In this document: one piece after another, positions 1-64,000 of the stretch | Numbering within the stretch: position 1 is the stretch's first letter | Layout of the letters: each line of letters begins with the position of its first letter | Assembly: GCA_020631075.1 (NCBI GenBank) | Contig: JAHDHX010000005.1 | Location: 1-64,000 of the forward strand | Length of the DNA stretch: 64,000 bases | Direction of reading: 5' to 3' | Source of the DNA: Candidatus Altimarinota bacterium | GTDB lineage: Bacteria; Patescibacteriota; Gracilibacteria; UBA4473 | Notes under the pieces: generated by a model | The model's input: the letters and a program-made list of their open reading frames with translations, nothing else | Database searches by the model: none | What the model was told of the DNA's origin: nothing | Made by a program: the position numbers and the translations under genes

Positions 1-55
1 CTTAAGTCGTAACAAGGTATCCGTACGGGAATGTGCGGATGGATTATCGCCTTTT
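1..55 (+). rRNA. rrs: 16S ribosomal RNA, 3' end (partial)
   Basis: The window opens inside the 3' end of 16S rRNA: the near-universal AAGTCGTAACAAGGTA segment is followed by helix 45, which folds as AUCCGUACG-GGAA-UGUGCGGAU with the GGAA loop methylated by KsgA in other bacteria. After helix 45 the usual GGATCACCTCCTTT reads GGATTATCGCCTTTT, so the anti-Shine-Dalgarno core CCUCC has become UCGCC. The gene starts upstream of the window. The exact mature 3' end is assigned by alignment to E. coli and may differ by a few bases. No 23S, 5S or tRNA gene follows, so this rRNA gene is not in a standard operon on this side. Confidence 0.95.
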
Positions 56-212
56 ACAGAGGCTAATGGGTATCGGAGCAAACCAATTTTTTTTACCGCT
101 CCTAAGACGTATATGAGAGTTTTACGTAAACTCTGGTCTCTCATATGCTAAATTCCCAGGGTCGAATTATACGTTCGAAGTGTCAGAGATTTTTTTGTAC
201 CTGAAAATAAAG
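56..212 (+). other. 16S 3' trailer with hairpins
   Basis: This non-coding stretch follows the 16S rRNA. It holds two inverted repeats: GGAGC/GCTCC at about 75-102 around a T-rich loop, and ATATGAGAG/CTCTCATAT at 111-146, inside which AGAGTTT/AAACTCT can form an alternative hairpin. These are probably processing or folding elements of the precursor rRNA. No tRNA or 23S start is visible. Confidence 0.5.
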
Positions 213-252
213 TAAGAACCTCCTTTAGGAGGTTCTTATGGTTGATTTTTTA
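213..252 (+). terminator. Rho-independent terminator after 16S
   Basis: A perfect 11-bp stem, TAAGAACCTCC/GGAGGTTCTTA, closes over a TTTA loop and is followed within ten bases by a run of six T. It would end the 16S transcript, which supports the view that 16S is transcribed without 23S here. The stem itself contains both CCTCC and GGAGG. Confidence 0.75.
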
Positions 253-275
253 AAATAAAAAAATACAAATAGGAC

Positions 276-740
276 ATGGGAAATAATAATTTTGAAACAA
301 ATTTCTACATATCAAAAGAAGAAAAATCTGCACTTATTGCCAAACATGGCAAAGTTCCAATGTTATACGATTTTTATAATAAAAATCATGACAGACTACC
401 GCCACTTACCTCTGTATTTGCAAAAAAATGCAATAATCTCTCAGAGCTATCGATAGAAAACCGATACAAAATATTTGAAATAATTATGGCACTTCCTTCT
501 AAGGAAGGAATGCATCGATACCTTATCAATCTCCCAAAACAACCCACCGACATAAGAGAAGAAATGAAAGACATCTTACTTGGAAAAGAATACTACAATG
601 AAGAATTCGTAGAAATAAGCACTCGCATTGTCAGTGGAACTATAGAAAACATCCTCAAAGCCTTTGCCAAACATGGCATTACCTTTGAGCTCAACCAAGA
701 ATTTCAAGAAGCCAGTCAAACACTTCAGCTTACAGCTTAA
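276..740 (+). CDS. Hypothetical protein, AT-rich orphan (154 aa)
   Basis: I do not recognise a family. The 154-residue product is soluble, mixed alpha-helical and charged, with no signal peptide, membrane segment or obvious motif. The gene is far more AT-rich than its neighbours, which suggests recent acquisition or a separate compositional regime. The start is ATG at 276. A -10-like TACAAA lies about 6 nt upstream, so the mRNA may be leaderless; an AGGA just before the ATG is too close to act as a normal Shine-Dalgarno site. The gene is convergent with pyrB, with three bases between the stops. Confidence 0.7.
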   Translation: MGNNNFETNFYISKEEKSALIAKHGKVPMLYDFYNKNHDRLPPLTSVFAKKCNNLSELSIENRYKIFEIIMALPSKEGMHRYLINLPKQPTDIREEMKDILLGKEYYNEEFVEISTRIVSGTIENILKAFAKHGITFELNQEFQEASQTLQLTA

Positions 741-743
741 AAG

Positions 744-1652
744 CTAATCCAACCCCATCACCCACTCCAGCAACGCCATCCGTGCTGGCACCGCATTGGC
801 CGACTGCGTGAAGTAATGCGCCTGCGGCAATGCATCAACCTCAGGGGTAATTTCGGTTATACGCGGCAACGGGTGCAGCAAGATCGCCTCAGGCTTCATC
901 TGCTGCACTAATTCAGGCGTCCAGATATATTTATCCCGCAACGCGAGGTATTCCGTCCGCTCCGCAAACCGCTCCGCCTGCACCCGCGTCGCATACACCA
1001 CGTCCAGACTCCCCAGCACACTGGGGGTCAGTTCTTCCAGCACCGTGTCTTGCGGCTGGCGATATTCCTCAGGCATCGCCAGCGACGGCGGCGCCACCAG
1101 CACCTGCTCCACCTGCCCAAACCGCCGCAGCACGGTCGACAGGCTATGCACCGTCCGCCCATATTTCAGATCCCCCACCATCCCCATCCGCAGCGGTCGG
1201 TCCAGCCCCCCAAAGTGCTTATACATCGTGTACACATCCACCAGGCTCTGCGTCGGGTGCTGCGACGGCCCGTCCCCCGCGTTGACCACCGGCACCCGCA
1301 CCTGCTTCGCCGCTGCGGCCGTCGCGCCGGGTTCTGGCTGGCGCATCACTATCACATCCGCATACGCCTCCACCATTTTCAGCGTGTCACTCAGCGTCTC
1401 ACCTTTTTTCAGCGAAGTATTATCAATCCCCACCTGCGTCAGCACCTGCCCCCCCAGTCGCAGCATGGCACTTTCATGGCTCAGGCGTGTGCGCGTCGAC
1501 GGTTCATAAAACAACGCCGCCATAATCTTCCCCCGCGCTATTTCCAGCCGCTCCCCCGCCGCCAGCGCGTCGGCAAATTGCTCCGCCCGCTGGCAGAGGT
1601 CTACCACCAGCCCCGCCGTCAGATCCGAAGCACCCAGGATGTGTCGCACCAT
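744..1652 (-). CDS. pyrB: Aspartate carbamoyltransferase catalytic chain
   Basis: The product (302 aa, normal for the catalytic chain) condenses carbamoyl phosphate and aspartate in the committed step of pyrimidine synthesis, in the cytoplasm. The carbamoyl-phosphate motif appears as FYEPSTRTRLSHES (about residues 49-62; the usual SFE is SHE), followed by HPTQSLVDVYT and HPLPR, all expected for ATCase. The start at 1652 gives the usual N-terminus (MVRHILGASDLT). No pyrI or other pyr gene is adjacent. A TATACAG sequence abuts the start codon, but it is too close to be read confidently as a -10 box; TATAGT about 40 nt upstream is an alternative. Confidence 0.95.
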   Translation of the reverse strand: MVRHILGASDLTAGLVVDLCQRAEQFADALAAGERLEIARGKIMAALFYEPSTRTRLSHESAMLRLGGQVLTQVGIDNTSLKKGETLSDTLKMVEAYADVIVMRQPEPGATAAAAKQVRVPVVNAGDGPSQHPTQSLVDVYTMYKHFGGLDRPLRMGMVGDLKYGRTVHSLSTVLRRFGQVEQVLVAPPSLAMPEEYRQPQDTVLEELTPSVLGSLDVVYATRVQAERFAERTEYLALRDKYIWTPELVQQMKPEAILLHPLPRITEITPEVDALPQAHYFTQSANAVPARMALLEWVMGLD

Positions 1653-1898
1653 CTGTATACTGTGCTAGGCAAACAAAACACAGACACTATAAGAAGCACT
1701 GATAAATTTCGCCAATCATAAAAAGAGGGATTTGGGGATGATTTTTTACGACAGGTTCTCACGGGGTCTCTCGACCCCGTGACGGTTCTGGAGTGAAAAA
1801 GCACCTCAAAGATCCTTTTTTGATGGCGACCAATTCGCAAATGTTTTACCGTTCCTTTCAATTTATCAGTGTTTCCTATAGCACAGTTTGCCCAGCCA

Positions 1899-3701
1899 TC
1901 ACTTCTTCATCATGGCAAAAAACGCATTCTGCGGGATCGTCACCTTCCCAAACTGCTTCAAGCGCTTCTTCCCCTTCTTTTGTTTATTGAGGAGTTTGTT
2001 TTTCCGCGTCACGTCTCCCCCATACAGCTTCGCGGTCACGTCCTTGCGCATCGCGCTAATGGTCTCCCGCGCCACGATCTTCCCCCCGATCGCCGCCTGG
2101 ATGGCAATCGCAAACTGCGCCCGCGGGATGATCTCTTTTAGCTTTTTGCACCACTCCAACCCGATTTTATGCGCGTCAGGTTTGAAAACTATCTGCGACA
2201 GAGCGTCCACACGGTCTCCCGCCACTAAGATATCCATCCGCGCCAAGTTCCCCTCCCGCAACCCTAACGGCTCATATGACATCGACGCATACCCCGAGCT
2301 AATCGACTTCAGATCATCATAGAAATCCGTCACGATCGAAGCCAGCGGTATTTCAAAGGTCAGCTCCGCTCTTTCCGCCCCCGTGTACTGAATGTTTTTC
2401 GACAGCCCCCGCCGCTCCGTGCACAGCGTCATCACCCCCCCGATCATCTCCGTCGGGCACATCACTCCTATCTTCATCCACGGCTCCTCCATCACCTTCC
2501 ACAGGCTACGGTCAGGCAGCTCCGAGGGGTTGGCCACCGTCTGGCGCTCTCCGCTGTTGAGGAGGATATCATAACTCACCGACGGCGCCGTCACGAGGAT
2601 GTTAAGGTCAAACTCCCGCTCGATCCGCTCTTGGATGATGTCCAAGTGCAACAAGCCCAAGAACCCCACCCGAAACCCGTGCCCCAGCGCCCCCGAGTGC
2701 TCCGCCGCATACTGCAACGACGCATCATTCAGCGACAACTTTTCTAAAGCCTTGCGCAGCAACGGGAAGTCATCCCCCTCTATCGGATATATCCCCGCAT
2801 ACACAAACGGCGTCACCTCGCTGTACCCAGGCAACACCAGCTCAGGCGTCGCTTTCACAGTCGACACCGTGTCCCCCACCCGCGCATCGACCACGTTTTT
2901 CAGCCCCGTCACTATGTACCCTACCTCCCCCTCTTCCAGCGCAGGCCGCGGCGTATATTGCGGGCTCAGGCACCCCACCTCCAGCGCCTCTATCTGCGTC
3001 CCCGTCCGCATCAGTCGGTACTTTTTCCCCTTTTCTATCCGCCCCCCAAAAACCCGCACACTACACACCACCCCGCGGTATGTATCAAACGTCGAATCAA
3101 AGATCAGCGCTTTTGGCTCCCCGTCGGCAAAGACTTCCTTGTGCTGTTGAAAGATAAAATTCTCTTCTGGCGGAGGGATCTCCGCCACAATCCTATCCAG
3201 CAACTGATCGACATTCGTGCCCGCCTTGGCCGACACATGGAGGATATCTTCAGACTTAAACCCCAGCAGTTCTTCTATTTCTTGCGCTCGGCGCTCGGGC
3301 TCGGCCGCTGGCAGGTCGATTTTATTCAGCACAGGAATGATCTCTAAACCGTGCTCAAGCGCCAAATACACATTCGCCAGCGTCTGCGCCTCTATCCCCT
3401 GCGTCGCGTCCACTACAAGGATAGCCCCTTCACACGCCGCCAGACTCCGACTCACCTCATAGCTAAAGTCCACATGACCAGGTGTATCGATCAAGTTCAA
3501 CTGCACCCCCTGCCACTCCATCCGCACTGGCTGCAGTTTAATCGTAATCCCCCGCTCTTGCTCCAGCTCCATGGTGTCGAGCATCTGCCCGCGTTTCATG
3601 TCCCGCTGGGCGATCGTCCCCGTAATCTCCAGAAACCGATCCGCCAGGGTAGACTTCCCGTGGTCGATGTGCGCGATAATGCAGAAATTTCGGACAGACA
3701 T
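1899..3701 (-). CDS. lepA: Elongation factor 4 (LepA)
   Basis: LepA is a ribosome-associated GTPase of the translation-factor family. The 600-residue product has the family length. The ORF track extends upstream to 4292, but the G-domain start MSVRNFCIIAHIDHGKST fixes the real ATG at 3701. G1 is AHIDHGKST, G2 is in the RGITIK segment, G3 is DTPGHVDF and G4 is NKID; the LepA-specific C-terminal domain follows and ends in a lysine-rich tail. It stops at TGA, one piece of evidence that TGA is not recoded. It is divergent from pilin cluster 1, with a shared 84-bp intergenic promoter region. Confidence 0.97.
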   Translation of the reverse strand: MSVRNFCIIAHIDHGKSTLADRFLEITGTIAQRDMKRGQMLDTMELEQERGITIKLQPVRMEWQGVQLNLIDTPGHVDFSYEVSRSLAACEGAILVVDATQGIEAQTLANVYLALEHGLEIIPVLNKIDLPAAEPERRAQEIEELLGFKSEDILHVSAKAGTNVDQLLDRIVAEIPPPEENFIFQQHKEVFADGEPKALIFDSTFDTYRGVVCSVRVFGGRIEKGKKYRLMRTGTQIEALEVGCLSPQYTPRPALEEGEVGYIVTGLKNVVDARVGDTVSTVKATPELVLPGYSEVTPFVYAGIYPIEGDDFPLLRKALEKLSLNDASLQYAAEHSGALGHGFRVGFLGLLHLDIIQERIEREFDLNILVTAPSVSYDILLNSGERQTVANPSELPDRSLWKVMEEPWMKIGVMCPTEMIGGVMTLCTERRGLSKNIQYTGAERAELTFEIPLASIVTDFYDDLKSISSGYASMSYEPLGLREGNLARMDILVAGDRVDALSQIVFKPDAHKIGLEWCKKLKEIIPRAQFAIAIQAAIGGKIVARETISAMRKDVTAKLYGGDVTRKNKLLNKQKKGKKRLKQFGKVTIPQNAFFAMMKK

Positions 3702-3741
3702 AGCAGCAAATGGGGCAAATTTTTTGGAACCGTCAGCCGCA

Positions 3742-3785
3742 GTTATAGTGACACTGACCAAAAAGGCGAGTACCCTCTCCACGAA
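3742..3785. promoter_or_regulatory. Divergent promoter region, lepA / pilin cluster 1
   Basis: On the plus strand GTGACA (3748) is separated by 17 bp from TACCCT (3771), which ends 9 nt before the pilin ATG at 3786; this would give an almost leaderless mRNA. The near-palindromic GTTATAGTGAC supplies TATAAC on the minus strand for lepA, leaving a leader of about 40 nt. Positions are read by eye; no promoter model was run. Confidence 0.45.
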
Positions 3786-4406
3786 ATGCTCCCCCTCCGT
3801 CGCCTCGGCTTCACGATCATAGAGCTGCTGGTGGTCATCACCGTCATCGGCCTTTTGGCGGGGGTCGCAGTCCCCAGTTTTCAGGGGATGATAGAGCAGA
3901 ACGCCCACTCCACCCGCGTGACCGAAGTCTACCAGAGCCTCCTCCTCGCCCGCACCCAGGCCCAGGCCTACGCCCAGTGTGACAACGCTGGCACCTACGT
4001 CCCCGCCAGTCGGTGGGAGTGGGTCTGGCTCGGCGACACCGACGCCGACTCCGCCGACGAATGGCAAATTAACTGCATCATCGACAGCTCTGGTCTTTCC
4101 ACGACCGAGCAAACCAGCACCGACACCGACAACCTCATGGCAGGCCCCACCCCCATCACTGACTTCGACACCACCACCAGCCTCTACACGACCCCCACTC
4201 CCGCCTACGACACCCTCACCGTCAGCTTCCCCGTCGGCGGTCAGGGGCTCAACCTCATCGCCAGCGAATCCATCACCCCCACCACCACCCACACCTCACG
4301 CACCTGCCTCGACCTGTCTTCCACCACCGCTGACCAAACTGTCACCCTCGAGGTCATCGCCGCCAGCGGCCAGATCACCCTCACCTACGACCAAACCTGC
4401 TTGTAA
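3786..4406 (+). CDS. Prepilin, FimT/GspH-like minor pilin
   Basis: The N-terminus (RRLGFTIIELLVVITVIGLL) is a textbook type IV prepilin peptide: basic leader, cleavage after Gly before a methylated Phe, Glu at +5, and a hydrophobic helix. The start is set at ATG 3786, because the longer ORF in the track runs antisense through lepA. The product is 206 aa and its C-terminal part is rich in Thr, Ser and Asp. It would be processed by a prepilin peptidase (not in this window) and assembled as a minor or pseudopilin initiating the pilus. It heads a three-gene set with the PilV- and PilW-like genes, in the same order as in cluster 2 at 57.6-60.8 kb. Confidence 0.85.
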   Translation: MLPLRRLGFTIIELLVVITVIGLLAGVAVPSFQGMIEQNAHSTRVTEVYQSLLLARTQAQAYAQCDNAGTYVPASRWEWVWLGDTDADSADEWQINCIIDSSGLSTTEQTSTDTDNLMAGPTPITDFDTTTSLYTTPTPAYDTLTVSFPVGGQGLNLIASESITPTTTHTSRTCLDLSSTTADQTVTLEVIAASGQITLTYDQTCL

Positions 4407-4412
4407 TCCTCT

Positions 4413-5129
4413 ATGTACAGCGCTTTCCTTCGGCTGCGAACCCTGCCCCCGCGCACAAATGGTGAGACCCTCGTCGAGGTCCTCGCCGCCGTGGCCATCT
4501 TCACCATCGTCATGACAGGCGTGTTCGCCACCCTGGCCCAGAGTCTCAACCGCAGCGCCGACCTGCAGTCACGCGTCATCGCGCTCAGCCTCACGCAGGA
4601 AGCCCTCGAAGCCACCCGCCAAGCCCGCGACACCCGCTGGCTGCTGGACAGCAGCGACCCACGGGCCAGCTGGCTCCTGCGCGACACCTCCCCCAGCAAC
4701 ACCAGCTCCTTCACCAGCGGCCACTACCGCGTCCAGCTCACGACCAACCGCTGGTTTCTTCAGCGCGACACCGACGACCCAGCCATCACCGTCAACACCC
4801 CGCTTGACCTCACCGACGGCGCCGACACCTTTTACCAGCTCTACCGCACCCCCACCGGCACCTACACCCACAGCAGCACCAGCCCAAACACCCCCACCAG
4901 CTTCTACCGCAGCGTGACCGTCAACCTCCTCAACCCCTACGACCACGACTCCGACGGCACCGTTGACAACCCCTCCCTCGGGTTCTGCAACACCGCTGGT
5001 GACAGCTGTTCCGACCGCAAGCTCCAAGCCATCGCCACCACCCAGTGGCGCGAAGGCGACCGCGTCGAGTCCATCACCCTCGAAACCCAACTCTTCGACT
5101 TCTATCAGCGCACCAGCTATGACGGCTAG
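4413..5129 (+). CDS. Prepilin, PilV-like minor pilin
   Basis: The product (238 aa) has the class III signal GETLVEVLAAVAIFTIVMTG, with Glu following the processing site, then an extended Thr/Ser-rich globular domain with several Asp-rich turns. The sequence EALEATRQARDTRW resembles the segment after the helix in PilV-type minor pilins. It starts 6 nt after the preceding stop and overlaps the next gene by 11 nt, so the three pilin genes are probably one transcript. There is no Shine-Dalgarno sequence; upstream is TAATCCTCT. Compared with its counterpart at 59.2 kb, its base composition is uniformly GC-rich. Confidence 0.8.
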   Translation: MYSAFLRLRTLPPRTNGETLVEVLAAVAIFTIVMTGVFATLAQSLNRSADLQSRVIALSLTQEALEATRQARDTRWLLDSSDPRASWLLRDTSPSNTSSFTSGHYRVQLTTNRWFLQRDTDDPAITVNTPLDLTDGADTFYQLYRTPTGTYTHSSTSPNTPTSFYRSVTVNLLNPYDHDSDGTVDNPSLGFCNTAGDSCSDRKLQAIATTQWREGDRVESITLETQLFDFYQRTSYDG

Positions 5130-6111
5130 ATTTTCCTCGTTTTTCCGCTCTTGTTTCCGTCGCCGCGCTCGTGGTTTCACCTTGGTTGAGCTCCTCGTGG
5201 CGATCGGCATCGGCTCCGTGGTCATCATCACGGCCACAGCCGCCGTCATGCAAGTCACCCAGATCCAAAAACGCCTCCAAGTCAGCCAAAACTTCCACGA
5301 AGCCACTCGCCTTCTCGTCGAACGCCTCAGCCAAGACCTTCGTCATCAAACCATCGACTACCAGCAATATTGGCTCCAGACCCAAGACCCCAGCAACGCC
5401 AGCGGCCCCTGGGTCACCAGCGGGTGCAGCTCCCGCTCGGGTATGCCCCCCACCCCCCGCTACCTCGACTCATTCCTGTGGGACACCAACAACAACAACA
5501 CCCCCGACCGCCAGCTCGGCGGCCTCACGCTCGGCGGCACCCCCGACCCGTGCTCCCTCGCTCTCAGCAGCCCCACCCAGTCCACCCTCCACCTGACCAA
5601 CGGCACCCACACTCTCCGCACCCGCTACACATTCACCGCGCCCACCGTTGGCCCTCCCGCAACCCCGGGAACACTCAGTCGGCAGCAGTTCGCCGCCCTC
5701 GACACCAGCGGCGACGGCCAGGCCGACACCTGGGCCACTACCCTCCAGTGGGACACCGTCAACTCACTTTGTAAGGGCCAAAACCCCGCCGACAGCAGCT
5801 ATAAAACCATCCTCGACTTTCGGCATAAAACTGACGAAAGCTGGTGCCGCAGCTTCGTTGGCACCCCCACCGTCATCTCCCCCGACAGCCTGTCTCTCAC
5901 CGCGCTCAGCTTCACCCTCCACCCCGCGCGTGACCCCTACCTCAGCTACCAGCTCGACACCACCCAGCTCCAGCCCTTCGTCCAGCTTCAGCTCACCACC
6001 CAGCTGCTTGACGCCGACCAGTGGGGCTTCGACCCCACCACCCCCCCCACCCTAGACGTCCAGACCACCGTCACCTCACGGCTCTACGGCTCCCCCTACC
6101 AGCCCCAATGA
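5119..6111 (+). CDS. Prepilin, PilW-like minor pilin
   Basis: The start ATG at 5119 lies inside the end of the PilV-like gene and gives MTARF followed by a basic leader and GFTLVELLVAIGIG, a canonical prepilin processing site with Glu at +5. The mature part, about 300 aa, is rich in Thr, Ser, Gln and Asp and carries four or more cysteines that could form disulfides outside the cell. Total length is 330 aa. Gene order FimT-PilV-PilW matches minor pilin operons. The ORF track begins earlier (4963), but that part overlaps the upstream gene in another frame. Confidence 0.82.
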   Translation: MTARFSSFFRSCFRRRARGFTLVELLVAIGIGSVVIITATAAVMQVTQIQKRLQVSQNFHEATRLLVERLSQDLRHQTIDYQQYWLQTQDPSNASGPWVTSGCSSRSGMPPTPRYLDSFLWDTNNNNTPDRQLGGLTLGGTPDPCSLALSSPTQSTLHLTNGTHTLRTRYTFTAPTVGPPATPGTLSRQQFAALDTSGDGQADTWATTLQWDTVNSLCKGQNPADSSYKTILDFRHKTDESWCRSFVGTPTVISPDSLSLTALSFTLHPARDPYLSYQLDTTQLQPFVQLQLTTQLLDADQWGFDPTTPPTLDVQTTVTSRLYGSPYQPQ

Positions 6112-6220
6112 TCCCCCCACACATTATGATTCCCCCCACCCACTCTCGTTTGACACCCCTTCCCCCCATGGTTTAGATTCCAAAACCACTCTTCACTGTC
6201 CCTTACTCCCCTTCCACCTT

Positions 6221-7744
6221 ATGCACCCCGCCCTCACCCCCCACTCGCCCGACCGCCTCACCGCGCTCACCCCCACCCCCCTCACGGGGGAAGTAGTTGT
6301 CAGGATGCCCCCCTCACCCACCGGCCACCTCCACCTCGGCACCGCCCGCACCGCCCTGTTCAACTGGCTCTTTGCTCGCCGTCATCAGGGCCAGATCATC
6401 TTTCGGTGGGAGGACACCGACCGCGAACGCAGCCAAACCGCCCACGAAGAAGAAATCCTCGACGGCCTCGCCTGGCTGGGGATGGACTTCCGCACCCAGT
6501 CAGACGCCTTCTACCGCCAGACAGAGTCCGACGACTTCCACCGCGAATGGATTCGCAAACTCTGGGCCGAAGACAAAATTTTCCCCTGTTTCGAGACCCC
6601 CGAAGCCATCGACTCCCTCCGCCAAGCCGCCCACAGCGCTCGGACGAATTTTGTCTTTTGGTCCCCCTGGCGCAGCACCCCCCGCCCAGAGCTCGAGTCA
6701 AAAATCAACCAAGGCCAAGCCTTCGTCTGGCGCATCCGCACCCCAAAAGGGGAGACACTCACGTTTACTGACGCCATCAGGGGTGAGATCAGCACCCCCT
6801 CCGACACTTTAGGTGACTTCGCCATCGCGCGGTCAGACGGCAGCGTCCTCTATATGCTCGCCAATGTCCTCGACGACAGCTTTCAGGGCGTCACGCACGT
6901 CATCCGGGGCGAGGACCATGTGTCCAACACCCCCAAACAAGTCCTCCTCTACCGCACCATCGACCGCCCTCTGCCGGTCATCGCGCACATCCCGCTGGTG
7001 CTCGACTCGCACAAGAAAAAACTCTCCAAACGAAGAGTCGAACCAGGCGTCGCCGTCTTGATCCAAGACTTTCAGGATTATGGCTTCTGCCCCGAAGCCG
7101 TCGTCAACGGCCTCGCCCTCATCGGCTGGAACCCCAAATCCGAGCAAGAGCTCTTCACCCTGTCCGAACTCTGCCAAGCCTTTGATTTAGGCGGGGTTCA
7201 AGCCGCCTCCGCGCAATACGACTACGACAAAATGCTCTGGCTCAACCGCCAGTGGCTCAGCACCCGTCTCTCGCCCGAGCGCCTCACCGCTGACTACGCC
7301 CAGTGGGAATCCCCCCAAACCCTGCACCAGCACCCGCATTTCACCCGCGCCCTGCCCATCATGGCGCAGAAGTGCAAGACCTACGCGGAAATGGGGACCG
7401 AGTTCCCTTACTTTTTCAGCGACATCACCGTCACCATTGACGGCCTCACCGTCCCGAAAAAAGCCATCCATCCCCCCGAAGCCATCACCATCTTGACCGC
7501 CTGCCACCAGACACTCGCCAATCTACCCGACGACCAGTTCACCCCCGCAGGCATCAAAGCCGCCATCATCCCTGTCATCCAGCACCTCGGGCTTAAAAAC
7601 GGCCAATTCTTACCCCCCTTTCGGTATTCCCTCAGCGGCACCACCCCCTCCGCAGGCCCGTTTGACACGGCGGCCGTCATCGGCCGTGAGCAAGCCCTCA
7701 CCCGCCTGCAAAATGCCCTTGCCGTGCTGCAGCCCCACGCCTAG
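6221..7744 (+). CDS. gltX: Glutamate--tRNA ligase
   Basis: This class I synthetase charges tRNA-Glu (in many CPR bacteria also tRNA-Gln, for later amidation; that part is inference). The first motif appears as PPSPTGHLHLGTARTALFNW, the KMSKS equivalent as KLSKR near residue 270, and the anticodon-binding domain follows. Length is 507 aa. ATG 6221 gives about 25 extra residues before the usual start (VVVRMPPSPTG), so a later start is possible. The leader is pyrimidine-rich and has no Shine-Dalgarno site. Confidence 0.96.
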   Translation: MHPALTPHSPDRLTALTPTPLTGEVVVRMPPSPTGHLHLGTARTALFNWLFARRHQGQIIFRWEDTDRERSQTAHEEEILDGLAWLGMDFRTQSDAFYRQTESDDFHREWIRKLWAEDKIFPCFETPEAIDSLRQAAHSARTNFVFWSPWRSTPRPELESKINQGQAFVWRIRTPKGETLTFTDAIRGEISTPSDTLGDFAIARSDGSVLYMLANVLDDSFQGVTHVIRGEDHVSNTPKQVLLYRTIDRPLPVIAHIPLVLDSHKKKLSKRRVEPGVAVLIQDFQDYGFCPEAVVNGLALIGWNPKSEQELFTLSELCQAFDLGGVQAASAQYDYDKMLWLNRQWLSTRLSPERLTADYAQWESPQTLHQHPHFTRALPIMAQKCKTYAEMGTEFPYFFSDITVTIDGLTVPKKAIHPPEAITILTACHQTLANLPDDQFTPAGIKAAIIPVIQHLGLKNGQFLPPFRYSLSGTTPSAGPFDTAAVIGREQALTRLQNALAVLQPHA

Positions 7745-7789
7745 TTTACACTCCGACAACACACATACCCCCTCACTCCACATTACTTT

Positions 7790-8368
7790 ATGAAAGCCCT
7801 CAGTTCCCTCACCCTCAGCCTCTGCGCCCTGTTCTTTTCTGCTTGTTCTCACACTTCATCCCCCACCATCCCCATGACCGCCCTTTCCAACCCCGACAAC
7901 CCCACCGCCACCCTTCACACCACCATGGGTGACATCACCGTCGAGCTCTACGCCGACCAGACACCCCGCATGGCCGAAAATTTCATCAACATCGCCCAAG
8001 ACGACCTCTACGACGGCACCCCCTTCCACCGCGTCATTAAGGGATTCATGATCCAAACAGGCGACTACGAAAACAAAAACGGCACTGGCGGTCAGGCCCA
8101 CGGTGGCGGGATGATCGACGACGAATTCGCCGACGGCCTCACGCACCAGATCGGCGCCCTGTCTATGGCCCACCGCGGGCCCAACACCAACGGCTCCCAG
8201 TTCTTCATCGTCACGGGTCAGGCCAGCCACTTAAACGGCATGCACTCCGTGTTTGGTCAGGTCGTCGACGGGCTCGACATCGTCAAAGCCATCGAATCCG
8301 CCCCCACAGGCGCCATGGACAAACCCCTCGAAGACATCCTCATCGAAAAAATCACCATCCAAAAGTAA
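7790..8368 (+). CDS. Cyclophilin-type peptidyl-prolyl isomerase, lipoprotein
   Basis: The product catalyses cis-trans isomerisation of peptidyl-prolyl bonds. Residues 1-20 form a lipoprotein signal ending in the lipobox LFFSAC, so the enzyme is predicted to be lipid-anchored on the outer face of the membrane. The catalytic cyclophilin domain shows FHRVIKGFMIQTGD, GSQFFI and the segment around HSVFGQV, and is about 150 residues long, like small bacterial cyclophilins. It is followed by a clear terminator, so it is either monocistronic or the last gene of a unit with gltX, 45 bp upstream. Confidence 0.93.
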   Translation: MKALSSLTLSLCALFFSACSHTSSPTIPMTALSNPDNPTATLHTTMGDITVELYADQTPRMAENFINIAQDDLYDGTPFHRVIKGFMIQTGDYENKNGTGGQAHGGGMIDDEFADGLTHQIGALSMAHRGPNTNGSQFFIVTGQASHLNGMHSVFGQVVDGLDIVKAIESAPTGAMDKPLEDILIEKITIQK

Positions 8369-8392
8369 CCGAAAATAATTCAGATTCTACCC

Positions 8393-8425
8393 AAAAACCC
8401 CGCTCTCACAGCGGGGTTTTTTTAT
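8393..8425 (+). terminator. Rho-independent terminator after the cyclophilin gene
   Basis: The stem ACCCCGCT/AGCGGGGT closes over CTCAC and is followed by seven T; a run of A upstream could make it work in both directions. Confidence 0.85.
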
Positions 8426-8465
8426 AAATTTTTGTAACAAAACCACGTCTTCGCCGTTGCACCTA

Positions 8466-9743
8466 ATGTTTATGAATCCAGACAACCTCCTCCAACGTCT
8501 CTACCAAGCCGGGCACCCCAGCCCAGCGCGTGACCGCGCAGCCGTCGAAACCAAGGAGCGAATCTGGGCCACCACCGCCACCGCCTTCACCCAGTCCCAC
8601 ACCTCCCCGCTGGCTTCACTGTGGGGTCGGGCCCGCACTTGGCTGGGGGCTGGGGCCGCGCTCTGCGGTGTCTTCTTGGCCTACACCAGTCTGGTGCCCA
8701 CTGGGCCCGCCAGCGCTACCCTGGCCGCCAACGGCCAGCCCGTCATCATCTACCGCGACGGCCAGCCTTTCACCGTCGACCGTGACATCACCCTGCAACA
8801 GGGCGACATTATAGAGATCGGCCAAGGCGTCGGCTTCGCCACCATCAGCCTCCCCGACGGCGGCCACAGTCGCGTCGCGTCCGACAGCCTCGTTCGCCTC
8901 TCTGAGTCAGGCGAGCTCCTCGTCTCCGAAGGCTCAGTCGAGATGACCTTCACCCAGTCAGGCGGCCAGATCAGCACCCCGCTGAGCCTCGTCACCTCCG
9001 ACCACGAAGCCACCGTCCGCATCAAAGCCGACAAATCAGGCGACATCACCGTCTCCGCCCCTCACCAGCCCGTCACTTTGACAGACCAGCGCGACACCGC
9101 CATGACCCTTTTTGGTGGCAACGCCATCACCCTACGGTCAGACGCCTCACTCAGCCAGACTCAGCAGATCCCCTCAGAGCCGATCGCATTGACCGACGCC
9201 GCCCGCCTCGCGCTCGACCACAAGCTCGACATGACCCAATACCACGCCCTGTCATCCCTCTCCAACGCTCTGGCAGGCGACCAGATCAAACACCAAAAAA
9301 ACTTCACCACCGCCGAAAACCACTTCACCGCCCTCGGACAGATCCTCTTTTCTGAGCAAGCCCTGCGAGCCTACCTCCCGCAGCTCGGCCAAGGCGCCAG
9401 CCGCGACCAGACCTGGCAGCTCATCGGCGCAGTCATAGACGACCCCGCCATCCGCGACCGCGTCGAAGCCGTCTACCTCCTCCTCGGTCAGGTGCAACTC
9501 ACCGCCAGCCAAGGCCCCGACAGCGACTACGCCCCCTCCAGCACCACCCCCGCCGAGATGTACCTCCTCCTCGAGCGCCTCTTCCGCACCCAGCCCGACC
9601 GCCAACCCACCAAAGACCGCCTGCAAGCCCCCTACGTCACCCAGCTCGAGTCCCTCTCGCCCGAGCAACGCACCGCTGCCTTCTCCCACCTCCCCGCTGA
9701 CCAGCTGCAGTCCTACTCCCAGCTCTTCCCCTCTACCGAGTAA
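8466..9743 (+). CDS. FecR-domain membrane protein
   Basis: This protein of about 425 aa has a short cytoplasmic N-terminus, one transmembrane helix (about residues 57-75, WLGAGAALCGVFLAYTS) and an outer domain resembling FecR: GQPVIIYRDGQPFTVDRDI, LQQGDIIEIG and a stretch of beta-strand repeats on serum-like hydrophobic/charged alternation. The C-terminal half is alpha-helical and of unknown function. FecR proteins normally sense or relay signals to an ECF sigma factor, but no sigma gene is adjacent, so the role here is open. ATG 8466 or 8472 is preferred over the TTG used in the ORF track. No Shine-Dalgarno site is visible. Confidence 0.65.
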   Translation: MFMNPDNLLQRLYQAGHPSPARDRAAVETKERIWATTATAFTQSHTSPLASLWGRARTWLGAGAALCGVFLAYTSLVPTGPASATLAANGQPVIIYRDGQPFTVDRDITLQQGDIIEIGQGVGFATISLPDGGHSRVASDSLVRLSESGELLVSEGSVEMTFTQSGGQISTPLSLVTSDHEATVRIKADKSGDITVSAPHQPVTLTDQRDTAMTLFGGNAITLRSDASLSQTQQIPSEPIALTDAARLALDHKLDMTQYHALSSLSNALAGDQIKHQKNFTTAENHFTALGQILFSEQALRAYLPQLGQGASRDQTWQLIGAVIDDPAIRDRVEAVYLLLGQVQLTASQGPDSDYAPSSTTPAEMYLLLERLFRTQPDRQPTKDRLQAPYVTQLESLSPEQRTAAFSHLPADQLQSYSQLFPSTE

Positions 9744-9781
9744 CCCACCCCCGAGCCTCCCCCAGCACTCCCCACCTGTGG

Positions 9782-9787
9782 TATACT
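9782..9787 (+). promoter_or_regulatory. -10 box TATACT, leaderless start
   Basis: TATACT ends 8 nt before the ATG at 9796 (5 nt before an in-frame GTG), so transcription would begin at or next to the start codon. Confidence 0.5.
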
Positions 9788-9795
9788 CCTCTGTG

Positions 9796-10476
9796 ATGCT
9801 CCTTCTCTTGCAGTCACTCGGCCTTTCTCTGCTGCTTGCCCTGTGGGTGGCTTTTCCGTGGCACGGTGGCGGGTTACTGTTTTCAGTCACCAGCGCCAGC
9901 CTCGCCGTCAGCCTCATCACGCTCGCCAGTCACCTCATTGCTCACCGCCAGTCTTTGCCTCTCGTCCTTCTGGACAAACTCACCCTCTGGCTCGGCGGCA
10001 CCGCTCTACTCGCGAGCGCCCTCGTGGCCGACCTCCGTCCCTACGTCCTCGGCCAGAGCCTCATCTTCCTCAGCGGCTGGCTATCTCTCCTCGCTTCGCT
10101 ACTCGGCTGGTCGCCCCGCACCCTGCAGCGCCTCGCCACAGCCATGGCCCCCCTCAGCCTTGGCACCATCTTGCTACTCGCCTGGGCCTACCCCCTGTCT
10201 GTCAGCCAACTGCTGCAGTTCAGCGGCTTCGGCACCTTGGCCGTCCTCTTTCTGTCGACCCACCTCCCCCCGCGGCGCTACGCCGCTCTGGCTACTTTGG
10301 GGGGGCTGCTGCTCACCTTGGGGTCTACAGGCGTCTTGCACCAGTCACCCACCCCCTGGGCCGTGTCTGACACCACCGTGCTCACGTGGGCTTTCCTCGT
10401 ACTCAATGCCCTCTTTTGCCTCAGCAGCCTGCGTGATTTCTTCACAACCCCAAAAAAGACCTCCCAGAGCATTTAG
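9796..10476 (+). CDS. Polytopic membrane protein, unknown function
   Basis: The product is 226 aa and almost entirely hydrophobic, with about seven predicted transmembrane helices separated by short loops with Arg/Thr. I do not recognise a family; the layout resembles small integral membrane proteins with repeated two-helix units. The ATG at 9796 is chosen over the GTG at 9778 because the longer version would overlap the -10 box TATACT. It follows the FecR-domain gene by 52 bp and may be functionally linked to it, but the dedicated promoter argues for independent transcription. Confidence 0.65.
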   Translation: MLLLLQSLGLSLLLALWVAFPWHGGGLLFSVTSASLAVSLITLASHLIAHRQSLPLVLLDKLTLWLGGTALLASALVADLRPYVLGQSLIFLSGWLSLLASLLGWSPRTLQRLATAMAPLSLGTILLLAWAYPLSVSQLLQFSGFGTLAVLFLSTHLPPRRYAALATLGGLLLTLGSTGVLHQSPTPWAVSDTTVLTWAFLVLNALFCLSSLRDFFTTPKKTSQSI

Positions 10477-10501
10477 GCCGATCACTCACCCCTAAAAAGA
10501 G

Positions 10502-10571
10502 TGGAGCCACCTGACCAAGATCGAACGGGTAACCTACGGGTTACAAATCCATTGCTCGCGTCTAAAAACCA
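10502..10571 (-). pseudogene. Degenerate tRNA-Thr copy, tandem unit 1
   Basis: This 70-bp unit is a decayed copy of the neighbouring tRNA-Thr. It keeps the anticodon loop TTTGTAA and the 3' end AGGTGGCTCCA, but lacks the 5' acceptor strand and D-arm, and its T-stem no longer pairs. It is identical to unit 2 except for one or two bases. Confidence 0.7.
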
Positions 10572-10641
10572 TGGAGCCACCTGACCATGATCGAACGGGT
10601 AACCTACGGGTTACAAATCCATTGCTCGCGTCTAAAAACCA
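10572..10641 (-). pseudogene. Degenerate tRNA-Thr copy, tandem unit 2
   Basis: This is the second 70-bp decayed copy, directly abutting both the functional tRNA-Thr and unit 1, giving three units at 70-bp spacing. Both decayed units have the same replaced 5' part (GACGCGAGC) and the same T-arm damage, so the decay preceded the last duplication. Confidence 0.7.
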
Positions 10642-10717
10642 TGGAGCCACCTACCGGGATCGAACCGGTGACCTACGGGTTACAAATCCGTTGCTCTACC
10701 AGCTGAGCTAAGGTGGC
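10642..10717 (-). tRNA. tRNA-Thr (anticodon TGT)
   Basis: The minus strand folds into a complete cloverleaf: acceptor GCCACCT/AGGTGGC, D-arm GCTC..GAGC, anticodon loop TTTGTAA (anticodon UGU), T-stem ACCGG/CCGGT, discriminator T and an encoded CCA. Length is 76 nt. The base pair next to the anticodon loop is an A-C mismatch. Confidence 0.93.
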
Positions 10718-10834
10718 GCCAATGTTTTTAGAGCGAAGCCAAACTAGCTTGCCCCTACACTCAGGGCAAGTTTTCTCGCGGTTTTTGGTCAGAGCAGTAC
10801 TCTCTCTGGCGAAACTCCTGAGCCCTCCCCCACC

Positions 10835-11920
<1,086 letters not shown>

Positions 11921-11945
11921 ACCACAAAAATTCCTCATCCTCCAC

Positions 11946-11985
11946 AATTCCCTCTCCAGCAATCTGCCGAGAGGGAATTTTTTTT
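11946..11985 (+). terminator. Rho-independent terminator after ychF
   Basis: The stem AATTCCCTCTC/GAGAGGGAATT with a 12-nt loop is followed by a run of T. Confidence 0.85.
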
Positions 11986-12018
11986 AATCAAGATTTTTTC
12001 ATGCACTCTACTTTCACC

Positions 12019-12618
12019 CTACATCATCTTCTTGAGCACACTCATCCCCATCCCCAGCAGATCATCTTTGAAGTCACCATCACCGTCGGAGTCCAGCATC
12101 GCCATCAGCGGGTCGATGGTGCCCTTCGGGCCGATTTCTTCTTTCGCTTCCGTCGCCCCTGACTGCAGCTGGCTCAGCAGCCCCTGCGCGTCGAGCCCTT
12201 GGTCAGCCGTTTCTTTCCCCAGCACCCCCATAAAGATCGGCGCCACCGTCGCCAGCAAGTCTTTCGCTTGGCCCGCGTCCAGTTCCGAATCCGCCGCCAG
12301 CGACTGCGCCACACTGTCCGTACGGTTCCCCAGCAGGTGCCCCACTATTTTTGACCCTTTCAGCGCCTCAGGGTTGCTCATCACTTGGTCCAGGTTCCCC
12401 ATCACCGACCCATCATGCCCCCCCGAGCTCAGCGCATTCATCAGGCTACTCAGACCCCCTGACGTTGAGGCATTTTTGGCCGTCGCCCCCGTGAAAAGCC
12501 CCACCACTTTCTGCACCAGCCCCGAAGCCGACGCCTCACTCAGGCCATACTTACTCGCCACCATTGTCCCCACCTTCCCCACCAGATACATCGTCACCAT
12601 TCGGGTAAAAAACGCCAT
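12019..12618 (-). CDS. DUF937-like protein with EF-hand-like motif
   Basis: The product (199 aa) begins MAFFTRMVTMYLVGKVG and continues as a helical protein rich in Ala, Gly and Ser, with an arrangement resembling the DUF937 family. Near the C-terminus a Ca-binding-like loop DSDGDGDFKDDL is present. Function is unknown. The ATG at 12618 is preferred over the upstream TTG; TATAAC lies 9 nt before it, consistent with a leaderless or near-leaderless mRNA. Confidence 0.6.
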   Translation of the reverse strand: MAFFTRMVTMYLVGKVGTMVASKYGLSEASASGLVQKVVGLFTGATAKNASTSGGLSSLMNALSSGGHDGSVMGNLDQVMSNPEALKGSKIVGHLLGNRTDSVAQSLAADSELDAGQAKDLLATVAPIFMGVLGKETADQGLDAQGLLSQLQSGATEAKEEIGPKGTIDPLMAMLDSDGDGDFKDDLLGMGMSVLKKMM

Positions 12619-12654
12619 CGTCGTGTAGTTATACAAAAAAAATACACCCCCACT

Positions 12655-13443
12655 TTAGGCCCCCCCACCCCCCCGCGCAAGCTCCAGCAACACTGGGCAA
12701 TGGTCTGACCCCATCTGCTCGGTCAGGTACTGCATATCCACTACTTGCCCCAGCAGTCCTTCATCCACAAACATATAATCAATCCGCCACCCCACATTGC
12801 GTTCCCTTGCCCGCGTCATCACGTGCCACCACGAGTACACCACACGGTCGCCTTCCCGCCGCCGCCACACATCCGCCCACCCTTCGGTTATGCACTGGCT
12901 CACCCACGCCCGCTCTTGCGGCAAAAATCCAATCGATTTTTGGTTTTCCTTCGGCCGCGCCAGGTCTACTTCTTCATGCGCCGCATTCACGTCCCCGCAC
13001 CATATCACCTGCCGGCCGGCCTTCCGCAATTCATTTACATATTGCAAAAATTGACCATAAAATTGCAATTTCCCCTCCCACGCCGCGTCTGACTTCCCCC
13101 CATTGGGGAAATACCCCCCCAACAGCGAATAGTCCCCCACATCACAGCGGATCATCCGCCCCTCAGGGTCAGCCACCATCGGCAACCCGTTGACTACTTG
13201 TGCTGGCTCCCCCCAGTCTTTTCGCACCCACACCCCCACCCCGCTGTACCCCTTTTTCTCCGCACTGTGCCACCATTGGTGATAGTCAGCATATTTTTCA
13301 GCCAAAAACTCCAGCTGCTCTGGCTGCGCCTTGGTTTCCTGCCAGAAGCACACCTCTGGCCGATATGTTTGCAGGAATTCTGCCAGCGCCCCCTTGCGCT
13401 CCACCGCTCTGATCCCATTTACGTTCCAGCTACTCACTCGCAT
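12655..13443 (-). CDS. xth: Exodeoxyribonuclease III / AP endonuclease
   Basis: This 262-residue member of the exonuclease-endonuclease-phosphatase fold acts in base excision repair, cutting at abasic sites. Motifs in order: WNVNGIRA near the N-terminus, QETKA (metal-binding Glu), GYFPNGG, GDVNAAHEEVDLARP, WRIDYMFV and the terminal SDHCPV. The gene overlaps the 3' end of the cysteine desulfurase gene by 14 bp. TAATAG lies 6 nt before its ATG. Confidence 0.95.
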   Translation of the reverse strand: MRVSSWNVNGIRAVERKGALAEFLQTYRPEVCFWQETKAQPEQLEFLAEKYADYHQWWHSAEKKGYSGVGVWVRKDWGEPAQVVNGLPMVADPEGRMIRCDVGDYSLLGGYFPNGGKSDAAWEGKLQFYGQFLQYVNELRKAGRQVIWCGDVNAAHEEVDLARPKENQKSIGFLPQERAWVSQCITEGWADVWRRREGDRVVYSWWHVMTRARERNVGWRIDYMFVDEGLLGQVVDMQYLTEQMGSDHCPVLLELARGGGGA

Positions 13444-14488
13444 TTATTTCTATTAAATAATGTTCCAACACAGCCAACAAAAAATCCACATCCTCTGGCC
13501 GATGGTCTCGGTGAAAACTCACCCGAATCGGATACTGCCACTCTCGCTCCACTCCCGTCGTGGCCACTATACGGCTCGGCGTCATCACGCTGGAGTTACA
13601 CGCCGACCCCGTCGACACACATATCCCCTCTTTATCACTCAGCCTCCGCATCAGTTCCGCCCCCCGCACCCCCTCCCAGCTCACCGAGGTTATCCCCGGC
13701 ACCCGCGGCTGGTCACCGTGGTGCACACGGTGCTCTCGCGCCAGTCGCCCCAGCCCCGCTTCCAGCCGCCCCGTCAACTCGGCTAATTTCCCTCCCACCC
13801 CTTCCCCCAGTTCTTCTAGCGCCACCACCACCCCCCCCAGCTGCTCGAGGCTCTTCGTGTGGCTATCTTTCGCCAGCACCGGCCAGATTTCTGGCTGCTT
13901 CATTACCGTCAGTCCCACCCCCTTCGGCCCATGCCATTTGTGGGCCGACAGCGTCACTATGTCCGCCACCCCCAGCGCAAAGGGCACCTTGCCATAGCTC
14001 TGCACCCAGTCACTGACGATCACCGCCTCTGGGCATCGTCGGCGTATGTCTTCTAAAGGCAACCGTACCCCCGTTTCATTGTTACTATGCATACAAAAAA
14101 CCACCCCCGCTTCACACGGCAACGTCGTCAGGTCAAAAGGATCAAACGTCTGCTCCTCCGCTATTTCATCCGCGACCGAGCTATGCTCAAGGTTACTCCC
14201 CCACACCCCCCCCACGCCAAATTTCCGCTGCATCACCTGCAACACCCGCTGGTTAGCGTGCGTCCCTCCCCAGTTCGGCAGCACCTGCCCCACCGTCACG
14301 CCCAGGGCCGCCGCCGCCCGCTCCAGCAGCTGCGCATACACTTTGCCCGCCGCGTGTCCCGCCTCATGCAGCGAATTATTATTCCCCCACGGCCACACCT
14401 CCCCCAGCACCGCCCGCACTCCTTCGCTCAGCGGCGTGCTAGCCGCCGCGTCATAGTACAACCGCGGGTCGATCTTCCTCTGCTTCAT
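13430..14488 (-). CDS. Cysteine desulfurase-like PLP enzyme (NifS/IscS family)
   Basis: The product is 352 aa, slightly short for IscS. It belongs to class V aminotransferases: YYDAAASTPL at the N-terminus, the PLP lysine in SAHKWHGPKG, and the sulfur-carrying cysteine in STGSACNS. It would provide sulfur for Fe-S clusters or tRNA thiolation; which one cannot be told, as no iscU, thiI or mnmA gene is adjacent. Upstream GGGGGTG, 7 nt before the ATG, is one of very few purine-rich leaders in this window. Confidence 0.88.
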   Translation of the reverse strand: MKQRKIDPRLYYDAAASTPLSEGVRAVLGEVWPWGNNNSLHEAGHAAGKVYAQLLERAAAALGVTVGQVLPNWGGTHANQRVLQVMQRKFGVGGVWGSNLEHSSVADEIAEEQTFDPFDLTTLPCEAGVVFCMHSNNETGVRLPLEDIRRRCPEAVIVSDWVQSYGKVPFALGVADIVTLSAHKWHGPKGVGLTVMKQPEIWPVLAKDSHTKSLEQLGGVVVALEELGEGVGGKLAELTGRLEAGLGRLAREHRVHHGDQPRVPGITSVSWEGVRGAELMRRLSDKEGICVSTGSACNSSVMTPSRIVATTGVEREWQYPIRVSFHRDHRPEDVDFLLAVLEHYLIEINASE

Positions 14489-14502
14489 GGTTCACCCCCA
14501 GT

Positions 14503-15360
14503 CTACTCGGGCTTCGTCGCCAGCGCGACCACGTTTCGCCCTTTCACCGTCTGCACCGTGTTGACTTCCAGTCCCGCTTCGCGCAGCCGCTTGCGCAGGT
14601 CACTCTCCGTCACCCAAGCATAGTACCGCGGCTCTTTGTCCTGCCCATAAGGGATTTCCCACACCCGCCACCGCCCCCGCAGCCAGTTCCGCCAGCGGTA
14701 CTTCGTCGGCAGCACCCACGTGGTTATAAATATCTTCCCCCCCCGCTTCGTCACCCGCGCCACCTCGCGCAGGTGCGCCCGCTGGTCCGCCACCGTCAGC
14801 AAATGGTGAAACGAAGCAATCGCGGTCACTACCTCAAAATTTTCATCCCCAAACGGCAGCTTTTCCCGCATATCCCCCTGAAAGAAATGATCCTGCGGGT
14901 ACCGCTTCCGCGCTATGTGCAAGAGCTCCGCCACTTGGTCAAACCCATGGTAAAACCCAGGCCGCAGCATTTCTCGGGTAAAGTACCCCCGCAGTCGGCC
15001 ATTCCCACAGCCTATATCCAGCAACCGCGACATCGGCGTCACATACGGCCGCAAGATTTCAAACTCAGGCCACGGTCGGTTCCGCGTGCGTGAGAAATCT
15101 TCCGCCACCTTCGCGTAGCTCCGTCGGTTGGAAGAATACTGCCCCTCAAGGTAATTGCGCGACTCCACCAGCACCAACCACACCGTGCACAGCGCCAGCA
15201 ACCCCGTCGTGAGCATGATCCACAGCGACACCATGTCAGACGCCAACACTGGCGCATACCCCAGCCACGGCTCCAGCACACGCCCCCCGTCAAAGCGCGT
15301 CCACGCCCACGCCACCACCCCACCCAAAACCAGACTCCCCCCCAGCGCGCGTATGATCAT
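14503..15360 (-). CDS. SAM-dependent methyltransferase with N-terminal membrane anchor
   Basis: Two hydrophobic helices near the N-terminus (about residues 1-65) are followed by a class I methyltransferase with the SAM motif LLDIGCGNGRLRGYF. The C-terminal half resembles the Trm9/ALKBH8 group in layout, but the substrate is unknown. An alternative ATG at 15402 overlaps the end of map by 23 bp; ATG 15360 is preferred because TTATCT lies 5 nt upstream and TTGAAA a further 19 bp up, together a plausible leaderless promoter. A membrane-bound methyltransferase next to map has no obvious operon logic. Confidence 0.7.
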   Translation of the reverse strand: MIIRALGGSLVLGGVVAWAWTRFDGGRVLEPWLGYAPVLASDMVSLWIMLTTGLLALCTVWLVLVESRNYLEGQYSSNRRSYAKVAEDFSRTRNRPWPEFEILRPYVTPMSRLLDIGCGNGRLRGYFTREMLRPGFYHGFDQVAELLHIARKRYPQDHFFQGDMREKLPFGDENFEVVTAIASFHHLLTVADQRAHLREVARVTKRGGKIFITTWVLPTKYRWRNWLRGRWRVWEIPYGQDKEPRYYAWVTESDLRKRLREAGLEVNTVQTVKGRNVVALATKPE

Positions 15361-15379
15361 TCCACAGATAAGAAAACGT

Positions 15380-16129
15380 TTAGACAAAAATTTCAAAACC
15401 ATCCGTCGTCACCACCCCACAGTGCTCCCACTGGCAAGCATCACGACCGTCCACCGTCACCACCGTCCATTTATCAGCCAACGTTTTTACCTTCGGCTTC
15501 CCGCGGGCCACTATCGGCTCCACCGCCAGGGTCATCCCCGCCAGCAGCTTGGTTCCCGTGCCGGGGTTCCCATAGTTAAATATATGCGGATCTTCGTGCA
15601 GCTCCTGCCCCAGCCCATGTCCGGTAAATTCCTTACAAATACTGTACCCCCCCTGTCGCACCACTTGGCTGATCACCCCCCCCACGTCCCCCACCCGCAC
15701 CCCATGGCGGATAGCCCCACACCCCGCCTGCAGCGCCGCATACACCACCTGTTGAAATTTCTCGCGCCCAGGGTTGGCGGTCGGCCCCCCCACCACGAGT
15801 GAGAAGGCCGCATCCGCGTGCCACCCATCCAGCAACACCCCACAGTCAATCGACACCAGGTCACCCTGCTCCAGCGGCACATCATGGGGGATCCCATGCA
15901 CCACTTCTTCATTGCGCATCGTGCACAGCGTCGCGGGGAAGCCCGCAAAACCCTTAAAGCTCGGCACTGCCCCTGCCAAACGGATGATATCCTCCGCCAC
16001 CGCGTCCATCTCGGTAAATTTCGCCCCCGCCACACAGAGCGGTTTCAGGGCCCCCTGCACCTGTCGCAGGATCCGCGCACTCGCCCGCATCTTCTCTATT
16101 TCCGCTGGTGTTTTTATCCGCCCCCCCAT
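15380..16129 (-). CDS. map: Methionine aminopeptidase, type I
   Basis: Map removes the initiator Met from nascent proteins. The 249-residue product starts MGGRIKTPAEIEKMR and shows the metal ligands expected for type I: the HGIPHDV segment, SIDCGVLLDGWHADAAF, GHGLGQELHEDPHI, VEPI and WEHCGVVTTDG. Two bases separate its start from the stop of adk, the usual adk-map neighbourhood of the spc operon seen here without secY or infA. Confidence 0.95.
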   Translation of the reverse strand: MGGRIKTPAEIEKMRASARILRQVQGALKPLCVAGAKFTEMDAVAEDIIRLAGAVPSFKGFAGFPATLCTMRNEEVVHGIPHDVPLEQGDLVSIDCGVLLDGWHADAAFSLVVGGPTANPGREKFQQVVYAALQAGCGAIRHGVRVGDVGGVISQVVRQGGYSICKEFTGHGLGQELHEDPHIFNYGNPGTGTKLLAGMTLAVEPIVARGKPKVKTLADKWTVVTVDGRDACQWEHCGVVTTDGFEIFV

Positions 16130-16131
16130 GG

Positions 16132-16767
16132 CTATAACCCCAGAGCCGTCACCAGCTCCGCGGTAATGATGTCTATATCTTGCTCCCCATCGACCGTCAC
16201 CGTGCACCCTCGCTCTCGCCATATTTCCACGATCGGCGCCGTGTGCTGCGCGAAGTTATCCAACCGCTTCTGGATCGACTCAGGTTTGTCATCAGGCCGC
16301 TGATAAAAATCATACGAAGGGCAATACGGACACACATCCCCCTCATTTTTCAGCAAAAACCCCTTCCCACAGTTATTGCACTTCCGCCGTTGCAGCAGTC
16401 GGCGCATCGCCTCTTCATCACTGAGGGTAATTTCCACCGCAGTGAATGTCCGCCCCACTTTGGCCAGTTCCGCCTCCAGCGACTCACGCTGCACCTCCGA
16501 CCGGGGTATCCCGTCAAATATCACCCGCGTCTCGTCCCCCACCCCCTGCAAGAAGTTCGCCACGATCTGCATCACCAGTTCATTACTCACCAGGTCACCT
16601 CGTTCAGTCACCGCTTTGACTTCCCGCCCCAGCTCCGTGTCACTGGCCGCCAGTTTCCGCAGCTCACCCCCCGTTTCAAATATCTCAAAGCCATATTTCT
16701 CGCCCAATATTTTCCCCTGCGTCCCTTTCCCCGACCCCTGTTTCCCGATCAAGATCAAATCCGTCAT
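16132..16767 (-). CDS. adk: Adenylate kinase with zinc-type lid
   Basis: Adenylate kinase interconverts AMP + ATP and 2 ADP. The 211-residue product has the P-loop GKQGSGKGTQ, the AMP-binding FDGIPRS segment, and a lid with four cysteines (CNNCGKGF and CPYCPS), which is the zinc-binding form. The ATG at 16767 is chosen over the longer ORF because MTDLILIGKQGSGKG is the standard start. It precedes map on the same strand. Confidence 0.95.
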   Translation of the reverse strand: MTDLILIGKQGSGKGTQGKILGEKYGFEIFETGGELRKLAASDTELGREVKAVTERGDLVSNELVMQIVANFLQGVGDETRVIFDGIPRSEVQRESLEAELAKVGRTFTAVEITLSDEEAMRRLLQRRKCNNCGKGFLLKNEGDVCPYCPSYDFYQRPDDKPESIQKRLDNFAQHTAPIVEIWRERGCTVTVDGEQDIDIITAELVTALGL

Positions 16768-16833
16768 GTCTGCACAGTTATCAAAAAAATAATCACCCCC
16801 TTCCCCACCTTTTTCCAGTCCAAACATACGCCA

Positions 16834-17274
16834 CTAAAACTCTTTTTCCAACACTTTTTTAAAAGATTGTATATCCCCAAATTGACGATACACACTCGCA
16901 AACCGAATGTACGCCACCTCATCGATCGTTCGTAGCATCCTGAGTAAGTCTTCCCCCACCTGTTGGCTGGTCACCACCCCCGTGCGGCTCCACTTTTCTT
17001 CCAGTTCATATATTTTTTCGCGTATCCGATCCACCGGCACCTCCCGCTTCCCACACGCTATCAGCAGGCTCCGCATCAGCTTGTCTCTATCATACGGCTC
17101 ACTCGCGCCATTGCTTTTTTGCACCACCAGGTTGGTCGTCTGCATCCGCTCAAAGGTCGTAAACCGAAACGAGCACGACTCACACTCTCGGCGTCGGCGC
17201 GTGGCGGTCCCCCCGTCGGTTATCCGCGAGTCCACCACCTTCGACTGCTCATGCCCACACACCAGACAACGCAT
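16834..17274 (-). CDS. nrdR: Transcriptional repressor NrdR
   Basis: NrdR is an ATP-cone, zinc-ribbon repressor of ribonucleotide reductase genes. The product is 146 aa. The zinc ribbon MRCLVCGHEQSKVVDSR and CESCSFRFTTFE lie at the N-terminus, then the ATP-cone (VVQKSNGASEPYDRDKLMRSL). The start is at 17274. Its own target sites (NrdR boxes) and an nrd operon are not seen in the window. Confidence 0.95.
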   Translation of the reverse strand: MRCLVCGHEQSKVVDSRITDGGTATRRRRECESCSFRFTTFERMQTTNLVVQKSNGASEPYDRDKLMRSLLIACGKREVPVDRIREKIYELEEKWSRTGVVTSQQVGEDLLRMLRTIDEVAYIRFASVYRQFGDIQSFKKVLEKEF

Positions 17275-17382
17275 ATTGATCGCTCCGCTAAGAATTACCA
17301 AAACCCTACCGTTCACTTGTCTGTGAGAAATTACAACATTCCCCGCCCCCCCGCGAACCAAAATCTACAAAAACCCTCCCTA

Positions 17383-17573
17383 GGGAGTGTTTACAAATTG
17401 GTTTGAGGAGAAAAAAGAGAGATTTTTGAGCGAAAAATGGGCGCGTATTTGCAGCCTTGATGGATCAAGGCAAAAATACGCAACCATTTTGCAGCCAAAA
17501 AGATTCTTTTTTCACTCAAATCTCTCCTCATATTTCAGGATCAATCTCCTTTTTCCAATTTGTGAACACTCCC
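17383..17573. mobile_element. Foldback (MITE-like) element, copy 1
   Basis: This 191-bp non-coding palindromic element lies between smpB and nrdR. Its ends are GGGAGTGTTTACAAATT and AATTTGTGAACACTCCC, flanked by TA on both sides. The interior folds on itself: GCGTATTT/AAATACGC and GCCTTGAT/ATCAAGGC form a central hairpin, and GAGAGATTTTTGAG pairs with CTCAAATCTCTC. It shares ends, size and the internal AAAAAGATTC segment with copy 2. No transposase is present. TA flanks are typical of IS630/Tc1-type transposition, which is an inference. Confidence 0.75.
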
Positions 17574-18040
17574 TAACGCTTCATCGCCCGCGCCGCCTCA
17601 CGGTCTATCGTGCGCTCTTTCAGCTTCTGGCGTTTTTCATACTGCCGCTTCCCCCGCACCAGCCCGATCGTGCACTTCAGGTACCTCCCCACCACCAGCA
17701 CGTTAAGGAGTGCCACCGTCACCCCCGTTTCCTTGGTTTTGACCAGCAATTTACGCAGCTCTTTTTTGGTAAGGAGCAACTTCCGCGCCCCCCCCTCATT
17801 CATGTCCGTCTGGGCGTGTGGGTAGCTGTATATTTGGCAATTCTCCAGCCACGCCCCCTCTTCCCGCACCTTCACCCACGCCGCGCGAATGTTCGCCCGC
17901 TTCTCACGGAGTGACTTCACCTCCCACCCCCGCAGCACCATCCCCGCCCGATACTCCTGCAAGATCGTGTAATCATGCCGCACCCGACGATTTTCGAGCA
18001 AGACAATTGGGGTCGTTTTCTTGGTGGGTGCAGTGTTCAT
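17573..18040 (-). CDS. smpB: SsrA-binding protein
   Basis: SmpB binds tmRNA and delivers it to stalled ribosomes. The 155-residue product has the beta-barrel start (LLENRRVRHDYTILQEY) and the RGWEVKSLREKRANI segment, and ends in a basic helix. The stop codon TAG is built from the TA flank and first G of the foldback element, so the element sets the C-terminus. The start ATG overlaps the dnaG stop as ATGA. tmRNA itself was not found here. Confidence 0.95.
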   Translation of the reverse strand: MNTAPTKKTTPIVLLENRRVRHDYTILQEYRAGMVLRGWEVKSLREKRANIRAAWVKVREEGAWLENCQIYSYPHAQTDMNEGGARKLLLTKKELRKLLVKTKETGVTVALLNVLVVGRYLKCTIGLVRGKRQYEKRQKLKERTIDREAARAMKR

Positions 18041-19776
18041 TGTGCACCGTTTATGCCCGATTTTTCCCCCCTCGCCAAGCTCGACCGCAGCTCCGCCGCC
18101 GCTAGTAGTCTTTTCCGCTGGTCAGCCTCACGGCGCAGCAGCGTCAGCACCGTCTTATACGCCCCTTCCAGCTGCTCCGCACTCGGCAGCGTCTCCCCCC
18201 ATTGGTTTTGCTGGTGCAGCACCAGCGCATTGACCCGCACTCCCTCCACTTCATTCATCTCTCCCCCTTGCAGCACCCGCCGCAGCAGGCTTTCTACCCC
18301 CTCATCAGTCAACAGTGGCTCCAGCTCCCCCCAGTCCACCACCCCTCGCACGGTTTCATACCCCGCCACCAGCCCCAGCAACTTCTCCTCCAGCCCATAC
18401 AGCGGCCCCTTTGTTTCTGGCACATACTTCTCCTTTCGTTGGCGTTGGTGCTTGTCTTTATACCGCGCAAACTCCTGCTCCAGCACCCCCTTCGGTCGGT
18501 TCAGCTGCTTGGCCATCGCCGTCAGATAGTGGTCATGCTCCAGCGGTCGCGGTGACCGTGACAAAAAATAAAAATACGCCTCCAAAAATTTCTGCTCCCC
18601 CTCCAGACTCCCATCCAGCAATTTTTGCCCAAACCGCACCCGAAAAAACTCCAACGCTGGCTCCCGTCCTTCTATGAGTTTCACGACCGCCCCAGGGTCA
18701 GTCTGCGCCAGCTCATCAATGTCTTTCCCCCCCGCCACCTGCACGATGTAAGGCGATAAATCTGCCCCCAGCAACATCTCCGTCGCCCGCAGTGTCGCCT
18801 TTTTGCCGGCCGCGTCCGTGTCGAAAGCCACCACCACCCGCTTCGTCCGCCGTTTGATGTGCCTGAGGTGGTCTTCCGTCAGCGCCGTTCCGCAGGTCGC
18901 CACCGCTTGGGGCACCCCCGCCCGATGGGCCGAGATCACATCAAAGTTCCCCTCCACCAGCACAATGTAATCCGCCGCCGCCACCTGCGCCCGCGCTTGG
19001 TCCAGGCCAAACAGCGTCGCCGATTTATGATACACCGCGTTCTCGGGCGAGTTTATATACTTGGCCACCTTGCCGTTCTTCCCCGTCGGCGTCCGCCCGA
19101 TGTCCCGCCCACTGAAGGCAATAATGTGCCCATTCCGCGGCTCACATATGGGTATCATCACCCGCCCCGTAAACCGATCCACCATCCGCCGATCCCCAAA
19201 CTGCCGCTCATACGCCACCCCCGAAGCCCCGATCTGCTCATGCGTGTACCCCCGTTCCAGCAGATACTTCGTCAGCCCATCTCGCGCCTCCCCCGCATAC
19301 CCCAGCCGCCATTGTTTGACCGTCTCCGCGTCAAACCCCCGCCCGTCGCGCAGGTACTCCTTGGCCACCGCACACCGCTCCAGCTCTTGTGTGAAGTACA
19401 CACACGCCGCCTCATGCAGGTCATAGATCGTCTTACGCTCCACCTTCGGCCCACTCCCCCCCTCTCCGCGCTCTTGGCCCCAGTTGTCGGGCAGGGCCAC
19501 ATTTTGCGTGTCAGCCAGCGTCTCCACCGCCTCCCGAAACGACACATTCTCCACCCGCTCCAAAAAAGAAATCACATCTCCCCCCTCCCCCAGACCAAAA
19601 TCATACCAAAACTGCTTCTCCTGCGACACACTAAAACTCGGCGTCCGCTCATTACGAAACGGACTCCGACACACCCAGTTTTTACCCCGTTTTTTCAGGT
19701 CAGACGCATACCGACGGACAACATCCACGATGTCCGTCCGATCTTTCAGGTCCATCAGCCAGCGATCATTACGCAT
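18037..19776 (-). CDS. dnaG: DNA primase, zinc ligands lost
   Basis: DnaG synthesises RNA primers at the replication fork. The 579-residue product has the N-terminal segment, the RNA polymerase domain with a TOPRIM core (VLVEGNFDVISA, FDTDAAG) and a C-terminal helicase-interaction region. The zinc-binding domain is recognisable by position (SPFRNERTPSF, then WYDFGLGEGGDVISF), but the CHCC ligands are replaced by Ser38, Arg41, Asp59 and Leu62. The start at 19776 has GGAGGTG upstream, a perfect classical Shine-Dalgarno sequence that the 16S seen here could not pair with fully. Confidence 0.93.
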   Translation of the reverse strand: MRNDRWLMDLKDRTDIVDVVRRYASDLKKRGKNWVCRSPFRNERTPSFSVSQEKQFWYDFGLGEGGDVISFLERVENVSFREAVETLADTQNVALPDNWGQERGEGGSGPKVERKTIYDLHEAACVYFTQELERCAVAKEYLRDGRGFDAETVKQWRLGYAGEARDGLTKYLLERGYTHEQIGASGVAYERQFGDRRMVDRFTGRVMIPICEPRNGHIIAFSGRDIGRTPTGKNGKVAKYINSPENAVYHKSATLFGLDQARAQVAAADYIVLVEGNFDVISAHRAGVPQAVATCGTALTEDHLRHIKRRTKRVVVAFDTDAAGKKATLRATEMLLGADLSPYIVQVAGGKDIDELAQTDPGAVVKLIEGREPALEFFRVRFGQKLLDGSLEGEQKFLEAYFYFLSRSPRPLEHDHYLTAMAKQLNRPKGVLEQEFARYKDKHQRQRKEKYVPETKGPLYGLEEKLLGLVAGYETVRGVVDWGELEPLLTDEGVESLLRRVLQGGEMNEVEGVRVNALVLHQQNQWGETLPSAEQLEGAYKTVLTLLRREADQRKRLLAAAELRSSLARGEKSGINGAQ

Positions 19777-19826
19777 TTCACCTCCATCTCTACCACACTC
19801 CCCCCCCCAGCTCAAATCCCCCCCAC

Positions 19827-19855
19827 TTGTCAAACCCCCTCCCACCTCCTATTAC
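19827..19855 (+). promoter_or_regulatory. Putative rnpB promoter
   Basis: TTGTCA and TATTAC are spaced by 17 bp, about 45 nt before the predicted 5' end of RNase P RNA. TACTAT, three bases further on, is an alternative -10 box. Confidence 0.45.
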
Positions 19856-19898
19856 TATTGCTGCTCTTTCCGCACCTCCCCCCCCAGCCAAGCTCACC

Positions 19899-20329
19899 GG
19901 CTGGGTCACCACGATCATGGCTCGCCCCCCACGGGCGCGAGAGGAAAGTCCGAGCTGGATGAATCCGCCCGAGGACGGCTCACAGCCGCTCCGTGGTCAG
20001 CGAAAGCCGATCATCGACGGGAAAGTGGCACAGAAAATATACGTCCCTCTTCGTCTTCGGACTAAAAGGGCTCCGGTGAAAAAGCGCAGCGAATGATGTC
20101 GGCGCTCCTGCGTGGCGCGAGCCCGCAGTCTAGAAGCCAAACCCCCTCGCCAGAGAAGTCGGTGGCGGTCTCGTCTGGCACTCCCTGTGCGATTCCAGGG
20201 CCAGACACCACAGACCTCCGACTGAGAGACACCAGTCAGGGCAACCACTGGGATATTACGTTAGAGAAATCATGATCCGGACGCTCGCTCTGCGAGCCCC
20301 GTACAGAACTCGGCTTACGGTGACCCGCC
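19899..20329 (+). ncRNA. rnpB: RNase P RNA (M1), type A-like
   Basis: RNase P RNA is the catalytic RNA that trims tRNA 5' leaders. The gene is recognised by the conserved GAGGAAAGTCC near the 5' end, a CAGAGAAGT-like region, ACAGAACTCGGCTTACG near the 3' end, and a P1 helix of GGGTCACC with GGTGACCC at the two termini. Length is about 430 nt, typical for bacterial RNase P RNA. Exact ends are approximate. It is convergent with the AT-rich methyltransferase gene. Confidence 0.92.
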
Positions 20330-20347
20330 CCGTGAGATAGTTACAAA

Positions 20348-21148
20348 CTATTTCTTAGCAATAGCAATCATATCCTCCGAATCTTCACTATACGACGCAC
20401 CATCCCAATCACCATAAAAATCAACGCTACCAAAGCCAGCTTTTAGACACCAATCAGACCACTCTTTTTGAGAAAAAACCCTAACTGAATACTTCTTAAC
20501 AACATTATTTATAATCCAAGCTCCATCTATACGCTTTTTTTCTGGATCATACCTATCTATCACTCTCAATATATTCCCCCTAGTGGTATTTCTTTCTTCA
20601 TCAAACTTGTACTTCCCTTCTATTACACGAGGAATATTAACATCAGTATGCATCAAAAATTCGCCTCCCTTCTCTAAAAGATCATAAAAATTTTTCAAAC
20701 TCTTAAAATTGTCTTCATCTGATTCAAAAAAACCAAATGAATAGAACATATTAATTGCCTTAGTAAATTTTTCAGAATCATCTTCTGGTTGATAATCCAA
20801 CATACTCCCTACTTTAAATCGATCACTCAAACCTGCTTCAGAGCTAGCATTTATAGCCTTTGATAAATGTACCTCATTTATATCAACCCCGAGAACATCA
20901 TACCCTTTTTCTAGAAGCTTAAGTGAGTGCCTTCCATACCCACAAGGAAGATCAATTATGCGGTCTTCTTTTACAAGTTTTAATAAATTTTCAAGACCAG
21001 CTACTTCAACGCTTGTTCTTTCTTCTAAATTTTGATCTAATTCCAAGTATCCTTCTTGAGAATCATCACCTTCCATGTAGTGTTCACCAAAAAAATTATA
21101 ATCTGGCTTCCACCAGTCTTTCGGTATGTTCTTTAAATAATCTTTCAT
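20348..21148 (-). CDS. SAM-dependent methyltransferase, AT-rich
   Basis: The product is a 266-aa class I methyltransferase. Motif I is IIDLPCGYGRHSLKLLEKGY, followed by VLGVDINEVHLSKA; the core ends with a GGEFLMHT-type strand. The substrate is unknown. The gene is strongly AT-rich compared with rnpB and the rmlD-like gene on either side, a sign of foreign origin. TATAAA lies 7 nt before its ATG, consistent with a leaderless transcript. Confidence 0.8.
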   Translation of the reverse strand: MKDYLKNIPKDWWKPDYNFFGEHYMEGDDSQEGYLELDQNLEERTSVEVAGLENLLKLVKEDRIIDLPCGYGRHSLKLLEKGYDVLGVDINEVHLSKAINASSEAGLSDRFKVGSMLDYQPEDDSEKFTKAINMFYSFGFFESDEDNFKSLKNFYDLLEKGGEFLMHTDVNIPRVIEGKYKFDEERNTTRGNILRVIDRYDPEKKRIDGAWIINNVVKKYSVRVFSQKEWSDWCLKAGFGSVDFYGDWDGASYSEDSEDMIAIAKK

Positions 21149-21189
21149 CTAGATTTTTATAATTATAAATTTAAAATAATCAAGAAAAA

Positions 21190-22137
21190 ATGACCCCTAC
21201 CTATCACATCCTCGGCTCCACTGGTCTGCTGGGCTCCGCCTGGGTTCGCTTTTTCCAGCAGCACGGCCTGCCCTTTGTGGCCCACACCCGCCACACTTGG
21301 CCCCTCACCCAGCCCCAGCACTGGCCCACGGTCACGGCCGCCGACACGCTGCTCCACTGCGCCGCCTACACCCGGGTTGACGCCGCCCAGTCCCACCCCA
21401 CCACCTGCTTCGCGGTCAACACCCACCCGCTCCCACACCTACTCGCCCTCCCCAGTCGGCTCATCCACTTCTCGACTGACTACGTCTTCCACAGCCCCGA
21501 CCCCACCCAGCCCCTGACCGAGTCCACCCCCCGCGCTCCGCTCAGCCAGCTCGGGGTCTACGCCCAGTCCAAAGCCCGCGCCGAAACCCACCTCGAAGCC
21601 GCTCCCCACGACCGCTGGTGTAATGTCCGCCTCGGCTGGCTGCTCGCCCCCTTGTCCAACCCCCACCCCACCTTTTTTCACAAACTCGCCCAACGCACCC
21701 ATTCTCAAAAACTTTTACACATCGTCGACGACCAGTTCGGCCGCCCCACTTTCGTCACTGACCTCATCACTTGGGTCTGGCAGCACCTTCTCGCCCCCGT
21801 TCACCCCTACCCGCTTCCCCCCTCCCTCCCCCCTGTGCATATCCCCCCCCCACCTCATTCCACCCCCGCGCCCCTCTCGGGCCACTTTCACGCCGTCCCA
21901 CAGGGCCCACTCACCACGTGGTTCCACCTGGCCCAACAGTTCCAGTCCCTGCTCCAGTCCCCCCCCACCCCGCTCCCTGACTCCCTCCGCCCCCTTTCCC
22001 ACATTCCCCTCTACCCCGTTTCCACAACCCACTTCGCCGCCCCGGCTCCCCGCCCTCGGGCCGCCAACCTCGTCAGCACCCGTCTGTTAGGCCATCTCCC
22101 CCCCTGGCCCGACCGCCTCTCTGCCCTCCTCGCATAG
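21190..22137 (+). CDS. rmlD: RmlD-like dTDP-4-dehydrorhamnose reductase
   Basis: This extended short-chain dehydrogenase (315 aa) reduces dTDP-4-keto-sugars for surface polysaccharide. The NAD(P)-binding Rossmann motif is GSTGLLGSAW, the STDYVF segment follows, and the catalytic pair is in VYAQSKARAE (YxxxK). The C-terminal third is Pro- and His-rich, more so than usual, probably because of strong C bias on this strand. The other rml genes are not in the window. Assignment to RmlD rather than another SDR reductase is by overall pattern. Confidence 0.8.
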   Translation: MTPTYHILGSTGLLGSAWVRFFQQHGLPFVAHTRHTWPLTQPQHWPTVTAADTLLHCAAYTRVDAAQSHPTTCFAVNTHPLPHLLALPSRLIHFSTDYVFHSPDPTQPLTESTPRAPLSQLGVYAQSKARAETHLEAAPHDRWCNVRLGWLLAPLSNPHPTFFHKLAQRTHSQKLLHIVDDQFGRPTFVTDLITWVWQHLLAPVHPYPLPPSLPPVHIPPPPHSTPAPLSGHFHAVPQGPLTTWFHLAQQFQSLLQSPPTPLPDSLRPLSHIPLYPVSTTHFAAPAPRPRAANLVSTRLLGHLPPWPDRLSALLA

Positions 22138-22544
22138 CCCCACCCCTTTTCGTGCATATCCCCCCGCCCCCTCCTTCCGACTGTCAACCAATTTACTTTC
22201 CCACACCCCTCCTAACCGTTTCCCCCCCTAACTCACATTTTTCTCACCCCCTTCTACTGCGGCTACTGCGACCTTTTGTGCATATTTCCTGCATATCTTT
22301 CCCCTTCCCCATGGTCGTAAGGGGTCTCTCACCTTTCCCACATCCTACTACTACGTACTACTTATTTTTTAAATTTTCAGACATCCATTCACAGACAGGC
22401 AAAACTCAAACCTGCAAAACCCCATCTCTCCTTTTCCCCTTTGTCTCTTTTCTTTCAATTTTTGCCCTCTTCCTGTTTTTTCCCTTTTCCTTTTTCCCCG
22501 CTCTTCGCTAGCCCTTCCGCCCCCTACGCGCTACATTCCGCTTG
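22138..22544 (+). other. Pyrimidine-rich intergenic region before ileS
   Basis: This 400-bp stretch has no convincing ORF on either strand. The plus strand is dominated by C and T (runs such as CCCCTTTGTCTCTTTTC) and includes the octamer GTGCATAT twice, a third copy lying in the end of the rmlD-like gene. No terminator, riboswitch or T-box could be recognised. It is the longest leader region next to an aminoacyl-tRNA synthetase in the window. Confidence 0.5.
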
Positions 22545-25500
22545 ATGTTCCTCCCCTTCGACCCCGCCGTCTCCACCCCCGAGCGTGAGCAAGCCCGCGC
22601 CGCCCACTGGCGCACCCAGTCCACCTTCCACCGCTCCGTCCGCTCTCGCCACCCCCACTCCCCCTTCCACTTCTTTGACGGCCCGCCCTTCGCCACTGGT
22701 CTCCCACACTACGGCCACATCCTCGCTGGCACCATCAAAGACGTCATCCCCCGCTTCCGCACCATGCAGGGCTACCGCGTCGACCGCCAGTTCGGCTGGG
22801 ACTGCCACGGCGTCCCCGTCGAGTACCAAGTCGAAAAAGAACACCAGATCGGCGGCAAACCAGGCATCGAAGCCCTCGGCATCGACACCTTCAACGAACT
22901 CTGCCGCGACATCGTCCTCCGCTGCGCCAGCGACTGGCGCGCCACCGTCGACCGCATGGGTCGCTTCATCGACACCCACGACGACTACAAAACCATGCAA
23001 CCCCAATTCATGGAATCCGTCTGGTGGGTCTTTGGCCAGCTCTGGGCCAAGGGCCTCATCTACGAAGGCTACAAAGTCGTCGCTTACAGCCCCACGCTCG
23101 GCTCCCCCCTGTCCAACTTCGAAGCCAACCTCAACTACGCCGACATCGACGACCCCGCCGTCACGGTCTCCTTCCCCTTCCCCGACGGCACCCACGCCCT
23201 CGCCTGGACCACCACCCCCTGGACCCTCCCCGCCAATGTCGGCCTCGGCTTCGGGCGCGACCTCCCCTACGCCCTGGTTGACCACGACGGCACCCACTAC
23301 TGGGTCGCCCAGGCCGCGGTCGAACGCCTCTTTGGCCCCGACGCCACTATCCTCCGCACCCAGCTCGGTCACCAGTTCCTCGGCCAGCGCTATACCCCCC
23401 TCTTTGACTTCTATGACGACGGCACCGAGCAACGCTTTATCTGCATCCACGACGACGGCGACTACGTCTCCACCGACGCCGGCACGGGTATCGTCCACTT
23501 TGCCCCCACCTTCGGGGCCGAAGACGACGACATCTGCCGCCCCCACAACCTCTACGGCGTCATGCCCATCGACGAGTCTGGTTACTTCAACTCTGACATC
23601 CCCCCCCTCAGCGGGCAGTACTTCCGCCACGACCCCAAAGTCGACGGCTCAAAAGACAATAACGCCAACGCCTGGGTGATTAACACCCTCAAAACCTCAG
23701 GCCGCCTCTTTCGGCGTGAGCAAATCCGCCACAGCTACCCACACTGCTGGCGGACTGACGCCGCCTTGATGTACCGCGCCATCAACACCTGGTACGTCGA
23801 CATCCAAACCCTTAAACCCACCCTGCTCGAGCAAGCCCAAAATATCAACTGGGTCCCCTCCCACCTCAAAGACGGCCGCTTCGGCAAAGGCCTCGAAGGC
23901 GCCCCCGACTGGGCCATCAGCCGCAACCGCTACTGGGGCACCCCCATCCCCATCTGGCGCTGCGACCAGACAGGCCATATCGAGGTCATCACCTCCATCG
24001 CCCAGCTCGAGTCCCGCTGCGGCCAAACCGTCACCGACCTCCACCGCCACTTCATCGACCACCTCACCTGGCCCAGCCCCAGCGGGGGCACCATGCGCCG
24101 CATCCCCGAGGTACTCGACTGCTGGTTTGAGTCAGGCTCCATGCCCTACGCCTCCCAGCACTACCCCTTCCGCTGCCTACAGGGCCTCAAAAACCGCTAC
24201 GTCCTCATCCGCCACGGCCAAGCGACTAATAACACCCAACGCGTCGAAGCCTCCTCCCCCACCACCCAGGCCCAGCACCCGTTGACCGAGCTCGGGTTCG
24301 AGCAAGCCCAGACATTGGTTGACCAGGGATTTACCGCCGACATCATCGTCAGCTCCCCCTACCTCCGCACGCACCAGACCGCCACCGTGCTCAGCCAAGA
24401 CGGCCGCATCCCGCTCACCACCGACGACCGTCTGGTTGAGATTGATTCTGGCCAGCTCGACGGCCAGTCCTACGACGTCGTCAAGGCCCACATCGCCCAG
24501 CACTCCATCGTCAGCCAGCCCTTCCCCGACGGCGAATCCATCCAGCAGTGCCAGCGCCGTGTCACGGCCGTCATCCACGACCTCGAATCCCAGCACGAAG
24601 GCAAAACCATCGCCATCGTCTCCCACGCCACCCCCCTACATTGTATTATTGATTGGTACAACGACACCCCCACCAAGTGGTGGGGCAGCGACCTCATTGA
24701 CAATTGTACCCCCATTGACCTCCGCCAAAACCCCTACCGCGACTTCCCCGCCGCCGACTTCATCGCCGAAGGCCTCGACCAAACTCGCTGCTGGTTCTAC
24801 AACCTCCACGTCCTCGGCTGCGCCCTCTTCGGCAAAAACATCTACAAAAACGTCATCACCAACGGCATCGTCTTGGCGGCCGACGGGGCCAAGATGTCCA
24901 AATCCAAACAAAACTACCCCGACCCCAACGACATCTTCGCCCAATACGGCGCCGACGCCGTGCGACTCTACCTCCTCAGTTCCCCCGTCGTCCGTGGTGA
25001 GAATTTCCGCTTCGCCGAGTCAGGCGTACAGGAAGTCTTAAAATCCATCCTCCTCCCGCTGCAAAACGCCTACAAATTCTTCAGCACCTACGCCAATATC
25101 GACGGCTGGTCCCCCCACTCGCTTACCGTCGTGCGCCACGGCGAGGCCCAGCACAACGTCGCTGGCATCTACAGCGGACTGACAGACACCCCGCACGAGC
25201 TCACCGACGAGGGCATCGCCCAGGTCAAAGCCACCGCGCAGCAGCTCCGTACCCCCGACCTCATCATCGCCTCCCCGCTGGTGCGCACCCGACAGACCGC
25301 CCAGCTTCTGGCGGATGAGCTAAAATACAGCGGCGAAATCATCTTTGACGACCGCCTCCGCGAAGCCGACTTCGGCGACCTCGAAGGCCAACCCTATATG
25401 CAGTACCGCGAACGCCTCGCCCACCCCACGGCCGAGCGCCCCGAGTCCATCGCTGCTCGCACCGCCGACTTCTACCACAGCCTGGCCGTTGACTACCCCG

Positions 25501-26699
25501 ACCGTGACATCCTCGTCGTTGGCCACGGCGACACCGTCCGCGGGGTCAAGGTCGCCCACTACCGCTTGTACGACTTCTACCGCGTATCTCTCACCGCCAC
25601 GGGCCAGCACACCGTGCTCTACCCCGCTCCACCCGCCTCGGCCAACCCCCTCGACCAGTGGATCCTCTCCGCGCTCGAGTCCCTCACCTTGCACGTCACC
25701 ACCCAGCTGGAGTCTTACCAGCTCGACACCGCCCTCAAACCCCTCGCCGCCTTCATCGACGACCTGACTAACTGGTACATCCGCCGCTCCCGCCGTCGGT
25801 TCTGGGCCCACGGACTCAACCCCGACAAAGTCTCCGCCTACCAGACCCTCCACCACGTGCTTTACCGCCTCACGCACCTGCTGGCGCCATTTGCACCCTT
25901 CTTGTCGGACGACCTCTTTCTCCGTCTCGGCGGGCACGACTCCGTCCACCTGCAGATGTTCCCCGTCGCCGACCAGTCACGGGTCAACCCCTTGCTTGAA
26001 CAGCGCGTCTCCCTCATGCGGGAGGTCGTCGGCCTCGCCGCAGGCATCCGTGCCCGCGCGGGCGTGCGCTTGCGCCAGCCACTCCCATTGTTGCAGTTCG
26101 CCCTCACCCAGCCGCTTGACCTCGACCTCGACGTCATCGCCGCCGAAGCCAACGTCAAAGACATCCAAGTCCTCGACTCAGTCGACGGCCTCGCGACCGA
26201 GATCGTCAAAGTCAACGCCAAAAAAGTCGGCAAAAAGTTCGGCAAAAAAACCCAAACCCTCATTCAGGCTGGCAAGTCAGGCGACTTCACCCGCCACCCC
26301 GACGGCACGCTCACCATTGCGGGCGAAACCATCATGCCCGATGAGTACGACCGCGCCTTTCTCACCGCTGAAGGGGTCGAAGCCGCCTCCACCCACCGCC
26401 TCATCGTCCTGCTTGACACCACCCTCACCCCCGCGCTCGAGCGTGAAGGCCTCGCGCGTGACTTCATCCGCACCGTGCAGGACCTCCGCAAGTCCAGCCA
26501 CTTCGCCGTCGAGGACCACATCACTCTCCACTGCCACACCACCGACGACACCCTCACCCAGATGTTATCTGAGCAGTCCGCCCTCATCCAGTCCGAAACC
26601 CTCGCCGACCAGCTCACCATCCTCAGTGATCCCCCCGCAGACGCCCACACCGTCACTTTGGCCGAGGGAATTATTTCATTGTCGGTTTCTCAGGTTTAA
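22545..26699 (+). CDS. ileS: Isoleucine--tRNA ligase with two histidine-phosphatase inserts
   Basis: This 1384-residue product is several hundred residues longer than normal IleRS. The synthetase parts are complete: PHYGHILAG (HIGH motif) near residue 54, the CP1 editing domain with WTTTPWTLPAN and GTGIVHFAPTFG, the core ESGSMPYAS, KMSKS near 783, and an anticodon-binding region. A first insert (about 547-730) has RHG (556-558), SSPYLRTHQTA, EIDSGQLDG and SHATP. A second (about 858-1030) has RHG (864-866), SPLVRTRQTA, EADFGDLEG and GHGDTV. Both keep the catalytic histidine-phosphatase residues, so both could be active. The first lies within the catalytic Rossmann core, the second between core and anticodon domain. 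A zinc finger at the C-terminus is absent. ATG 22545 is preferred over the TTG in the track. Confidence 0.95.
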   Translation: MFLPFDPAVSTPEREQARAAHWRTQSTFHRSVRSRHPHSPFHFFDGPPFATGLPHYGHILAGTIKDVIPRFRTMQGYRVDRQFGWDCHGVPVEYQVEKEHQIGGKPGIEALGIDTFNELCRDIVLRCASDWRATVDRMGRFIDTHDDYKTMQPQFMESVWWVFGQLWAKGLIYEGYKVVAYSPTLGSPLSNFEANLNYADIDDPAVTVSFPFPDGTHALAWTTTPWTLPANVGLGFGRDLPYALVDHDGTHYWVAQAAVERLFGPDATILRTQLGHQFLGQRYTPLFDFYDDGTEQRFICIHDDGDYVSTDAGTGIVHFAPTFGAEDDDICRPHNLYGVMPIDESGYFNSDIPPLSGQYFRHDPKVDGSKDNNANAWVINTLKTSGRLFRREQIRHSYPHCWRTDAALMYRAINTWYVDIQTLKPTLLEQAQNINWVPSHLKDGRFGKGLEGAPDWAISRNRYWGTPIPIWRCDQTGHIEVITSIAQLESRCGQTVTDLHRHFIDHLTWPSPSGGTMRRIPEVLDCWFESGSMPYASQHYPFRCLQGLKNRYVLIRHGQATNNTQRVEASSPTTQAQHPLTELGFEQAQTLVDQGFTADIIVSSPYLRTHQTATVLSQDGRIPLTTDDRLVEIDSGQLDGQSYDVVKAHIAQHSIVSQPFPDGESIQQCQRRVTAVIHDLESQHEGKTIAIVSHATPLHCIIDWYNDTPTKWWGSDLIDNCTPIDLRQNPYRDFPAADFIAEGLDQTRCWFYNLHVLGCALFGKNIYKNVITNGIVLAADGAKMSKSKQNYPDPNDIFAQYGADAVRLYLLSSPVVRGENFRFAESGVQEVLKSILLPLQNAYKFFSTYANIDGWSPHSLTVVRHGEAQHNVAGIYSGLTDTPHELTDEGIAQVKATAQQLRTPDLIIASPLVRTRQTAQLLADELKYSGEIIFDDRLREADFGDLEGQPYMQYRERLAHPTAERPESIAARTADFYHSLAVDYPDRDILVVGHGDTVRGVKVAHYRLYDFYRVSLTATGQHTVLYPAPPASANPLDQWILSALESLTLHVTTQLESYQLDTALKPLAAFIDDLTNWYIRRSRRRFWAHGLNPDKVSAYQTLHHVLYRLTHLLAPFAPFLSDDLFLRLGGHDSVHLQMFPVADQSRVNPLLEQRVSLMREVVGLAAGIRARAGVRLRQPLPLLQFALTQPLDLDLDVIAAEANVKDIQVLDSVDGLATEIVKVNAKKVGKKFGKKTQTLIQAGKSGDFTRHPDGTLTIAGETIMPDEYDRAFLTAEGVEAASTHRLIVLLDTTLTPALEREGLARDFIRTVQDLRKSSHFAVEDHITLHCHTTDDTLTQMLSEQSALIQSETLADQLTILSDPPADAHTVTLAEGIISLSVSQV

Positions 26700-26766
26700 T
26701 CTACAAAATACTTTTAATTTAAACAGCAATGCAATAGGATAAATATTGAAAAATATTTTCCAAATC

Positions 26767-27672
26767 ATGTCACCAAAAGAAACGAATCAACCCATTACCC
26801 TAGATCAAATCGCTGAGAATCCACCTCAGATAGAGGTTGAAATTCGCAATATGGAAACCTTGTGGTACTTCATGCAAAACGTAGAAAAATATCACACAAA
26901 AGATTGTCTTCATTCTGGATATTTCAACTCGAACACTGGCGAATATCCCTCAATTTTTAGTGAAAATGATCTAATTAAAGAATACTACTTCTATAAACAA
27001 AATTCACTTGAAAGTAGTGATCAAAACAAATGGAAAGTAGTAATCCCAGTTAAGCTTAGTGAAAAGAAAAAAGTTGCTGGATTTCGTGAATTTGAAGGTA
27101 AAATTTCTTTGGAACTATATAACACACCACAAAGTACATCACTTCAAGATACAATAGAGCTACTACATAAATTATTTCCTAAAGACGAAGGATTTGAATT
27201 ACAACTTGATGATGGATATCCTGATTATCTTGATTATTTCAGTGTACACAAAGAGATTCAAGACAAATCTAGAATTAAGGAAAAAAGGAATATTATTAAA
27301 GATAATATGATAGCAAATAAATTAATAAAAAAAGGTGAAGACACAGAAAAAAAACTAAATGAATTAATGTATACATATAAACTGAGAGATAATTTTGAAA
27401 ACGTTGGTACAATAGACCTTTTTACTCCGTCTCTTTCATTCGTTATGCAAGAAGGCTGTCCCGAATCTCTTACGAAAAAATTTGAAGAAATAATACAGAA
27501 CTTAAGTTTACTATTATCCCTTGCTCGGGCCAACTTCCCTGAAGTCGCTATCCCTATTCCACAAAAAATAATCATTGACCCTCTTCAGCATTTGGGAAGA
27601 AAAGAACAGCAGTTTATCCGCGACTGGGTAAAAGCTGACACCGAAAAAGTACTTGTCAATACTGAGAAGTAG
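26767..27672 (+). CDS. Hypothetical protein, AT-rich orphan (301 aa)
   Basis: I do not recognise a family. The product is soluble and strongly charged, rich in Lys, Glu, Asn and Ile, with helices throughout and no signal peptide. The ATG at 26767 is preferred; the ORF track starts at a TTG 21 nt upstream. TATTTT lies about 7 nt before the ATG. The gene is AT-rich between GC-rich ileS and rpoC. It is an inserted neighbour where rpoB is normally found. Confidence 0.7.
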   Translation: MSPKETNQPITLDQIAENPPQIEVEIRNMETLWYFMQNVEKYHTKDCLHSGYFNSNTGEYPSIFSENDLIKEYYFYKQNSLESSDQNKWKVVIPVKLSEKKKVAGFREFEGKISLELYNTPQSTSLQDTIELLHKLFPKDEGFELQLDDGYPDYLDYFSVHKEIQDKSRIKEKRNIIKDNMIANKLIKKGEDTEKKLNELMYTYKLRDNFENVGTIDLFTPSLSFVMQEGCPESLTKKFEEIIQNLSLLLSLARANFPEVAIPIPQKIIIDPLQHLGRKEQQFIRDWVKADTEKVLVNTEK

Positions 27673-27708
27673 CTTTTCCCACCACGTCAAACAATACACC
27701 GACATAAT

Positions 27709-27736
27709 TTGACGAAATCATTTGCATTCATAAGCT
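27709..27736 (+). promoter_or_regulatory. Putative rpoC-rpsL-rpsG promoter
   Basis: TTGACG and TAAGCT are 16 bp apart and lie about 95 nt before the rpoC ATG. The leader is GC-rich and ends in a C-rich stretch without a Shine-Dalgarno site. Confidence 0.45.
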
Positions 27737-27829
27737 CCACCAGCTAAAGGCACCCCTGTGCCACGGCACCGCCGCTCTCGAGCGCGCGCGTGTCGGCCCT
27801 CCCTGCGTTTTTCACCTCACATTCCCCCC

Positions 27830-30800
27830 ATGGTTGATGTTAAGCACCTCCACAAGCTGAAGGACTTCAATTCGATTGCCCTATCCGTCGCTTCCCCGGA
27901 GGATATTTTGCAGTGGTCGAGTGGTGAAGTCACCAAACCCGAAACGATCAACTACCGCACCCAGAAGCCCGAACCCGAAGGCTTATTTTGCCAACGAATT
28001 TTCGGCCCAGTCAAAAACTGGGAATGCGCTTGTGGGAAGTACAAACGCATCCGCTACAAGGGCATCGTCTGTGAGAAGTGCGGCGTCGAAGTCACCCGCA
28101 CCATCGTCCGCCGTGAGCGCATGGGCCACATTAAGCTCGCCGTCCCCGTCGTGCACACCTGGTTCTTGCGGTCCACCCCGTCCAAGATCGGCCTACTCCT
28201 CGACCTCCCCGTCAAGAAGCTCGAACAAGTCGTCTACTTCGCCTCCTACATCGTCGTCGACGTCCACGACCAGTCAAAAGAAGACGAGATCACCAAACTC
28301 GAAACCGAATACGAAAAAGTCCTCGCCAAACTAAAAGAAGACAGCGCCGCACAGCTCAAAGAAGCCAAAACCGCCCATAAGAAAGGCAACCTCAAAGAAA
28401 AAGAACTCATCGCGCTGGAGGAAGAACTCGCCCAAGCCGCCGAGCAAGTCACCATCAATTTCAAAACCGCCAAAGAAGAGCTCAAAGGCTTAATCGTGGG
28501 GGCAGTATTGACCGAAACCCAATACCGCGAAGTGTCCATGAAATTCGGCCACGTCTTCCGCGCGGGCATCGGCGCCGAAGCCATCCGCGAGATTATTAAG
28601 AAGCTCGACCTCGAAAAATTCATCGTCCACCTCGAGCAGGAGTACAAGAAATCCTCAGGCCAAAAACAGAAAAAACTCATCAAACGGCTTAAGCTTGCTG
28701 GCTCACTGCAACGCTCTGGCATCCAACCCGAATGGATGATCCTGACCGTCATCCCCGTCCTCCCGCCAGATTTACGCCCCATGGTGCAGCTCGACGGTGG
28801 CCGTTTCGCCACCTCAGACCTCAATGACCTCTACCGCCGCGTCATCAACCGCAACACCCGCCTCAAAAAACTCATCCAGCTCGGCGCACCGGAGATCATT
28901 TGCCGGAATGAAAAACGTATGCTACAGGAGTCAGTCGACATCCTCGTCTCCAACTCCGTCCGTAATTCACGCGCTGGCATGAATTACGTCCAGAAGCGCA
29001 AACTGAAATCTCTGTCAGACATGCTCAAAGGGAAGCAGGGCCGCTTCCGACAAAACCTCCTCGGGAAGCGTGTCGACTACTCAGGTCGTTCCGTCATCGT
29101 GGTCGGCCCCACCCTGCGCTTGCACCAGTGTGGCCTCCCGAAATACATCATGATGGAGCTCTTCAAGCCCTTCGTCATCGCCAAACTCATCGAGTTTGAG
29201 CTCGCCTACAACGTTAAATCAGGCGAAAAACTGATCAAAGACGGTGAAAAAATCGTCTGGGATATTTTAGATGAAGTCATCCAAAACCGCTACGTCTTGC
29301 TTAATCGCGCCCCCACCCTGCACCGCCTCGGCATCCAAGCCTTCCAGCCCGTGCTCGTTGAGGGCAAAGCGATCCAGCTGCATCCGCTGGTGTGTGCCGC
29401 GTTTAATGCCGACTTCGACGGTGACCAGATGGCCGTGCATCTCCCCCTGTCAGACAAAGCCCAAGCCGAAGCCCGCGAGATCATGGTCTCCGCCCGCAAC
29501 CTGCTCAAACCCTCCTCGGGTGAGCCCGTCATCAACCCTTCCCAGGACATGGTGCTCGGCTGCTACTTCTTGACCCGCATCACCGAAGGCACCAAAGGCG
29601 ACGGCCTCACCTTCCCCAGCCGCGAGTCCGCCATGAAGGCCTACGAATCCGAACGCGTCCACCTGCAGGCCCCCGTCAAGGTACGCCTCAACGGCAAGAT
29701 CCACGACACGTCCGTCGGCCGCTTAATCTTCAACGCCATCCTGCCCGAAGACTACCCCTACCAAAACCAGCAATTCGGCAAAAAAGACCTCTCACGGCTC
29801 CTGTCGACGGTCTTCGTCAGCTACGGCACCGAAGTCACCGCTGGCCTCGCCGACGCCATTAAGGACACTGGCTTCACCTACGCCACCCGTTCAGGCATCT
29901 CCATTTCGGTCTACGACATCCACACCCCAGACACCAAGTCCAGCGTAATCGAAAAAGCCAACGACATCATCGACAACATTAACGCCCTCTACCGCCGCGG
30001 GTTAATGACCGACGACGAACGCTACGCCCAGACCATCCGCATCTGGTCACGCATTAAGTCCGAACTGACCAACGAAATGATCGGCTGCTACACCGACGAA
30101 AACGACATCTTTTATCAGATTGACTCAGGCGCGCGGGGAAACTGGGGCCAAATCGCCCAGATGGGCGCCATGAAGGGCCTCGTAGCCTCTCCGTCAGGTA
30201 AAACCATCGAGCTCCCCATCCGTTCCAATTTGAAAGAAGGCTTCACCATCTTGGAGTACTTCATCGCCACCCACGGTGGTCGGAAAGGGAAGTCCGACAC
30301 CGCGCTTAAGACGGCCGAAGCGGGCTACCTCACCCGTCGTTTGGTTGACTCCGTGCAGGACGTCGTCGTGCGGGAGGACGACTGCGGCACCGAAATCTTC
30401 AAAACCGTTACCAAGGAAAAATCCGACCAACTCGGAATGGACTTCCACGCTCGTCTTTACGGCCGCACCTTGGCCGCGGACATCACCGTCAAGAAAAAAA
30501 CCATCCTCAAAGCTGGCATCATTCTGGAGGAAAAAGCCATCGAAACCATTAAGGAGCACCAAGTCGAGTCCGTCGACGTTCGCTCCGTCATGTACTGCAC
30601 CACCCTCGGCGGCGTCTGCCAGAAGTGCTACGGCTACGACCTAGGGAATAACAGCGTCATCGACATCGGCACCCCCGTGGGGATTATCGCCGCCCAATCC
30701 ATCGGCGAGCCAGGCACCCAGCTCACCATGCGGACCTTCCACATGGGGGGCATCGCCACCGAAGGCGCGTCCATCACGCAGGGTCTCGCTCGGGTTGAGG

Positions 30801-31702
30801 AACTCTTCGAAGCCCGCACCCCCAGCGCCCCTTCCGTCTTGTCAGAGATCAGCGGTAATCTAGTCATTAAGAAAGGCCGCGACGAAACCAAGCTGATCGT
30901 CACCGCCAAGCAAGCCGAAGACGACGTCCACCACGTCGGGGCCGAGTTCGAGCCCGCCGTCAAGGTCGGCGACACCGTGCGTGAGAAGCAAATCATCGCC
31001 CGCGCCATCGAAGGCCGCCGCACGATCAAGACTCGCTCCGCAGGCAAAGTCACCGAAGTCACGCCCGAGCACATCACCGTGCACCAGTCAGAGGCCGCCG
31101 AGCGCACCTACATCGTCAGCAGCCGCACCACCCTGTTGGTGAAAGACGGCACCTACGTTGAGAAAGGCACCGCCCTCACCTTTGGCCACCTTGACCTCCG
31201 CCAGCTGATGGAACTCACCTCCGTTGAGCGCGTCCAAGAGTACATCCTCTACGAAGTCCAAGGCATCTACGCCTCGCAAGGGCAAGATATTAACGAAAAA
31301 CACATCGAGATCATCGCCCGCCAAATGGCGTCCAAAGTCCGCATCCTCGACCCAGGCACCAGCAACTGGCTCCCGGGCGAAGTCAAAGACTACGTTGAGT
31401 ACCTCCGCCAAAACCAAAAACTGGCCAAAAACAAGAAAAACAAACCCGTCATTATCGAGCGGCTTCTGTTGGGTCTCACCCGCATCTCCCTCTGGACAGA
31501 CAGCTGGCTCTCCGCCGCCTCGTTCCAGGAAACCATCCGTGTTCTGGTCGAAGCCGCCACCACCAAGCGCGTCGACCACCTCGACGGACTCAAGGAAAAC
31601 GTCATCATCGGTCGCCTCATCCCCGCTGGGACAGGCTTTGACAAGCACGAAGAACGCCGCGCCCGCCTGGCCGACCTCCGCGCAAAAGGCAAAATAAATT
31701 AG
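27830..31702 (+). CDS. rpoC: RNA polymerase subunit beta'
   Basis: This is the catalytic beta' subunit, 1290 aa. The start [16 protein letters not shown] is at 27830, not the 27758 of the ORF track. The N-terminal zinc site is [20 protein letters not shown]; the Mg-binding motif [12 protein letters not shown] starts near residue 526; the second zinc site includes [13 protein letters not shown]; the trigger loop region is around [16 protein letters not shown]. About residues 148-220 form a highly charged coiled-coil insert. rpoB is not upstream; the adjacent gene is an AT-rich orphan. rpsL and rpsG follow in the classical str order. Confidence 0.97.
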
Positions 31703-31736
31703 ACAAATCCCCCCAAACCCCTTAAGAAACCTCCCG

Positions 31737-32153
31737 ATGCCAACTATAAACCAACTCGTTCGCAAATCCCGCAAAAAGAAAACGCGGAAAGCCAAGGCAC
31801 CCGCCTTGCTTAAAAATTACAACTCGTTGAAAAACAAGTTCACCTATCTTGCTTGTCCACAGCGTCGTGGCGTGTGTACCAAGGTCACGACTACCACACC
31901 CAAGAAGCCAAACTCCGCCCTGCGGAAGATCGCTCGTGTCCGCCTGACCAACGGCCAAGAAGTCAACGCCTACATCATGGGTGAAGGCCACAACCTGCAA
32001 GAGCACAGCGTCGTGCTCCTTCGCGGTGGCAAGGTCCGAGACCTGGTCGGAGTGCGTTACCACATCGTCCGTGGCTCGCTCGACACCCAGGGCGTCACCG
32101 ACCGTAAGCAAGGCCGCTCCCGCTACGGCACTAAGCGCCCCAAAAAGAAGTAA
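31737..32153 (+). CDS. rpsL: 30S ribosomal protein S12
   Basis: S12 lies at the decoding centre. The product is 138 aa with the family signatures [23 protein letters not shown], and the conserved [15 protein letters not shown] (E. coli has KDLPGVRYH; the Asp that is modified there is kept and the following Pro is Val). It sits 34 bp after rpoC and 24 bp before rpsG, so the three form one transcription unit. No Shine-Dalgarno sequence is visible; upstream is AAACCTCCCG. Confidence 0.97.
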
Positions 32154-32177
32154 TTTTTCTAACTCTCCCCCCGTCAC

Positions 32178-32894
32178 ATGACCGAGGAAACAAAAGCAGC
32201 GGCCGCAGAAGCCGCCTCTGAAAATTCTGCCCCCACCCCCACAGACACCGCCGAAGCCAAACCCGCCGCGAAAGCAGACAAAGCGGAAACAGCTGAGAAA
32301 AGTGATACAGCTGCTGAAAAATCCGAGAAGACCGATAAAGCTGAGAAAAAACCAGCCAAGAAGCCAGCCAGTAAAACAGGCAAGAAAGACGGCAAACCCA
32401 GCGGCAAGCCAGACGCCAAAAAAGGCGGCGGCAAGACCATCAAGAAGGTCAAATACGTCAACCCGTTTAGCTACGACGACGAGCTCCAAATCAAACTCGT
32501 CAACTGCATCATGAAAAACGGCAAAAAGGCCCTCGCCCAAAAAATTCTCCGCATGACCTTTGACGAAATGAACCGCAAAGGTGACCCAGACGTAGCCAAG
32601 AGCTTCGAGCTCGCCATCCAAAACACCACCCCCACTATGGAGGTCAAACCCAAACGGATCGGTGGTGGTGTGTACCAGATTCCTATGGAAGTCAAACCCA
32701 AGCGCCAACGCAGCCTCTGCATCCGCTGGATCCTCGAAGGCGCCCGCAAGCGCAAAGGCATCCCTATGTACAAACGCCTCGCGCAGGAGCTCATGGACGC
32801 CTCACAAGACCTCGGCTACGCCGCCAATAAGAAAAAAGAAGCCCACCGGATGGCCCAAGCCAATAAAGCCTTTGCCCACCTCGCCCGCTACTAG
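32178..32894 (+). CDS. rpsG: 30S ribosomal protein S7 with long N-terminal extension
   Basis: S7 nucleates assembly of the 30S head. The product is 238 aa against about 156 in most bacteria. The conserved fold begins near residue 85 (NPFSYDDELQIKLVNCIMKN) and runs to the C-terminus. Residues 1-80 are a low-complexity Ala/Lys/Glu/Pro tail of the kind seen in unstructured regions. The extension is read through in a single frame with no better internal ATG near the core, so it looks genuine. fusA and tuf do not follow; a terminator does. Confidence 0.94.
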   Translation: MTEETKAAAAEAASENSAPTPTDTAEAKPAAKADKAETAEKSDTAAEKSEKTDKAEKKPAKKPASKTGKKDGKPSGKPDAKKGGGKTIKKVKYVNPFSYDDELQIKLVNCIMKNGKKALAQKILRMTFDEMNRKGDPDVAKSFELAIQNTTPTMEVKPKRIGGGVYQIPMEVKPKRQRSLCIRWILEGARKRKGIPMYKRLAQELMDASQDLGYAANKKKEAHRMAQANKAFAHLARY

Positions 32895-32949
32895 GCTGCT
32901 AGCGTTCAGGTTTCACAGCCACTGCGACCTTCATTTAGCAATAAACCCA

Positions 32950-32980
32950 ATAAAAAAGCCCCCCACGGGGCTTTTTTATT
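32950..32980. terminator. Bidirectional terminator between rpsG and thyA-family gene
   Basis: AATAAAAAAGCCCC/GGGGCTTTTTTATT forms a stem with a run of T on each strand and would serve both convergent genes. Confidence 0.85.
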
Positions 32981-33030
32981 GCGGAAGTTTTTCTACCCAC
33001 CTCTCTCTCCCACTCCCCACAACCAGCCCA

Positions 33031-33873
33031 CTACAGCACGATCTTCATCTTCCCCAAGCTCCCCTGTGGCGCATACTCACTTTTCAGCGCTCGCCACATT
33101 TCATCCACCAGTGCCTCATCCCCCGACTCCGCTCGGTCATACGCGTCCACGGGGCAGACAAATTTCACAGGCGGGTGCGTCACCGCTCGGCTGACTATCT
33201 CCGCCGCTTGTTCTAGGTGGATGTCATAAATGTGCGCATTGCTAATACTCACCGTCAGCACCCCCACCCCCACATTGAGCTTCTGCGCCAGCAAGTGCGC
33301 CAGCACCGCAAACCCCGCTACATCGTGCGGGTTCCCCAGCATCATGTCATTACTGCGTATCACGAGGTGCAAACACAGCCGCCCCCCCATCACCTGCACC
33401 GTGAAACAAAACGGACACGGCACATTCTTTTTGTGGGTGCCATTGGCCAGTCCGTCATCCGCAGGGTCCCACATCAGCACCACCCCATGGCGCGAGCTCG
33501 GGTCTCGACGCAGCAGTTGCACCAGCCCCGAGATTTGGTCCCGCCCAAAGTGCTTCCGCCAGCGGTACCCATAGGCCGACTCCACACAATTGTTTTGCTC
33601 CGCAAACTCATCCCAGATCTTCGTAAACCGCTGCAAAAACGCCAGATTCTTATTCCCCATCAAAAACCACACCTGCTCCGCCAAAAACACCTTCATCGGG
33701 ATCTTTCTCAGCGTCAGCAACGGAAAACCCTGCGCAAGGTTAAAACGCATCGTCATCCCTGGCAGAGACTTGCACATATGCCCTGTCCGCTGGTTTACTT
33801 CCTCTATCCCGTGTTCCAGCAGCTGTTGGAGTATCATCTGATACTGACGGTCATACGCATTGGTTTGATTCAT
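33031..33873 (-). CDS. thyA: Thymidylate synthase-family enzyme, dCMP-type Asp
   Basis: The 280-residue product aligns with ThyA along its length. The catalytic Cys153 is in NVPCPFCFTVQ (E. coli APCH), the phosphate Arg is kept in PSSRHG, RSND lies at 173-176, and sugar-binding HIY is conserved. The position of E. coli Asn177, which selects dUMP, is Asp184 (GNPHDVAG). Asp there is the hallmark of dCMP hydroxymethylases such as phage T4 gp42, whose RSNDVVFG and TVQ segments also resemble this protein. It may act on dCMP or be a divergent thymidylate synthase; the gene name reflects family only. The start at 33873 is the best alignment start; TACACT lies 13 nt upstream. Confidence 0.85.
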   Translation of the reverse strand: MNQTNAYDRQYQMILQQLLEHGIEEVNQRTGHMCKSLPGMTMRFNLAQGFPLLTLRKIPMKVFLAEQVWFLMGNKNLAFLQRFTKIWDEFAEQNNCVESAYGYRWRKHFGRDQISGLVQLLRRDPSSRHGVVLMWDPADDGLANGTHKKNVPCPFCFTVQVMGGRLCLHLVIRSNDMMLGNPHDVAGFAVLAHLLAQKLNVGVGVLTVSISNAHIYDIHLEQAAEIVSRAVTHPPVKFVCPVDAYDRAESGDEALVDEMWRALKSEYAPQGSLGKMKIVL

Positions 33874-33934
33874 GTTTGAGTGGCCGAGTGTATCCCCTAC
33901 ACTTATCTTGTACCATGACTCAGAGTCCTTGACA

Positions 33935-34480
33935 ATGCCCCCCCTCTTTACTGGTGACGAAATCATCAGCGACATCATCGACCTGCTCCCCGAAGCCATC
34001 GAAATCCTCTCCAGCCACGGTCTGGGGTGCGCCACCTGTCATATCAATGTCGCCGAGACCCTCCGCCAGGGCGCCCAGCTCCACGGCTTCACCGACGTTG
34101 ACCTAGCAGAGATCCTCACCGACCTCAACCAAGCCGCCACCGAGTTCGGGCTCGACCCGGCCCGCGCCCAGCGGCCCGACCCAGTGCTCACCCCCCGCGC
34201 GGCCGAGCGCATCCGCCACTTTCAGGCCGAAGACAACCTGCAAGGCCACGGGTTCAAGATCGAAGTCGAAGCCCTCACCGACGGCGAAGTCACCTACTTT
34301 CTCGACTTCCTCCCCGCCCCTGAGCCAGACGACCGCACCATCCCCAGCCAAGGCATCGACCTCTACCTGTCGCCCTACTCGCACACCCAGCTCCGTGGCT
34401 ACCAGATCGATTTCTCTGACGAGCCCACCACCTACGGCTTCACCATCACCCCCGTGTCCGCTTCGTCCCCCACTCCCTAG
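33935..34480 (+). CDS. DUF1858 domain fused to HesB/IscA-like domain
   Basis: Residues 1-65 match the DUF1858 / hybrid-cluster-associated domain: DLLPEAIEILSSHGLGCATC followed by the ETLRQGAQLHG segment. Residues from about 85 (LTPRAAERIRHF...GHGFKIEVEAL...YFLDF...GYQIDF) follow the fold pattern of A-type Fe-S carriers, but the three cysteines that bind the cluster are absent. Function is unknown; it may bind a partner or redox cofactor through the N-terminal CxxC. The start ATG 33935 is preferred to the longer ORF. The TAG stop is formed by the TA flank and first base of foldback copy 2, so the C-terminus may be truncated. Confidence 0.65.
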   Translation: MPPLFTGDEIISDIIDLLPEAIEILSSHGLGCATCHINVAETLRQGAQLHGFTDVDLAEILTDLNQAATEFGLDPARAQRPDPVLTPRAAERIRHFQAEDNLQGHGFKIEVEALTDGEVTYFLDFLPAPEPDDRTIPSQGIDLYLSPYSHTQLRGYQIDFSDEPTTYGFTITPVSASSPTP

Positions 34481-34668
34481 GGAGTGTTCACAGATTCGGT
34501 CTCGAAACAAAAATAGGAGATTTTTTGTGAGGGTAGTGCGAGGTTTGTAAAAGGTACCTTCGTACCTTTTGCAGTTCTCAAGCGCCCCCTCGCGAAAAAG
34601 ATTCATTTTTGTTCGAGATTTCTTTTTTCAATTTATCACTTCACTTTCACCGTTCTGTTAACACTCCC
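34480..34668. mobile_element. Foldback (MITE-like) element, copy 2
   Basis: This 189-bp element has ends GGGAGTGTTCACAGATT and TCTGTTAACACTCCC and TA on both sides. Internal inverted repeats include AAAAGGTAC/GTACCTTTT. It shares TIRs, size and the AAAAAGATTC segment with copy 1, but most of the interior differs. Its right-hand boundary gives TAGACG, which sits 17 bp before TACACT of the next gene and could act as a weak -35 box. Confidence 0.72.
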
Positions 34669-34691
34669 TAGACGCCCCTTCTCACCCCCCC

Positions 34692-34697
34692 TACACT
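34692..34697 (+). promoter_or_regulatory. -10 box TACACT, leaderless start
   Basis: TACACT ends 7 nt before the ATG at 34705, placing the transcript start at or next to the start codon. Confidence 0.5.
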
Positions 34698-34704
34698 CCC
34701 CACA

Positions 34705-35928
34705 ATGAAAACCATCGTCCTCGCCTCAGGCACCAGCAGCCGCATGGCCCCCCTCACAGACAAGATGTCCATCCCCTTCTTGGGCCAGACAATCTTCGCC
34801 CACCTACTGGGCAAAGCCCACCAAGGCGGCGCCAGCCACTTCCTTGTCGTGGGCAACCCCGACAATGAGGCCGACCTCCGCACCCAGCTCGACGCCCTGC
34901 CCTATTCCTACGACTTCACGCTCCAGACCGACCACCACAACGGCCAAGCAGGCGGCGTCCTCGCAGGCCTCTCATTGCTCACCACCGACGAGCCCGTCCT
35001 CATCATGTCAGGCGCCAACGACTACGTCACCGCCGCCGCCTACGCCGAAGTCATCCAAACCATTACCCAAGGGGCCGACGGCGCTCTTCTGGCCAAGCGC
35101 ATGACCGACTACTTCCCGGGTGGCTACCTGTCACTGCACGCAGGCACCCAGCAGGTGCAGTCAATCATCGAAAAGCCCCCCAAAGGCCAGCAACCCTCCG
35201 ACTTGGTCAATATCGTCTGCCACGCCTTCGCCAGCAGCCAGCAGCTGCAGCAGGCCCTCACCGCCGCCGCCAGCTCCGCCGACGACCACTACGAGGTCGC
35301 CCTTCAGCACCTGTGTGACACCACCACCGTGCAGGCCGTCCCCTACGCTGACCACTGGCAACCACTGAAGTACCCCTGGCACGTCCTCGACATGACCCAC
35401 CTCATGCTCAGCCAGCTCCCCGACGGCCAGACCATCGACCCCACCGCCACCGTGGCCGAAACCGCTCGCCTGCGGGGCCAGGTCGTCATCGCCCCTGGGG
35501 CCAAAGTCTTCGACTACGCCACCATCGTCGGCCCCGCCTACATCGGCGCGGAGGCCATCGTCGGCAACGGCGCCCTCGTGCGGGCGTCCATCATCGGCGC
35601 ACGGTCAGTCGTCGGGTATAATACCGAAATCGCCCGCTCCCACCTCGCCCCCGACGTCACCACCCATCTGGCCTACGTCGGCGACAGCGTGGTGGCCAGC
35701 GGCGTCAACTTTGGCGCCTACAGCACCACCGCCAACCTGCGGCTCGACCACGCCCCCGTCAAATTCACCGTCAAAGGCCAACGGCTCAGCACTGGCCGCC
35801 AGAAGTTCGGTGCCATCGTCGGCACAGGCGCCCAGATCGGCGTCCACGCCTGCCTCATGCCAGGCACTCGGGTTGAGGCTGGCCAGCTCGTGCCCCCCAG
35901 CAGCGTGTTTCCACCTCCTCGTTCTTAA
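34705..35928 (+). CDS. Sugar-phosphate nucleotidyltransferase with hexapeptide C-terminus
   Basis: The product is 407 aa. The N-terminal half is an NTP-transferase: LASGTSSRMAPLTDKMSIPF (cf. GxGTRMxPLT...K), with a product-binding SGANDYV and IIEKPPK. The C-terminal part (about 240-400) is a left-handed beta-helix of hexapeptide repeats (IGAEAIVGNGALVRASIIGA). This is the layout of GlmU-like or glucose-1-phosphate thymidylyltransferase-like enzymes. The exact sugar is not clear, and SPR in the active-site helix is non-canonical. It may feed rmlD or cell-wall precursor synthesis. Confidence 0.8.
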   Translation: MKTIVLASGTSSRMAPLTDKMSIPFLGQTIFAHLLGKAHQGGASHFLVVGNPDNEADLRTQLDALPYSYDFTLQTDHHNGQAGGVLAGLSLLTTDEPVLIMSGANDYVTAAAYAEVIQTITQGADGALLAKRMTDYFPGGYLSLHAGTQQVQSIIEKPPKGQQPSDLVNIVCHAFASSQQLQQALTAAASSADDHYEVALQHLCDTTTVQAVPYADHWQPLKYPWHVLDMTHLMLSQLPDGQTIDPTATVAETARLRGQVVIAPGAKVFDYATIVGPAYIGAEAIVGNGALVRASIIGARSVVGYNTEIARSHLAPDVTTHLAYVGDSVVASGVNFGAYSTTANLRLDHAPVKFTVKGQRLSTGRQKFGAIVGTGAQIGVHACLMPGTRVEAGQLVPPSSVFPPPRS

Positions 35929-35938
35929 GTTTTTTCTA

Positions 35939-37576
35939 ATGCCCACCGAGCAAATTTGTACCGTTACTGGTGAACCCTTTATTGTCTCTGATTTAGAGCA
36001 GTCTTTACGAAAAACTTTTGACCAACCAGGTCTTCCATCGACGACTCCGGCCATTCGCTTCAGACACCTAGGAGCATTTTGGCAGCACTGGAATCTTCAC
36101 CAGCGACAGTGTGATAAGACAAACCAGAACTTGATTTCCGTTTTTAGGTCAGATTGCCCTTACCCCGTGTACCAGCGTGACACCTGGTTAAACCACGATG
36201 ACACGGTTGGTGCCGTACCCAATTTTCATCAGTCAGTGTTTGCTCAGCTTTGGGAGTTTTTCCCTCAAAATCCGCTGCCACACCGCACAGGCAATGGCAA
36301 CGAAAATTGCGAGTACACGGATGACACTTGGTATTCAAAAGATTGCTACCTATGTCACAGCGTATACAAGAGTCAAGATTTACGATATTCTTATCGTTCT
36401 ATTGCTACTGATTCTTGTTTTTCAGTTTTTAGTATTAATTGTGAATTGTGTTACGATGTTACAAATTGCTACCAGTGTTATGAGGTTCGATATGCACTCA
36501 ATGCACAGAATTGCCACAACAGTGCATTTTTGTATGACTGTCGCAACTGTTCTGACTGTATGTTTTGTTTTAATTTAAGAAATGCTCAGTACTGTTTTGG
36601 CAATCAGCAATTGACAAAACAAGAGTATGAACAGCGAAAGTTAGAATGGAACCTCGCGTCAAGAAAGGTATATGACAAAGCCCAAAAATTTTTTCGTCGG
36701 ATGATGAAAAATATTGCTTGGCACCGTGCTCAAGACATAACCAAAAGTGAGGATTGTGTTGGGAGTTACATTGAAACAAGTAAAAACTGCTCGTACATAT
36801 TCTTCAGTCAAAAGAGTCAAGACTGTGTGAACATTGCGAGAGGGTATAATAACAAAGATTGTCTAGACGCACTCGCACCTTGTGAAGGAAAGCTTTCTTT
36901 TGCAACGGTGCTGTGCATGTTTCAGAGCTATGACACTGCCCTGAGTGCGCTGTGTACAGAGTGTCAGCATATTCGCTACTGCGCACACTGTTTTCAGTGT
37001 ACACACTGTTTCGGGTGCTGTGGATTGGTGGGAAAGCGCTACCACATTTTCAATCAGCCATACGCTGAAAAAGAATACCACGCCCTGAAGAAAACCCTGA
37101 TTGAGTACATGAAATCAACGGGTGAATGGGGACAATTTTTTCCAGGCCATTTTGCGCCGCAGCCGTACGACGAGAGTTGGAGCGGTTTTTATTGGCCGTT
37201 ATCTGACGCTGAGCAGGCTGCACAATGCTTTCGTACGGCACAGCCGATGACGCGTCAGCAGCATGATTATCACGACTCTGACACCATTCCAGATGTTCCA
37301 CAAGCCATCGATCACCAGCGTATTTACTGGGACGAAACGGCTGCCCGCCCCTTTCGCATAAGTTCAGCTGATCTTACGTTTTCTCAAAAGATTAACGTAC
37401 CATTACCACACCAGTACTACATGCGACGGATCCAGGAAAACTTTGCGTGGATGCCGTTTAACGGCGTACTTCGGCAGACGACGTGTGCAAAATCAGGTGT
37501 ACCCATCCAGACCAGCTGGCCAGCGGAATATGACGGTCGAATATTATCTGAGGAAGAGTACCTTAAAATACTGTAA
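35939..37576 (+). CDS. Cys-rich CPR-type protein of unknown function
   Basis: The product is 545 aa with dozens of cysteines, mostly in a run of CxxC and CYxC motifs from about residue 110 to 380 (DCYLCHSVYKSQ, CELCYDVTNCYQCYEV, YDCRNCSDCMFCFNLRNAQY). The family, as I recall it from CPR genomes, is sometimes annotated by mistake as a CaiB/BaiF protein; no enzyme motif is visible. Metal or disulfide binding is likely, but the purpose is unknown. The start is ATG 35939; the ORF track begins in another frame of the preceding gene. Lower GC than its neighbour, with a TAAGTT-like -10 box 7 nt before the ATG. Confidence 0.75.
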   Translation: MPTEQICTVTGEPFIVSDLEQSLRKTFDQPGLPSTTPAIRFRHLGAFWQHWNLHQRQCDKTNQNLISVFRSDCPYPVYQRDTWLNHDDTVGAVPNFHQSVFAQLWEFFPQNPLPHRTGNGNENCEYTDDTWYSKDCYLCHSVYKSQDLRYSYRSIATDSCFSVFSINCELCYDVTNCYQCYEVRYALNAQNCHNSAFLYDCRNCSDCMFCFNLRNAQYCFGNQQLTKQEYEQRKLEWNLASRKVYDKAQKFFRRMMKNIAWHRAQDITKSEDCVGSYIETSKNCSYIFFSQKSQDCVNIARGYNNKDCLDALAPCEGKLSFATVLCMFQSYDTALSALCTECQHIRYCAHCFQCTHCFGCCGLVGKRYHIFNQPYAEKEYHALKKTLIEYMKSTGEWGQFFPGHFAPQPYDESWSGFYWPLSDAEQAAQCFRTAQPMTRQQHDYHDSDTIPDVPQAIDHQRIYWDETAARPFRISSADLTFSQKINVPLPHQYYMRRIQENFAWMPFNGVLRQTTCAKSGVPIQTSWPAEYDGRILSEEEYLKIL

Positions 37577-37622
37577 GCCTCAAAAAAACCGCAGAGTGAC
37601 ACGCCAAAAATCCCGCCACATA

Positions 37623-37740
37623 TCCGAACGAGTTGACCCACGTGTGACAATTGCAGACTCGTGAGGAGAGATGAGCGGTGACGGAGCAGTGCGCATTTTG
37701 GGCGATTAGCCCAAAAAAGCCACAGCGGAGTGACCTAGCG
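37623..37740 (+). repeat. Interspersed structured repeat, copy B
   Basis: This 118-bp segment matches copy A at 42236-42352 by eye over most of its length: GTGTGAYAATTKCAGACTCGTGAGG, GGGAGCAGYGCGC-like and TTTGGGC-N-GCCCAAA. The last is a hairpin whose stem is conserved in both copies with different loops. It directly adjoins the 3' side of tRNA-Lys. Confidence 0.55.
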
Positions 37741-37744
37741 AATC

Positions 37745-37819
37745 TGGTGGGTGGGGTGGGATTCGAACCCACGGCCAATTGGTTAAAAGCCAACTGCTCT
37801 ACCCCTGAGCTACCCACCC
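37745..37819 (-). tRNA. tRNA-Lys (anticodon TTT)
   Basis: The minus strand folds as acceptor GGGTGGG/CCCACCC, D-arm GCTC..GAGC, anticodon loop CTTTTAA (UUU), T-stem GTGGG/CCCAC, discriminator A and encoded CCA; 75 nt. Confidence 0.95.
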
Positions 37820-37883
37820 ACGTGGGCGCAGCTTACTCGCTGCGGTGACAGTGTGCGTTCAGGCAAGAGTTTGGAACAGTATG

Positions 37884-37960
37884 TGGTGGAGCTAAAGGGA
37901 CTCGAACCCTTAACCCCCTGCTTGCAAAGCAGGTGCTCTAGCCAATTGAGCTATAGCCCC
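37884..37960 (-). tRNA. tRNA-Ala (anticodon TGC)
   Basis: The minus strand gives acceptor GGGGCTA/TAGCTCC, anticodon loop TTTGCAA (UGC), T-arm with TTCGAGT, discriminator A and encoded CCA; 77 nt. It precedes tRNA-Lys on the same strand, 64 bp apart, so the two may be co-transcribed. Confidence 0.95.
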
Positions 37961-38036
37961 GAAACCGTTTCTGTTCAGAAAAACCCGAGAAAATACGAAC
38001 CACCTCACATTCATTTTGAAAATTCTTGCCCACTTC

Positions 38037-38285
38037 TTATCCCCCCGCACGGAAAAACCCACTAATCGCCTGACTACTCGCCAGTCCATCAAATCCCCCC
38101 ACCAGATAGACAAAACTCAGCACCGTCAGCAGCAGCCCCACCAGCTTAATGAACGGGTACGTGCCCCCCACCCCGAGGTACCGCTCCGCCAGCTCGATTG
38201 ACCCGATGGTTTGCACTATCTGCCCGGCATAAACCACCATGAGGATTCCCCCGACGATCAGACACAAGCAGATAAACACAAGCAT
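38037..38285 (-). CDS. Small membrane protein, two helices
   Basis: The 82-aa product has two hydrophobic segments, VFICLCLIVGGILMVVYAGQIV and LVGLLLTVLSFVYLVGG, with a short loop between. It resembles no family I know. The ATG 38285 is preferred to the TTG in the ORF track. It lies divergently before the VirB2-like genes, which also encode membrane proteins. Confidence 0.55.
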   Translation of the reverse strand: MLVFICLCLIVGGILMVVYAGQIVQTIGSIELAERYLGVGGTYPFIKLVGLLLTVLSFVYLVGGFDGLASSQAISGFFRAGG

Positions 38286-38479
38286 GAGCCGCAAGATTTA
38301 CAAAGAAATTTTCTAAAGCATTCACAGTATTTTACACCATTCTTCTAATGATTCACAGCCCCAAGAGGGCCATTTTCTCTTCCTTTCACACCGTCACCGC
38401 AAAGAGCAAACGCACACGCGACCATAGACCTCCCCCCCCTTTTGTCAAAAGAAACTTCACCCCGCCCCCCCTCCCGAGG

Positions 38480-38485
38480 TATAAT
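38480..38485 (+). promoter_or_regulatory. TATAAT, leaderless start of VirB2-like gene
   Basis: A perfect TATAAT is followed by six bases (ACCCAG) and then the ATG at 38492, so the +1 base would be the A of the start codon. TTCACC lies 18 bp upstream as a weak -35 box. This is the clearest leaderless promoter in the window. Confidence 0.7.
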
Positions 38486-38491
38486 ACCCAG

Positions 38492-40162
38492 ATGCCCTTC
38501 TCTCTGCGCTCCCGCTTGCTTGGTGCTCTCAGCTGCCTGTTGGTGGTGGGCGGGGTGTGGGGCGGTGGGGCCAGCGCCCAGCTCACCTTCCGCGAGATCG
38601 AAGTCAACACCAGACAGATCACCCAGCAGATCAACGGCCTCAAGGCCGACATGCAGCGCTCCCGACACTACGACTACCGCGTCAACTACCTCAACGTCAT
38701 TTCCGAGCGCTCCACCGCTCAGTGTCAGCAACTCTGGGCCGTCCAGCGCCAAATCATTGAGCGGCTCACTGACCAGTCCGCCAACCGCGACCCACGGGTA
38801 AATGTTGCCCGCGAAAGGCTCAACACCCTCATGGGCAACCAAGCCATCACCGATTTCACTCGCCCCCTCACCGCTCAGCAAATCCTCCAGCTGCAAGAAA
38901 CAATCAGCAACGGTGTCTACCGCGTCGACCAGTTCATCGACCTCTACGACCGCGACCAGCTCAGAGACATCTCCGAGCAAGCCAACTCCGCCACCACCAT
39001 CTCCGTCGACAACGTCCGCATCACCCCCGACGGCTTCTCCACCTTCGGTGTCTGCCCCCAGACCACCACCACCGACATGGTTAATGACCCCACTTGTCGC
39101 GGTCTATTGACCAGCCCCCTGTCCGACTCCCAAACCGAAAAACTAGCCAATAACGACTACCACGTCATCCGCACCTGCACCGCCAGCGCTTCGTTGACCA
39201 CCACTGGCCGCCAGATTTTGGACCTCCTCTTCCCCCCCGACCAAAAAACCCTCATCTCCGTCCGGCCCGAAGACCGCACCCCCACCGACCGCACCGACCA
39301 GCAATATTCCCCCGAAAACACCGTCCTTCCGCTCGGTGACACAGGGTGGGACACCATCCTCACCGACAACATCATCATCCGCCGCATCGTCGGGTCCCAG
39401 ACCCAAGACCTCCTCACCCGACAAGGCATCTTCATCCCCTCCCTGATTGACTCCATTAATGTCATCGTCGGCGCCTTCGGCATCCTCTTTTTGCTGATCA
39501 CCGCCATCCAGATGACCCTCAACCAGGGCGACCCCGAGAAGCAAAAACAATACCGCCTCAACCTCGTCTGGATTTTCGTTGGCCTCGGGGTCGTGTCCGT
39601 GGCCGAGTTCGCCGCCTTTGACATCCTCAACCCAGAGAAAAACCCCTTCCGCTCCAGCACCTCCATCGTCTACCTACGGCTGCTGGCTCTGCGGGTGCTG
39701 GGCTTCATCCGCTACATCGCCATCGCCGCTATCTTGATCATGGGCCTCATCACGGGCTACCAGCTCATCACCACCCCCGACGAAGAAAACGCCCTCAAAC
39801 AAGAATTCCTCTTCCTCCAGTCAGTCGCCTACGGCGCCGTGTTCATCGTCGGGGCGGAGGTCTTTGTGGCCATCTTGTCTATGACGGGCCTCGACCCGTC
39901 TGACAACCCCACCGCCATCGCAAATGCAGGCGATCGGCTGGTGGCGGGCGCCGCCACCCAGATCGCAGGCTTCATTCGGCTTATCTTGTCCCTCGCCATC
40001 ACTATTGGTGTGGTGGTGCTCATCTGGGCCGCGCTCTACTACCTCACATCCTTGGGCCGTGACGAATCCATGAACAAAGCCAAATCCCTCATCATCTCCA
40101 CCGTCATCGGCCTCATCGTGGCCGTGTCCAGCTACACACTCGTCACCTACTTCGTCGTCTGA
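38492..40162 (+). CDS. Secreted membrane protein with three VirB2/TrbC-like modules (1)
   Basis: The 556-aa product starts with a signal peptide ending in GGGASAQ. About 290 residues of extracellular helical sequence follow, then six transmembrane helices arranged as three two-helix modules. Each module is hydrophobic helix, a short charged loop (QGDPEKQKQY; TPDEENALKQ; GRDESMNKAK) and another helix, the layout of VirB2/TrbC-type pilins in CPR genomes. The third module, with YYLTSLGRDESMNKAKSLI, is the closest. Its TGA stop overlaps the ATG of the next gene by one base, so they are coupled. Role in secretion, DNA transfer or a channel is inference. Confidence 0.72.
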   Translation: MPFSLRSRLLGALSCLLVVGGVWGGGASAQLTFREIEVNTRQITQQINGLKADMQRSRHYDYRVNYLNVISERSTAQCQQLWAVQRQIIERLTDQSANRDPRVNVARERLNTLMGNQAITDFTRPLTAQQILQLQETISNGVYRVDQFIDLYDRDQLRDISEQANSATTISVDNVRITPDGFSTFGVCPQTTTTDMVNDPTCRGLLTSPLSDSQTEKLANNDYHVIRTCTASASLTTTGRQILDLLFPPDQKTLISVRPEDRTPTDRTDQQYSPENTVLPLGDTGWDTILTDNIIIRRIVGSQTQDLLTRQGIFIPSLIDSINVIVGAFGILFLLITAIQMTLNQGDPEKQKQYRLNLVWIFVGLGVVSVAEFAAFDILNPEKNPFRSSTSIVYLRLLALRVLGFIRYIAIAAILIMGLITGYQLITTPDEENALKQEFLFLQSVAYGAVFIVGAEVFVAILSMTGLDPSDNPTAIANAGDRLVAGAATQIAGFIRLILSLAITIGVVVLIWAALYYLTSLGRDESMNKAKSLIISTVIGLIVAVSSYTLVTYFVV

Positions 40163-41373
40163 TGCTCTCACCCTGCCCCCCGTCACACTTTCTTCGCCGC
40201 ATCGCTCACGCGCTTGGGGGCCTGTGCGGGCTTTTCCTAGTGGCCACCGCCACCGCGCAGGTGCTCCCCTCCGACACGTCCGACCTCTACCCCCACGACT
40301 ACACCGACAGCGAGCTCGGCCAAGAAACAGACGACTTCTTCCAGCTGCCCGACTTCACCGTCTCGCGCTCGGGCACACCCCGCATCCCGCAGGGCGACCA
40401 AGCTCTCGCCGACGCCTTCACCGCCCTGATGCAAGACAAAGGCTACCAAGACGACCAAACCATCTACGCCATCTACCAAGCCTACGACCTCGACGGCAGC
40501 CAGAGCCTCAGCATCACCGAGAAACGCGCCATCCTCACCACCGAATACGCCGCCCTGCGCGACCTCACAGGCGACAAAGGTTCTTTCCAGATCCGCTACA
40601 TCCTCGAAAAACTCTTTTCCATTATCAAGTGGGCCATGATCCCCGTCGTGCTCATCTTTGTGGCGGTCGCAGGGCTGGAGCTCTTCTTCAACACCTCCGA
40701 CGAAGAACTCTACGGCAAAAAAATCCGCCAGCTCCTCGGCATCGGTGAAGGCTTTTTCATCTTCGCCGTGGCCGTCATTTTGGTTGACACCATTGCCTTC
40801 GGGCAACGGGGCGAAATCCTCCGCCCCTACCTCGGCGGGGCCGCCTCCACTGACTGGTTCGGGCAAAACCTCACCATCCAGACCCTCGCCGCCTTTAATC
40901 TCCTCTCAACCCTCGTCATCATTGTCGCCGTCCTGATGTTGATCATCGCCGCCATCCAGCTCATGCTCCGCGGTGAGGACGAAGCTAGCCGCGGCAAACT
41001 CGTCAGCCGCATCACCGCGTCGGTCGTCGGCATCGTCACGGTTTCGCTCACCCAGTCCCTCGCCTGGGCTCTGTCCAGCCGCGGGTTCAATGCGCAAGAC
41101 AACACCGGCACCGGCCAGCTCATCCGCTCATTCGGCGACGCCGAAACCTTCCGCCTCCTGCAAATCCTCTCTGGCTGGACCAATTTCATCCTTGGTTTTA
41201 TGGGCGTGCTCGCCGTCATCTCGCTCATCTACGGCGGTTTCCGCCTCATCGCCTTCTTCGGGGACGAAACCGCCACCACCGAAGCCAAAAACATCGTCAT
41301 CTCCGCCGTCATCGCCCTCATGTTGGTGCTATCTGCTTACACCATCGTCAACTACTTTGCCTTAGCTGTATAA
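40162..41373 (+). CDS. Secreted membrane protein with three VirB2/TrbC-like modules (2), EF-hand
   Basis: The 403-aa product has its own signal peptide (FLVATATAQ) and again three two-helix modules with DEELYGKKIRQ, GEDEASRGKLVS and GDETATTEAKN loops. The N-terminal outer part carries an EF-hand loop, DLDGSQSLSITE (residues 109-120), with all the oxygen ligands in place and a final Glu. It is a paralogue in layout, but not in sequence, of the gene before it, and is translated by coupling to it. The last module, IYGGFRLIAFFGDETATTEA, is the most canonical. Confidence 0.72.
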   Translation: MLSPCPPSHFLRRIAHALGGLCGLFLVATATAQVLPSDTSDLYPHDYTDSELGQETDDFFQLPDFTVSRSGTPRIPQGDQALADAFTALMQDKGYQDDQTIYAIYQAYDLDGSQSLSITEKRAILTTEYAALRDLTGDKGSFQIRYILEKLFSIIKWAMIPVVLIFVAVAGLELFFNTSDEELYGKKIRQLLGIGEGFFIFAVAVILVDTIAFGQRGEILRPYLGGAASTDWFGQNLTIQTLAAFNLLSTLVIIVAVLMLIIAAIQLMLRGEDEASRGKLVSRITASVVGIVTVSLTQSLAWALSSRGFNAQDNTGTGQLIRSFGDAETFRLLQILSGWTNFILGFMGVLAVISLIYGGFRLIAFFGDETATTEAKNIVISAVIALMLVLSAYTIVNYFALAV

Positions 41374-41393
41374 ATGTGTATTAAATAGTCTTG

Positions 41394-41822
41394 ATGAACC
41401 TTGATGAAAACAACCTTCCAGACAATGAAGAAAACCAAGAAGCCGTAGAGCTCAATAAACTAGAGTCTCGTATTTACGAGGAACTTCTCCACTTTCATAA
41501 ATGGCGAAGTCCTTTGGAAATTTCACGAGAATATAGAGATAAATTCAATCGACCGCTTCCATTTATGAAAGTGTACACCGTAATGGATAGACTTGAAAAA
41601 GACAGTCTCGTTGACAGGATGAATTATAAAGGCGTAGACCATGAAGACCTTTCACCAATAGAAAATCCTTATCTTTTTCAAGAAAGTAATCTTGATAGAG
41701 CGCGAGTTTTCTACAAAAAAAGTGAAAACGGCCCTCCAGTAAAAAAGAAAGCAGGTCTCAGAGAAATTGTTTCTAAAATTTTGAACCAAATTCAAAATAA
41801 TTTAGACCCAGAAATAGCGTAG
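41394..41822 (+). CDS. Small AT-rich protein, possible winged-helix
   Basis: The 142-aa product has an acidic N-terminus and a middle region with helices and a YRDKFNRPLPFMKVYTVMDRLEKDSLVDR pattern that resembles a winged-helix DNA-binding domain (helix, turn, recognition helix, wing); this is weak, by pattern only. The gene is AT-rich. The ATG 41394 is preferred over TTG 41391, with TAAATA six bases upstream. Confidence 0.55.
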   Translation: MNLDENNLPDNEENQEAVELNKLESRIYEELLHFHKWRSPLEISREYRDKFNRPLPFMKVYTVMDRLEKDSLVDRMNYKGVDHEDLSPIENPYLFQESNLDRARVFYKKSENGPPVKKKAGLREIVSKILNQIQNNLDPEIA

Positions 41823-42235
41823 GAAGTTTGTTGGAATAATACTGCAATAAATCGCCACTCCGCACTCTCCTCCTCTATTTTTCGCAGATTTCAAAGAGCA
41901 CCCATCGCCCTACCCCATCATCCACCTTTTCCCCAAACTGATTTTCACTTTCTCGTCCATGCAGACCGTAATCCTACTTTTCTATACCCAATTTTTTTCC
42001 AACCCCTGCATTTTTTCCTGACACCACACATTTCCCCATCCCCCAGCGGCATCTCCCCACTCCCCACCCCACATTCCCCCAAAACTGTCCCACAGTGGTT
42101 CGCTGCGCGAGTCCACCAAGCCATCCTCCACCATCCAGAAAAACACTCTCCACCCAGCACAAAAGCGAATGCGAAAGGGTGCGCAGATGGAGCGAAGCGG
42201 AATCAAGCCCCCTGCAGCATTCAAGATGTCTGAAC
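41823..42235. other. Intergenic region before repeat A
   Basis: No gene is supported on either strand. The sequence is C-rich on the plus strand and contains GTGGTTCG, which is repeated inverted as CGAACCAC near 42354, on the far side of repeat A; the pair could mark the edges of a larger element. Confidence 0.4.
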
Positions 42236-42352
42236 ATCCGAGCGAGTCGCTCTGTGTGTGATAATTTCAGACTCGTGAGGAAAGGTGAGTGATGAGGGAG
42301 CAGCGCGCCGTTTGGGCGACCAAGCCCAAACCAGCCGCAGCGGACTCATCCA
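42236..42352 (+). repeat. Interspersed structured repeat, copy A
   Basis: This is the partner of copy B (37623-37740). Shared features are a CCGARCGAGT start, GACTCGTGAGG, and the hairpin TTTGGGC/GCCCAAA with a different loop (GACCAA). Stem conservation with loop change hints at RNA-level structure. Confidence 0.55.
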
Positions 42353-42626
42353 ACGAACCACGGTTCGCTGTCACTCGACTTCTCCCCCCACGCAAAAGTC
42401 CACCGACTCACTCGATTTCCGCCCCTTTTTCTGTGTTTTTCCCACCACAAAATCCCCCCACTTGCTCGACACCATCCCCCAGCTGTGCTATCACTCAGAG
42501 CGTTATTTGCTCCCCGCGGGAGCCGCTCTGCCCCACGGGGCCACACGGGCAACTGGGGCACGGTGCCATTCGGCAGCACCCCAGCACCTCCCTCCACAGA
42601 GCCCTCCGCGCCACCTCCCCCTCCCC
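42353..42626. other. Intergenic region before mutY
   Basis: C-rich sequence with no supported gene. The ORF track extends mutY through it, but no MutY-like residues are encoded upstream of ATG 42627. GGGAGCCGCTCT and GGGGCCACACGGG could form weak hairpins; nothing is recognisable. Confidence 0.4.
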
Positions 42627-43679
42627 ATGTCTGTGTACCGTCGTTTCACCGACGCCTTGCTCCAGTGGTACTCCCAGCACCAGCGTGACCTCCCCTGGCG
42701 CCACACCCGCGACCCCTACGCCATCTGGGTGTCCGAGATCATGCTGCAGCAGACACAAGTCTCCCGCGTGGCCGCTTCCTATTACCCCAATTTTCTCGAA
42801 AAGTTCCCCACTGTCCAGTCACTGGCAGCTGCCAGCTGGGACACCGTCTACCCCTACTGGAAGGGCTTGGGATACTACCAGCGTGGCAAAAACCTCCTCA
42901 AAGCCGCTAAAATGGTCTGTGACCAGTTCGACGGCCAGGTTCCGCTTGAGCGAGACCTCCTTCGTCTGCTCCCAGGCATCGGCGACTACACCTCCGCCGC
43001 CATCATCTCTTTCGCCACCGACGCCCGCCTCCCCGCCATAGACACGAATATCTCCCGCCTCATCAGGGGCCTCTGGCCACGACGCTCCGTCTCCAAGGTC
43101 GCATACGGACTCATCAGGCAGGCCCGCTCTGGCCGCGACTGGAATTCCGCCATGATGGACCTCGCTACCCACCTCCGCACCCACCGCAGCGTGGAGGGAG
43201 GCTTGGCCGAGTTCTTCCCCCCCAAGGTAGTACAAAGGATCTACCCCCCCCGCCCCAAACCCAAGCCCAAACCCAAACGGAAGTACACGCGCAAGATCGA
43301 GGTCGGCGTGGCCTGCATTTATGAGCACGGTCGCTACCTCATCCAGACCCGACCCGAAGGCAAAACCTTCACAGGTCGGTGGGAGTTCCCAGGCGGCAAA
43401 CGCGAAAAAGGCGAAGATTTCCGCGCCTGCGTCAAACGCGAGATCATGGAAGAAATCGGCGTGGAGGTCTCTGTCCGCCCCCATTTCTACGAAGAGATCT
43501 GTCACTTTGGCGCCACCCAGCTCGTCTTGCGATTCCACCGGTGCCAGATCCAAGCCGGCACCCCCCAGCCGCTCGAGGGCCAAGAGCTTGACTGGGTTCC
43601 CCCCAGCCAGTTCGGCAGCGTCCACTTCCTCGACACCAACCGCAACGCGCTCGCCCGCCTCCAGCAAATGCGCGTTTGA
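42627..43679 (+). CDS. mutY: A/G-specific adenine glycosylase fused to a complete Nudix domain
   Basis: MutY removes A mispaired with 8-oxoG. The 350-aa product has the glycosylase core (LPWRHTRDPYAIWVSEIML, catalytic Glu37; HhH LPGIGDYTSAA; Asp139). The four cysteines of the Fe-S cluster found in most MutY are missing. After a PKPKPKPKRK linker comes a Nudix domain with a perfect box, GKREKGEDFRACVKREIMEE (GX5EX7REUXEEXGU). Standard MutY C-terminal domains are MutT-like, but usually lack the full box, so this protein could both excise A and hydrolyse 8-oxo-dGTP. No SD sequence is visible; the stop is TGA. Confidence 0.92.
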   Translation: MSVYRRFTDALLQWYSQHQRDLPWRHTRDPYAIWVSEIMLQQTQVSRVAASYYPNFLEKFPTVQSLAAASWDTVYPYWKGLGYYQRGKNLLKAAKMVCDQFDGQVPLERDLLRLLPGIGDYTSAAIISFATDARLPAIDTNISRLIRGLWPRRSVSKVAYGLIRQARSGRDWNSAMMDLATHLRTHRSVEGGLAEFFPPKVVQRIYPPRPKPKPKPKRKYTRKIEVGVACIYEHGRYLIQTRPEGKTFTGRWEFPGGKREKGEDFRACVKREIMEEIGVEVSVRPHFYEEICHFGATQLVLRFHRCQIQAGTPQPLEGQELDWVPPSQFGSVHFLDTNRNALARLQQMRV

Positions 43680-43700
43680 CAGCTCACCGCCCCGCGCCCC

Positions 43701-44117
43701 CTACAGCGAAGCCTTAATCGCCGCCAACGCAGCGTCATCTTCCGCTTCTTCGGTGGCCTCTTCCGCGTGCGACAGGGCCGTCATCTCGTCTTTATACTCC
43801 GCCACTATCTCCCCCATCCGCCACTGGGCGTGGGCGACCGCGTGCCCGGCTATCGACCGCGCAGGGTCATGCTCCTGCACGTCCAGCCACTCACTCACCT
43901 GGGCCAGCTCCGCCGCCGCCGCTTGGGCCCCCCGCTCGGCATAGTGCCCCGCTTCCGCGATCAGCTCCCCCAGCATCGCCTGCGCACGGTCAGACCCGAT
44001 ACCCTCCGTGCGCATCACGCGCAGCGTGGCCAGCTTTCGCTCCTCACTGACGGTCGGTTGCGCCATCACCCATTGCAGGGTCTCGCGCAGGCTCGGTTGT
44101 GTGGTCATGTCCATCAT
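43701..44117 (-). CDS. Hypothetical protein, Ala/Glu-rich (138 aa)
   Basis: The product is soluble and helical (MMDMTTQPSLRETLQWV; then long stretches rich in Ala, Glu and His). I do not recognise a family. It may begin at 44117 or a few residues later. TAACAT ends six bases before the ATG 44117. It follows the 874-aa gene on the same strand after 13 bp, so the two are probably co-transcribed. Confidence 0.6.
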   Translation of the reverse strand: MMDMTTQPSLRETLQWVMAQPTVSEERKLATLRVMRTEGIGSDRAQAMLGELIAEAGHYAERGAQAAAAELAQVSEWLDVQEHDPARSIAGHAVAHAQWRMGEIVAEYKDEMTALSHAEEATEEAEDDAALAAIKASL

Positions 44118-44130
44118 CTTTGGATGTTAT

Positions 44131-46755
44131 TTATAAATCAAACGCCACCTTCTTCGGCTCCACCAGCTTCGCCACCGTCCCCGCTGCTACGCTTTCGGGC
44201 TCGTCTTTGTTTTTCAGTCGGTGCCCCCGCAGCTTCCCGAGCCCAGCATCAAAAGTCACCCGCTCCGCCACGCCATTTTTATCGAGGAGGATTAACTGCT
44301 CATTTTCCACCTTTTTGTATATGGTAAACACCTCCCCATCGATCTTTATCTGCGCAAACTCTGGCAGCTTCATCACCGCGTTTTTCAGCGTGTTTATGAC
44401 ATTTTTCTTGATTTCATCCTGCTGCTCCCTTTTTTGTGTGTCGAGCGTTTGGCTGACCTTGTTGGCGTGGTCTAGCACTTTCCAGTTATTACTTTTCGGC
44501 TTTCCCCATTGTAAGTAATCTACATCATCGACATTCATGAGCAGATAACGATCTTTGAGGGTATTAAGACACTCAGGAAAACTACTTATTCGGGCAGCTT
44601 TTTCTATTTTTGCCGTTAATTTATTATCTTTTTTTGTATAGGAATCTTTATTTTTGTTGCTCTTATCATCAAGGTAATTCTTTTCTAGTTCCCGTACAAT
44701 GTCATGATCAGCCTTAAGGGGCATTATCGCACTCAGATAATTTTCTAGATTCGTCAGTTTTATGCGTATGTTTTTAAGCGGCTCTTTCCATTCATCGACA
44801 GCTTTATTATCGGCCGCTAGTTTTGATGAAATTTTCGTTATCTTACTTTCAATTCTAACAATTGAGTCTTTGTGTGTAGAGATAGTCTTTTGTAAATCCT
44901 CTGCCACACATGAGCTTCCAGATACAGACGAATCTTCAAGGAGTTTATTTTTATCTCGTAGTGCGACTTGATGCAGACGAAGTGTTTCTTTGCTCTTTCC
45001 ATATTCCGTCTTGAATTCCTCTTGAATGTCCTCCACCGCAGGGCTCAATTTTATCTCTTTTTCTGCCTCCCCAAGGATGCCCTCTAAGTACCCCAGCATC
45101 CCTTCGGCCAGCCCTTCACCGAGTGAAGCAAGTTTATTTTCTATACTGCCTCCTCGCCCATTTGTGAGGTAGTTTACCACTAACCCTAGCCCTACTTCTG
45201 GTGGCCATTTTGTATCACCAATATTTTCATGCAGGTCTTTCGCCATTATTCCCCCATAATCCTCTCGCCACAGCACATCCCCCCATGTTTCAGCACCACC
45301 GTTGGTCACTTGTGTGTGAATTTTTTTCCATAATTCCGCAGGATTTACCGTTTTGTTTGGAGTCGTGTTTTGCCTCAACGTTTCCGCTACTGCATATATT
45401 CTATTTTCTTTTTTTGACACACCCGCAACGCTATATTCAAAATCACCGTGTAGGCCATACATCACTCGCTTGGCAAAGGTATGTTGCTTTGCCTGCAACT
45501 CCCCCGCCTTCTCCATCTCCGCATGACTGTCTTGTATCGCCTCACGCCCCTCCCGCTGGTCATAGCCCAGTTTTTTTAGGATTTTTATCAAATCTTTGTC
45601 ATCAGCCCCCGCTATTACCCCTATCACATGGGCATATTTTTCAGATTCTTTGTCCATTTTTTCGTGCAGAAACGGTCGCTTCACCGTGCGCCCCCGCACC
45701 TTTTTCTTGTATGTTTCCGCAAAGATCGCCTTTCCCCCCGAATGTATCCGCTTATGAGCTAATTCCACAAACAGTTTTTTTTGCTCATCTGTCAGAGTCG
45801 CATACCGCTCTTGCACCATCGTTTGTCGCTTTTCCAGCGCCGCTTTTTGCTGTTGCAGCGGCCCCTCTATCTTCGCTATCAGGTCGTCTATCACCTTCAC
45901 CGTCGCGTTAGTTGACTGCACATATATGTCCTTTTCACTCGGTATTTCCGTATACCAATCCTCAGGAAACCACCGCCTATGTTCGGTCGTACTCGCTGAC
46001 AACATCCGCCGATTTTGCAGCTTACGCATCTGGCTCGGGGCCAGGTTCAGCGTGCTCGGCTTACGGTCTTTCCAGTTCACCAGCGAGTTGAGTGCCGCCC
46101 GTCCGCGTCCCCCCAGCAACCACACATACCGCTTGGCCGTGGTGGCCTTGGCTTGGGCCAGCTGGCTGTCGGCCTGCAGTCCACTTTTCATCTCCTTTAG
46201 GTACGCCACCAGCGTCTGCGCCCCGTCTATGTCCGCCAGCGCAATGTCTTCTTCTTTCGTCACCCCCTTCACCGCTTTGATGGCCGCCGCATACAGCTTG
46301 TCATTTTTCAGGTCTCCTCGTTCTTTCGACTCTTCCAGCATGTCTGACACCAGCGTCCGCACCGCTTTTTCCAGTTGCCGTGGGCCCTTCTCACTCTGCT
46401 CTATATCATCAAAAAACCGCATCTTCACCGCTTCAAACATCCCCCGTGTCCGCCGCCAATTTTTCAAACTCCAAAACTTCTTCTCCCCCCCATACCGCTT
46501 CAGGACTAGGTTATCCATCCCCTGGCCATATACCCGCTCCGCAAAACGATCAATCGTCATCGTGGCCAACCTTTTTGCCTCGATTACTTCGTCTTCTGGC
46601 TTTGTTTCTGGGCCTTCGCCCTCTTTTTCACTTAAGCTTTCTTCGGCTTCAGCGCGCCCTCCACTGTCTACGTCAATGTTGTCTGTCAGCGCCAGCGCAG
46701 GCCACCGCCAGCGGTCTCCTTCGCCCGCTGCCACCCAGTGTTTGAGCAATTTCAT
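44131..46755 (-). CDS. Large hypothetical coiled-coil protein (874 aa)
   Basis: The product has no signal peptide or membrane helices. It is rich in Lys, Glu, Leu and Ala, with long helical stretches that look like coiled coils (for example around KKIRKTISTHKDSIVRIESKI-like segments). No known domain could be recognised. The gene is one of the longest in the window. Its central part (about 44.5-45.1 kb) is more AT-rich than the ends. Confidence 0.65.
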   Translation of the reverse strand: MKLLKHWVAAGEGDRWRWPALALTDNIDVDSGGRAEAEESLSEKEGEGPETKPEDEVIEAKRLATMTIDRFAERVYGQGMDNLVLKRYGGEKKFWSLKNWRRTRGMFEAVKMRFFDDIEQSEKGPRQLEKAVRTLVSDMLEESKERGDLKNDKLYAAAIKAVKGVTKEEDIALADIDGAQTLVAYLKEMKSGLQADSQLAQAKATTAKRYVWLLGGRGRAALNSLVNWKDRKPSTLNLAPSQMRKLQNRRMLSASTTEHRRWFPEDWYTEIPSEKDIYVQSTNATVKVIDDLIAKIEGPLQQQKAALEKRQTMVQERYATLTDEQKKLFVELAHKRIHSGGKAIFAETYKKKVRGRTVKRPFLHEKMDKESEKYAHVIGVIAGADDKDLIKILKKLGYDQREGREAIQDSHAEMEKAGELQAKQHTFAKRVMYGLHGDFEYSVAGVSKKENRIYAVAETLRQNTTPNKTVNPAELWKKIHTQVTNGGAETWGDVLWREDYGGIMAKDLHENIGDTKWPPEVGLGLVVNYLTNGRGGSIENKLASLGEGLAEGMLGYLEGILGEAEKEIKLSPAVEDIQEEFKTEYGKSKETLRLHQVALRDKNKLLEDSSVSGSSCVAEDLQKTISTHKDSIVRIESKITKISSKLAADNKAVDEWKEPLKNIRIKLTNLENYLSAIMPLKADHDIVRELEKNYLDDKSNKNKDSYTKKDNKLTAKIEKAARISSFPECLNTLKDRYLLMNVDDVDYLQWGKPKSNNWKVLDHANKVSQTLDTQKREQQDEIKKNVINTLKNAVMKLPEFAQIKIDGEVFTIYKKVENEQLILLDKNGVAERVTFDAGLGKLRGHRLKNKDEPESVAAGTVAKLVEPKKVAFDL

Positions 46756-46782
46756 CCCACTATTTTACCTCATTTTTGGCTC

Positions 46783-47532
46783 TCACCACAAGCCCCATTT
46801 CCAAAAATATTGCCCCGCTGACCGCACATGCCACCAAAACGTCCGCTTGCGCACCGCGTCCCATATCCCCCGACCAGACAACCGCTCTCGCCCGTGGCGC
46901 GCCACTATCTGCGGGGCATACACACGGTCTATGCCTCGCTCCGCCGCCCGACGGCACAGGTCCGTGTCCTCCAAAAACAAGAAAAACCGCTCGTCAAACC
47001 CCCCCAGCTCGTCCCACACCGTCCGCCCCATCCCCCAGAAGCTCCCCTGCGTCCACGCCACCCGCGTTTCTTGCGTCGGCATGGCGGTCCGCCCCCGCCC
47101 CAGGCGCCGCCCCAGCAACCCCCAGGGCGTCGGCCAGCGACGGACAGTCTCCAGCACGTTTCCGTCACTGTCTTGCAGCTGTGGGCTCGTTATCTGCCGC
47201 TTGTGCCAGTGTTTCCCCAGCCCTGCAAATGTGCCCTCTAGCACCTCCGTGTCTGGGTTCAGCAGGCATAGGGCACTGCCCAGCGCGTGCCGCACCCCGA
47301 GGTTATTGGCCGCCCCAAACCCGACATTTTCCGCCAGCGGGATGATATGCACTGGCAGCCCGTCCGTCACCCGTCGCATTTCGGCCAGCGCCTCACCGCC
47401 AGAGTTATTATCCACGATCACCCACTCCCACGGTTCAGCGGGCGGATGTGCCCGCAGGCTGGCCGCCAGCCGCTCCAGCACCACCTGCGAGTGGTGCGTC
47501 ACCGTCACGCAGCTGAGCACCAGTTTCTTCAC
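46783..47532 (-). CDS. Glycosyltransferase family 2
   Basis: The 249-aa product has the GT2 GT-A fold: KLVLSCVTVTHHS at the start, VIVDNNS, LNPDTEV, and GGFDERFFLFLEDTDL near the end. It resembles rhamnosyltransferase-type enzymes and probably adds sugars to surface polysaccharide. I prefer GTG 47532: TACACT ends 7 nt before it, and the protein then begins at the first beta-strand. The ATG at 47601 (ORF track) would overlap the ATG of prs on the other strand within CATG. Confidence 0.82.
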   Translation of the reverse strand: MKKLVLSCVTVTHHSQVVLERLAASLRAHPPAEPWEWVIVDNNSGGEALAEMRRVTDGLPVHIIPLAENVGFGAANNLGVRHALGSALCLLNPDTEVLEGTFAGLGKHWHKRQITSPQLQDSDGNVLETVRRWPTPWGLLGRRLGRGRTAMPTQETRVAWTQGSFWGMGRTVWDELGGFDERFFLFLEDTDLCRRAAERGIDRVYAPQIVARHGRERLSGRGIWDAVRKRTFWWHVRSAGQYFWKWGLW

Positions 47533-47599
47533 ACCCTCGAGTGTACAAACTCTCCGCCCTCTGTCAGACTGTTTCTGATTTTCCTTTTTGCCCCGCTTC

Positions 47600-48538
47600 A
47601 TGTTGGACCACGTTTTGGTTGTCTCAGGTTCCAGTCACCAGCCCTTCGCCCGCCAGATCGCCCAGTCACTCGGGACCACACTCAGTCCCATCACGCTCAA
47701 GACCTTCTCCTGCGGTGAGCTCTACGTCCGCTACGACGCCTCCTGCCGCGGCAAGGACGTCTTCATCGTCCAGACCTGCCGCACCGGCCAGATGAATGAT
47801 GACCTCACCGAGCTCCTGCTGATGATTGACGTCGCCCGCCAGTCATTTGCCAACAAAGTCCACGTCGTGCTGCCCTATTTCGCCTACGCCCGCCAAGACA
47901 AAATCCACGCCGCGCGTGAGGGCATCTCCGCCAAGCTCTTCGCCAAGCTCCTCGTCAGCGCTGGCGCAGACCACATCATCACCGTCCAGTTTCACTCTGA
48001 CCAGACACAAGGCTTCTTTGACTGCGTGGTTGACAATGTCAACCCACGGCGGATTTTCGCCGAGTACCTCCTGCAGAAATCCCTCCCCGACCCCGTGGTC
48101 GTTTCCCCCGACGCAGGCGGCGCCAAAGACGCGAAAAAGCTAGCCGACCTCATCGGCGCACCGTTTGTGATCATGCACAAGCAACGCCCAGACCACAATG
48201 TCGCCGAAGTGACGCACATCATCGGTGACGTCGCGGGCAAGACCGCCATCATCTACGACGACATGGTCGACACCGCAGGGTCGGTCAGCGGCGCACGCGC
48301 CATCCTCACCCAGCAAGGCGCCCAGCCAGACGTCTACCTCTGCACCACCCACGCGGTGTTTTCTGGCCCCGCGCGTGAGCGTCTCGCTGCCGCCCAGTTC
48401 GCCGAGATCATCACCACCGACACCCTCCCCGTAGACACCCCCCCAGCAGGCTTTTCCGTCTTGTCGATCGCCCCCCTCATGGCCGATGTCATCCGCAATA
48501 TTGCCCGCGGACAGTCCGTGTCGAGCCTGCACTTGTAA
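47600..48538 (+). CDS. prs: Ribose-phosphate pyrophosphokinase
   Basis: Prs makes PRPP for nucleotide synthesis and salvage. The 312-aa product starts MLDHVLVVSGSSHQPFARQI. Motifs seen are DAGGAKDAKKLADLIG, and the PRPP-binding loop IYDDMVDTAGS. The N-terminal regulatory flexible loop segment looks like YFAYARQDK. TTG 47588 in the ORF track gives a longer form; ATG 47600 is preferred. It supplies purH and pyrB pathways in this window. Confidence 0.93.
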   Translation: MLDHVLVVSGSSHQPFARQIAQSLGTTLSPITLKTFSCGELYVRYDASCRGKDVFIVQTCRTGQMNDDLTELLLMIDVARQSFANKVHVVLPYFAYARQDKIHAAREGISAKLFAKLLVSAGADHIITVQFHSDQTQGFFDCVVDNVNPRRIFAEYLLQKSLPDPVVVSPDAGGAKDAKKLADLIGAPFVIMHKQRPDHNVAEVTHIIGDVAGKTAIIYDDMVDTAGSVSGARAILTQQGAQPDVYLCTTHAVFSGPARERLAAAQFAEIITTDTLPVDTPPAGFSVLSIAPLMADVIRNIARGQSVSSLHL

Positions 48539-48555
48539 GGATTTTTGTTGCAATT

Positions 48556-49515
48556 TCACCACACCCAATCCTCCGCCGTCACATCCTCCAGATATTTTTC
48601 CAGAGCCGCGGGCGGCTCCGCGGTGAATTCCACCCATGTGCCCGTGCTGGGCTCCACCACTCGCAAGCGCACACTGTGCAGCATAATCCGCTCAGCCACG
48701 GGCCCGCCATAGAGCGTGTCACCCAGCACAGGGTGCCCAATGCTCGACAGATGCACCCTGATCTGGTGCGTGCGCCCCGTGTGCAGCTTCACCAGCAGCA
48801 GCGACCAGCCGTCCGCTTGGGCGATGGTGCGAAATGACGTCTCGGCCGCTCGGGCGGCTGGGTGCTGGCTGACAGCCATCTGGGTGCGTTTCGTGGGGTG
48901 ACGGTCAATGGGCGCCTCTATGTGCCCGCTGGTAGGGGTACGCCCTGTCACCACCGCCAGATACAACTTTTCATAGTCCTTCCACCCCGCCTGCAGGGCC
49001 GCCAGCGTGCGTTGGTTCCGCGCGATGATCAGGCACCCCGTGGTGGTTTTGTCTAACCGATGGACGATCCCCACCCGCCAATTTTCACTCTTTTTTTCGT
49101 CCGTAAACCCCGCCGCGTGCGTCGCGCCATAGCGGTGCAGCACCGCATTGAGGATCGTCTGCGCACTGCCCTCACTGGCGCTGGGGTGCACCGACACCCC
49201 GAGGGGTTTATTGATCACCAGGTAGTCATCCGTCTCCGCCAGCACATCGAGCGTGGTCGCCCACGGGGCCAGCAGGTCACCCGCCGCGGGCAACGGCACA
49301 CAACGGGCGTGCCACACTTGCCCCGCTTTGGCTTTGGTGCGTGGGGGGGCGAGGGCCTCTGGGGTCTCTGCCTGCCAAAACTCCCCGTGCTTGCCCCACT
49401 GCGAACGACTGACCGCACTCTGGGCCGCCGCCAGTGCGTCGAGCCGCTGACCCTGCTCGGCGGGGGTGATCCGCAAGGTGATAGTTTCTGCTGGGCCAGC
49501 CATATCGTCAGACAT
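48556..49515 (-). CDS. RluD-like pseudouridine synthase
   Basis: This enzyme family isomerises uridine in rRNA or tRNA. The 319-aa product has the motif GIVHRLDKTTTGCLIIARN with the catalytic Asp, then RTHQIRVHLSSIGHPVLGD. The N-terminal S4-like part is only weakly recognisable. Which rRNA site is modified cannot be told. MSDDMAGP has a second ATG that could be the start. It ends the series pseudouridine synthase, kinase, regulator, orphan on this strand. Confidence 0.9.
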   Translation of the reverse strand: MSDDMAGPAETITLRITPAEQGQRLDALAAAQSAVSRSQWGKHGEFWQAETPEALAPPRTKAKAGQVWHARCVPLPAAGDLLAPWATTLDVLAETDDYLVINKPLGVSVHPSASEGSAQTILNAVLHRYGATHAAGFTDEKKSENWRVGIVHRLDKTTTGCLIIARNQRTLAALQAGWKDYEKLYLAVVTGRTPTSGHIEAPIDRHPTKRTQMAVSQHPAARAAETSFRTIAQADGWSLLLVKLHTGRTHQIRVHLSSIGHPVLGDTLYGGPVAERIMLHSVRLRVVEPSTGTWVEFTAEPPAALEKYLEDVTAEDWVW

Positions 49516-49585
49516 CTGTGAGAGTGAGCAAATTCACCCCCCATCATGCCACGTCTGCTGGGCCCCGACAAGGTCAGCCCGCTTG

Positions 49586-50605
49586 TCATTCGCTCGCCGC
49601 CAACAGTGGCCACTCCAGCACAAATCTCGCCCCATCGGCATGGCTTTCGTCCAGCCACACGTCGCCGCCCTGCCGCCGCATGATCGCCCGACACAGCGCC
49701 AGCCCCAGCCCTGTCCCTTCCGCGTCGTCCGCCCCCCGCACAAACGGCGCAAAGATCTGCCCCCGCACTGCGATGGGCACCCCTGGGCCAGTGTCGGTCA
49801 CCGTCAGCACCGCTCGGTTCAGGGGGGTGTCCCGCTGCAGCTTCAGGGTGATCACCCCGCCCGCTGGAGTGTATTTTTGCGCATTATGCAGCACGACCAG
49901 CACCGCTTGCTCACAGCGCAGCGGCTCCCCCCGCACCACGAGCGGCTCATTGGTGTCGATGTGTAGGTGTATTTTGTGTCTATGACCTGTCTGGCGAGCT
50001 GTTTCGCCAACCTGTTGTACAAGGTGGCCCAGCTCCAGCACTCGGGTCTGACGCAGCGGTTCGACGTGCTGCTGGTGCAGGCTCAGCGCTTGGCGCACGA
50101 GAGTCGTCAGCTGCCCCGCCAGCCGCCCCAGTGCCCGCGCTGAAGCGTCTTCTGGGTACCGTCGCTCCAGTCGTTCACAGTGGTGCTGCATCACCCCCAA
50201 CGGTTTTTGCACTTGGTGCGTGACCAGCCCCATCAGCTCACGGGCTTGCTGCAGCTGGGCTTGGCTTGCGGCCAGGCGCAGGTCTTGCCCCGCCATCCAC
50301 AGCTCGGTGTCATGGGTCGTGTGCGGCGGGTTTATTTCCACCAGCACCCCAACGGCCCCCTGGTTAGGGTCTCGCCGCACCGCTCGGCACCGCATCACTT
50401 GCCCACTCGGCAGCGCCTCCTGCACCGTGTCAGGGCTCTGCAGCGCGTCCTGCCACAGGCGCTGCCCGGCCGCCTCGTCATAGCCCAATTTTCTGAGCAC
50501 TTCGCCGAGCGACTGCCCCCCCGAGCCTCCCCCCACAGGGCGTGTCAGCCAGCCGACCACTTGGCCGTCTTTGTTGGTCATCAGGCTCGTGCAACTGTTT
50601 TGCAT
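49586..50605 (-). CDS. Sensor histidine kinase, cytoplasmic
   Basis: The 339-aa product has no transmembrane helix. An N-terminal PAS-like region is followed by the dimerisation domain with phospho-acceptor His in LMGLVTHQVQKPLG, the N-box HNAQKYTPAGG, G1 DTGPGVP and G2 GTGLGLAL. It pairs with the response regulator whose gene ends 10 bp before. The signal is unknown and likely cytoplasmic. Confidence 0.92.
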   Translation of the reverse strand: MQNSCTSLMTNKDGQVVGWLTRPVGGGSGGQSLGEVLRKLGYDEAAGQRLWQDALQSPDTVQEALPSGQVMRCRAVRRDPNQGAVGVLVEINPPHTTHDTELWMAGQDLRLAASQAQLQQARELMGLVTHQVQKPLGVMQHHCERLERRYPEDASARALGRLAGQLTTLVRQALSLHQQHVEPLRQTRVLELGHLVQQVGETARQTGHRHKIHLHIDTNEPLVVRGEPLRCEQAVLVVLHNAQKYTPAGGVITLKLQRDTPLNRAVLTVTDTGPGVPIAVRGQIFAPFVRGADDAEGTGLGLALCRAIMRRQGGDVWLDESHADGARFVLEWPLLAASE

Positions 50606-50614
50606 TTCCGCTAT

Positions 50615-51301
50615 TTAGGCTTTTATTTCACTGATCATATACCCATACCCCCGCACGGTTTTGAGCAGCTTTGGTTTCGCGGGGAAGGCTTTTTCTATCT
50701 TGTGCCGCAGGGTGCGAATGTGCACGTCAATCGTGTTGCTGAGCACTGGCAGGTCACGCTCCCCCCAGACAGAGTCGATGATCGCATCCCGACTCACCAC
50801 ACTGTTTTTATGTCGCATGATCTCATGCAAGATCCCAAACTCTTTTTTCGACAGGTGCACCCGCTGACCACCCCGCTGCACCGTCATGTTGTCCAGATTC
50901 ATGATCACATCTTGGCATTTGAGCATATTCCGCCGCACGCCCCCCTCACGGCGCAGCAGGGCCTTGACCCGCGCCACCAGCTCATTGGCTTCATACGGCT
51001 TGACGAGGTAGTCATCCGCCCCGAGGTTAAGCCCCAGCACACGGTCTTCGACCCCCGCGCGTGATGACAAGATCAATATCGGCACATTGTTGTTGAGGAT
51101 CCGCAACTGGGTGATCACCTCAAACCCCGACCGCTTCGGGAGCATGAGATCTAAAATAATCAGATCATATTTTCGTTGTCGAGCTTTCTCAAAGGCCGTC
51201 ACCCCGTCGGTGGCGGTGTCGAGGGTGAAGCGTTCTTCGGCGAGAAAGCTATGGAGCCGTTCCAGCTCACTGGCGCCGTCTTCGACGAGTAAGATTTTCA
51301 T
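50615..51301 (-). CDS. OmpR/PhoB-family response regulator
   Basis: The 228-aa product has a receiver domain (MKILLVEDGASE, phospho-acceptor Asp in LIILDLMLP, KP at the lysine switch LVKPYEA) and a winged-helix DNA-binding domain (HLSKKEFGILHEIM, TVRGYGYMI). It is followed by the kinase gene. Its leader is strongly pyrimidine-rich (TTCTCTCCTCTCTCCTTC). Confidence 0.95.
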   Translation of the reverse strand: MKILLVEDGASELERLHSFLAEERFTLDTATDGVTAFEKARQRKYDLIILDLMLPKRSGFEVITQLRILNNNVPILILSSRAGVEDRVLGLNLGADDYLVKPYEANELVARVKALLRREGGVRRNMLKCQDVIMNLDNMTVQRGGQRVHLSKKEFGILHEIMRHKNSVVSRDAIIDSVWGERDLPVLSNTIDVHIRTLRHKIEKAFPAKPKLLKTVRGYGYMISEIKA

Positions 51302-51327
51302 GAAGGAGAGAGGAGAGAAAATAGAGG

Positions 51328-52533
51328 TTACGCCAGCCCACTGAACGGTTGCTGCACAATGGTTTTGAGCGCGTGCAGAGTCTCCCCGCTTTGGTCGGCC
51401 ACCAGCAAGTCGACCACTTCATCTAGATTTGAGATTTGAATCAACGCCAACAGCTTGGAAACAGCGTCCGCCCCTTTGTGCTCTACCACTTGGCGGATCG
51501 TACGCTGCTTGAGTGCTTGCAGCTTTTCATGAAGTTTTTGCTCACACGTGGCCGTTAACGCCGCAAAAGCCTCCGTCGGGGCGACCATCCCCAAGGTGAA
51601 ATTTTCAGAGAGCCCCGCGTGCTCGACCTCTGCTTTGCGCTCGGCGCGAGTCCGCAGTGCCACTGGGAACGCCTGCAAAAACGTTTCCACTTCCGCGCGC
51701 GTGGTGCCCGCACAGGGGGCGCCCAGTTCGCGCAACTGGTCGAGTTGTTCGAGCGCTTGCAGTCGCCGCAGCAAAGGCCCCGCCGCCTTATGAATGGCCT
51801 TGATTTCAGTGTAGTACGTTTCGAGCTCTTGGCAGTATTGAGCCACATACAGCTTTTTGTATTCCCGAAAAGCCGCCATCAGAGCCCCTTCCACCAGCTG
51901 GGGGTTCTGGCGCAGCGTGTCATAGCGCAAATACGATCGCACCATTTTCTGGCTTAAATGCAGGCGGTCATAAGCGGGCTGCAACGGTAATGGCAGGAGG
52001 TACCGTTGCACGGTTTCCAGCAAAAACACCCGCTGCGCAGTCAGGGCCTGTGCCCGCTGCAAGTCAGCCGCCAGCTGGGTAATAGCCTCATCAGTCATGC
52101 CTTCGGCCCGCAGCACTCCATACACCGTCGTCGCGTCGGCTTCGCCAGCAGCTATCCGCTGTCGCCAGTGGCGTATCTGTGGCAAGAGGTTGTCTTGTCC
52201 ACCCAGTTTCAGACTGACTTCACTCACTTCTTGCAATAGTTTTGCATTATGAACCATTTCCGCAATCACCAGGCAGCTCACCAGCACGTCTGTACTGGCT
52301 GGCGAGCTGGTCGTTACCATTGCGCCTTGCGCAATTGTCGTGGGTTTTACACATTGGTTTTTACTGATTTTCTGGGGAGAGGTTTGGACGTGGTATTGGA
52401 GGTCTTTGTATGTGGATAAGTGGTCAAATATCTTGATCATATCCCTTTCTAGAGGGGTTTTGCTTCGTATGTGTAAAAGTGCTTCGTAAACATTGATATC
52501 TGATTTTTTGGGGTATTGGACCATGGTTTTCAT
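51328..52533 (-). CDS. Hypothetical protein (401 aa), next to oriC candidate
   Basis: The product is soluble and helical, with a long middle part rich in Leu, Gln and Arg and no family I recognise. It starts 2-3 nt after a TGTGCATAA site, so that site overlaps its own promoter. It is the first gene of the run leading to the two-component system, 26 bp before the regulator, and may be co-transcribed with it. A perfect TGTGGATAA lies inside its 5' part. Confidence 0.65.
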   Translation of the reverse strand: MKTMVQYPKKSDINVYEALLHIRSKTPLERDMIKIFDHLSTYKDLQYHVQTSPQKISKNQCVKPTTIAQGAMVTTSSPASTDVLVSCLVIAEMVHNAKLLQEVSEVSLKLGGQDNLLPQIRHWRQRIAAGEADATTVYGVLRAEGMTDEAITQLAADLQRAQALTAQRVFLLETVQRYLLPLPLQPAYDRLHLSQKMVRSYLRYDTLRQNPQLVEGALMAAFREYKKLYVAQYCQELETYYTEIKAIHKAAGPLLRRLQALEQLDQLRELGAPCAGTTRAEVETFLQAFPVALRTRAERKAEVEHAGLSENFTLGMVAPTEAFAALTATCEQKLHEKLQALKQRTIRQVVEHKGADAVSKLLALIQISNLDEVVDLLVADQSGETLHALKTIVQQPFSGLA

Positions 52534-52711
52534 GTTTATGCACAGTTAAGTGTATTTATTTTTACTCTGAATTCAATTCGTCAATTTAAGATGTGCAAAA
52601 TGTGCATAACTCAAAAATGATTGTGTGGTTTGGGCTTGGTTTTTATTTTGCATAATATTTGCAAAAAAGCCGCAATTGAATCTATAAGCTGCTATTTGCT
52701 TGTGTGCATAA
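52411..52711. other. Cluster of DnaA-box-like sites (candidate oriC)
   Basis: Four sites match TTATNCACA exactly: 52411-52419, 52536-52544, 52601-52609 and 52703-52711; TTTGCATAA at 52647-52655 and TGTGCAAAA at 52592-52600 differ by one base. The stretch 52534-52766 is AT-rich and non-coding, between the 401-aa gene and fur. The sites could be DnaA boxes or operators of a local regulator. No dnaA or dnaN gene is in the window. Confidence 0.45.
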
Positions 52712-52766
52712 CTTGGTTTTACACTGACAAGGCTCAATAGAGAAATTATTTTTACGACTTCCCCTC

Positions 52767-53285
52767 ATGACCACTCGCCTCCCCCTGCACCCGATCGAAG
52801 ATTGGGTCGAAGATAGGTTCGCCGAAAAAGGCTACCGTATGACCGCTCAGACGCGTTCCTTGGTGCGGGTGCTGGGGCAGTACCCCTCACGCCCTTTAAG
52901 CGTCGCTACGATCAAGCAAGAGATGAAACTACTGGCCTCTCGGGTCGACACCACCACGGTCTACCGTATTCTTGAGCGCCTGTACGCCGTCAAAGCCATC
53001 CATCGGGTAGATGAAGGCTTTATTTTGTGTTCCGCCCCCTACAATATCACCCAGCAGCACCACTTTTTGGTTTGTGACGAGTGCGGCGAAGTCAGTGAGA
53101 TATTTTTAGACTACCAAGCCGACATCCAGCGCCAGCTGGCGCGTGACCGTGGGTTTTTACTCCGTGACGTTGACATCACCTTTCGCGGCACCTGCGACGC
53201 GTGCGCTCGTGCCAGCAGCACTGAGCAACCCACCGAGGCCGCGCCCCGTCGGGGGTTGCTGGCCAGTATGTTCAGTTTCTTTTAG
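52767..53285 (+). CDS. Fur-family metalloregulator
   Basis: The 172-aa product has the winged-helix domain (YRMTAQTRSLVRVLG, TTVYRILERL) and the metal-binding half with HHFLVCDECGEVSE and GTCDACA, the two CxxC pairs of the structural zinc site. It could be Fur, Zur or PerR; the metal ligands do not settle this. The C-terminal tail after the second CxxC is longer than usual and low in complexity. It is divergent from the 401-aa gene across the DnaA-box-like cluster. Confidence 0.9.
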   Translation: MTTRLPLHPIEDWVEDRFAEKGYRMTAQTRSLVRVLGQYPSRPLSVATIKQEMKLLASRVDTTTVYRILERLYAVKAIHRVDEGFILCSAPYNITQQHHFLVCDECGEVSEIFLDYQADIQRQLARDRGFLLRDVDITFRGTCDACARASSTEQPTEAAPRRGLLASMFSFF

Positions 53286-53312
53286 GGGGGAGAAATGCAC
53301 GCACACCCTTTG

Positions 53313-53780
53313 CTACTTTGACTCGGCTTTTTCAGCCTGCACCTGCGCAGACTGGGGCAACCACACGGTGGTTATCCCCACGCTGAGCATCACCTCCCAG
53401 CACCACGGACAGCACCACCAGTGCCCCCACAGCCACAGCTCGCCTCCTGTCAGTGCGGGGTGGCGTCGGCGTGCGTCGCGCACGGCGCGCTGTTCGGCGT
53501 GCAGGCACGGGCGGCATCCGTGGCACAGTTCATACCCCTCCCCGCTCGGTATTCCCATATGTTTGCGTTTGCATCCTTCCATTGAGTGATAGATTGACCC
53601 GTTGGCTCCCCTGCCCTTGATTTCACCGTCCACCACCCACACCGCGCCTGTGGGGTGCTGGGGGTCGAGGCTCCAGCGCGCGGCATAGGCGTGCGCCGCC
53701 CGAATGTACGGATGATCGTCAGGGGCGTAGCGAATCTCTGCCCCTGGGGGTACGCGAAGTGGGTTCAATGATGAAGTCAT
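53313..53780 (-). CDS. dCMP/cytidine deaminase-like protein
   Basis: The 155-aa product has the deaminase zinc motif: HAE in CLHAEQRAVRDA, then CCPWC in place of the usual PCxxC. Further Cys and His residues (YELCHGCRPC) suggest a second zinc site, as in T4-type dCMP deaminases. Substrate could be dCMP, cytidine or a base in RNA. It lies last in the purH-DHFR-dcd series on this strand, which favours dCMP or dCTP metabolism. Confidence 0.72.
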   Translation of the reverse strand: MTSSLNPLRVPPGAEIRYAPDDHPYIRAAHAYAARWSLDPQHPTGAVWVVDGEIKGRGANGSIYHSMEGCKRKHMGIPSGEGYELCHGCRPCLHAEQRAVRDARRRHPALTGGELWLWGHWWCCPWCWEVMLSVGITTVWLPQSAQVQAEKAESK

Positions 53781-53801
53781 GAGTGCACAGCCAGGAGTGA
53801 C

Positions 53802-54482
53802 TTAGACATTGTTACCCTCTAAATTATTGAGCCGATACCGTAGTTTCAGCTCTTCGAGTTGGCCCTGTTTCAGCAGTTCTATCTCTTCGGCGGCGTCTTG
53901 TTTGTTGGCCAGCTCCGCCGCGCTGGCGTCCATATATTTGGCTTGTTGCCCCCCATGGCGAGCCGCTTCGGCGGGGCTCAGGGGCGCGCCCAGCTCTTGG
54001 AAGACTATCTGACACAGTCGTTCCCCAGGATAAATCCGTATCACCTGTGACGTCGTGCGGTTACGGATGGGGATCATGAGGTGTCCTTGGTACCCCACAT
54101 CGACTATCCCCGTCAGGTCGACCGACAACCCCCGACGGTTGATAGAGCTCCGTGGGTACAGCACCGCCATCAGGTCAGGCGCATTAAGTTCGATTCGCTC
54201 CAGCGTTGACCCGATGATGGCTTCCCCGGGGGCGAGGTCAAAAAACTGTCCAGACTTAAGTGTCACCTGCTCGAAGTTGTCCCCAGGGGACTGCATCGTG
54301 TCCACGGTTACTATTTCTCGTCCCGCGTCCGTCAGGCGCCAGATCTTCGGGATGTAAAACGTTTCCCCCAGCCGCAGGTCAACCGCGTGCGGTTGGTCTT
54401 GGTATTGGTCGATCATTGGCACAAATTTCAACCCACCTTGCATGATGCGTTCGTGGATTTGGTGACGGGTTAAAATCGGCAT
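53802..54482 (-). CDS. dcd: dCTP deaminase
   Basis: Dcd converts dCTP to dUTP, supplying dUMP. The 226-aa product shows LYPRSSINRRGLSVDLTGIVDVGYQG and the nucleotide-binding region. The N-terminus is a little longer than E. coli Dcd, and the last 50 residues, rich in Glu and Lys, are extra. A bifunctional dCTP deaminase/dUTPase is also possible. It sits between the deaminase-like and DHFR-like genes. Confidence 0.9.
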   Translation of the reverse strand: MPILTRHQIHERIMQGGLKFVPMIDQYQDQPHAVDLRLGETFYIPKIWRLTDAGREIVTVDTMQSPGDNFEQVTLKSGQFFDLAPGEAIIGSTLERIELNAPDLMAVLYPRSSINRRGLSVDLTGIVDVGYQGHLMIPIRNRTTSQVIRIYPGERLCQIVFQELGAPLSPAEAARHGGQQAKYMDASAAELANKQDAAEEIELLKQGQLEELKLRYRLNNLEGNNV

Positions 54483-54507
54483 AAGAAAGAGGGGGAGTGG
54501 GGCGAAA

Positions 54508-55095
54508 TCAGGCAGACTCGCTGTGGCGTGAGTCTTGCGCTTTCACGATTTGGTAATGACAGAGCAGGGTTTGGTCGTCAAGTGCCTGGTGCTGCGTGAG
54601 CGTCAGCTCCACTGACCAGTACGCTGGCCACACCCCCAGCCCCGAGCCGAAGCAGAGCGGCGTCAGGGTGAGCTCAAGGTCGGTCAGGAGGTCAGACGCT
54701 AGCCACACGCCGTTGACCTCGGTCCCTCCTCCGACGACCAGCTCAGTCGCGCCTGCTTCGGCGCACCGTTGGGCGATCTGCGCTGGGGGCAGGGCGGTCG
54801 CCAGCAGGGCGGTTTCGCCCCACGGGGGCAGCGGGCTGGAGTCCGTCAGCAGTGTGGCGCCCGCCACGGCCTCTGGGGTGCGACTCATGATGATATTCCA
54901 CCGACGGGGCAGCGGCCGCCCGATCGTGGCATATGTCCGCCGCCCCATCACCAGCACTCCCGCGGTTTGGGTTCGCTGCATGAAGTACTTTTTATCGGCT
55001 TTACTCGTCCAGTCAGGGAAGTGGTCGCTGTCATGGGCGATCTTTCCGTCGAGGGTTTGCGCCATCAGGACGGTGATTTTCTCTAGTTTTACCAT
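54508..55095 (-). CDS. Dihydrofolate reductase-like (DHFR/RibD-C fold)
   Basis: The 195-aa product has the DHFR signature MGRRTYATIGRPLPRRWNII and a GGGTEVNGVWL segment like the NADPH-binding loop. The same fold is used by RibD C-terminal reductases, so the substrate (dihydrofolate or a pyrimidine-amine) is not certain. Next to dcd and purH, dihydrofolate is more likely. It starts 1 nt after the purH stop, so the two are almost certainly one transcript. Confidence 0.8.
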   Translation of the reverse strand: MVKLEKITVLMAQTLDGKIAHDSDHFPDWTSKADKKYFMQRTQTAGVLVMGRRTYATIGRPLPRRWNIIMSRTPEAVAGATLLTDSSPLPPWGETALLATALPPAQIAQRCAEAGATELVVGGGTEVNGVWLASDLLTDLELTLTPLCFGSGLGVWPAYWSVELTLTQHQALDDQTLLCHYQIVKAQDSRHSESA

Positions 55096-55096
55096 T

Positions 55097-56605
55097 TTAG
55101 TGCAAAAAGGCTCTGGTGCCCGTGAAGCTCATAGCTATCCCCGCTTCGTTGGCGGCTGCGATCACTTTGTCGTCGTTTTTTGACCCACCGGGCTGCACCA
55201 CCGCGGCTATACCCGCAGCTTTGGCCAGGGCGATGTTGTCAGGGAAGGGAAAAAACGCGTCGGAAATGATCACCGCCCCTTGGGCAGCGTCACCAGCCAT
55301 ATTGAGCGCGATTTCCATCGCCTCCACGCGGGACGTGCATCCCCCCCCCTTACCCACCATCGCACCATCTTTCACTACCACGATGGCGTTTGATTTCACC
55401 ATTTTGACCATCGGCCACCCCGCCACCATGTCGGCCACTTGGTCAGGGGTGGGGTGCTGGTCTGTCACGTGGGTCAGGTCACCCTCCGTGATGGTTTTCA
55501 CGTCCAGGTCTTGCACGAGGGTCCCCCCACGGACACTTTTCACCGTCACGTCAGCGGTTTGCGCCCAGTCGGTTATTTCCAGCACGCGCACGTTTTTTTT
55601 GCCCGCCAGCACGGTCAGTGCCTCGGGGGTGTACCCAGGGGCGATCACGATCTCATTAAACCACGACACCAGTTTTTCCGCCGTCGCTTGGTCAACCGTT
55701 TGGTTGAGCGCGATAATCCCCCCAAAAGCCGACACAGGGTCACAGGCGTGCGCTTTGTCCAGGGCTTGGCGGAGGGTGTCGCCCGTGGCGGCTCCGCAGG
55801 GGGTCGCGTGTTTGATCACCGTGGCAAAGGGTACGTCAGCAGGTGCGCTGAGCGCGAGCTCCAGCGCGCCTTGGCTGTCAGAGAGGTTGTTGTACGACAG
55901 GGCTTTGCCTTGGTGCACTACCGCGCGGGTTAGGCTCGCCCCCACACTGAAAGGGTTCGTCAGCACGACGGCACTCTGGTGCGGATTTTCACCATAGCGC
56001 AGCGTGTGCAGAGGGCTGTTTTCTTTCCAGAGCTTAGCGATCAGCAAGTCATAGTGGGCGGTCATGGCGAAGGTCTTGGCGGCCAGTTCCTTGCGCAGCT
56101 CCACCGACAGGTCACCCGCTGTTTGGTACTCCGTAATGATCTGCCCGTAGTCATTCGGGTCGACCACTGGCGCACAGTACTGGTAATTTTTCGCCGCCGC
56201 GCGGATCATACTCGGCCCCCCAATGTCGATTTGCTCGACTTTCTCCGCAAAGGTCTTGCTGTCGTCGAAGTACGTCCCGTGGAAGGGGTAGAGGTTAACC
56301 ACCACGAGGTCGATGAGGGGGAGGTCATTGGCTTGCAAAAATTCTAAATGCTCGGGGTTGTCACGCAGGGCTAGCACCCCGCCAAAGACCTGCGGTGTGA
56401 GAGTTTTTATCCGTCCGTTCATCCCTTCGGGGAAGCCCGTAAAGTCCGCCACCTCCACCAGCGGGGTCACGCCCGCCTCCGCCAGCACACGGTGGGTGCC
56501 ACCAGTCGACACAATGGTGAAATCAAGCCCCGTCAGGGCACGGGCAAAGTCAACAATGCCGGATTTGTCTGACACAGACAGCAGGGCGTAGCGGGAGGAG
56601 GCCAT
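55097..56605 (-). CDS. purH: Bifunctional AICAR transformylase / IMP cyclohydrolase
   Basis: PurH carries out the last two steps of IMP synthesis. The 502-aa product starts MASSRYALLSVSDKSG; the cyclohydrolase domain has STGGTHRVLAEAGV and VVNLYPFHG; the transformylase domain has VIKHATPCG (usual KHxNPCG) and DPVSAFGGIIALN. Length is as expected (about 520). It heads a four-gene run with DHFR-like, dcd and a deaminase-like gene. Other pur genes are not in the window. Confidence 0.96.
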   Translation of the reverse strand: MASSRYALLSVSDKSGIVDFARALTGLDFTIVSTGGTHRVLAEAGVTPLVEVADFTGFPEGMNGRIKTLTPQVFGGVLALRDNPEHLEFLQANDLPLIDLVVVNLYPFHGTYFDDSKTFAEKVEQIDIGGPSMIRAAAKNYQYCAPVVDPNDYGQIITEYQTAGDLSVELRKELAAKTFAMTAHYDLLIAKLWKENSPLHTLRYGENPHQSAVVLTNPFSVGASLTRAVVHQGKALSYNNLSDSQGALELALSAPADVPFATVIKHATPCGAATGDTLRQALDKAHACDPVSAFGGIIALNQTVDQATAEKLVSWFNEIVIAPGYTPEALTVLAGKKNVRVLEITDWAQTADVTVKSVRGGTLVQDLDVKTITEGDLTHVTDQHPTPDQVADMVAGWPMVKMVKSNAIVVVKDGAMVGKGGGCTSRVEAMEIALNMAGDAAQGAVIISDAFFPFPDNIALAKAAGIAAVVQPGGSKNDDKVIAAANEAGIAMSFTGTRAFLH

Positions 56606-56755
56606 AGGGAAAAGGGGAGCAAGAGAGCAGAAAAAATGTTTCGTGGTGAAGATACAAAAAATCACGCCCCTACGCAGCTAAACTCTCTATTTTTGCCACA
56701 GTTGCCCCTCGCGAGCTACTAGCCTAAGGTGAGCTTGTTTTTTGTCTCACACGGC

Positions 56756-57718
56756 ATGGAGTTACTCATCATCGGCCTCGGGGTGCTGGCGGCGGGGGTG
56801 GTGTATGTGGCCACACGTGGGGGCGGTATGCACACAGGGGGAAGTGCTTCCGCCGCGCAGCCCCCCACAGAGCTCCAGCCAGTGCTCCCCTTGGCCGAGC
56901 ACACCGAGCTCCAAACCCTCCGCCAGCGCACGGCGGACCTCACCGCGCGGCTCGCCACCCAAGACACCCGCCTGCAGACGGCCCTCACCCAGCTGGCACA
57001 GGCCCAGCAGTCACTCGAAGCCGAGCGCGCCCGCCTGCGGGCCGAGGCCGAAGCCGCCGCGCGGCTGGCGTATGACGAGCGCAACCGCCAGTGGAAGCAC
57101 CACGAAGACCGCGTGATCAGTCTCGTGCAGCAGCTCTGTCAGCGTTCGGCCTATCGGCGGCGGTTTTGGCACGCGCAGGCCCTGCCCGAAGGGTTTGACC
57201 CCACCCTCAAGCCCGACACCGTGGTCGAATGGTTAGGCCAGTGGCTGGTGATAGACGCCAAGCAGTCCGACAATCTCGGGCCCTACCTCCGTCGACAGGC
57301 ACGCCTCACCGCTGAAAAATACGACCACCTCACCCAGCTCGCTTCGCTGATTGTCTTCGCCGTGCCCGCGGGCAGCTTGGCCGAGCTCGCCGAACCCACC
57401 TGGGCCGAGGGCCGCTTTACCTTCTGGGTGGTCGAAGTCACCCAGCTGCCGCATCTGCTCTACTTCCTCACGCGCGAAGAGCAGGCCCTGCAGCTTGCCA
57501 CCGCTGACCCCCACGAGCGCGAAACCCTCCTCCGCGCCCTGGCCCAGTGGCAGCGATACCACGACCGCGTCCAGAGCACTCTACTCGACCTCGTCGACGC
57601 AGGGCAGCACCTGCGGGTGCAGCAGTCACCGCATCTGCCCGCGCGCCCCGCCTACGAGCCGTTATTGAAAAGCAAGACATCCAAGAGTGGCGGCAGCTTT
57701 TTCTTGGCCAACTCATAG
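56756..57718 (+). CDS. rmuC: RmuC-like nuclease domain protein, membrane anchored
   Basis: The product (320 aa from ATG 56756; a GTG at 56729 gives 9 more residues) has an N-terminal membrane helix (IIGLGVLAAGVVYVA), a long coiled-coil region (about 60-140) and a PD-(D/E)xK nuclease-like domain (PDTVVEWLGQWLVIDAK), the layout of RmuC, which limits DNA rearrangements. It ends in a 67-bp convergent overlap with the PilX-like gene, with the two C-termini encoded on opposite strands. Confidence 0.8.
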   Translation: MELLIIGLGVLAAGVVYVATRGGGMHTGGSASAAQPPTELQPVLPLAEHTELQTLRQRTADLTARLATQDTRLQTALTQLAQAQQSLEAERARLRAEAEAAARLAYDERNRQWKHHEDRVISLVQQLCQRSAYRRRFWHAQALPEGFDPTLKPDTVVEWLGQWLVIDAKQSDNLGPYLRRQARLTAEKYDHLTQLASLIVFAVPAGSLAELAEPTWAEGRFTFWVVEVTQLPHLLYFLTREEQALQLATADPHERETLLRALAQWQRYHDRVQSTLLDLVDAGQHLRVQQSPHLPARPAYEPLLKSKTSKSGGSFFLANS

Positions 57719-58587
57719 GTCAGCACCTTTTCGACGTTGCCCGCCGTGCCCGTGGCGGTGATCTTCGCGATGTAGGGGGCGATTTTAGAAGTACCAGCAA
57801 TGGTGATCAAGGTATTATCATTACCAGAATTCTTTATTTTTAGTATGCAGCTTTTGCCGTCTATGTCATTAGTTATTCCTGAGCTGTAAATATCACTAGT
57901 ACTTGTCAGGAATGTTAAAAAATTCAATTGAGCCGAGTAAGTTGCTTGTCCATCAATCTGCGTGGCTGATCCATCTGAAATTCCTCCCAGTGTGTGAGTG
58001 GTGTTGCCATTCAAGTCATTCTTGTTGAAAACGTAAGTGTTATTATTACCAGCTCCGAGGCAGTATGCAGAAATTTGAAATTCATTATTATCACTTTTAA
58101 TTGAGATACTATTAGAAGCTGTAACCAATAAATTACTTGTAGCAACTTCAGTATCTTCTAGGGCATTACCTGTTTCATTGCTGTAATACAATGGAATGTA
58201 GGCAGCTTCAGAATTTTTTAGCTCAAAGGACTCAACACCCTCTCCAGTAATGCTTGAAGCCAAGTTTAAATTATCAATCGTCACCGCACTCGTCGCGTCC
58301 CAGTGGTCAGCCCCGCCGACCGTCCCGAAGGTCGTCAAAGGGGCGTTTTCGGTCCGCAGCACGGGCTCCCGCCACAGTTCCCACAGGGCTTTTTCCATCC
58401 CCGCCTCCGCGGCGTAGTACGCCTTTTCGCTCAGGTACAGATTCGAAGTATACGCCAGCTCTTCCCCCAGCAGGCGCGTCAGCCCCAGCCCCAGCGTCAT
58501 GATCATCGCCGACACCACGAAGGCAATCATGATGATGTTCCCTTCATCTTTGGTTTGCAGCCAGTTTTTGCCAAAGTGTTGCATCAT
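57652..58587 (-). CDS. pilX: PilX-like pilus assembly protein, mosaic composition
   Basis: The 311-aa product begins with a cytoplasmic leader and a single membrane helix (IAFVVSAMIMTLGLGL), then YAAEAGMEKALWELWR as in PilX-type proteins. It is the last gene of the pilus operon and overlaps the preceding pilW-like gene as ATGA. The first 110 codons and the last 20 are GC-rich; the middle (about 57.8-58.27 kb) is strikingly AT-rich and encodes an Asn/Ser/Thr-rich domain, so it looks like a replaced surface domain. Confidence 0.75.
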   Translation of the reverse strand: MMQHFGKNWLQTKDEGNIIMIAFVVSAMIMTLGLGLTRLLGEELAYTSNLYLSEKAYYAAEAGMEKALWELWREPVLRTENAPLTTFGTVGGADHWDATSAVTIDNLNLASSITGEGVESFELKNSEAAYIPLYYSNETGNALEDTEVATSNLLVTASNSISIKSDNNEFQISAYCLGAGNNNTYVFNKNDLNGNTTHTLGGISDGSATQIDGQATYSAQLNFLTFLTSTSDIYSSGITNDIDGKSCILKIKNSGNDNTLITIAGTSKIAPYIAKITATGTAGNVEKVLTYELAKKKLPPLLDVLLFNNGS

Positions 58588-59180
58588 CGGTAAAGGCGGC
58601 TAGAGACAGTCGTTTGCAGCTCCAGATTCACATCTTCATATTGGTTGCTCACGATTTCAAAATTCACACTCAGTTTTGGCTGGGCGTCTATGTCAGTGCT
58701 TTTTGGGGTGATCCAAAAAAATGGATACGGGTTACCTGTGGTAATGCAAGAATGGTCAAATTGGTCATATCCAGCAGCGTCATAGCGCAGGGTTTTGATC
58801 GAAAATCCCAAATCATCGTCTGTGCTGTGTAGTGTGCCAGTCACGCCATTGTGAGTGAGTGACAGGGTTTCTGTGATTGAGTCGTAACTAAAAGTTTTTG
58901 ATCCTGTGTCTGTGATAAATGTAACTTCATCGGTAGCGTACACATGATCACAGCCTTTATCCCCTGTTAAAGTCCCCAGCTCCAAGTCCCGCATCGCGTC
59001 CGACAGACGGATCAGCGCCGTCGAAGCCTGTTTTTGCATCTGCCGCTGGGTGTCGACTTTGTGCTCGGTCAGCAGCAGCGTCCCGAAGCTGGTCATCACC
59101 ATCGCCAGCACTATCCCACTGACGGTGATCGCCACCAGCAGTTCTATCAGCGTGAAACCAGCTTGTTGTATCTGCCTCAT
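58584..59180 (-). CDS. pilW: Prepilin, PilW-like minor pilin (cluster 2)
   Basis: The 198-aa product has the class III signal QAGFTLIELLVAITVSG with Glu at +5. The mature domain is rich in Thr, Asp and Gly. It overlaps its neighbours as ATGA on both sides. The C-terminal two thirds (58.6-58.97 kb) are AT-richer than the signal region. Confidence 0.85.
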   Translation of the reverse strand: MRQIQQAGFTLIELLVAITVSGIVLAMVMTSFGTLLLTEHKVDTQRQMQKQASTALIRLSDAMRDLELGTLTGDKGCDHVYATDEVTFITDTGSKTFSYDSITETLSLTHNGVTGTLHSTDDDLGFSIKTLRYDAAGYDQFDHSCITTGNPYPFFWITPKSTDIDAQPKLSVNFEIVSNQYEDVNLELQTTVSSRLYR

Positions 59181-60133
59181 GTTTTTTTCCAGTCAGTGAG
59201 TATCTCCCCCATCGTCACACTGTTGTCCCCAGTTTTGTCTTCCCAATACACCGTGCAGGTAGCCGTCACCTGCTGCACGTCGGTTTTGACTTCACCACTC
59301 GGGGTAAACTCCGCCCCCCCGATGGTGGCTGGGTCGGGCATAAACCGCCAGATCGGGTCACTGATCGTCAACGTGGTGAAAAACTCTGTTCCGTTCTTTT
59401 CCACCATACCATTTGCCTGGCTATCATTATCTGCTGAAGCATATACTCTGTGATGACCACGAAGATCACCAAGTACCGCCTGTGTCACACCACTACTCCC
59501 ATTTAAGTGTGTTACGCGCGCCCCTAACCTACCCACTGATTGGTTATCGTCTTGAGTGTTATATGCTGCAAGGTCTAAGAGTTCAGAACTTGTGGGCGGC
59601 AGCATACAAGTTTTTGCACCAAGTGAATGATTCGGTACATTTTCAGGCTCAACATAACCATTAACTGGCCTATTATTTAGAACAAACTGTTTATAAAACC
59701 CCGTCGGAGAAGCCAGTGTCGGATCATAAGAATCTCCTTGAAAATATGTATCGGAAAATGTTGTGAGATAATCACTAATTGGAGTTGTTAGACTTGAATA
59801 AGATTGGCCACTTCCATTCCCGATTGCCCCCCCGCCAGTAATAGCCCCAACACCAGCAGGAATGGTCGTGATAGTAGAATTATAAACTTCATCTCCGTGA
59901 AAGAATGAACAATGCCACGGCTGCTCCTGCGCCCAGGCGGTGTCGCGCACGTTCCGCGTCAGCTCTATGCACTCCTGCGCGAGAAAAGTCGCCGTGACGT
60001 GGTTCTGGTTGTCAGTGATGGTGTTGATCGAGTTAACGATCAGGGTCACCGCCCCCGTCAGCGCCGCGGTAAAGATCACAATCGCCACGATTGTTTCTAT
60101 CAGCGCGAAACCAGTAGTTTTAGGGTTCATCAT
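59177..60133 (-). CDS. pilV: Prepilin, PilV-like minor pilin (cluster 2)
   Basis: The product, 318 aa from ATG 60133, has TTGFALIETIVAIVIFTAAL, a prepilin signal with Glu after the processing site, followed by ECIELTRNVRDTAW, the segment also seen in the cluster 1 PilV-like gene. The longer ORF start (60187) is inside the gspH gene. The middle (about 59.45-59.9 kb) is AT-rich compared with both ends. ATGA links it to the gene before. Confidence 0.83.
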   Translation of the reverse strand: MMNPKTTGFALIETIVAIVIFTAALTGAVTLIVNSINTITDNQNHVTATFLAQECIELTRNVRDTAWAQEQPWHCSFFHGDEVYNSTITTIPAGVGAITGGGAIGNGSGQSYSSLTTPISDYLTTFSDTYFQGDSYDPTLASPTGFYKQFVLNNRPVNGYVEPENVPNHSLGAKTCMLPPTSSELLDLAAYNTQDDNQSVGRLGARVTHLNGSSGVTQAVLGDLRGHHRVYASADNDSQANGMVEKNGTEFFTTLTISDPIWRFMPDPATIGGAEFTPSGEVKTDVQQVTATCTVYWEDKTGDNSVTMGEILTDWKKT

Positions 60134-60753
60134 GATGGGCAGGCCGTGCGTTCTATCAGTCCCGACGCCTTTACCACCCGCAGGCACTGGCTTTCGTCAG
60201 TGTTGGGTGTGCTGAGTTTCAGTGTCACTGCTGGGATTGTCTTCTCGTTCATACTCCCATCATAAAACTTCACATCCGCGTGGGGGAAGTCATACATTAT
60301 GTGCACAGCTGGTGTGGCAGTCGTGTTCCAGTTAATCCCATCGTGCCAACCTTCAGCGGTAATTTCCTCATTTGGAAACGTCCCTAGTGTGTTGGTAACC
60401 TCATGCAATAGCGTTGAGGTGGCACAATGCGTTGGCTTGGTTGGGTCAGCATTGCCGGCACCATCATCAGCCGCGCAGTACACATAACCGATCGAATCTG
60501 CGTTCGTATCAAATTGTAATCCCACCTCCCACCGCTTTGACCGCGACTCCGAAAACCCCCGATACAGGTAACTATCCACCAAGTCGACGGCATCGTTGAG
60601 TTGCGTCTTGCGGAGGTACTGCAAAAACGTCGGTGCCGCCATCGCGGCCAAGATCCCCAGCACCACCAGCACCACCAAGATTTCTATCAACGTAAACCCC
60701 CCCACCCGCGGTGCGGGCTGCGGACTTCGTCGCCGACAAAACCAAAAATTCAT
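60130..60753 (-). CDS. gspH: Prepilin, FimT/GspH-like minor pilin (cluster 2)
   Basis: The 207-aa product has a basic leader and GGFTLIEILVVLVVLGILA, a canonical prepilin signal with Glu at +5, and a mature domain with several cysteines and a GspH-like Asn/Thr-rich body. It is the first pilin gene after pilC and overlaps the next pilV-like gene by four bases. Confidence 0.85.
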   Translation of the reverse strand: MNFWFCRRRSPQPAPRVGGFTLIEILVVLVVLGILAAMAAPTFLQYLRKTQLNDAVDLVDSYLYRGFSESRSKRWEVGLQFDTNADSIGYVYCAADDGAGNADPTKPTHCATSTLLHEVTNTLGTFPNEEITAEGWHDGINWNTTATPAVHIMYDFPHADVKFYDGSMNEKTIPAVTLKLSTPNTDESQCLRVVKASGLIERTACPS

Positions 60754-60771
60754 GCAATGAAGGGCGAGAGG

Positions 60772-61959
60772 TTAGCCAGCAAAGGCTTCTTGGATCTTAA
60801 AGATCGGGGTCATGATCGCCATCGCCATAAACACCACCGACGCCCCCATCAGGATGATAATCAACGGCTCAATGATCGTCGTGATGTTTTTGAGTTGCTC
60901 GTCGACCGCTTGCTCATATTGCGCCCCCGTGCGGCTCAGCACTTCGGGTATCCGCCCCGTTTTCTCCCCTATTTCTATCACCTCAGGGATGATATCATCG
61001 ATGTAGTCTGTCTCCGACTTAAAACTCTGCGCGATCGACTGCCCCATCAGCACCCGCTGCTCAATGCGGAAAATCGCGTTGGCCACCATCGCATTGGGCA
61101 TGATTTCCGCCAAGATATGCAGCGCCTTATTCACGGGTATCCCCGACTTCATCAGCGCACTGAAGTTATTAGCGATCCGCACCGTCTGGATGTTGTTGAC
61201 TATCGGGCTGATGAGTGGCATCTGCAGCAGCCATCCGGCCCACGTTTCACGCCCGGGGCCACGGCGCCAGTTGGTGAAAAGCATCCACCCACCGACCAGC
61301 AGGGTGAGCACCAGCCACCACCGCCGTTTAAGGAAGTCTGACGCGTCGACCAGCGCTTGGGTCGTGGCGGGCAGGTCAGTGTCAAACTGCTCAAACAGAC
61401 TCGTAAATTGCGGCACCACAAAGATCAGCACCACCGCCGCCGCCAAGATAATCGCCACGATCACCGTCATCGGGTACATCATCGCACTCTTCACACTCGA
61501 CTCCAGCTTGATGTTTTTTGAGATTTGGTTTGAGATCGACTCCAGCGTCTCTTCCATCTTCCCGGCGATCTCCCCACTATAAATCATCTTTTGCTCACTG
61601 TCGGTAAACACCGACGGGTACTTCCCCATCGCCGTGCTGAAGGCCCGCCCCCCCACTTGCATATCATACACGATCGTGGCCAAGATCCGACTCAGCCGCT
61701 TATTTTTCGACCGCTGCCCCAAGATTTCCACCGCCCGCGTGAAGCTAATCCCCGACTTCACCAGCATCTGCAACGAATGGAAAAATTGTCCTTTTTCCTT
61801 CGTGCTCACGCCACTGTGGTCGATCAGCCAGTCATCGATTTTTTGGCTCAGACCATCCCCCGAGCGGTCCGTCACCCCATATATCACCTCACGCTTCGGC
61901 GCGACCAGCTGCCCCTCCATCTGGCCTTTGAGGTTGGTCCACCACGATTGTTTAGCCAT
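60772..61959 (-). CDS. pilC: Type IV pilus inner-membrane platform protein PilC/GspF
   Basis: PilC is the polytopic platform that recruits the assembly ATPases. The 395-aa product has two GspF domains (around FFHSLQMLVKSGISFTRAVEIL and ANNFSALMKSGIPVNKALHIL) and three transmembrane segments, ending in helix IIIILMGASVVFMAMAIM. The partner ATPases PilB and PilT are not in the window. The stop of pilO overlaps this start (TAATG). Confidence 0.93.
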   Translation of the reverse strand: MAKQSWWTNLKGQMEGQLVAPKREVIYGVTDRSGDGLSQKIDDWLIDHSGVSTKEKGQFFHSLQMLVKSGISFTRAVEILGQRSKNKRLSRILATIVYDMQVGGRAFSTAMGKYPSVFTDSEQKMIYSGEIAGKMEETLESISNQISKNIKLESSVKSAMMYPMTVIVAIILAAAVVLIFVVPQFTSLFEQFDTDLPATTQALVDASDFLKRRWWLVLTLLVGGWMLFTNWRRGPGRETWAGWLLQMPLISPIVNNIQTVRIANNFSALMKSGIPVNKALHILAEIMPNAMVANAIFRIEQRVLMGQSIAQSFKSETDYIDDIIPEVIEIGEKTGRIPEVLSRTGAQYEQAVDEQLKNITTIIEPLIIILMGASVVFMAMAIMTPIFKIQEAFAG

Positions 61960-62471
61960 TATTTTGCTTGGTAAAGGGCCTGCAGCGACAGCGCCAGACT
62001 CACAAACTCACTCCCGCTGTCCGCCGTCGACGAAGAGATACTGAAGTTACTCATGCTCAAAAACCGCGCATTGGTTTCGATCGCCTGCAACAGTTCAACC
62101 AGCTTTTTCTTGCTCCCCGTCACCGACACAGACGTGGTGATTTCTTCCGCCCCGAGGTCACCCACTGCCCCCTCACTGAAGCTCATCCCGTCGAAAGTAA
62201 ACCGACTTCCTTCCACCAGGCTTCGTACGTCATTCATCACCTGCACTTGGTTCATGTGCCGCGGCACCAGTTTCAGCAGGCGCTCTTTGTCTTCATTGGC
62301 TTTGGCTTCTTTCTCTTGCAGGTTTTTCAGCTGCAATTGCTTGGTTTTTTTATTCAGTTCCTCCGTGGTGATGTCTTGTTTCACCGCTTGCAGGTCATCA
62401 TATTTCGGCAGTGCCCAAAACCCCACCAGCAGGGCACTCATGACGAAGAGGACTATGGTTAAGCTTTTCAT
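61959..62471 (-). CDS. pilO: PilO/GspM-like pilus alignment protein
   Basis: The 170-aa product has a single N-terminal membrane helix (MKSLTIVLFVMSALLVGFWAL), a coiled-coil stretch rich in Lys and Glu, and a small ferredoxin-like C-terminal domain, the layout of PilO. It lies between pilN-like and pilC, which supports the assignment. Its start overlaps the pilN-like stop (ATGA). Confidence 0.75.
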   Translation of the reverse strand: MKSLTIVLFVMSALLVGFWALPKYDDLQAVKQDITTEELNKKTKQLQLKNLQEKEAKANEDKERLLKLVPRHMNQVQVMNDVRSLVEGSRFTFDGMSFSEGAVGDLGAEEITTSVSVTGSKKKLVELLQAIETNARFLSMSNFSISSSTADSGSEFVSLALSLQALYQAK

Positions 62472-63208
62472 TGTTCGGTCGGGTTAGGAGAGGCAGTTTC
62501 TGTAGTTTCAGGCGGGCTGTCGGGTTCTTCGGGTGGTTCCACCAGCGTGAAGGTCAGCTGAAACTTTACAGGGAAGTTATCTTTGGCGGTGTTGCTCCCG
62601 CGCTTGCGCTCCTTGTCCTTGTCTCCGCTGACGGTACTCACAAAGGGGTTTTCCGTCTTCGGGTTCTCCACCAAGCTATCGATCATGTTGGTAACATTCT
62701 CATATGACTTCGCCCCCCCACTTATGCTGATCTGCTTGTTCGGGGTCGCAGAAAAACTCTGAAACTGGATCTGATTATCGTTGTAGTCCTCGATCGCCAA
62801 GACATCCGCCGCGATCACCGACCACTGCACGCGCTGCTTTTCGGCCTTTTCCATGATCTCATAGGCAATCAGCTGCTGACTGACCGCGTCCCCCGTGCGC
62901 AGCTTGTTGATCGACGTCTCTATTGCCCCTGCTTCTTTTATTATTTGCGCTTTTTCCGCTTCCGCGTTTTGCACCTCGAAGTGCAAAAAGGCCGTCCCCG
63001 CCACCGCCAAGAGAAACACCACCACCCCAAGGATCGTCCCCCCGCTGATGCTCGTGCTCGTGCGCTCATCCGCAAACAGGTCGTCAGTGCTTGACCGACG
63101 TCGGGGGCCCTGGGCGGCACTGGGCTCGGGAGCTGTGCCGTCTTGCAGTGGCTCAGCCGCCTGGGCCACGGGGGCTGGTGTGGTGGGGTCGGTCAGTGGG
63201 GTGCTCAT
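62468..63208 (-). CDS. pilN: PilN/GspL-like pilus alignment protein
   Basis: The 246-aa product has a Pro/Ala-rich cytoplasmic N-terminus with basic residues (GPRRRSSTDDLF), one membrane helix (GTILGVVVFLLAVAGTAFLHF) and a coiled coil followed by a C-terminal domain. It is shorter than most PilN and would link the cytoplasmic PilM to PilO; pilM is not here. The start ATG 63208 is chosen because upstream residues (PHTQT) lack any feature. Confidence 0.7.
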   Translation of the reverse strand: MSTPLTDPTTPAPVAQAAEPLQDGTAPEPSAAQGPRRRSSTDDLFADERTSTSISGGTILGVVVFLLAVAGTAFLHFEVQNAEAEKAQIIKEAGAIETSINKLRTGDAVSQQLIAYEIMEKAEKQRVQWSVIAADVLAIEDYNDNQIQFQSFSATPNKQISISGGAKSYENVTNMIDSLVENPKTENPFVSTVSGDKDKERKRGSNTAKDNFPVKFQLTFTLVEPPEEPDSPPETTETASPNPTEQ

Positions 63209-63304
63209 GGTTTGTGTGTGTGGAAGCAATGATTGTGAGTGGCAGCGCTAAAGCGTCTCTGTTCGTCCCTACACTGAGGGGGTTTCGTTTGTGTTTATCG
63301 TTCG

Positions 63305-63310
63305 ATTATA
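63305..63310 (-). promoter_or_regulatory. Extended -10 promoter of the pilus operon
   Basis: On the minus strand TGCTATAAT is an extended -10 box, about 97 nt upstream of the pilN start. No clear -35 box is seen, as is usual for extended -10 promoters. The seven-gene run pilN-pilO-pilC-gspH-pilV-pilW-pilX is probably expressed from here. Confidence 0.5.
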
Positions 63311-63352
63311 GCATAACACACCTGACCCTGTGAAGTCATTCCCTCCTCTTCT

Positions 63353-64000
63353 ATGACGATCTTGCTCACTGGCCCTGACTACGGCGTGGTGGCGCTGGGG
63401 CGACAGCTCTGGTTGGCGGATGCCACCACTTCACTCACGCTCGTTCACACCCCAACCCAGCCCCTCCCCACTTCGTCTCACCGCCCCAGTCAACAGTTGC
63501 TCTTCCCCGCGTTGCTCGCCCACGCGGTGTCTTTGCTTACGACAGGGCGCATAGCCATTGCCGCGGGTCGTCCTTCTTTGCCAGATTTTTCTTTAGATGA
63601 GGCATTAAAAGATAAACTAGCCACTCAGTGGCAAAAACAGCAATTAAGACTTACCAAAAGGCAAAAACGCCGCCAAAGATTTACTCCAAAACTGACCGTG
63701 ACCCCGCAGGCCCTCCCCGCGCTTGACACCTTGGCTGACGAAGGACTGGCCGACTCGGTTGAGTTCCGCCGCCTCGCCCGCAGATACCTCCGCCCCCTGC
63801 GGCACGCCCACTGTCAGCTGGTGGTCTTCCCGCAGGCGATCATGGCGACGGAGGCCCCCCGCCGCCTCTTGCAGCACATCGCTGGCACCCAGTTGCAGGT
63901 CGTCACACTGGCGGACTTGCCGCCCTCCACCCTGCTCGACCACCTGCCGCAGCTCCCCACGTCGCCCGACACACCGCGTTGTCGGGTGTTTTCTGCTGAC
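63353..64000 (+). CDS. Hypothetical protein, cut by the window end (partial)
   Basis: An ORF begins at ATG 63353 and is open for 216 codons to the end of the window, so it was missed by the ORF track. The start reads MTILLTGPDYGVVALGRQLW. A segment YLRPLRHAHCQLVVFP near residue 145 is faintly like the active-site region of glutamate racemase (YLxPLxxxGxDTLVLGCTHYP), but the catalytic Cys and His are not there, so this is not claimed. About codons 80-125 are AT-rich and basic. Confidence 0.6.
   Translation, partial: MTILLTGPDYGVVALGRQLWLADATTSLTLVHTPTQPLPTSSHRPSQQLLFPALLAHAVSLLTTGRIAIAAGRPSLPDFSLDEALKDKLATQWQKQQLRLTKRQKRRQRFTPKLTVTPQALPALDTLADEGLADSVEFRRLARRYLRPLRHAHCQLVVFPQAIMATEAPRRLLQHIAGTQLQVVTLADLPPSTLLDHLPQLPTSPDTPRCRVFSAD

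What the first reader, a model, noticed from the sequence alone, without database searches (positions are those of the whole stretch)
9782..9798. Many start codons sit 6-9 nt after a -10 box (leaderless mRNAs)
The clearest cases are TATAAT-N6-ATG (38480), TATACT-N8-ATG (9782), TACACT-N7-ATG (34692), TACACT-N7-GTG (47532), TACCCT-N9-ATG (3771), TATAAA-N7-ATG (21148, minus), TAACAT-N6-ATG (44117, minus) and TAAATA-N6-ATG (41394). This spacing puts the transcript start at or beside the start codon. It fits the altered anti-SD.
Basis: partly seen in the sequence, partly recalled or inferred. Interest (0 to 1): 0.72.

Follow-up and report, generated by a model that had tools for sequence, protein, structure and literature searches.

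The report
Leaderless genes in an SD-less Patescibacterium
In this tiny uncultured bacterium, whose ribosomal RNA has lost the usual tag for finding messenger starts, roughly one gene in eight carries its promoter so close to the start codon that the message must begin at, or within about three bases of, the first codon.

Summary
All eight sites exist. In 379 gene starts from 42% of this genome, called without promoter or RBS information, TANNNT lies 6-9 nt before the start in 70 genes against 25 expected (P = 8e-15). The window alone is borderline (8 of 51 against 4.0, P = 0.04). An unbiased motif scan ranks TANNNT at 6-9 nt first in five relatives and second here. Aligning on the hexamer reveals a -35 element (TTGaCa, spacer 16-18), so these are sigma-70 promoters, and the transcript starts 0-3 nt before the start codon. 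A glycosyltransferase gene keeps the arrangement in 12 of 16 distant homologues. DnaJ, HrcA and a nucleotidyltransferase have domains that fix the start next to the box. The excess suggests about 12% of genes here and about 20% in relatives: a minority. The anti-SD is altered (GGATTATCGCC, window 41-51) and no SD, canonical or variant, is detectable. SD is also absent in relatives that keep CCTCC, so SD loss probably came first; the leaderless signal is stronger where CCTCC is lost. Most genes have C-rich, G-poor leaders. No RNA data exist, so leaderless transcription is inferred. Leaderless genes are a known kind; their use with anti-SD-less bacterial ribosomes is less expected.

The parts
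9782..9787 (+). -10 box TATACT (preceded by TGG, extended -10), 8 nt before ATG
9796..10476 (+). leaderless-candidate gene, 226 aa, no Pfam match; start chosen by coding score alone agrees
38480..38485 (+). -10 box TATAAT, 6 nt before ATG of the T4SS-pilin-like gene 38492-40162
34692..34697 (+). -10 box TACACT, 7 nt before ATG of nucleotidyltransferase gene 34705-35928; the domain begins at residue 2, so the start cannot lie downstream
47540..47545 (-). -10 box TACACT, 7 nt before GTG (47532) of glycosyltransferase 46783-47532
47562..47567 (-). -35 box CTGACA, spacer 16, of the same promoter
3771..3776 (+). -10 box TACCCT, 9 nt before ATG of prepilin gene 3786-4406 (N_methyl motif from residue 5)
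44124..44129 (-). -10 box TAACAT, 6 nt before ATG 44117
21156..21161 (-). TATAAA, 7 nt before ATG 21148 of a methyltransferase gene; not TANNNT, weaker case
41382..41387 (+). TAAATA, 6 nt before ATG 41394; not TANNNT and the ORF is not supported as coding: doubtful
22532..22537 (+). further case: TACATT, 7 nt before ATG 22545 of IleRS
26754..26759 (+). further case: TATTTT, 7 nt before ATG 26767
46762..46767 (-). further case: TAAAAT, 6 nt before ATG 46755
6..63 (+). 3' end of 16S rRNA gene plus the first precursor bases (rest of the gene lost at a contig break); too short for Rfam
41..51 (+). altered anti-SD GGATTATCGCC (canonical GGATCACCTCC)
49..63 (+). hairpin GCCT..AGGC that covers the anti-SD position in the precursor; stem kept by compensatory changes in relatives

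Best explanation
A subset of genes (excess about 12% of all genes here, about 20% in relatives of the same and a neighbouring family) is transcribed from ordinary sigma-70-type promoters whose -10 box ends 6-9 nt before the start codon. Their mRNAs therefore begin at the start codon or within about 3 nt of it. These leaderless messages are read by ribosomes whose 16S tail has lost CCUCC, in a lineage that no longer uses SD pairing. The remaining genes have leaders without SD that are C-rich, G-poor and weakly structured. Shown by sequence statistics: the -10 placement, the -35 partner, the absence of SD and of a matching variant SD, and the altered 16S tail. Inferred: the transcription start, and 70S or 30S-fMet-tRNA recognition of a 5'-terminal start codon.
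For: TANNNT at gap 6-9: 70 observed vs 25.1 of 379, P=8e-15; all five other genomes of the family show 2.4-3.2x. Unbiased 3-letter motif scan: TANNNT at gap 6-9 is first of about 11,000 tests in the other five f1 genomes (98 vs 35, P=2e-18) and in f5, and second here. Aligning on these hexamers exposes a -35 TTGaCa at spacer 17 (T50 T43 G41 A24 C46 %) and extended -10 TG 13/70 vs 1/62 at distant TANNNT; 31/70 have at least 4 of 6 TTGACA matches vs 11.3 shuffled, P=3e-8. Cross-validated promoter scan peaks at gap 6-9 (own 5 vs 1.0, other f1 12 vs 0.8, f5 9 vs 0) with a separate broad leadered class at 21-60. Start anchored by domains: DnaJ (J domain from residue 4, TTGACA-16-TAGATT-8-ATG), HrcA (residue 5), ArsP permease (6), nucleotidyltransferase (2), GT2 (7). 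GT2 homologues at 36-47% identity: TANNNT at 6-9 in 12 of 16, mostly TAAACT/TACACT. SD 4-mers 5% vs 6% control here, 54% vs 2% in E. coli with the same caller. No variant SD complementary to the altered tail. ATG in 65 of 70 motif genes.
Against: No RNA 5' ends exist for this organism. The fraction is modest, and the window alone is only marginal (P=0.04). The start calls come from a home-made coding-only caller with some wrong starts (for example LepA). Families with canonical CCTCC show a weaker enrichment of the same kind (first genes 73 vs 50), so the feature is not exclusive to altered anti-SD. Some operon-internal genes also carry the motif. Individual hexamers may be chance: about one in three motif genes is expected from background. 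The cross-validated promoter scan has few strong hits in this genome (5 at gap 6-9).
Confidence: 0.85

Rival explanations
1. TANNNT near starts is a translation signal (an AT-rich, non-SD ribosome binding element as in Bacteroidota) and not a promoter.
For: It also occurs before some operon-internal genes (9 vs 2.3 after removing stop codons). Canonical-anti-SD families show a TAA-centred element about 10 nt upstream.
Against: A translation element would not need a TTGaCa box 16-18 bp upstream, which appears only by aligning on the hexamer, nor extended -10 TG. In the GT2 homologues the -35/-10 pair recurs as a unit.
Confidence: 0.08
2. Start-codon miscalls: the true starts lie further downstream, so these are ordinary short leaders.
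For: Start calls are computational and a few are wrong.
Against: Domains begin within 2-9 residues of the called start for DnaJ, HrcA, ArsP, fumarase-type lyase, nucleotidyltransferase, GT2 and prepilin. Homologues start at the same place. Letting other in-frame starts in does not raise the excess (8.5% vs about 12%).
Confidence: 0.04
3. Chance: TANNNT is a loose pattern in leaders of biased composition.
For: The window alone gives P=0.04.
Against: Sharp peak at 6-9 only, P=8e-15 here and repeated in independent genomes; dinucleotide shuffles give a third of the count.
Confidence: 0.02
4. Loss of the anti-SD drove genes to become leaderless (cause), as against SD disuse coming first and the anti-SD drifting later.
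For: Ratio of observed to expected in first genes is 2.1-6.7 in 12 genomes of families f1, f5 and f20 (CCTCC lost in those with a known tail, except G084) and 0.7-2.1 in 8 genomes with CCTCC.
Against: SD is absent in CCTCC-bearing relatives too, including a member of the same family that keeps CCTCC (G084). Families are not independent samples and GC differs.
Confidence: 0.2

Closest known systems
TA-led (leaderless) bacterial genes, Zheng et al. 2011 (PMC3160421), e.g. Deinococcus radiodurans, Actinobacteria
   Same: TANNNT about 12 bp upstream of the start, read as a -10 box that puts the transcript start at the start codon; coexists with leadered genes; fraction of similar size to Actinobacteria (about 20%).
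   Different: Those bacteria keep CCUCC and SD-led genes (D. radiodurans MP1 32% SD vs 7% control). Here SD is undetectable and the 16S tail has lost CCUCC. The Patescibacteria are not in the groups listed in the passages read.
SD-scarce organisms lacking CCUCC (class iv) of the 2024 PLoS One survey (PMC10783764), including Ca. Peribacter riflensis and SR1
   Same: Altered 16S tail, no SD and no compensating variant SD; Patescibacteria already included.
   Different: In the passages read, that work reports no -10-adjacent starts for these organisms; here a leaderless promoter class is supported statistically in such a lineage.
GeneMarkS-2 group of bacteria with leaderless transcription (described in PMC9581028)
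   Same: Genomes in which up to about 40% of transcripts are predicted leaderless from promoter patterns near the start.
   Different: Here the second class of genes has no detectable RBS motif but a C-rich, G-poor leader.

Membership tests
TA-led leaderless bacterial genes (PMC3160421) | TANNNT about 10-12 bp upstream of the start, above dinucleotide shuffles | tested here: met
TA-led leaderless bacterial genes (PMC3160421) | The TA signal is a real -10 box (partner -35 at 16-18 bp) | tested here: met
TA-led leaderless bacterial genes (PMC3160421) | No SD upstream of these genes | tested here: met
   (no SD in the genome sample as a whole)
TA-led leaderless bacterial genes (PMC3160421) | mRNA 5' end at the start codon | not testable with these tools
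   no transcript data
SD-scarce organisms lacking CCUCC (PMC10783764 class iv) | 16S tail without CCUCC | tested here: met
   GGATTATCGCC
SD-scarce organisms lacking CCUCC (PMC10783764 class iv) | No pairing of the tail with gene upstream regions | tested here: met
   2.4% vs 4.6% control by 5-mer match; thermodynamic test of the paper not run
Bacteroidota-type AT-rich non-SD RBS | AT-rich element before most starts without a promoter partner | tested here: not met
   top signals are CCC and TANNNT with a -35 partner

The most novel reading that the evidence does not exclude
A bacterial lineage has abandoned SD pairing altogether. Its ribosomes start either on leaderless messages or on C-rich unstructured leaders, while the former anti-SD survives only as one arm of a pre-16S hairpin that evolves by compensatory changes. 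The anti-SD position would thus be kept for rRNA processing and no longer for mRNA recognition.
Probability: 0.4. Interest if true: 0.72.

Novelty: new variant of a known kind. Interest (0 to 1): 0.55.

Why it matters
Leaderless initiation in bacteria has been studied in organisms that also use SD. A lineage with leaderless genes and no anti-SD gives a natural test of what a bacterial ribosome needs to find a start codon. It also affects annotation: gene finders tuned to SD are likely to misplace starts in this part of the Patescibacteria. The order of events (SD disuse first, anti-SD erosion later) can be tested on the many genomes of this class.

Tried and rejected
EM motif finding with a simple background only found homopolymers and was replaced by the positional scan. 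Rfam gathering search missed the 16S end because only about 60 nt are present; it was found by pattern. A pattern scan of named genomes gave 34 hits, of which only the Gracilibacteria/Patescibacteria-type ones (L083, L087, L088, L090, L093, L095, L096, L099, L103) are taken as real; by my estimate about 30 chance matches are expected, so the Planctomycete and other hits were discarded. The idea that 3771 is false (inside LepA) was rejected after the prepilin motif was found. Stop-codon TA of upstream genes as the cause of the signal was tested and removed; the enrichment stays. Code-25 relatives (f14, f22; upstream GC 21-24%) were uninformative.

Full report
WHAT WAS CHECKED. The eight sites are in the sequence. 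Six match TANNNT; TATAAA (21148 gene) and TAAATA (41394 gene) do not, and the 41394 ORF is doubtful. Six of the starts were reproduced by coding-only start calling that knows nothing of TANNNT (9796, 38492, 34705, and on the minus strand 44117, 47532 and 21148).

IS IT MORE THAN CHANCE. The window alone is thin: 8 of 51 starts against 4.0 (P=0.04). The genome sample (609 kb of 1.46 Mb, 379 starts) is clear: 70 starts have TANNNT at gap 6-9 against 25.1 at other distances, P=8e-15; in shuffles 76 against 26.1 for gap 5-9. An unbiased scan of three-letter spaced motifs at all distances gives TANNNT at 6-9 as the top signal in the other five genomes of the family and in family f5, and the second here, after CCC. 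The E. coli control run with the same caller shows SD and no such peak; Deinococcus radiodurans MP1, from a known leaderless user, shows both.

PROMOTER OR TRANSLATION SIGNAL. Aligning on the hexamer shows a -35 box, TTGaCa, at a 17 bp spacer, that was not used to select the sites; 31 of 70 have four or more matches against 11.3 in shuffles. Extended -10 TG is found in 13 of 70 against 1 of 62 for TANNNT further away. A promoter model trained on other genomes finds a sharp class at gap 6-9 and a separate leadered class at 21-60 nt. So the hexamers behave as -10 boxes. The -10 box ends 6-9 nt before the start, so by the usual 6-7 nt to the transcript start (general knowledge of sigma-70 promoters) the leader is 0-3 nt.

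START CODONS ARE PINNED. In DnaJ (TTGACA-16-TAGATT-8-ATG) the J domain begins at residue 4; HrcA at 5; ArsP permease at 6; a lyase at 9; the window's nucleotidyltransferase at 2 and glycosyltransferase at 7. For the glycosyltransferase, 12 of 16 homologues at 36-47% identity have TANNNT at 6-9 nt, most often TAAACT or TACACT, several with a TTGCCA/TTGCGA-like box 16 bp upstream. For the nucleotidyltransferase 9 of 19 do.

HOW MANY. The excess is about 12% of genes here, 19% in other f1 genomes, 21% in f5. 'Many' is fair, 'most' is not. Genes without the motif have C-rich, G-poor leaders, and structure around starts is weak. A protein with several S1 domains is encoded; bS21 was not detected.

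THE ANTI-SD. The window begins with the last bases of the 16S gene: GGATTATCGCC where GGATCACCTCC is usual. In 288 genomes of the class the tail varies by family: f1 mostly CCGCC/TCGCC, f5 CTCC/TTCC variants, several families canonical. SD is undetectable in all those sampled, canonical or not, and no variant SD matches the altered tail. The leaderless signal is stronger where CCTCC is lost (observed/expected 2.1-6.7 against 0.7-2.1; families are not independent, and G084 of f1 keeps CCTCC). The simplest order is: SD use lost early in the class, anti-SD drifting later. In many families the tail still forms a hairpin with the sequence just downstream (GCCU/AGGC, CUCC/GGAG, UUCC/GGAA), with changes on both sides. 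This suggests that the segment is kept for precursor folding.

WHAT IS KNOWN. TA-led leaderless genes are an established bacterial class (PMC3160421). Patescibacteria without CCUCC and without SD, including Ca. Peribacter riflensis, are listed in PMC10783764. No paper found joins the two for Patescibacteria (open-licence papers only).

IDENTITY.

Noticed in passing
window 22545-26699 (+): IleRS of 1384 aa with a strong histidine-phosphatase match (PF00300, 215 bits, two stretches, best 554-723) lying within the synthetase core region: an apparent inserted domain.
   Followed up: no
window 41-63 and 16S tails of relatives: The anti-SD position forms a hairpin with the downstream precursor sequence; the stem is kept by compensatory changes while CCTCC is lost. 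The hairpin is absent in code-25 families f14 and f22, in the one f10 tail folded, and in f3 (G008).
   Followed up: partly
upstream of genes without TANNNT, whole genome sample: C-rich, G-poor leaders (CCC 131 vs 56 at gap 6-9); relatives of low GC have A-rich ones. Probably selection for unstructured leaders.
   Followed up: partly
families f3, f18, f26 (L064-L070, L120-L129): Relatives with intact CCTCC also lack SD and have a TAA-centred element about 10 nt upstream of starts.
   Followed up: no
window 38492-41373 (+): Two neighbouring genes with T4SS pilin domains (PF18895, several stretches each).
   Followed up: no
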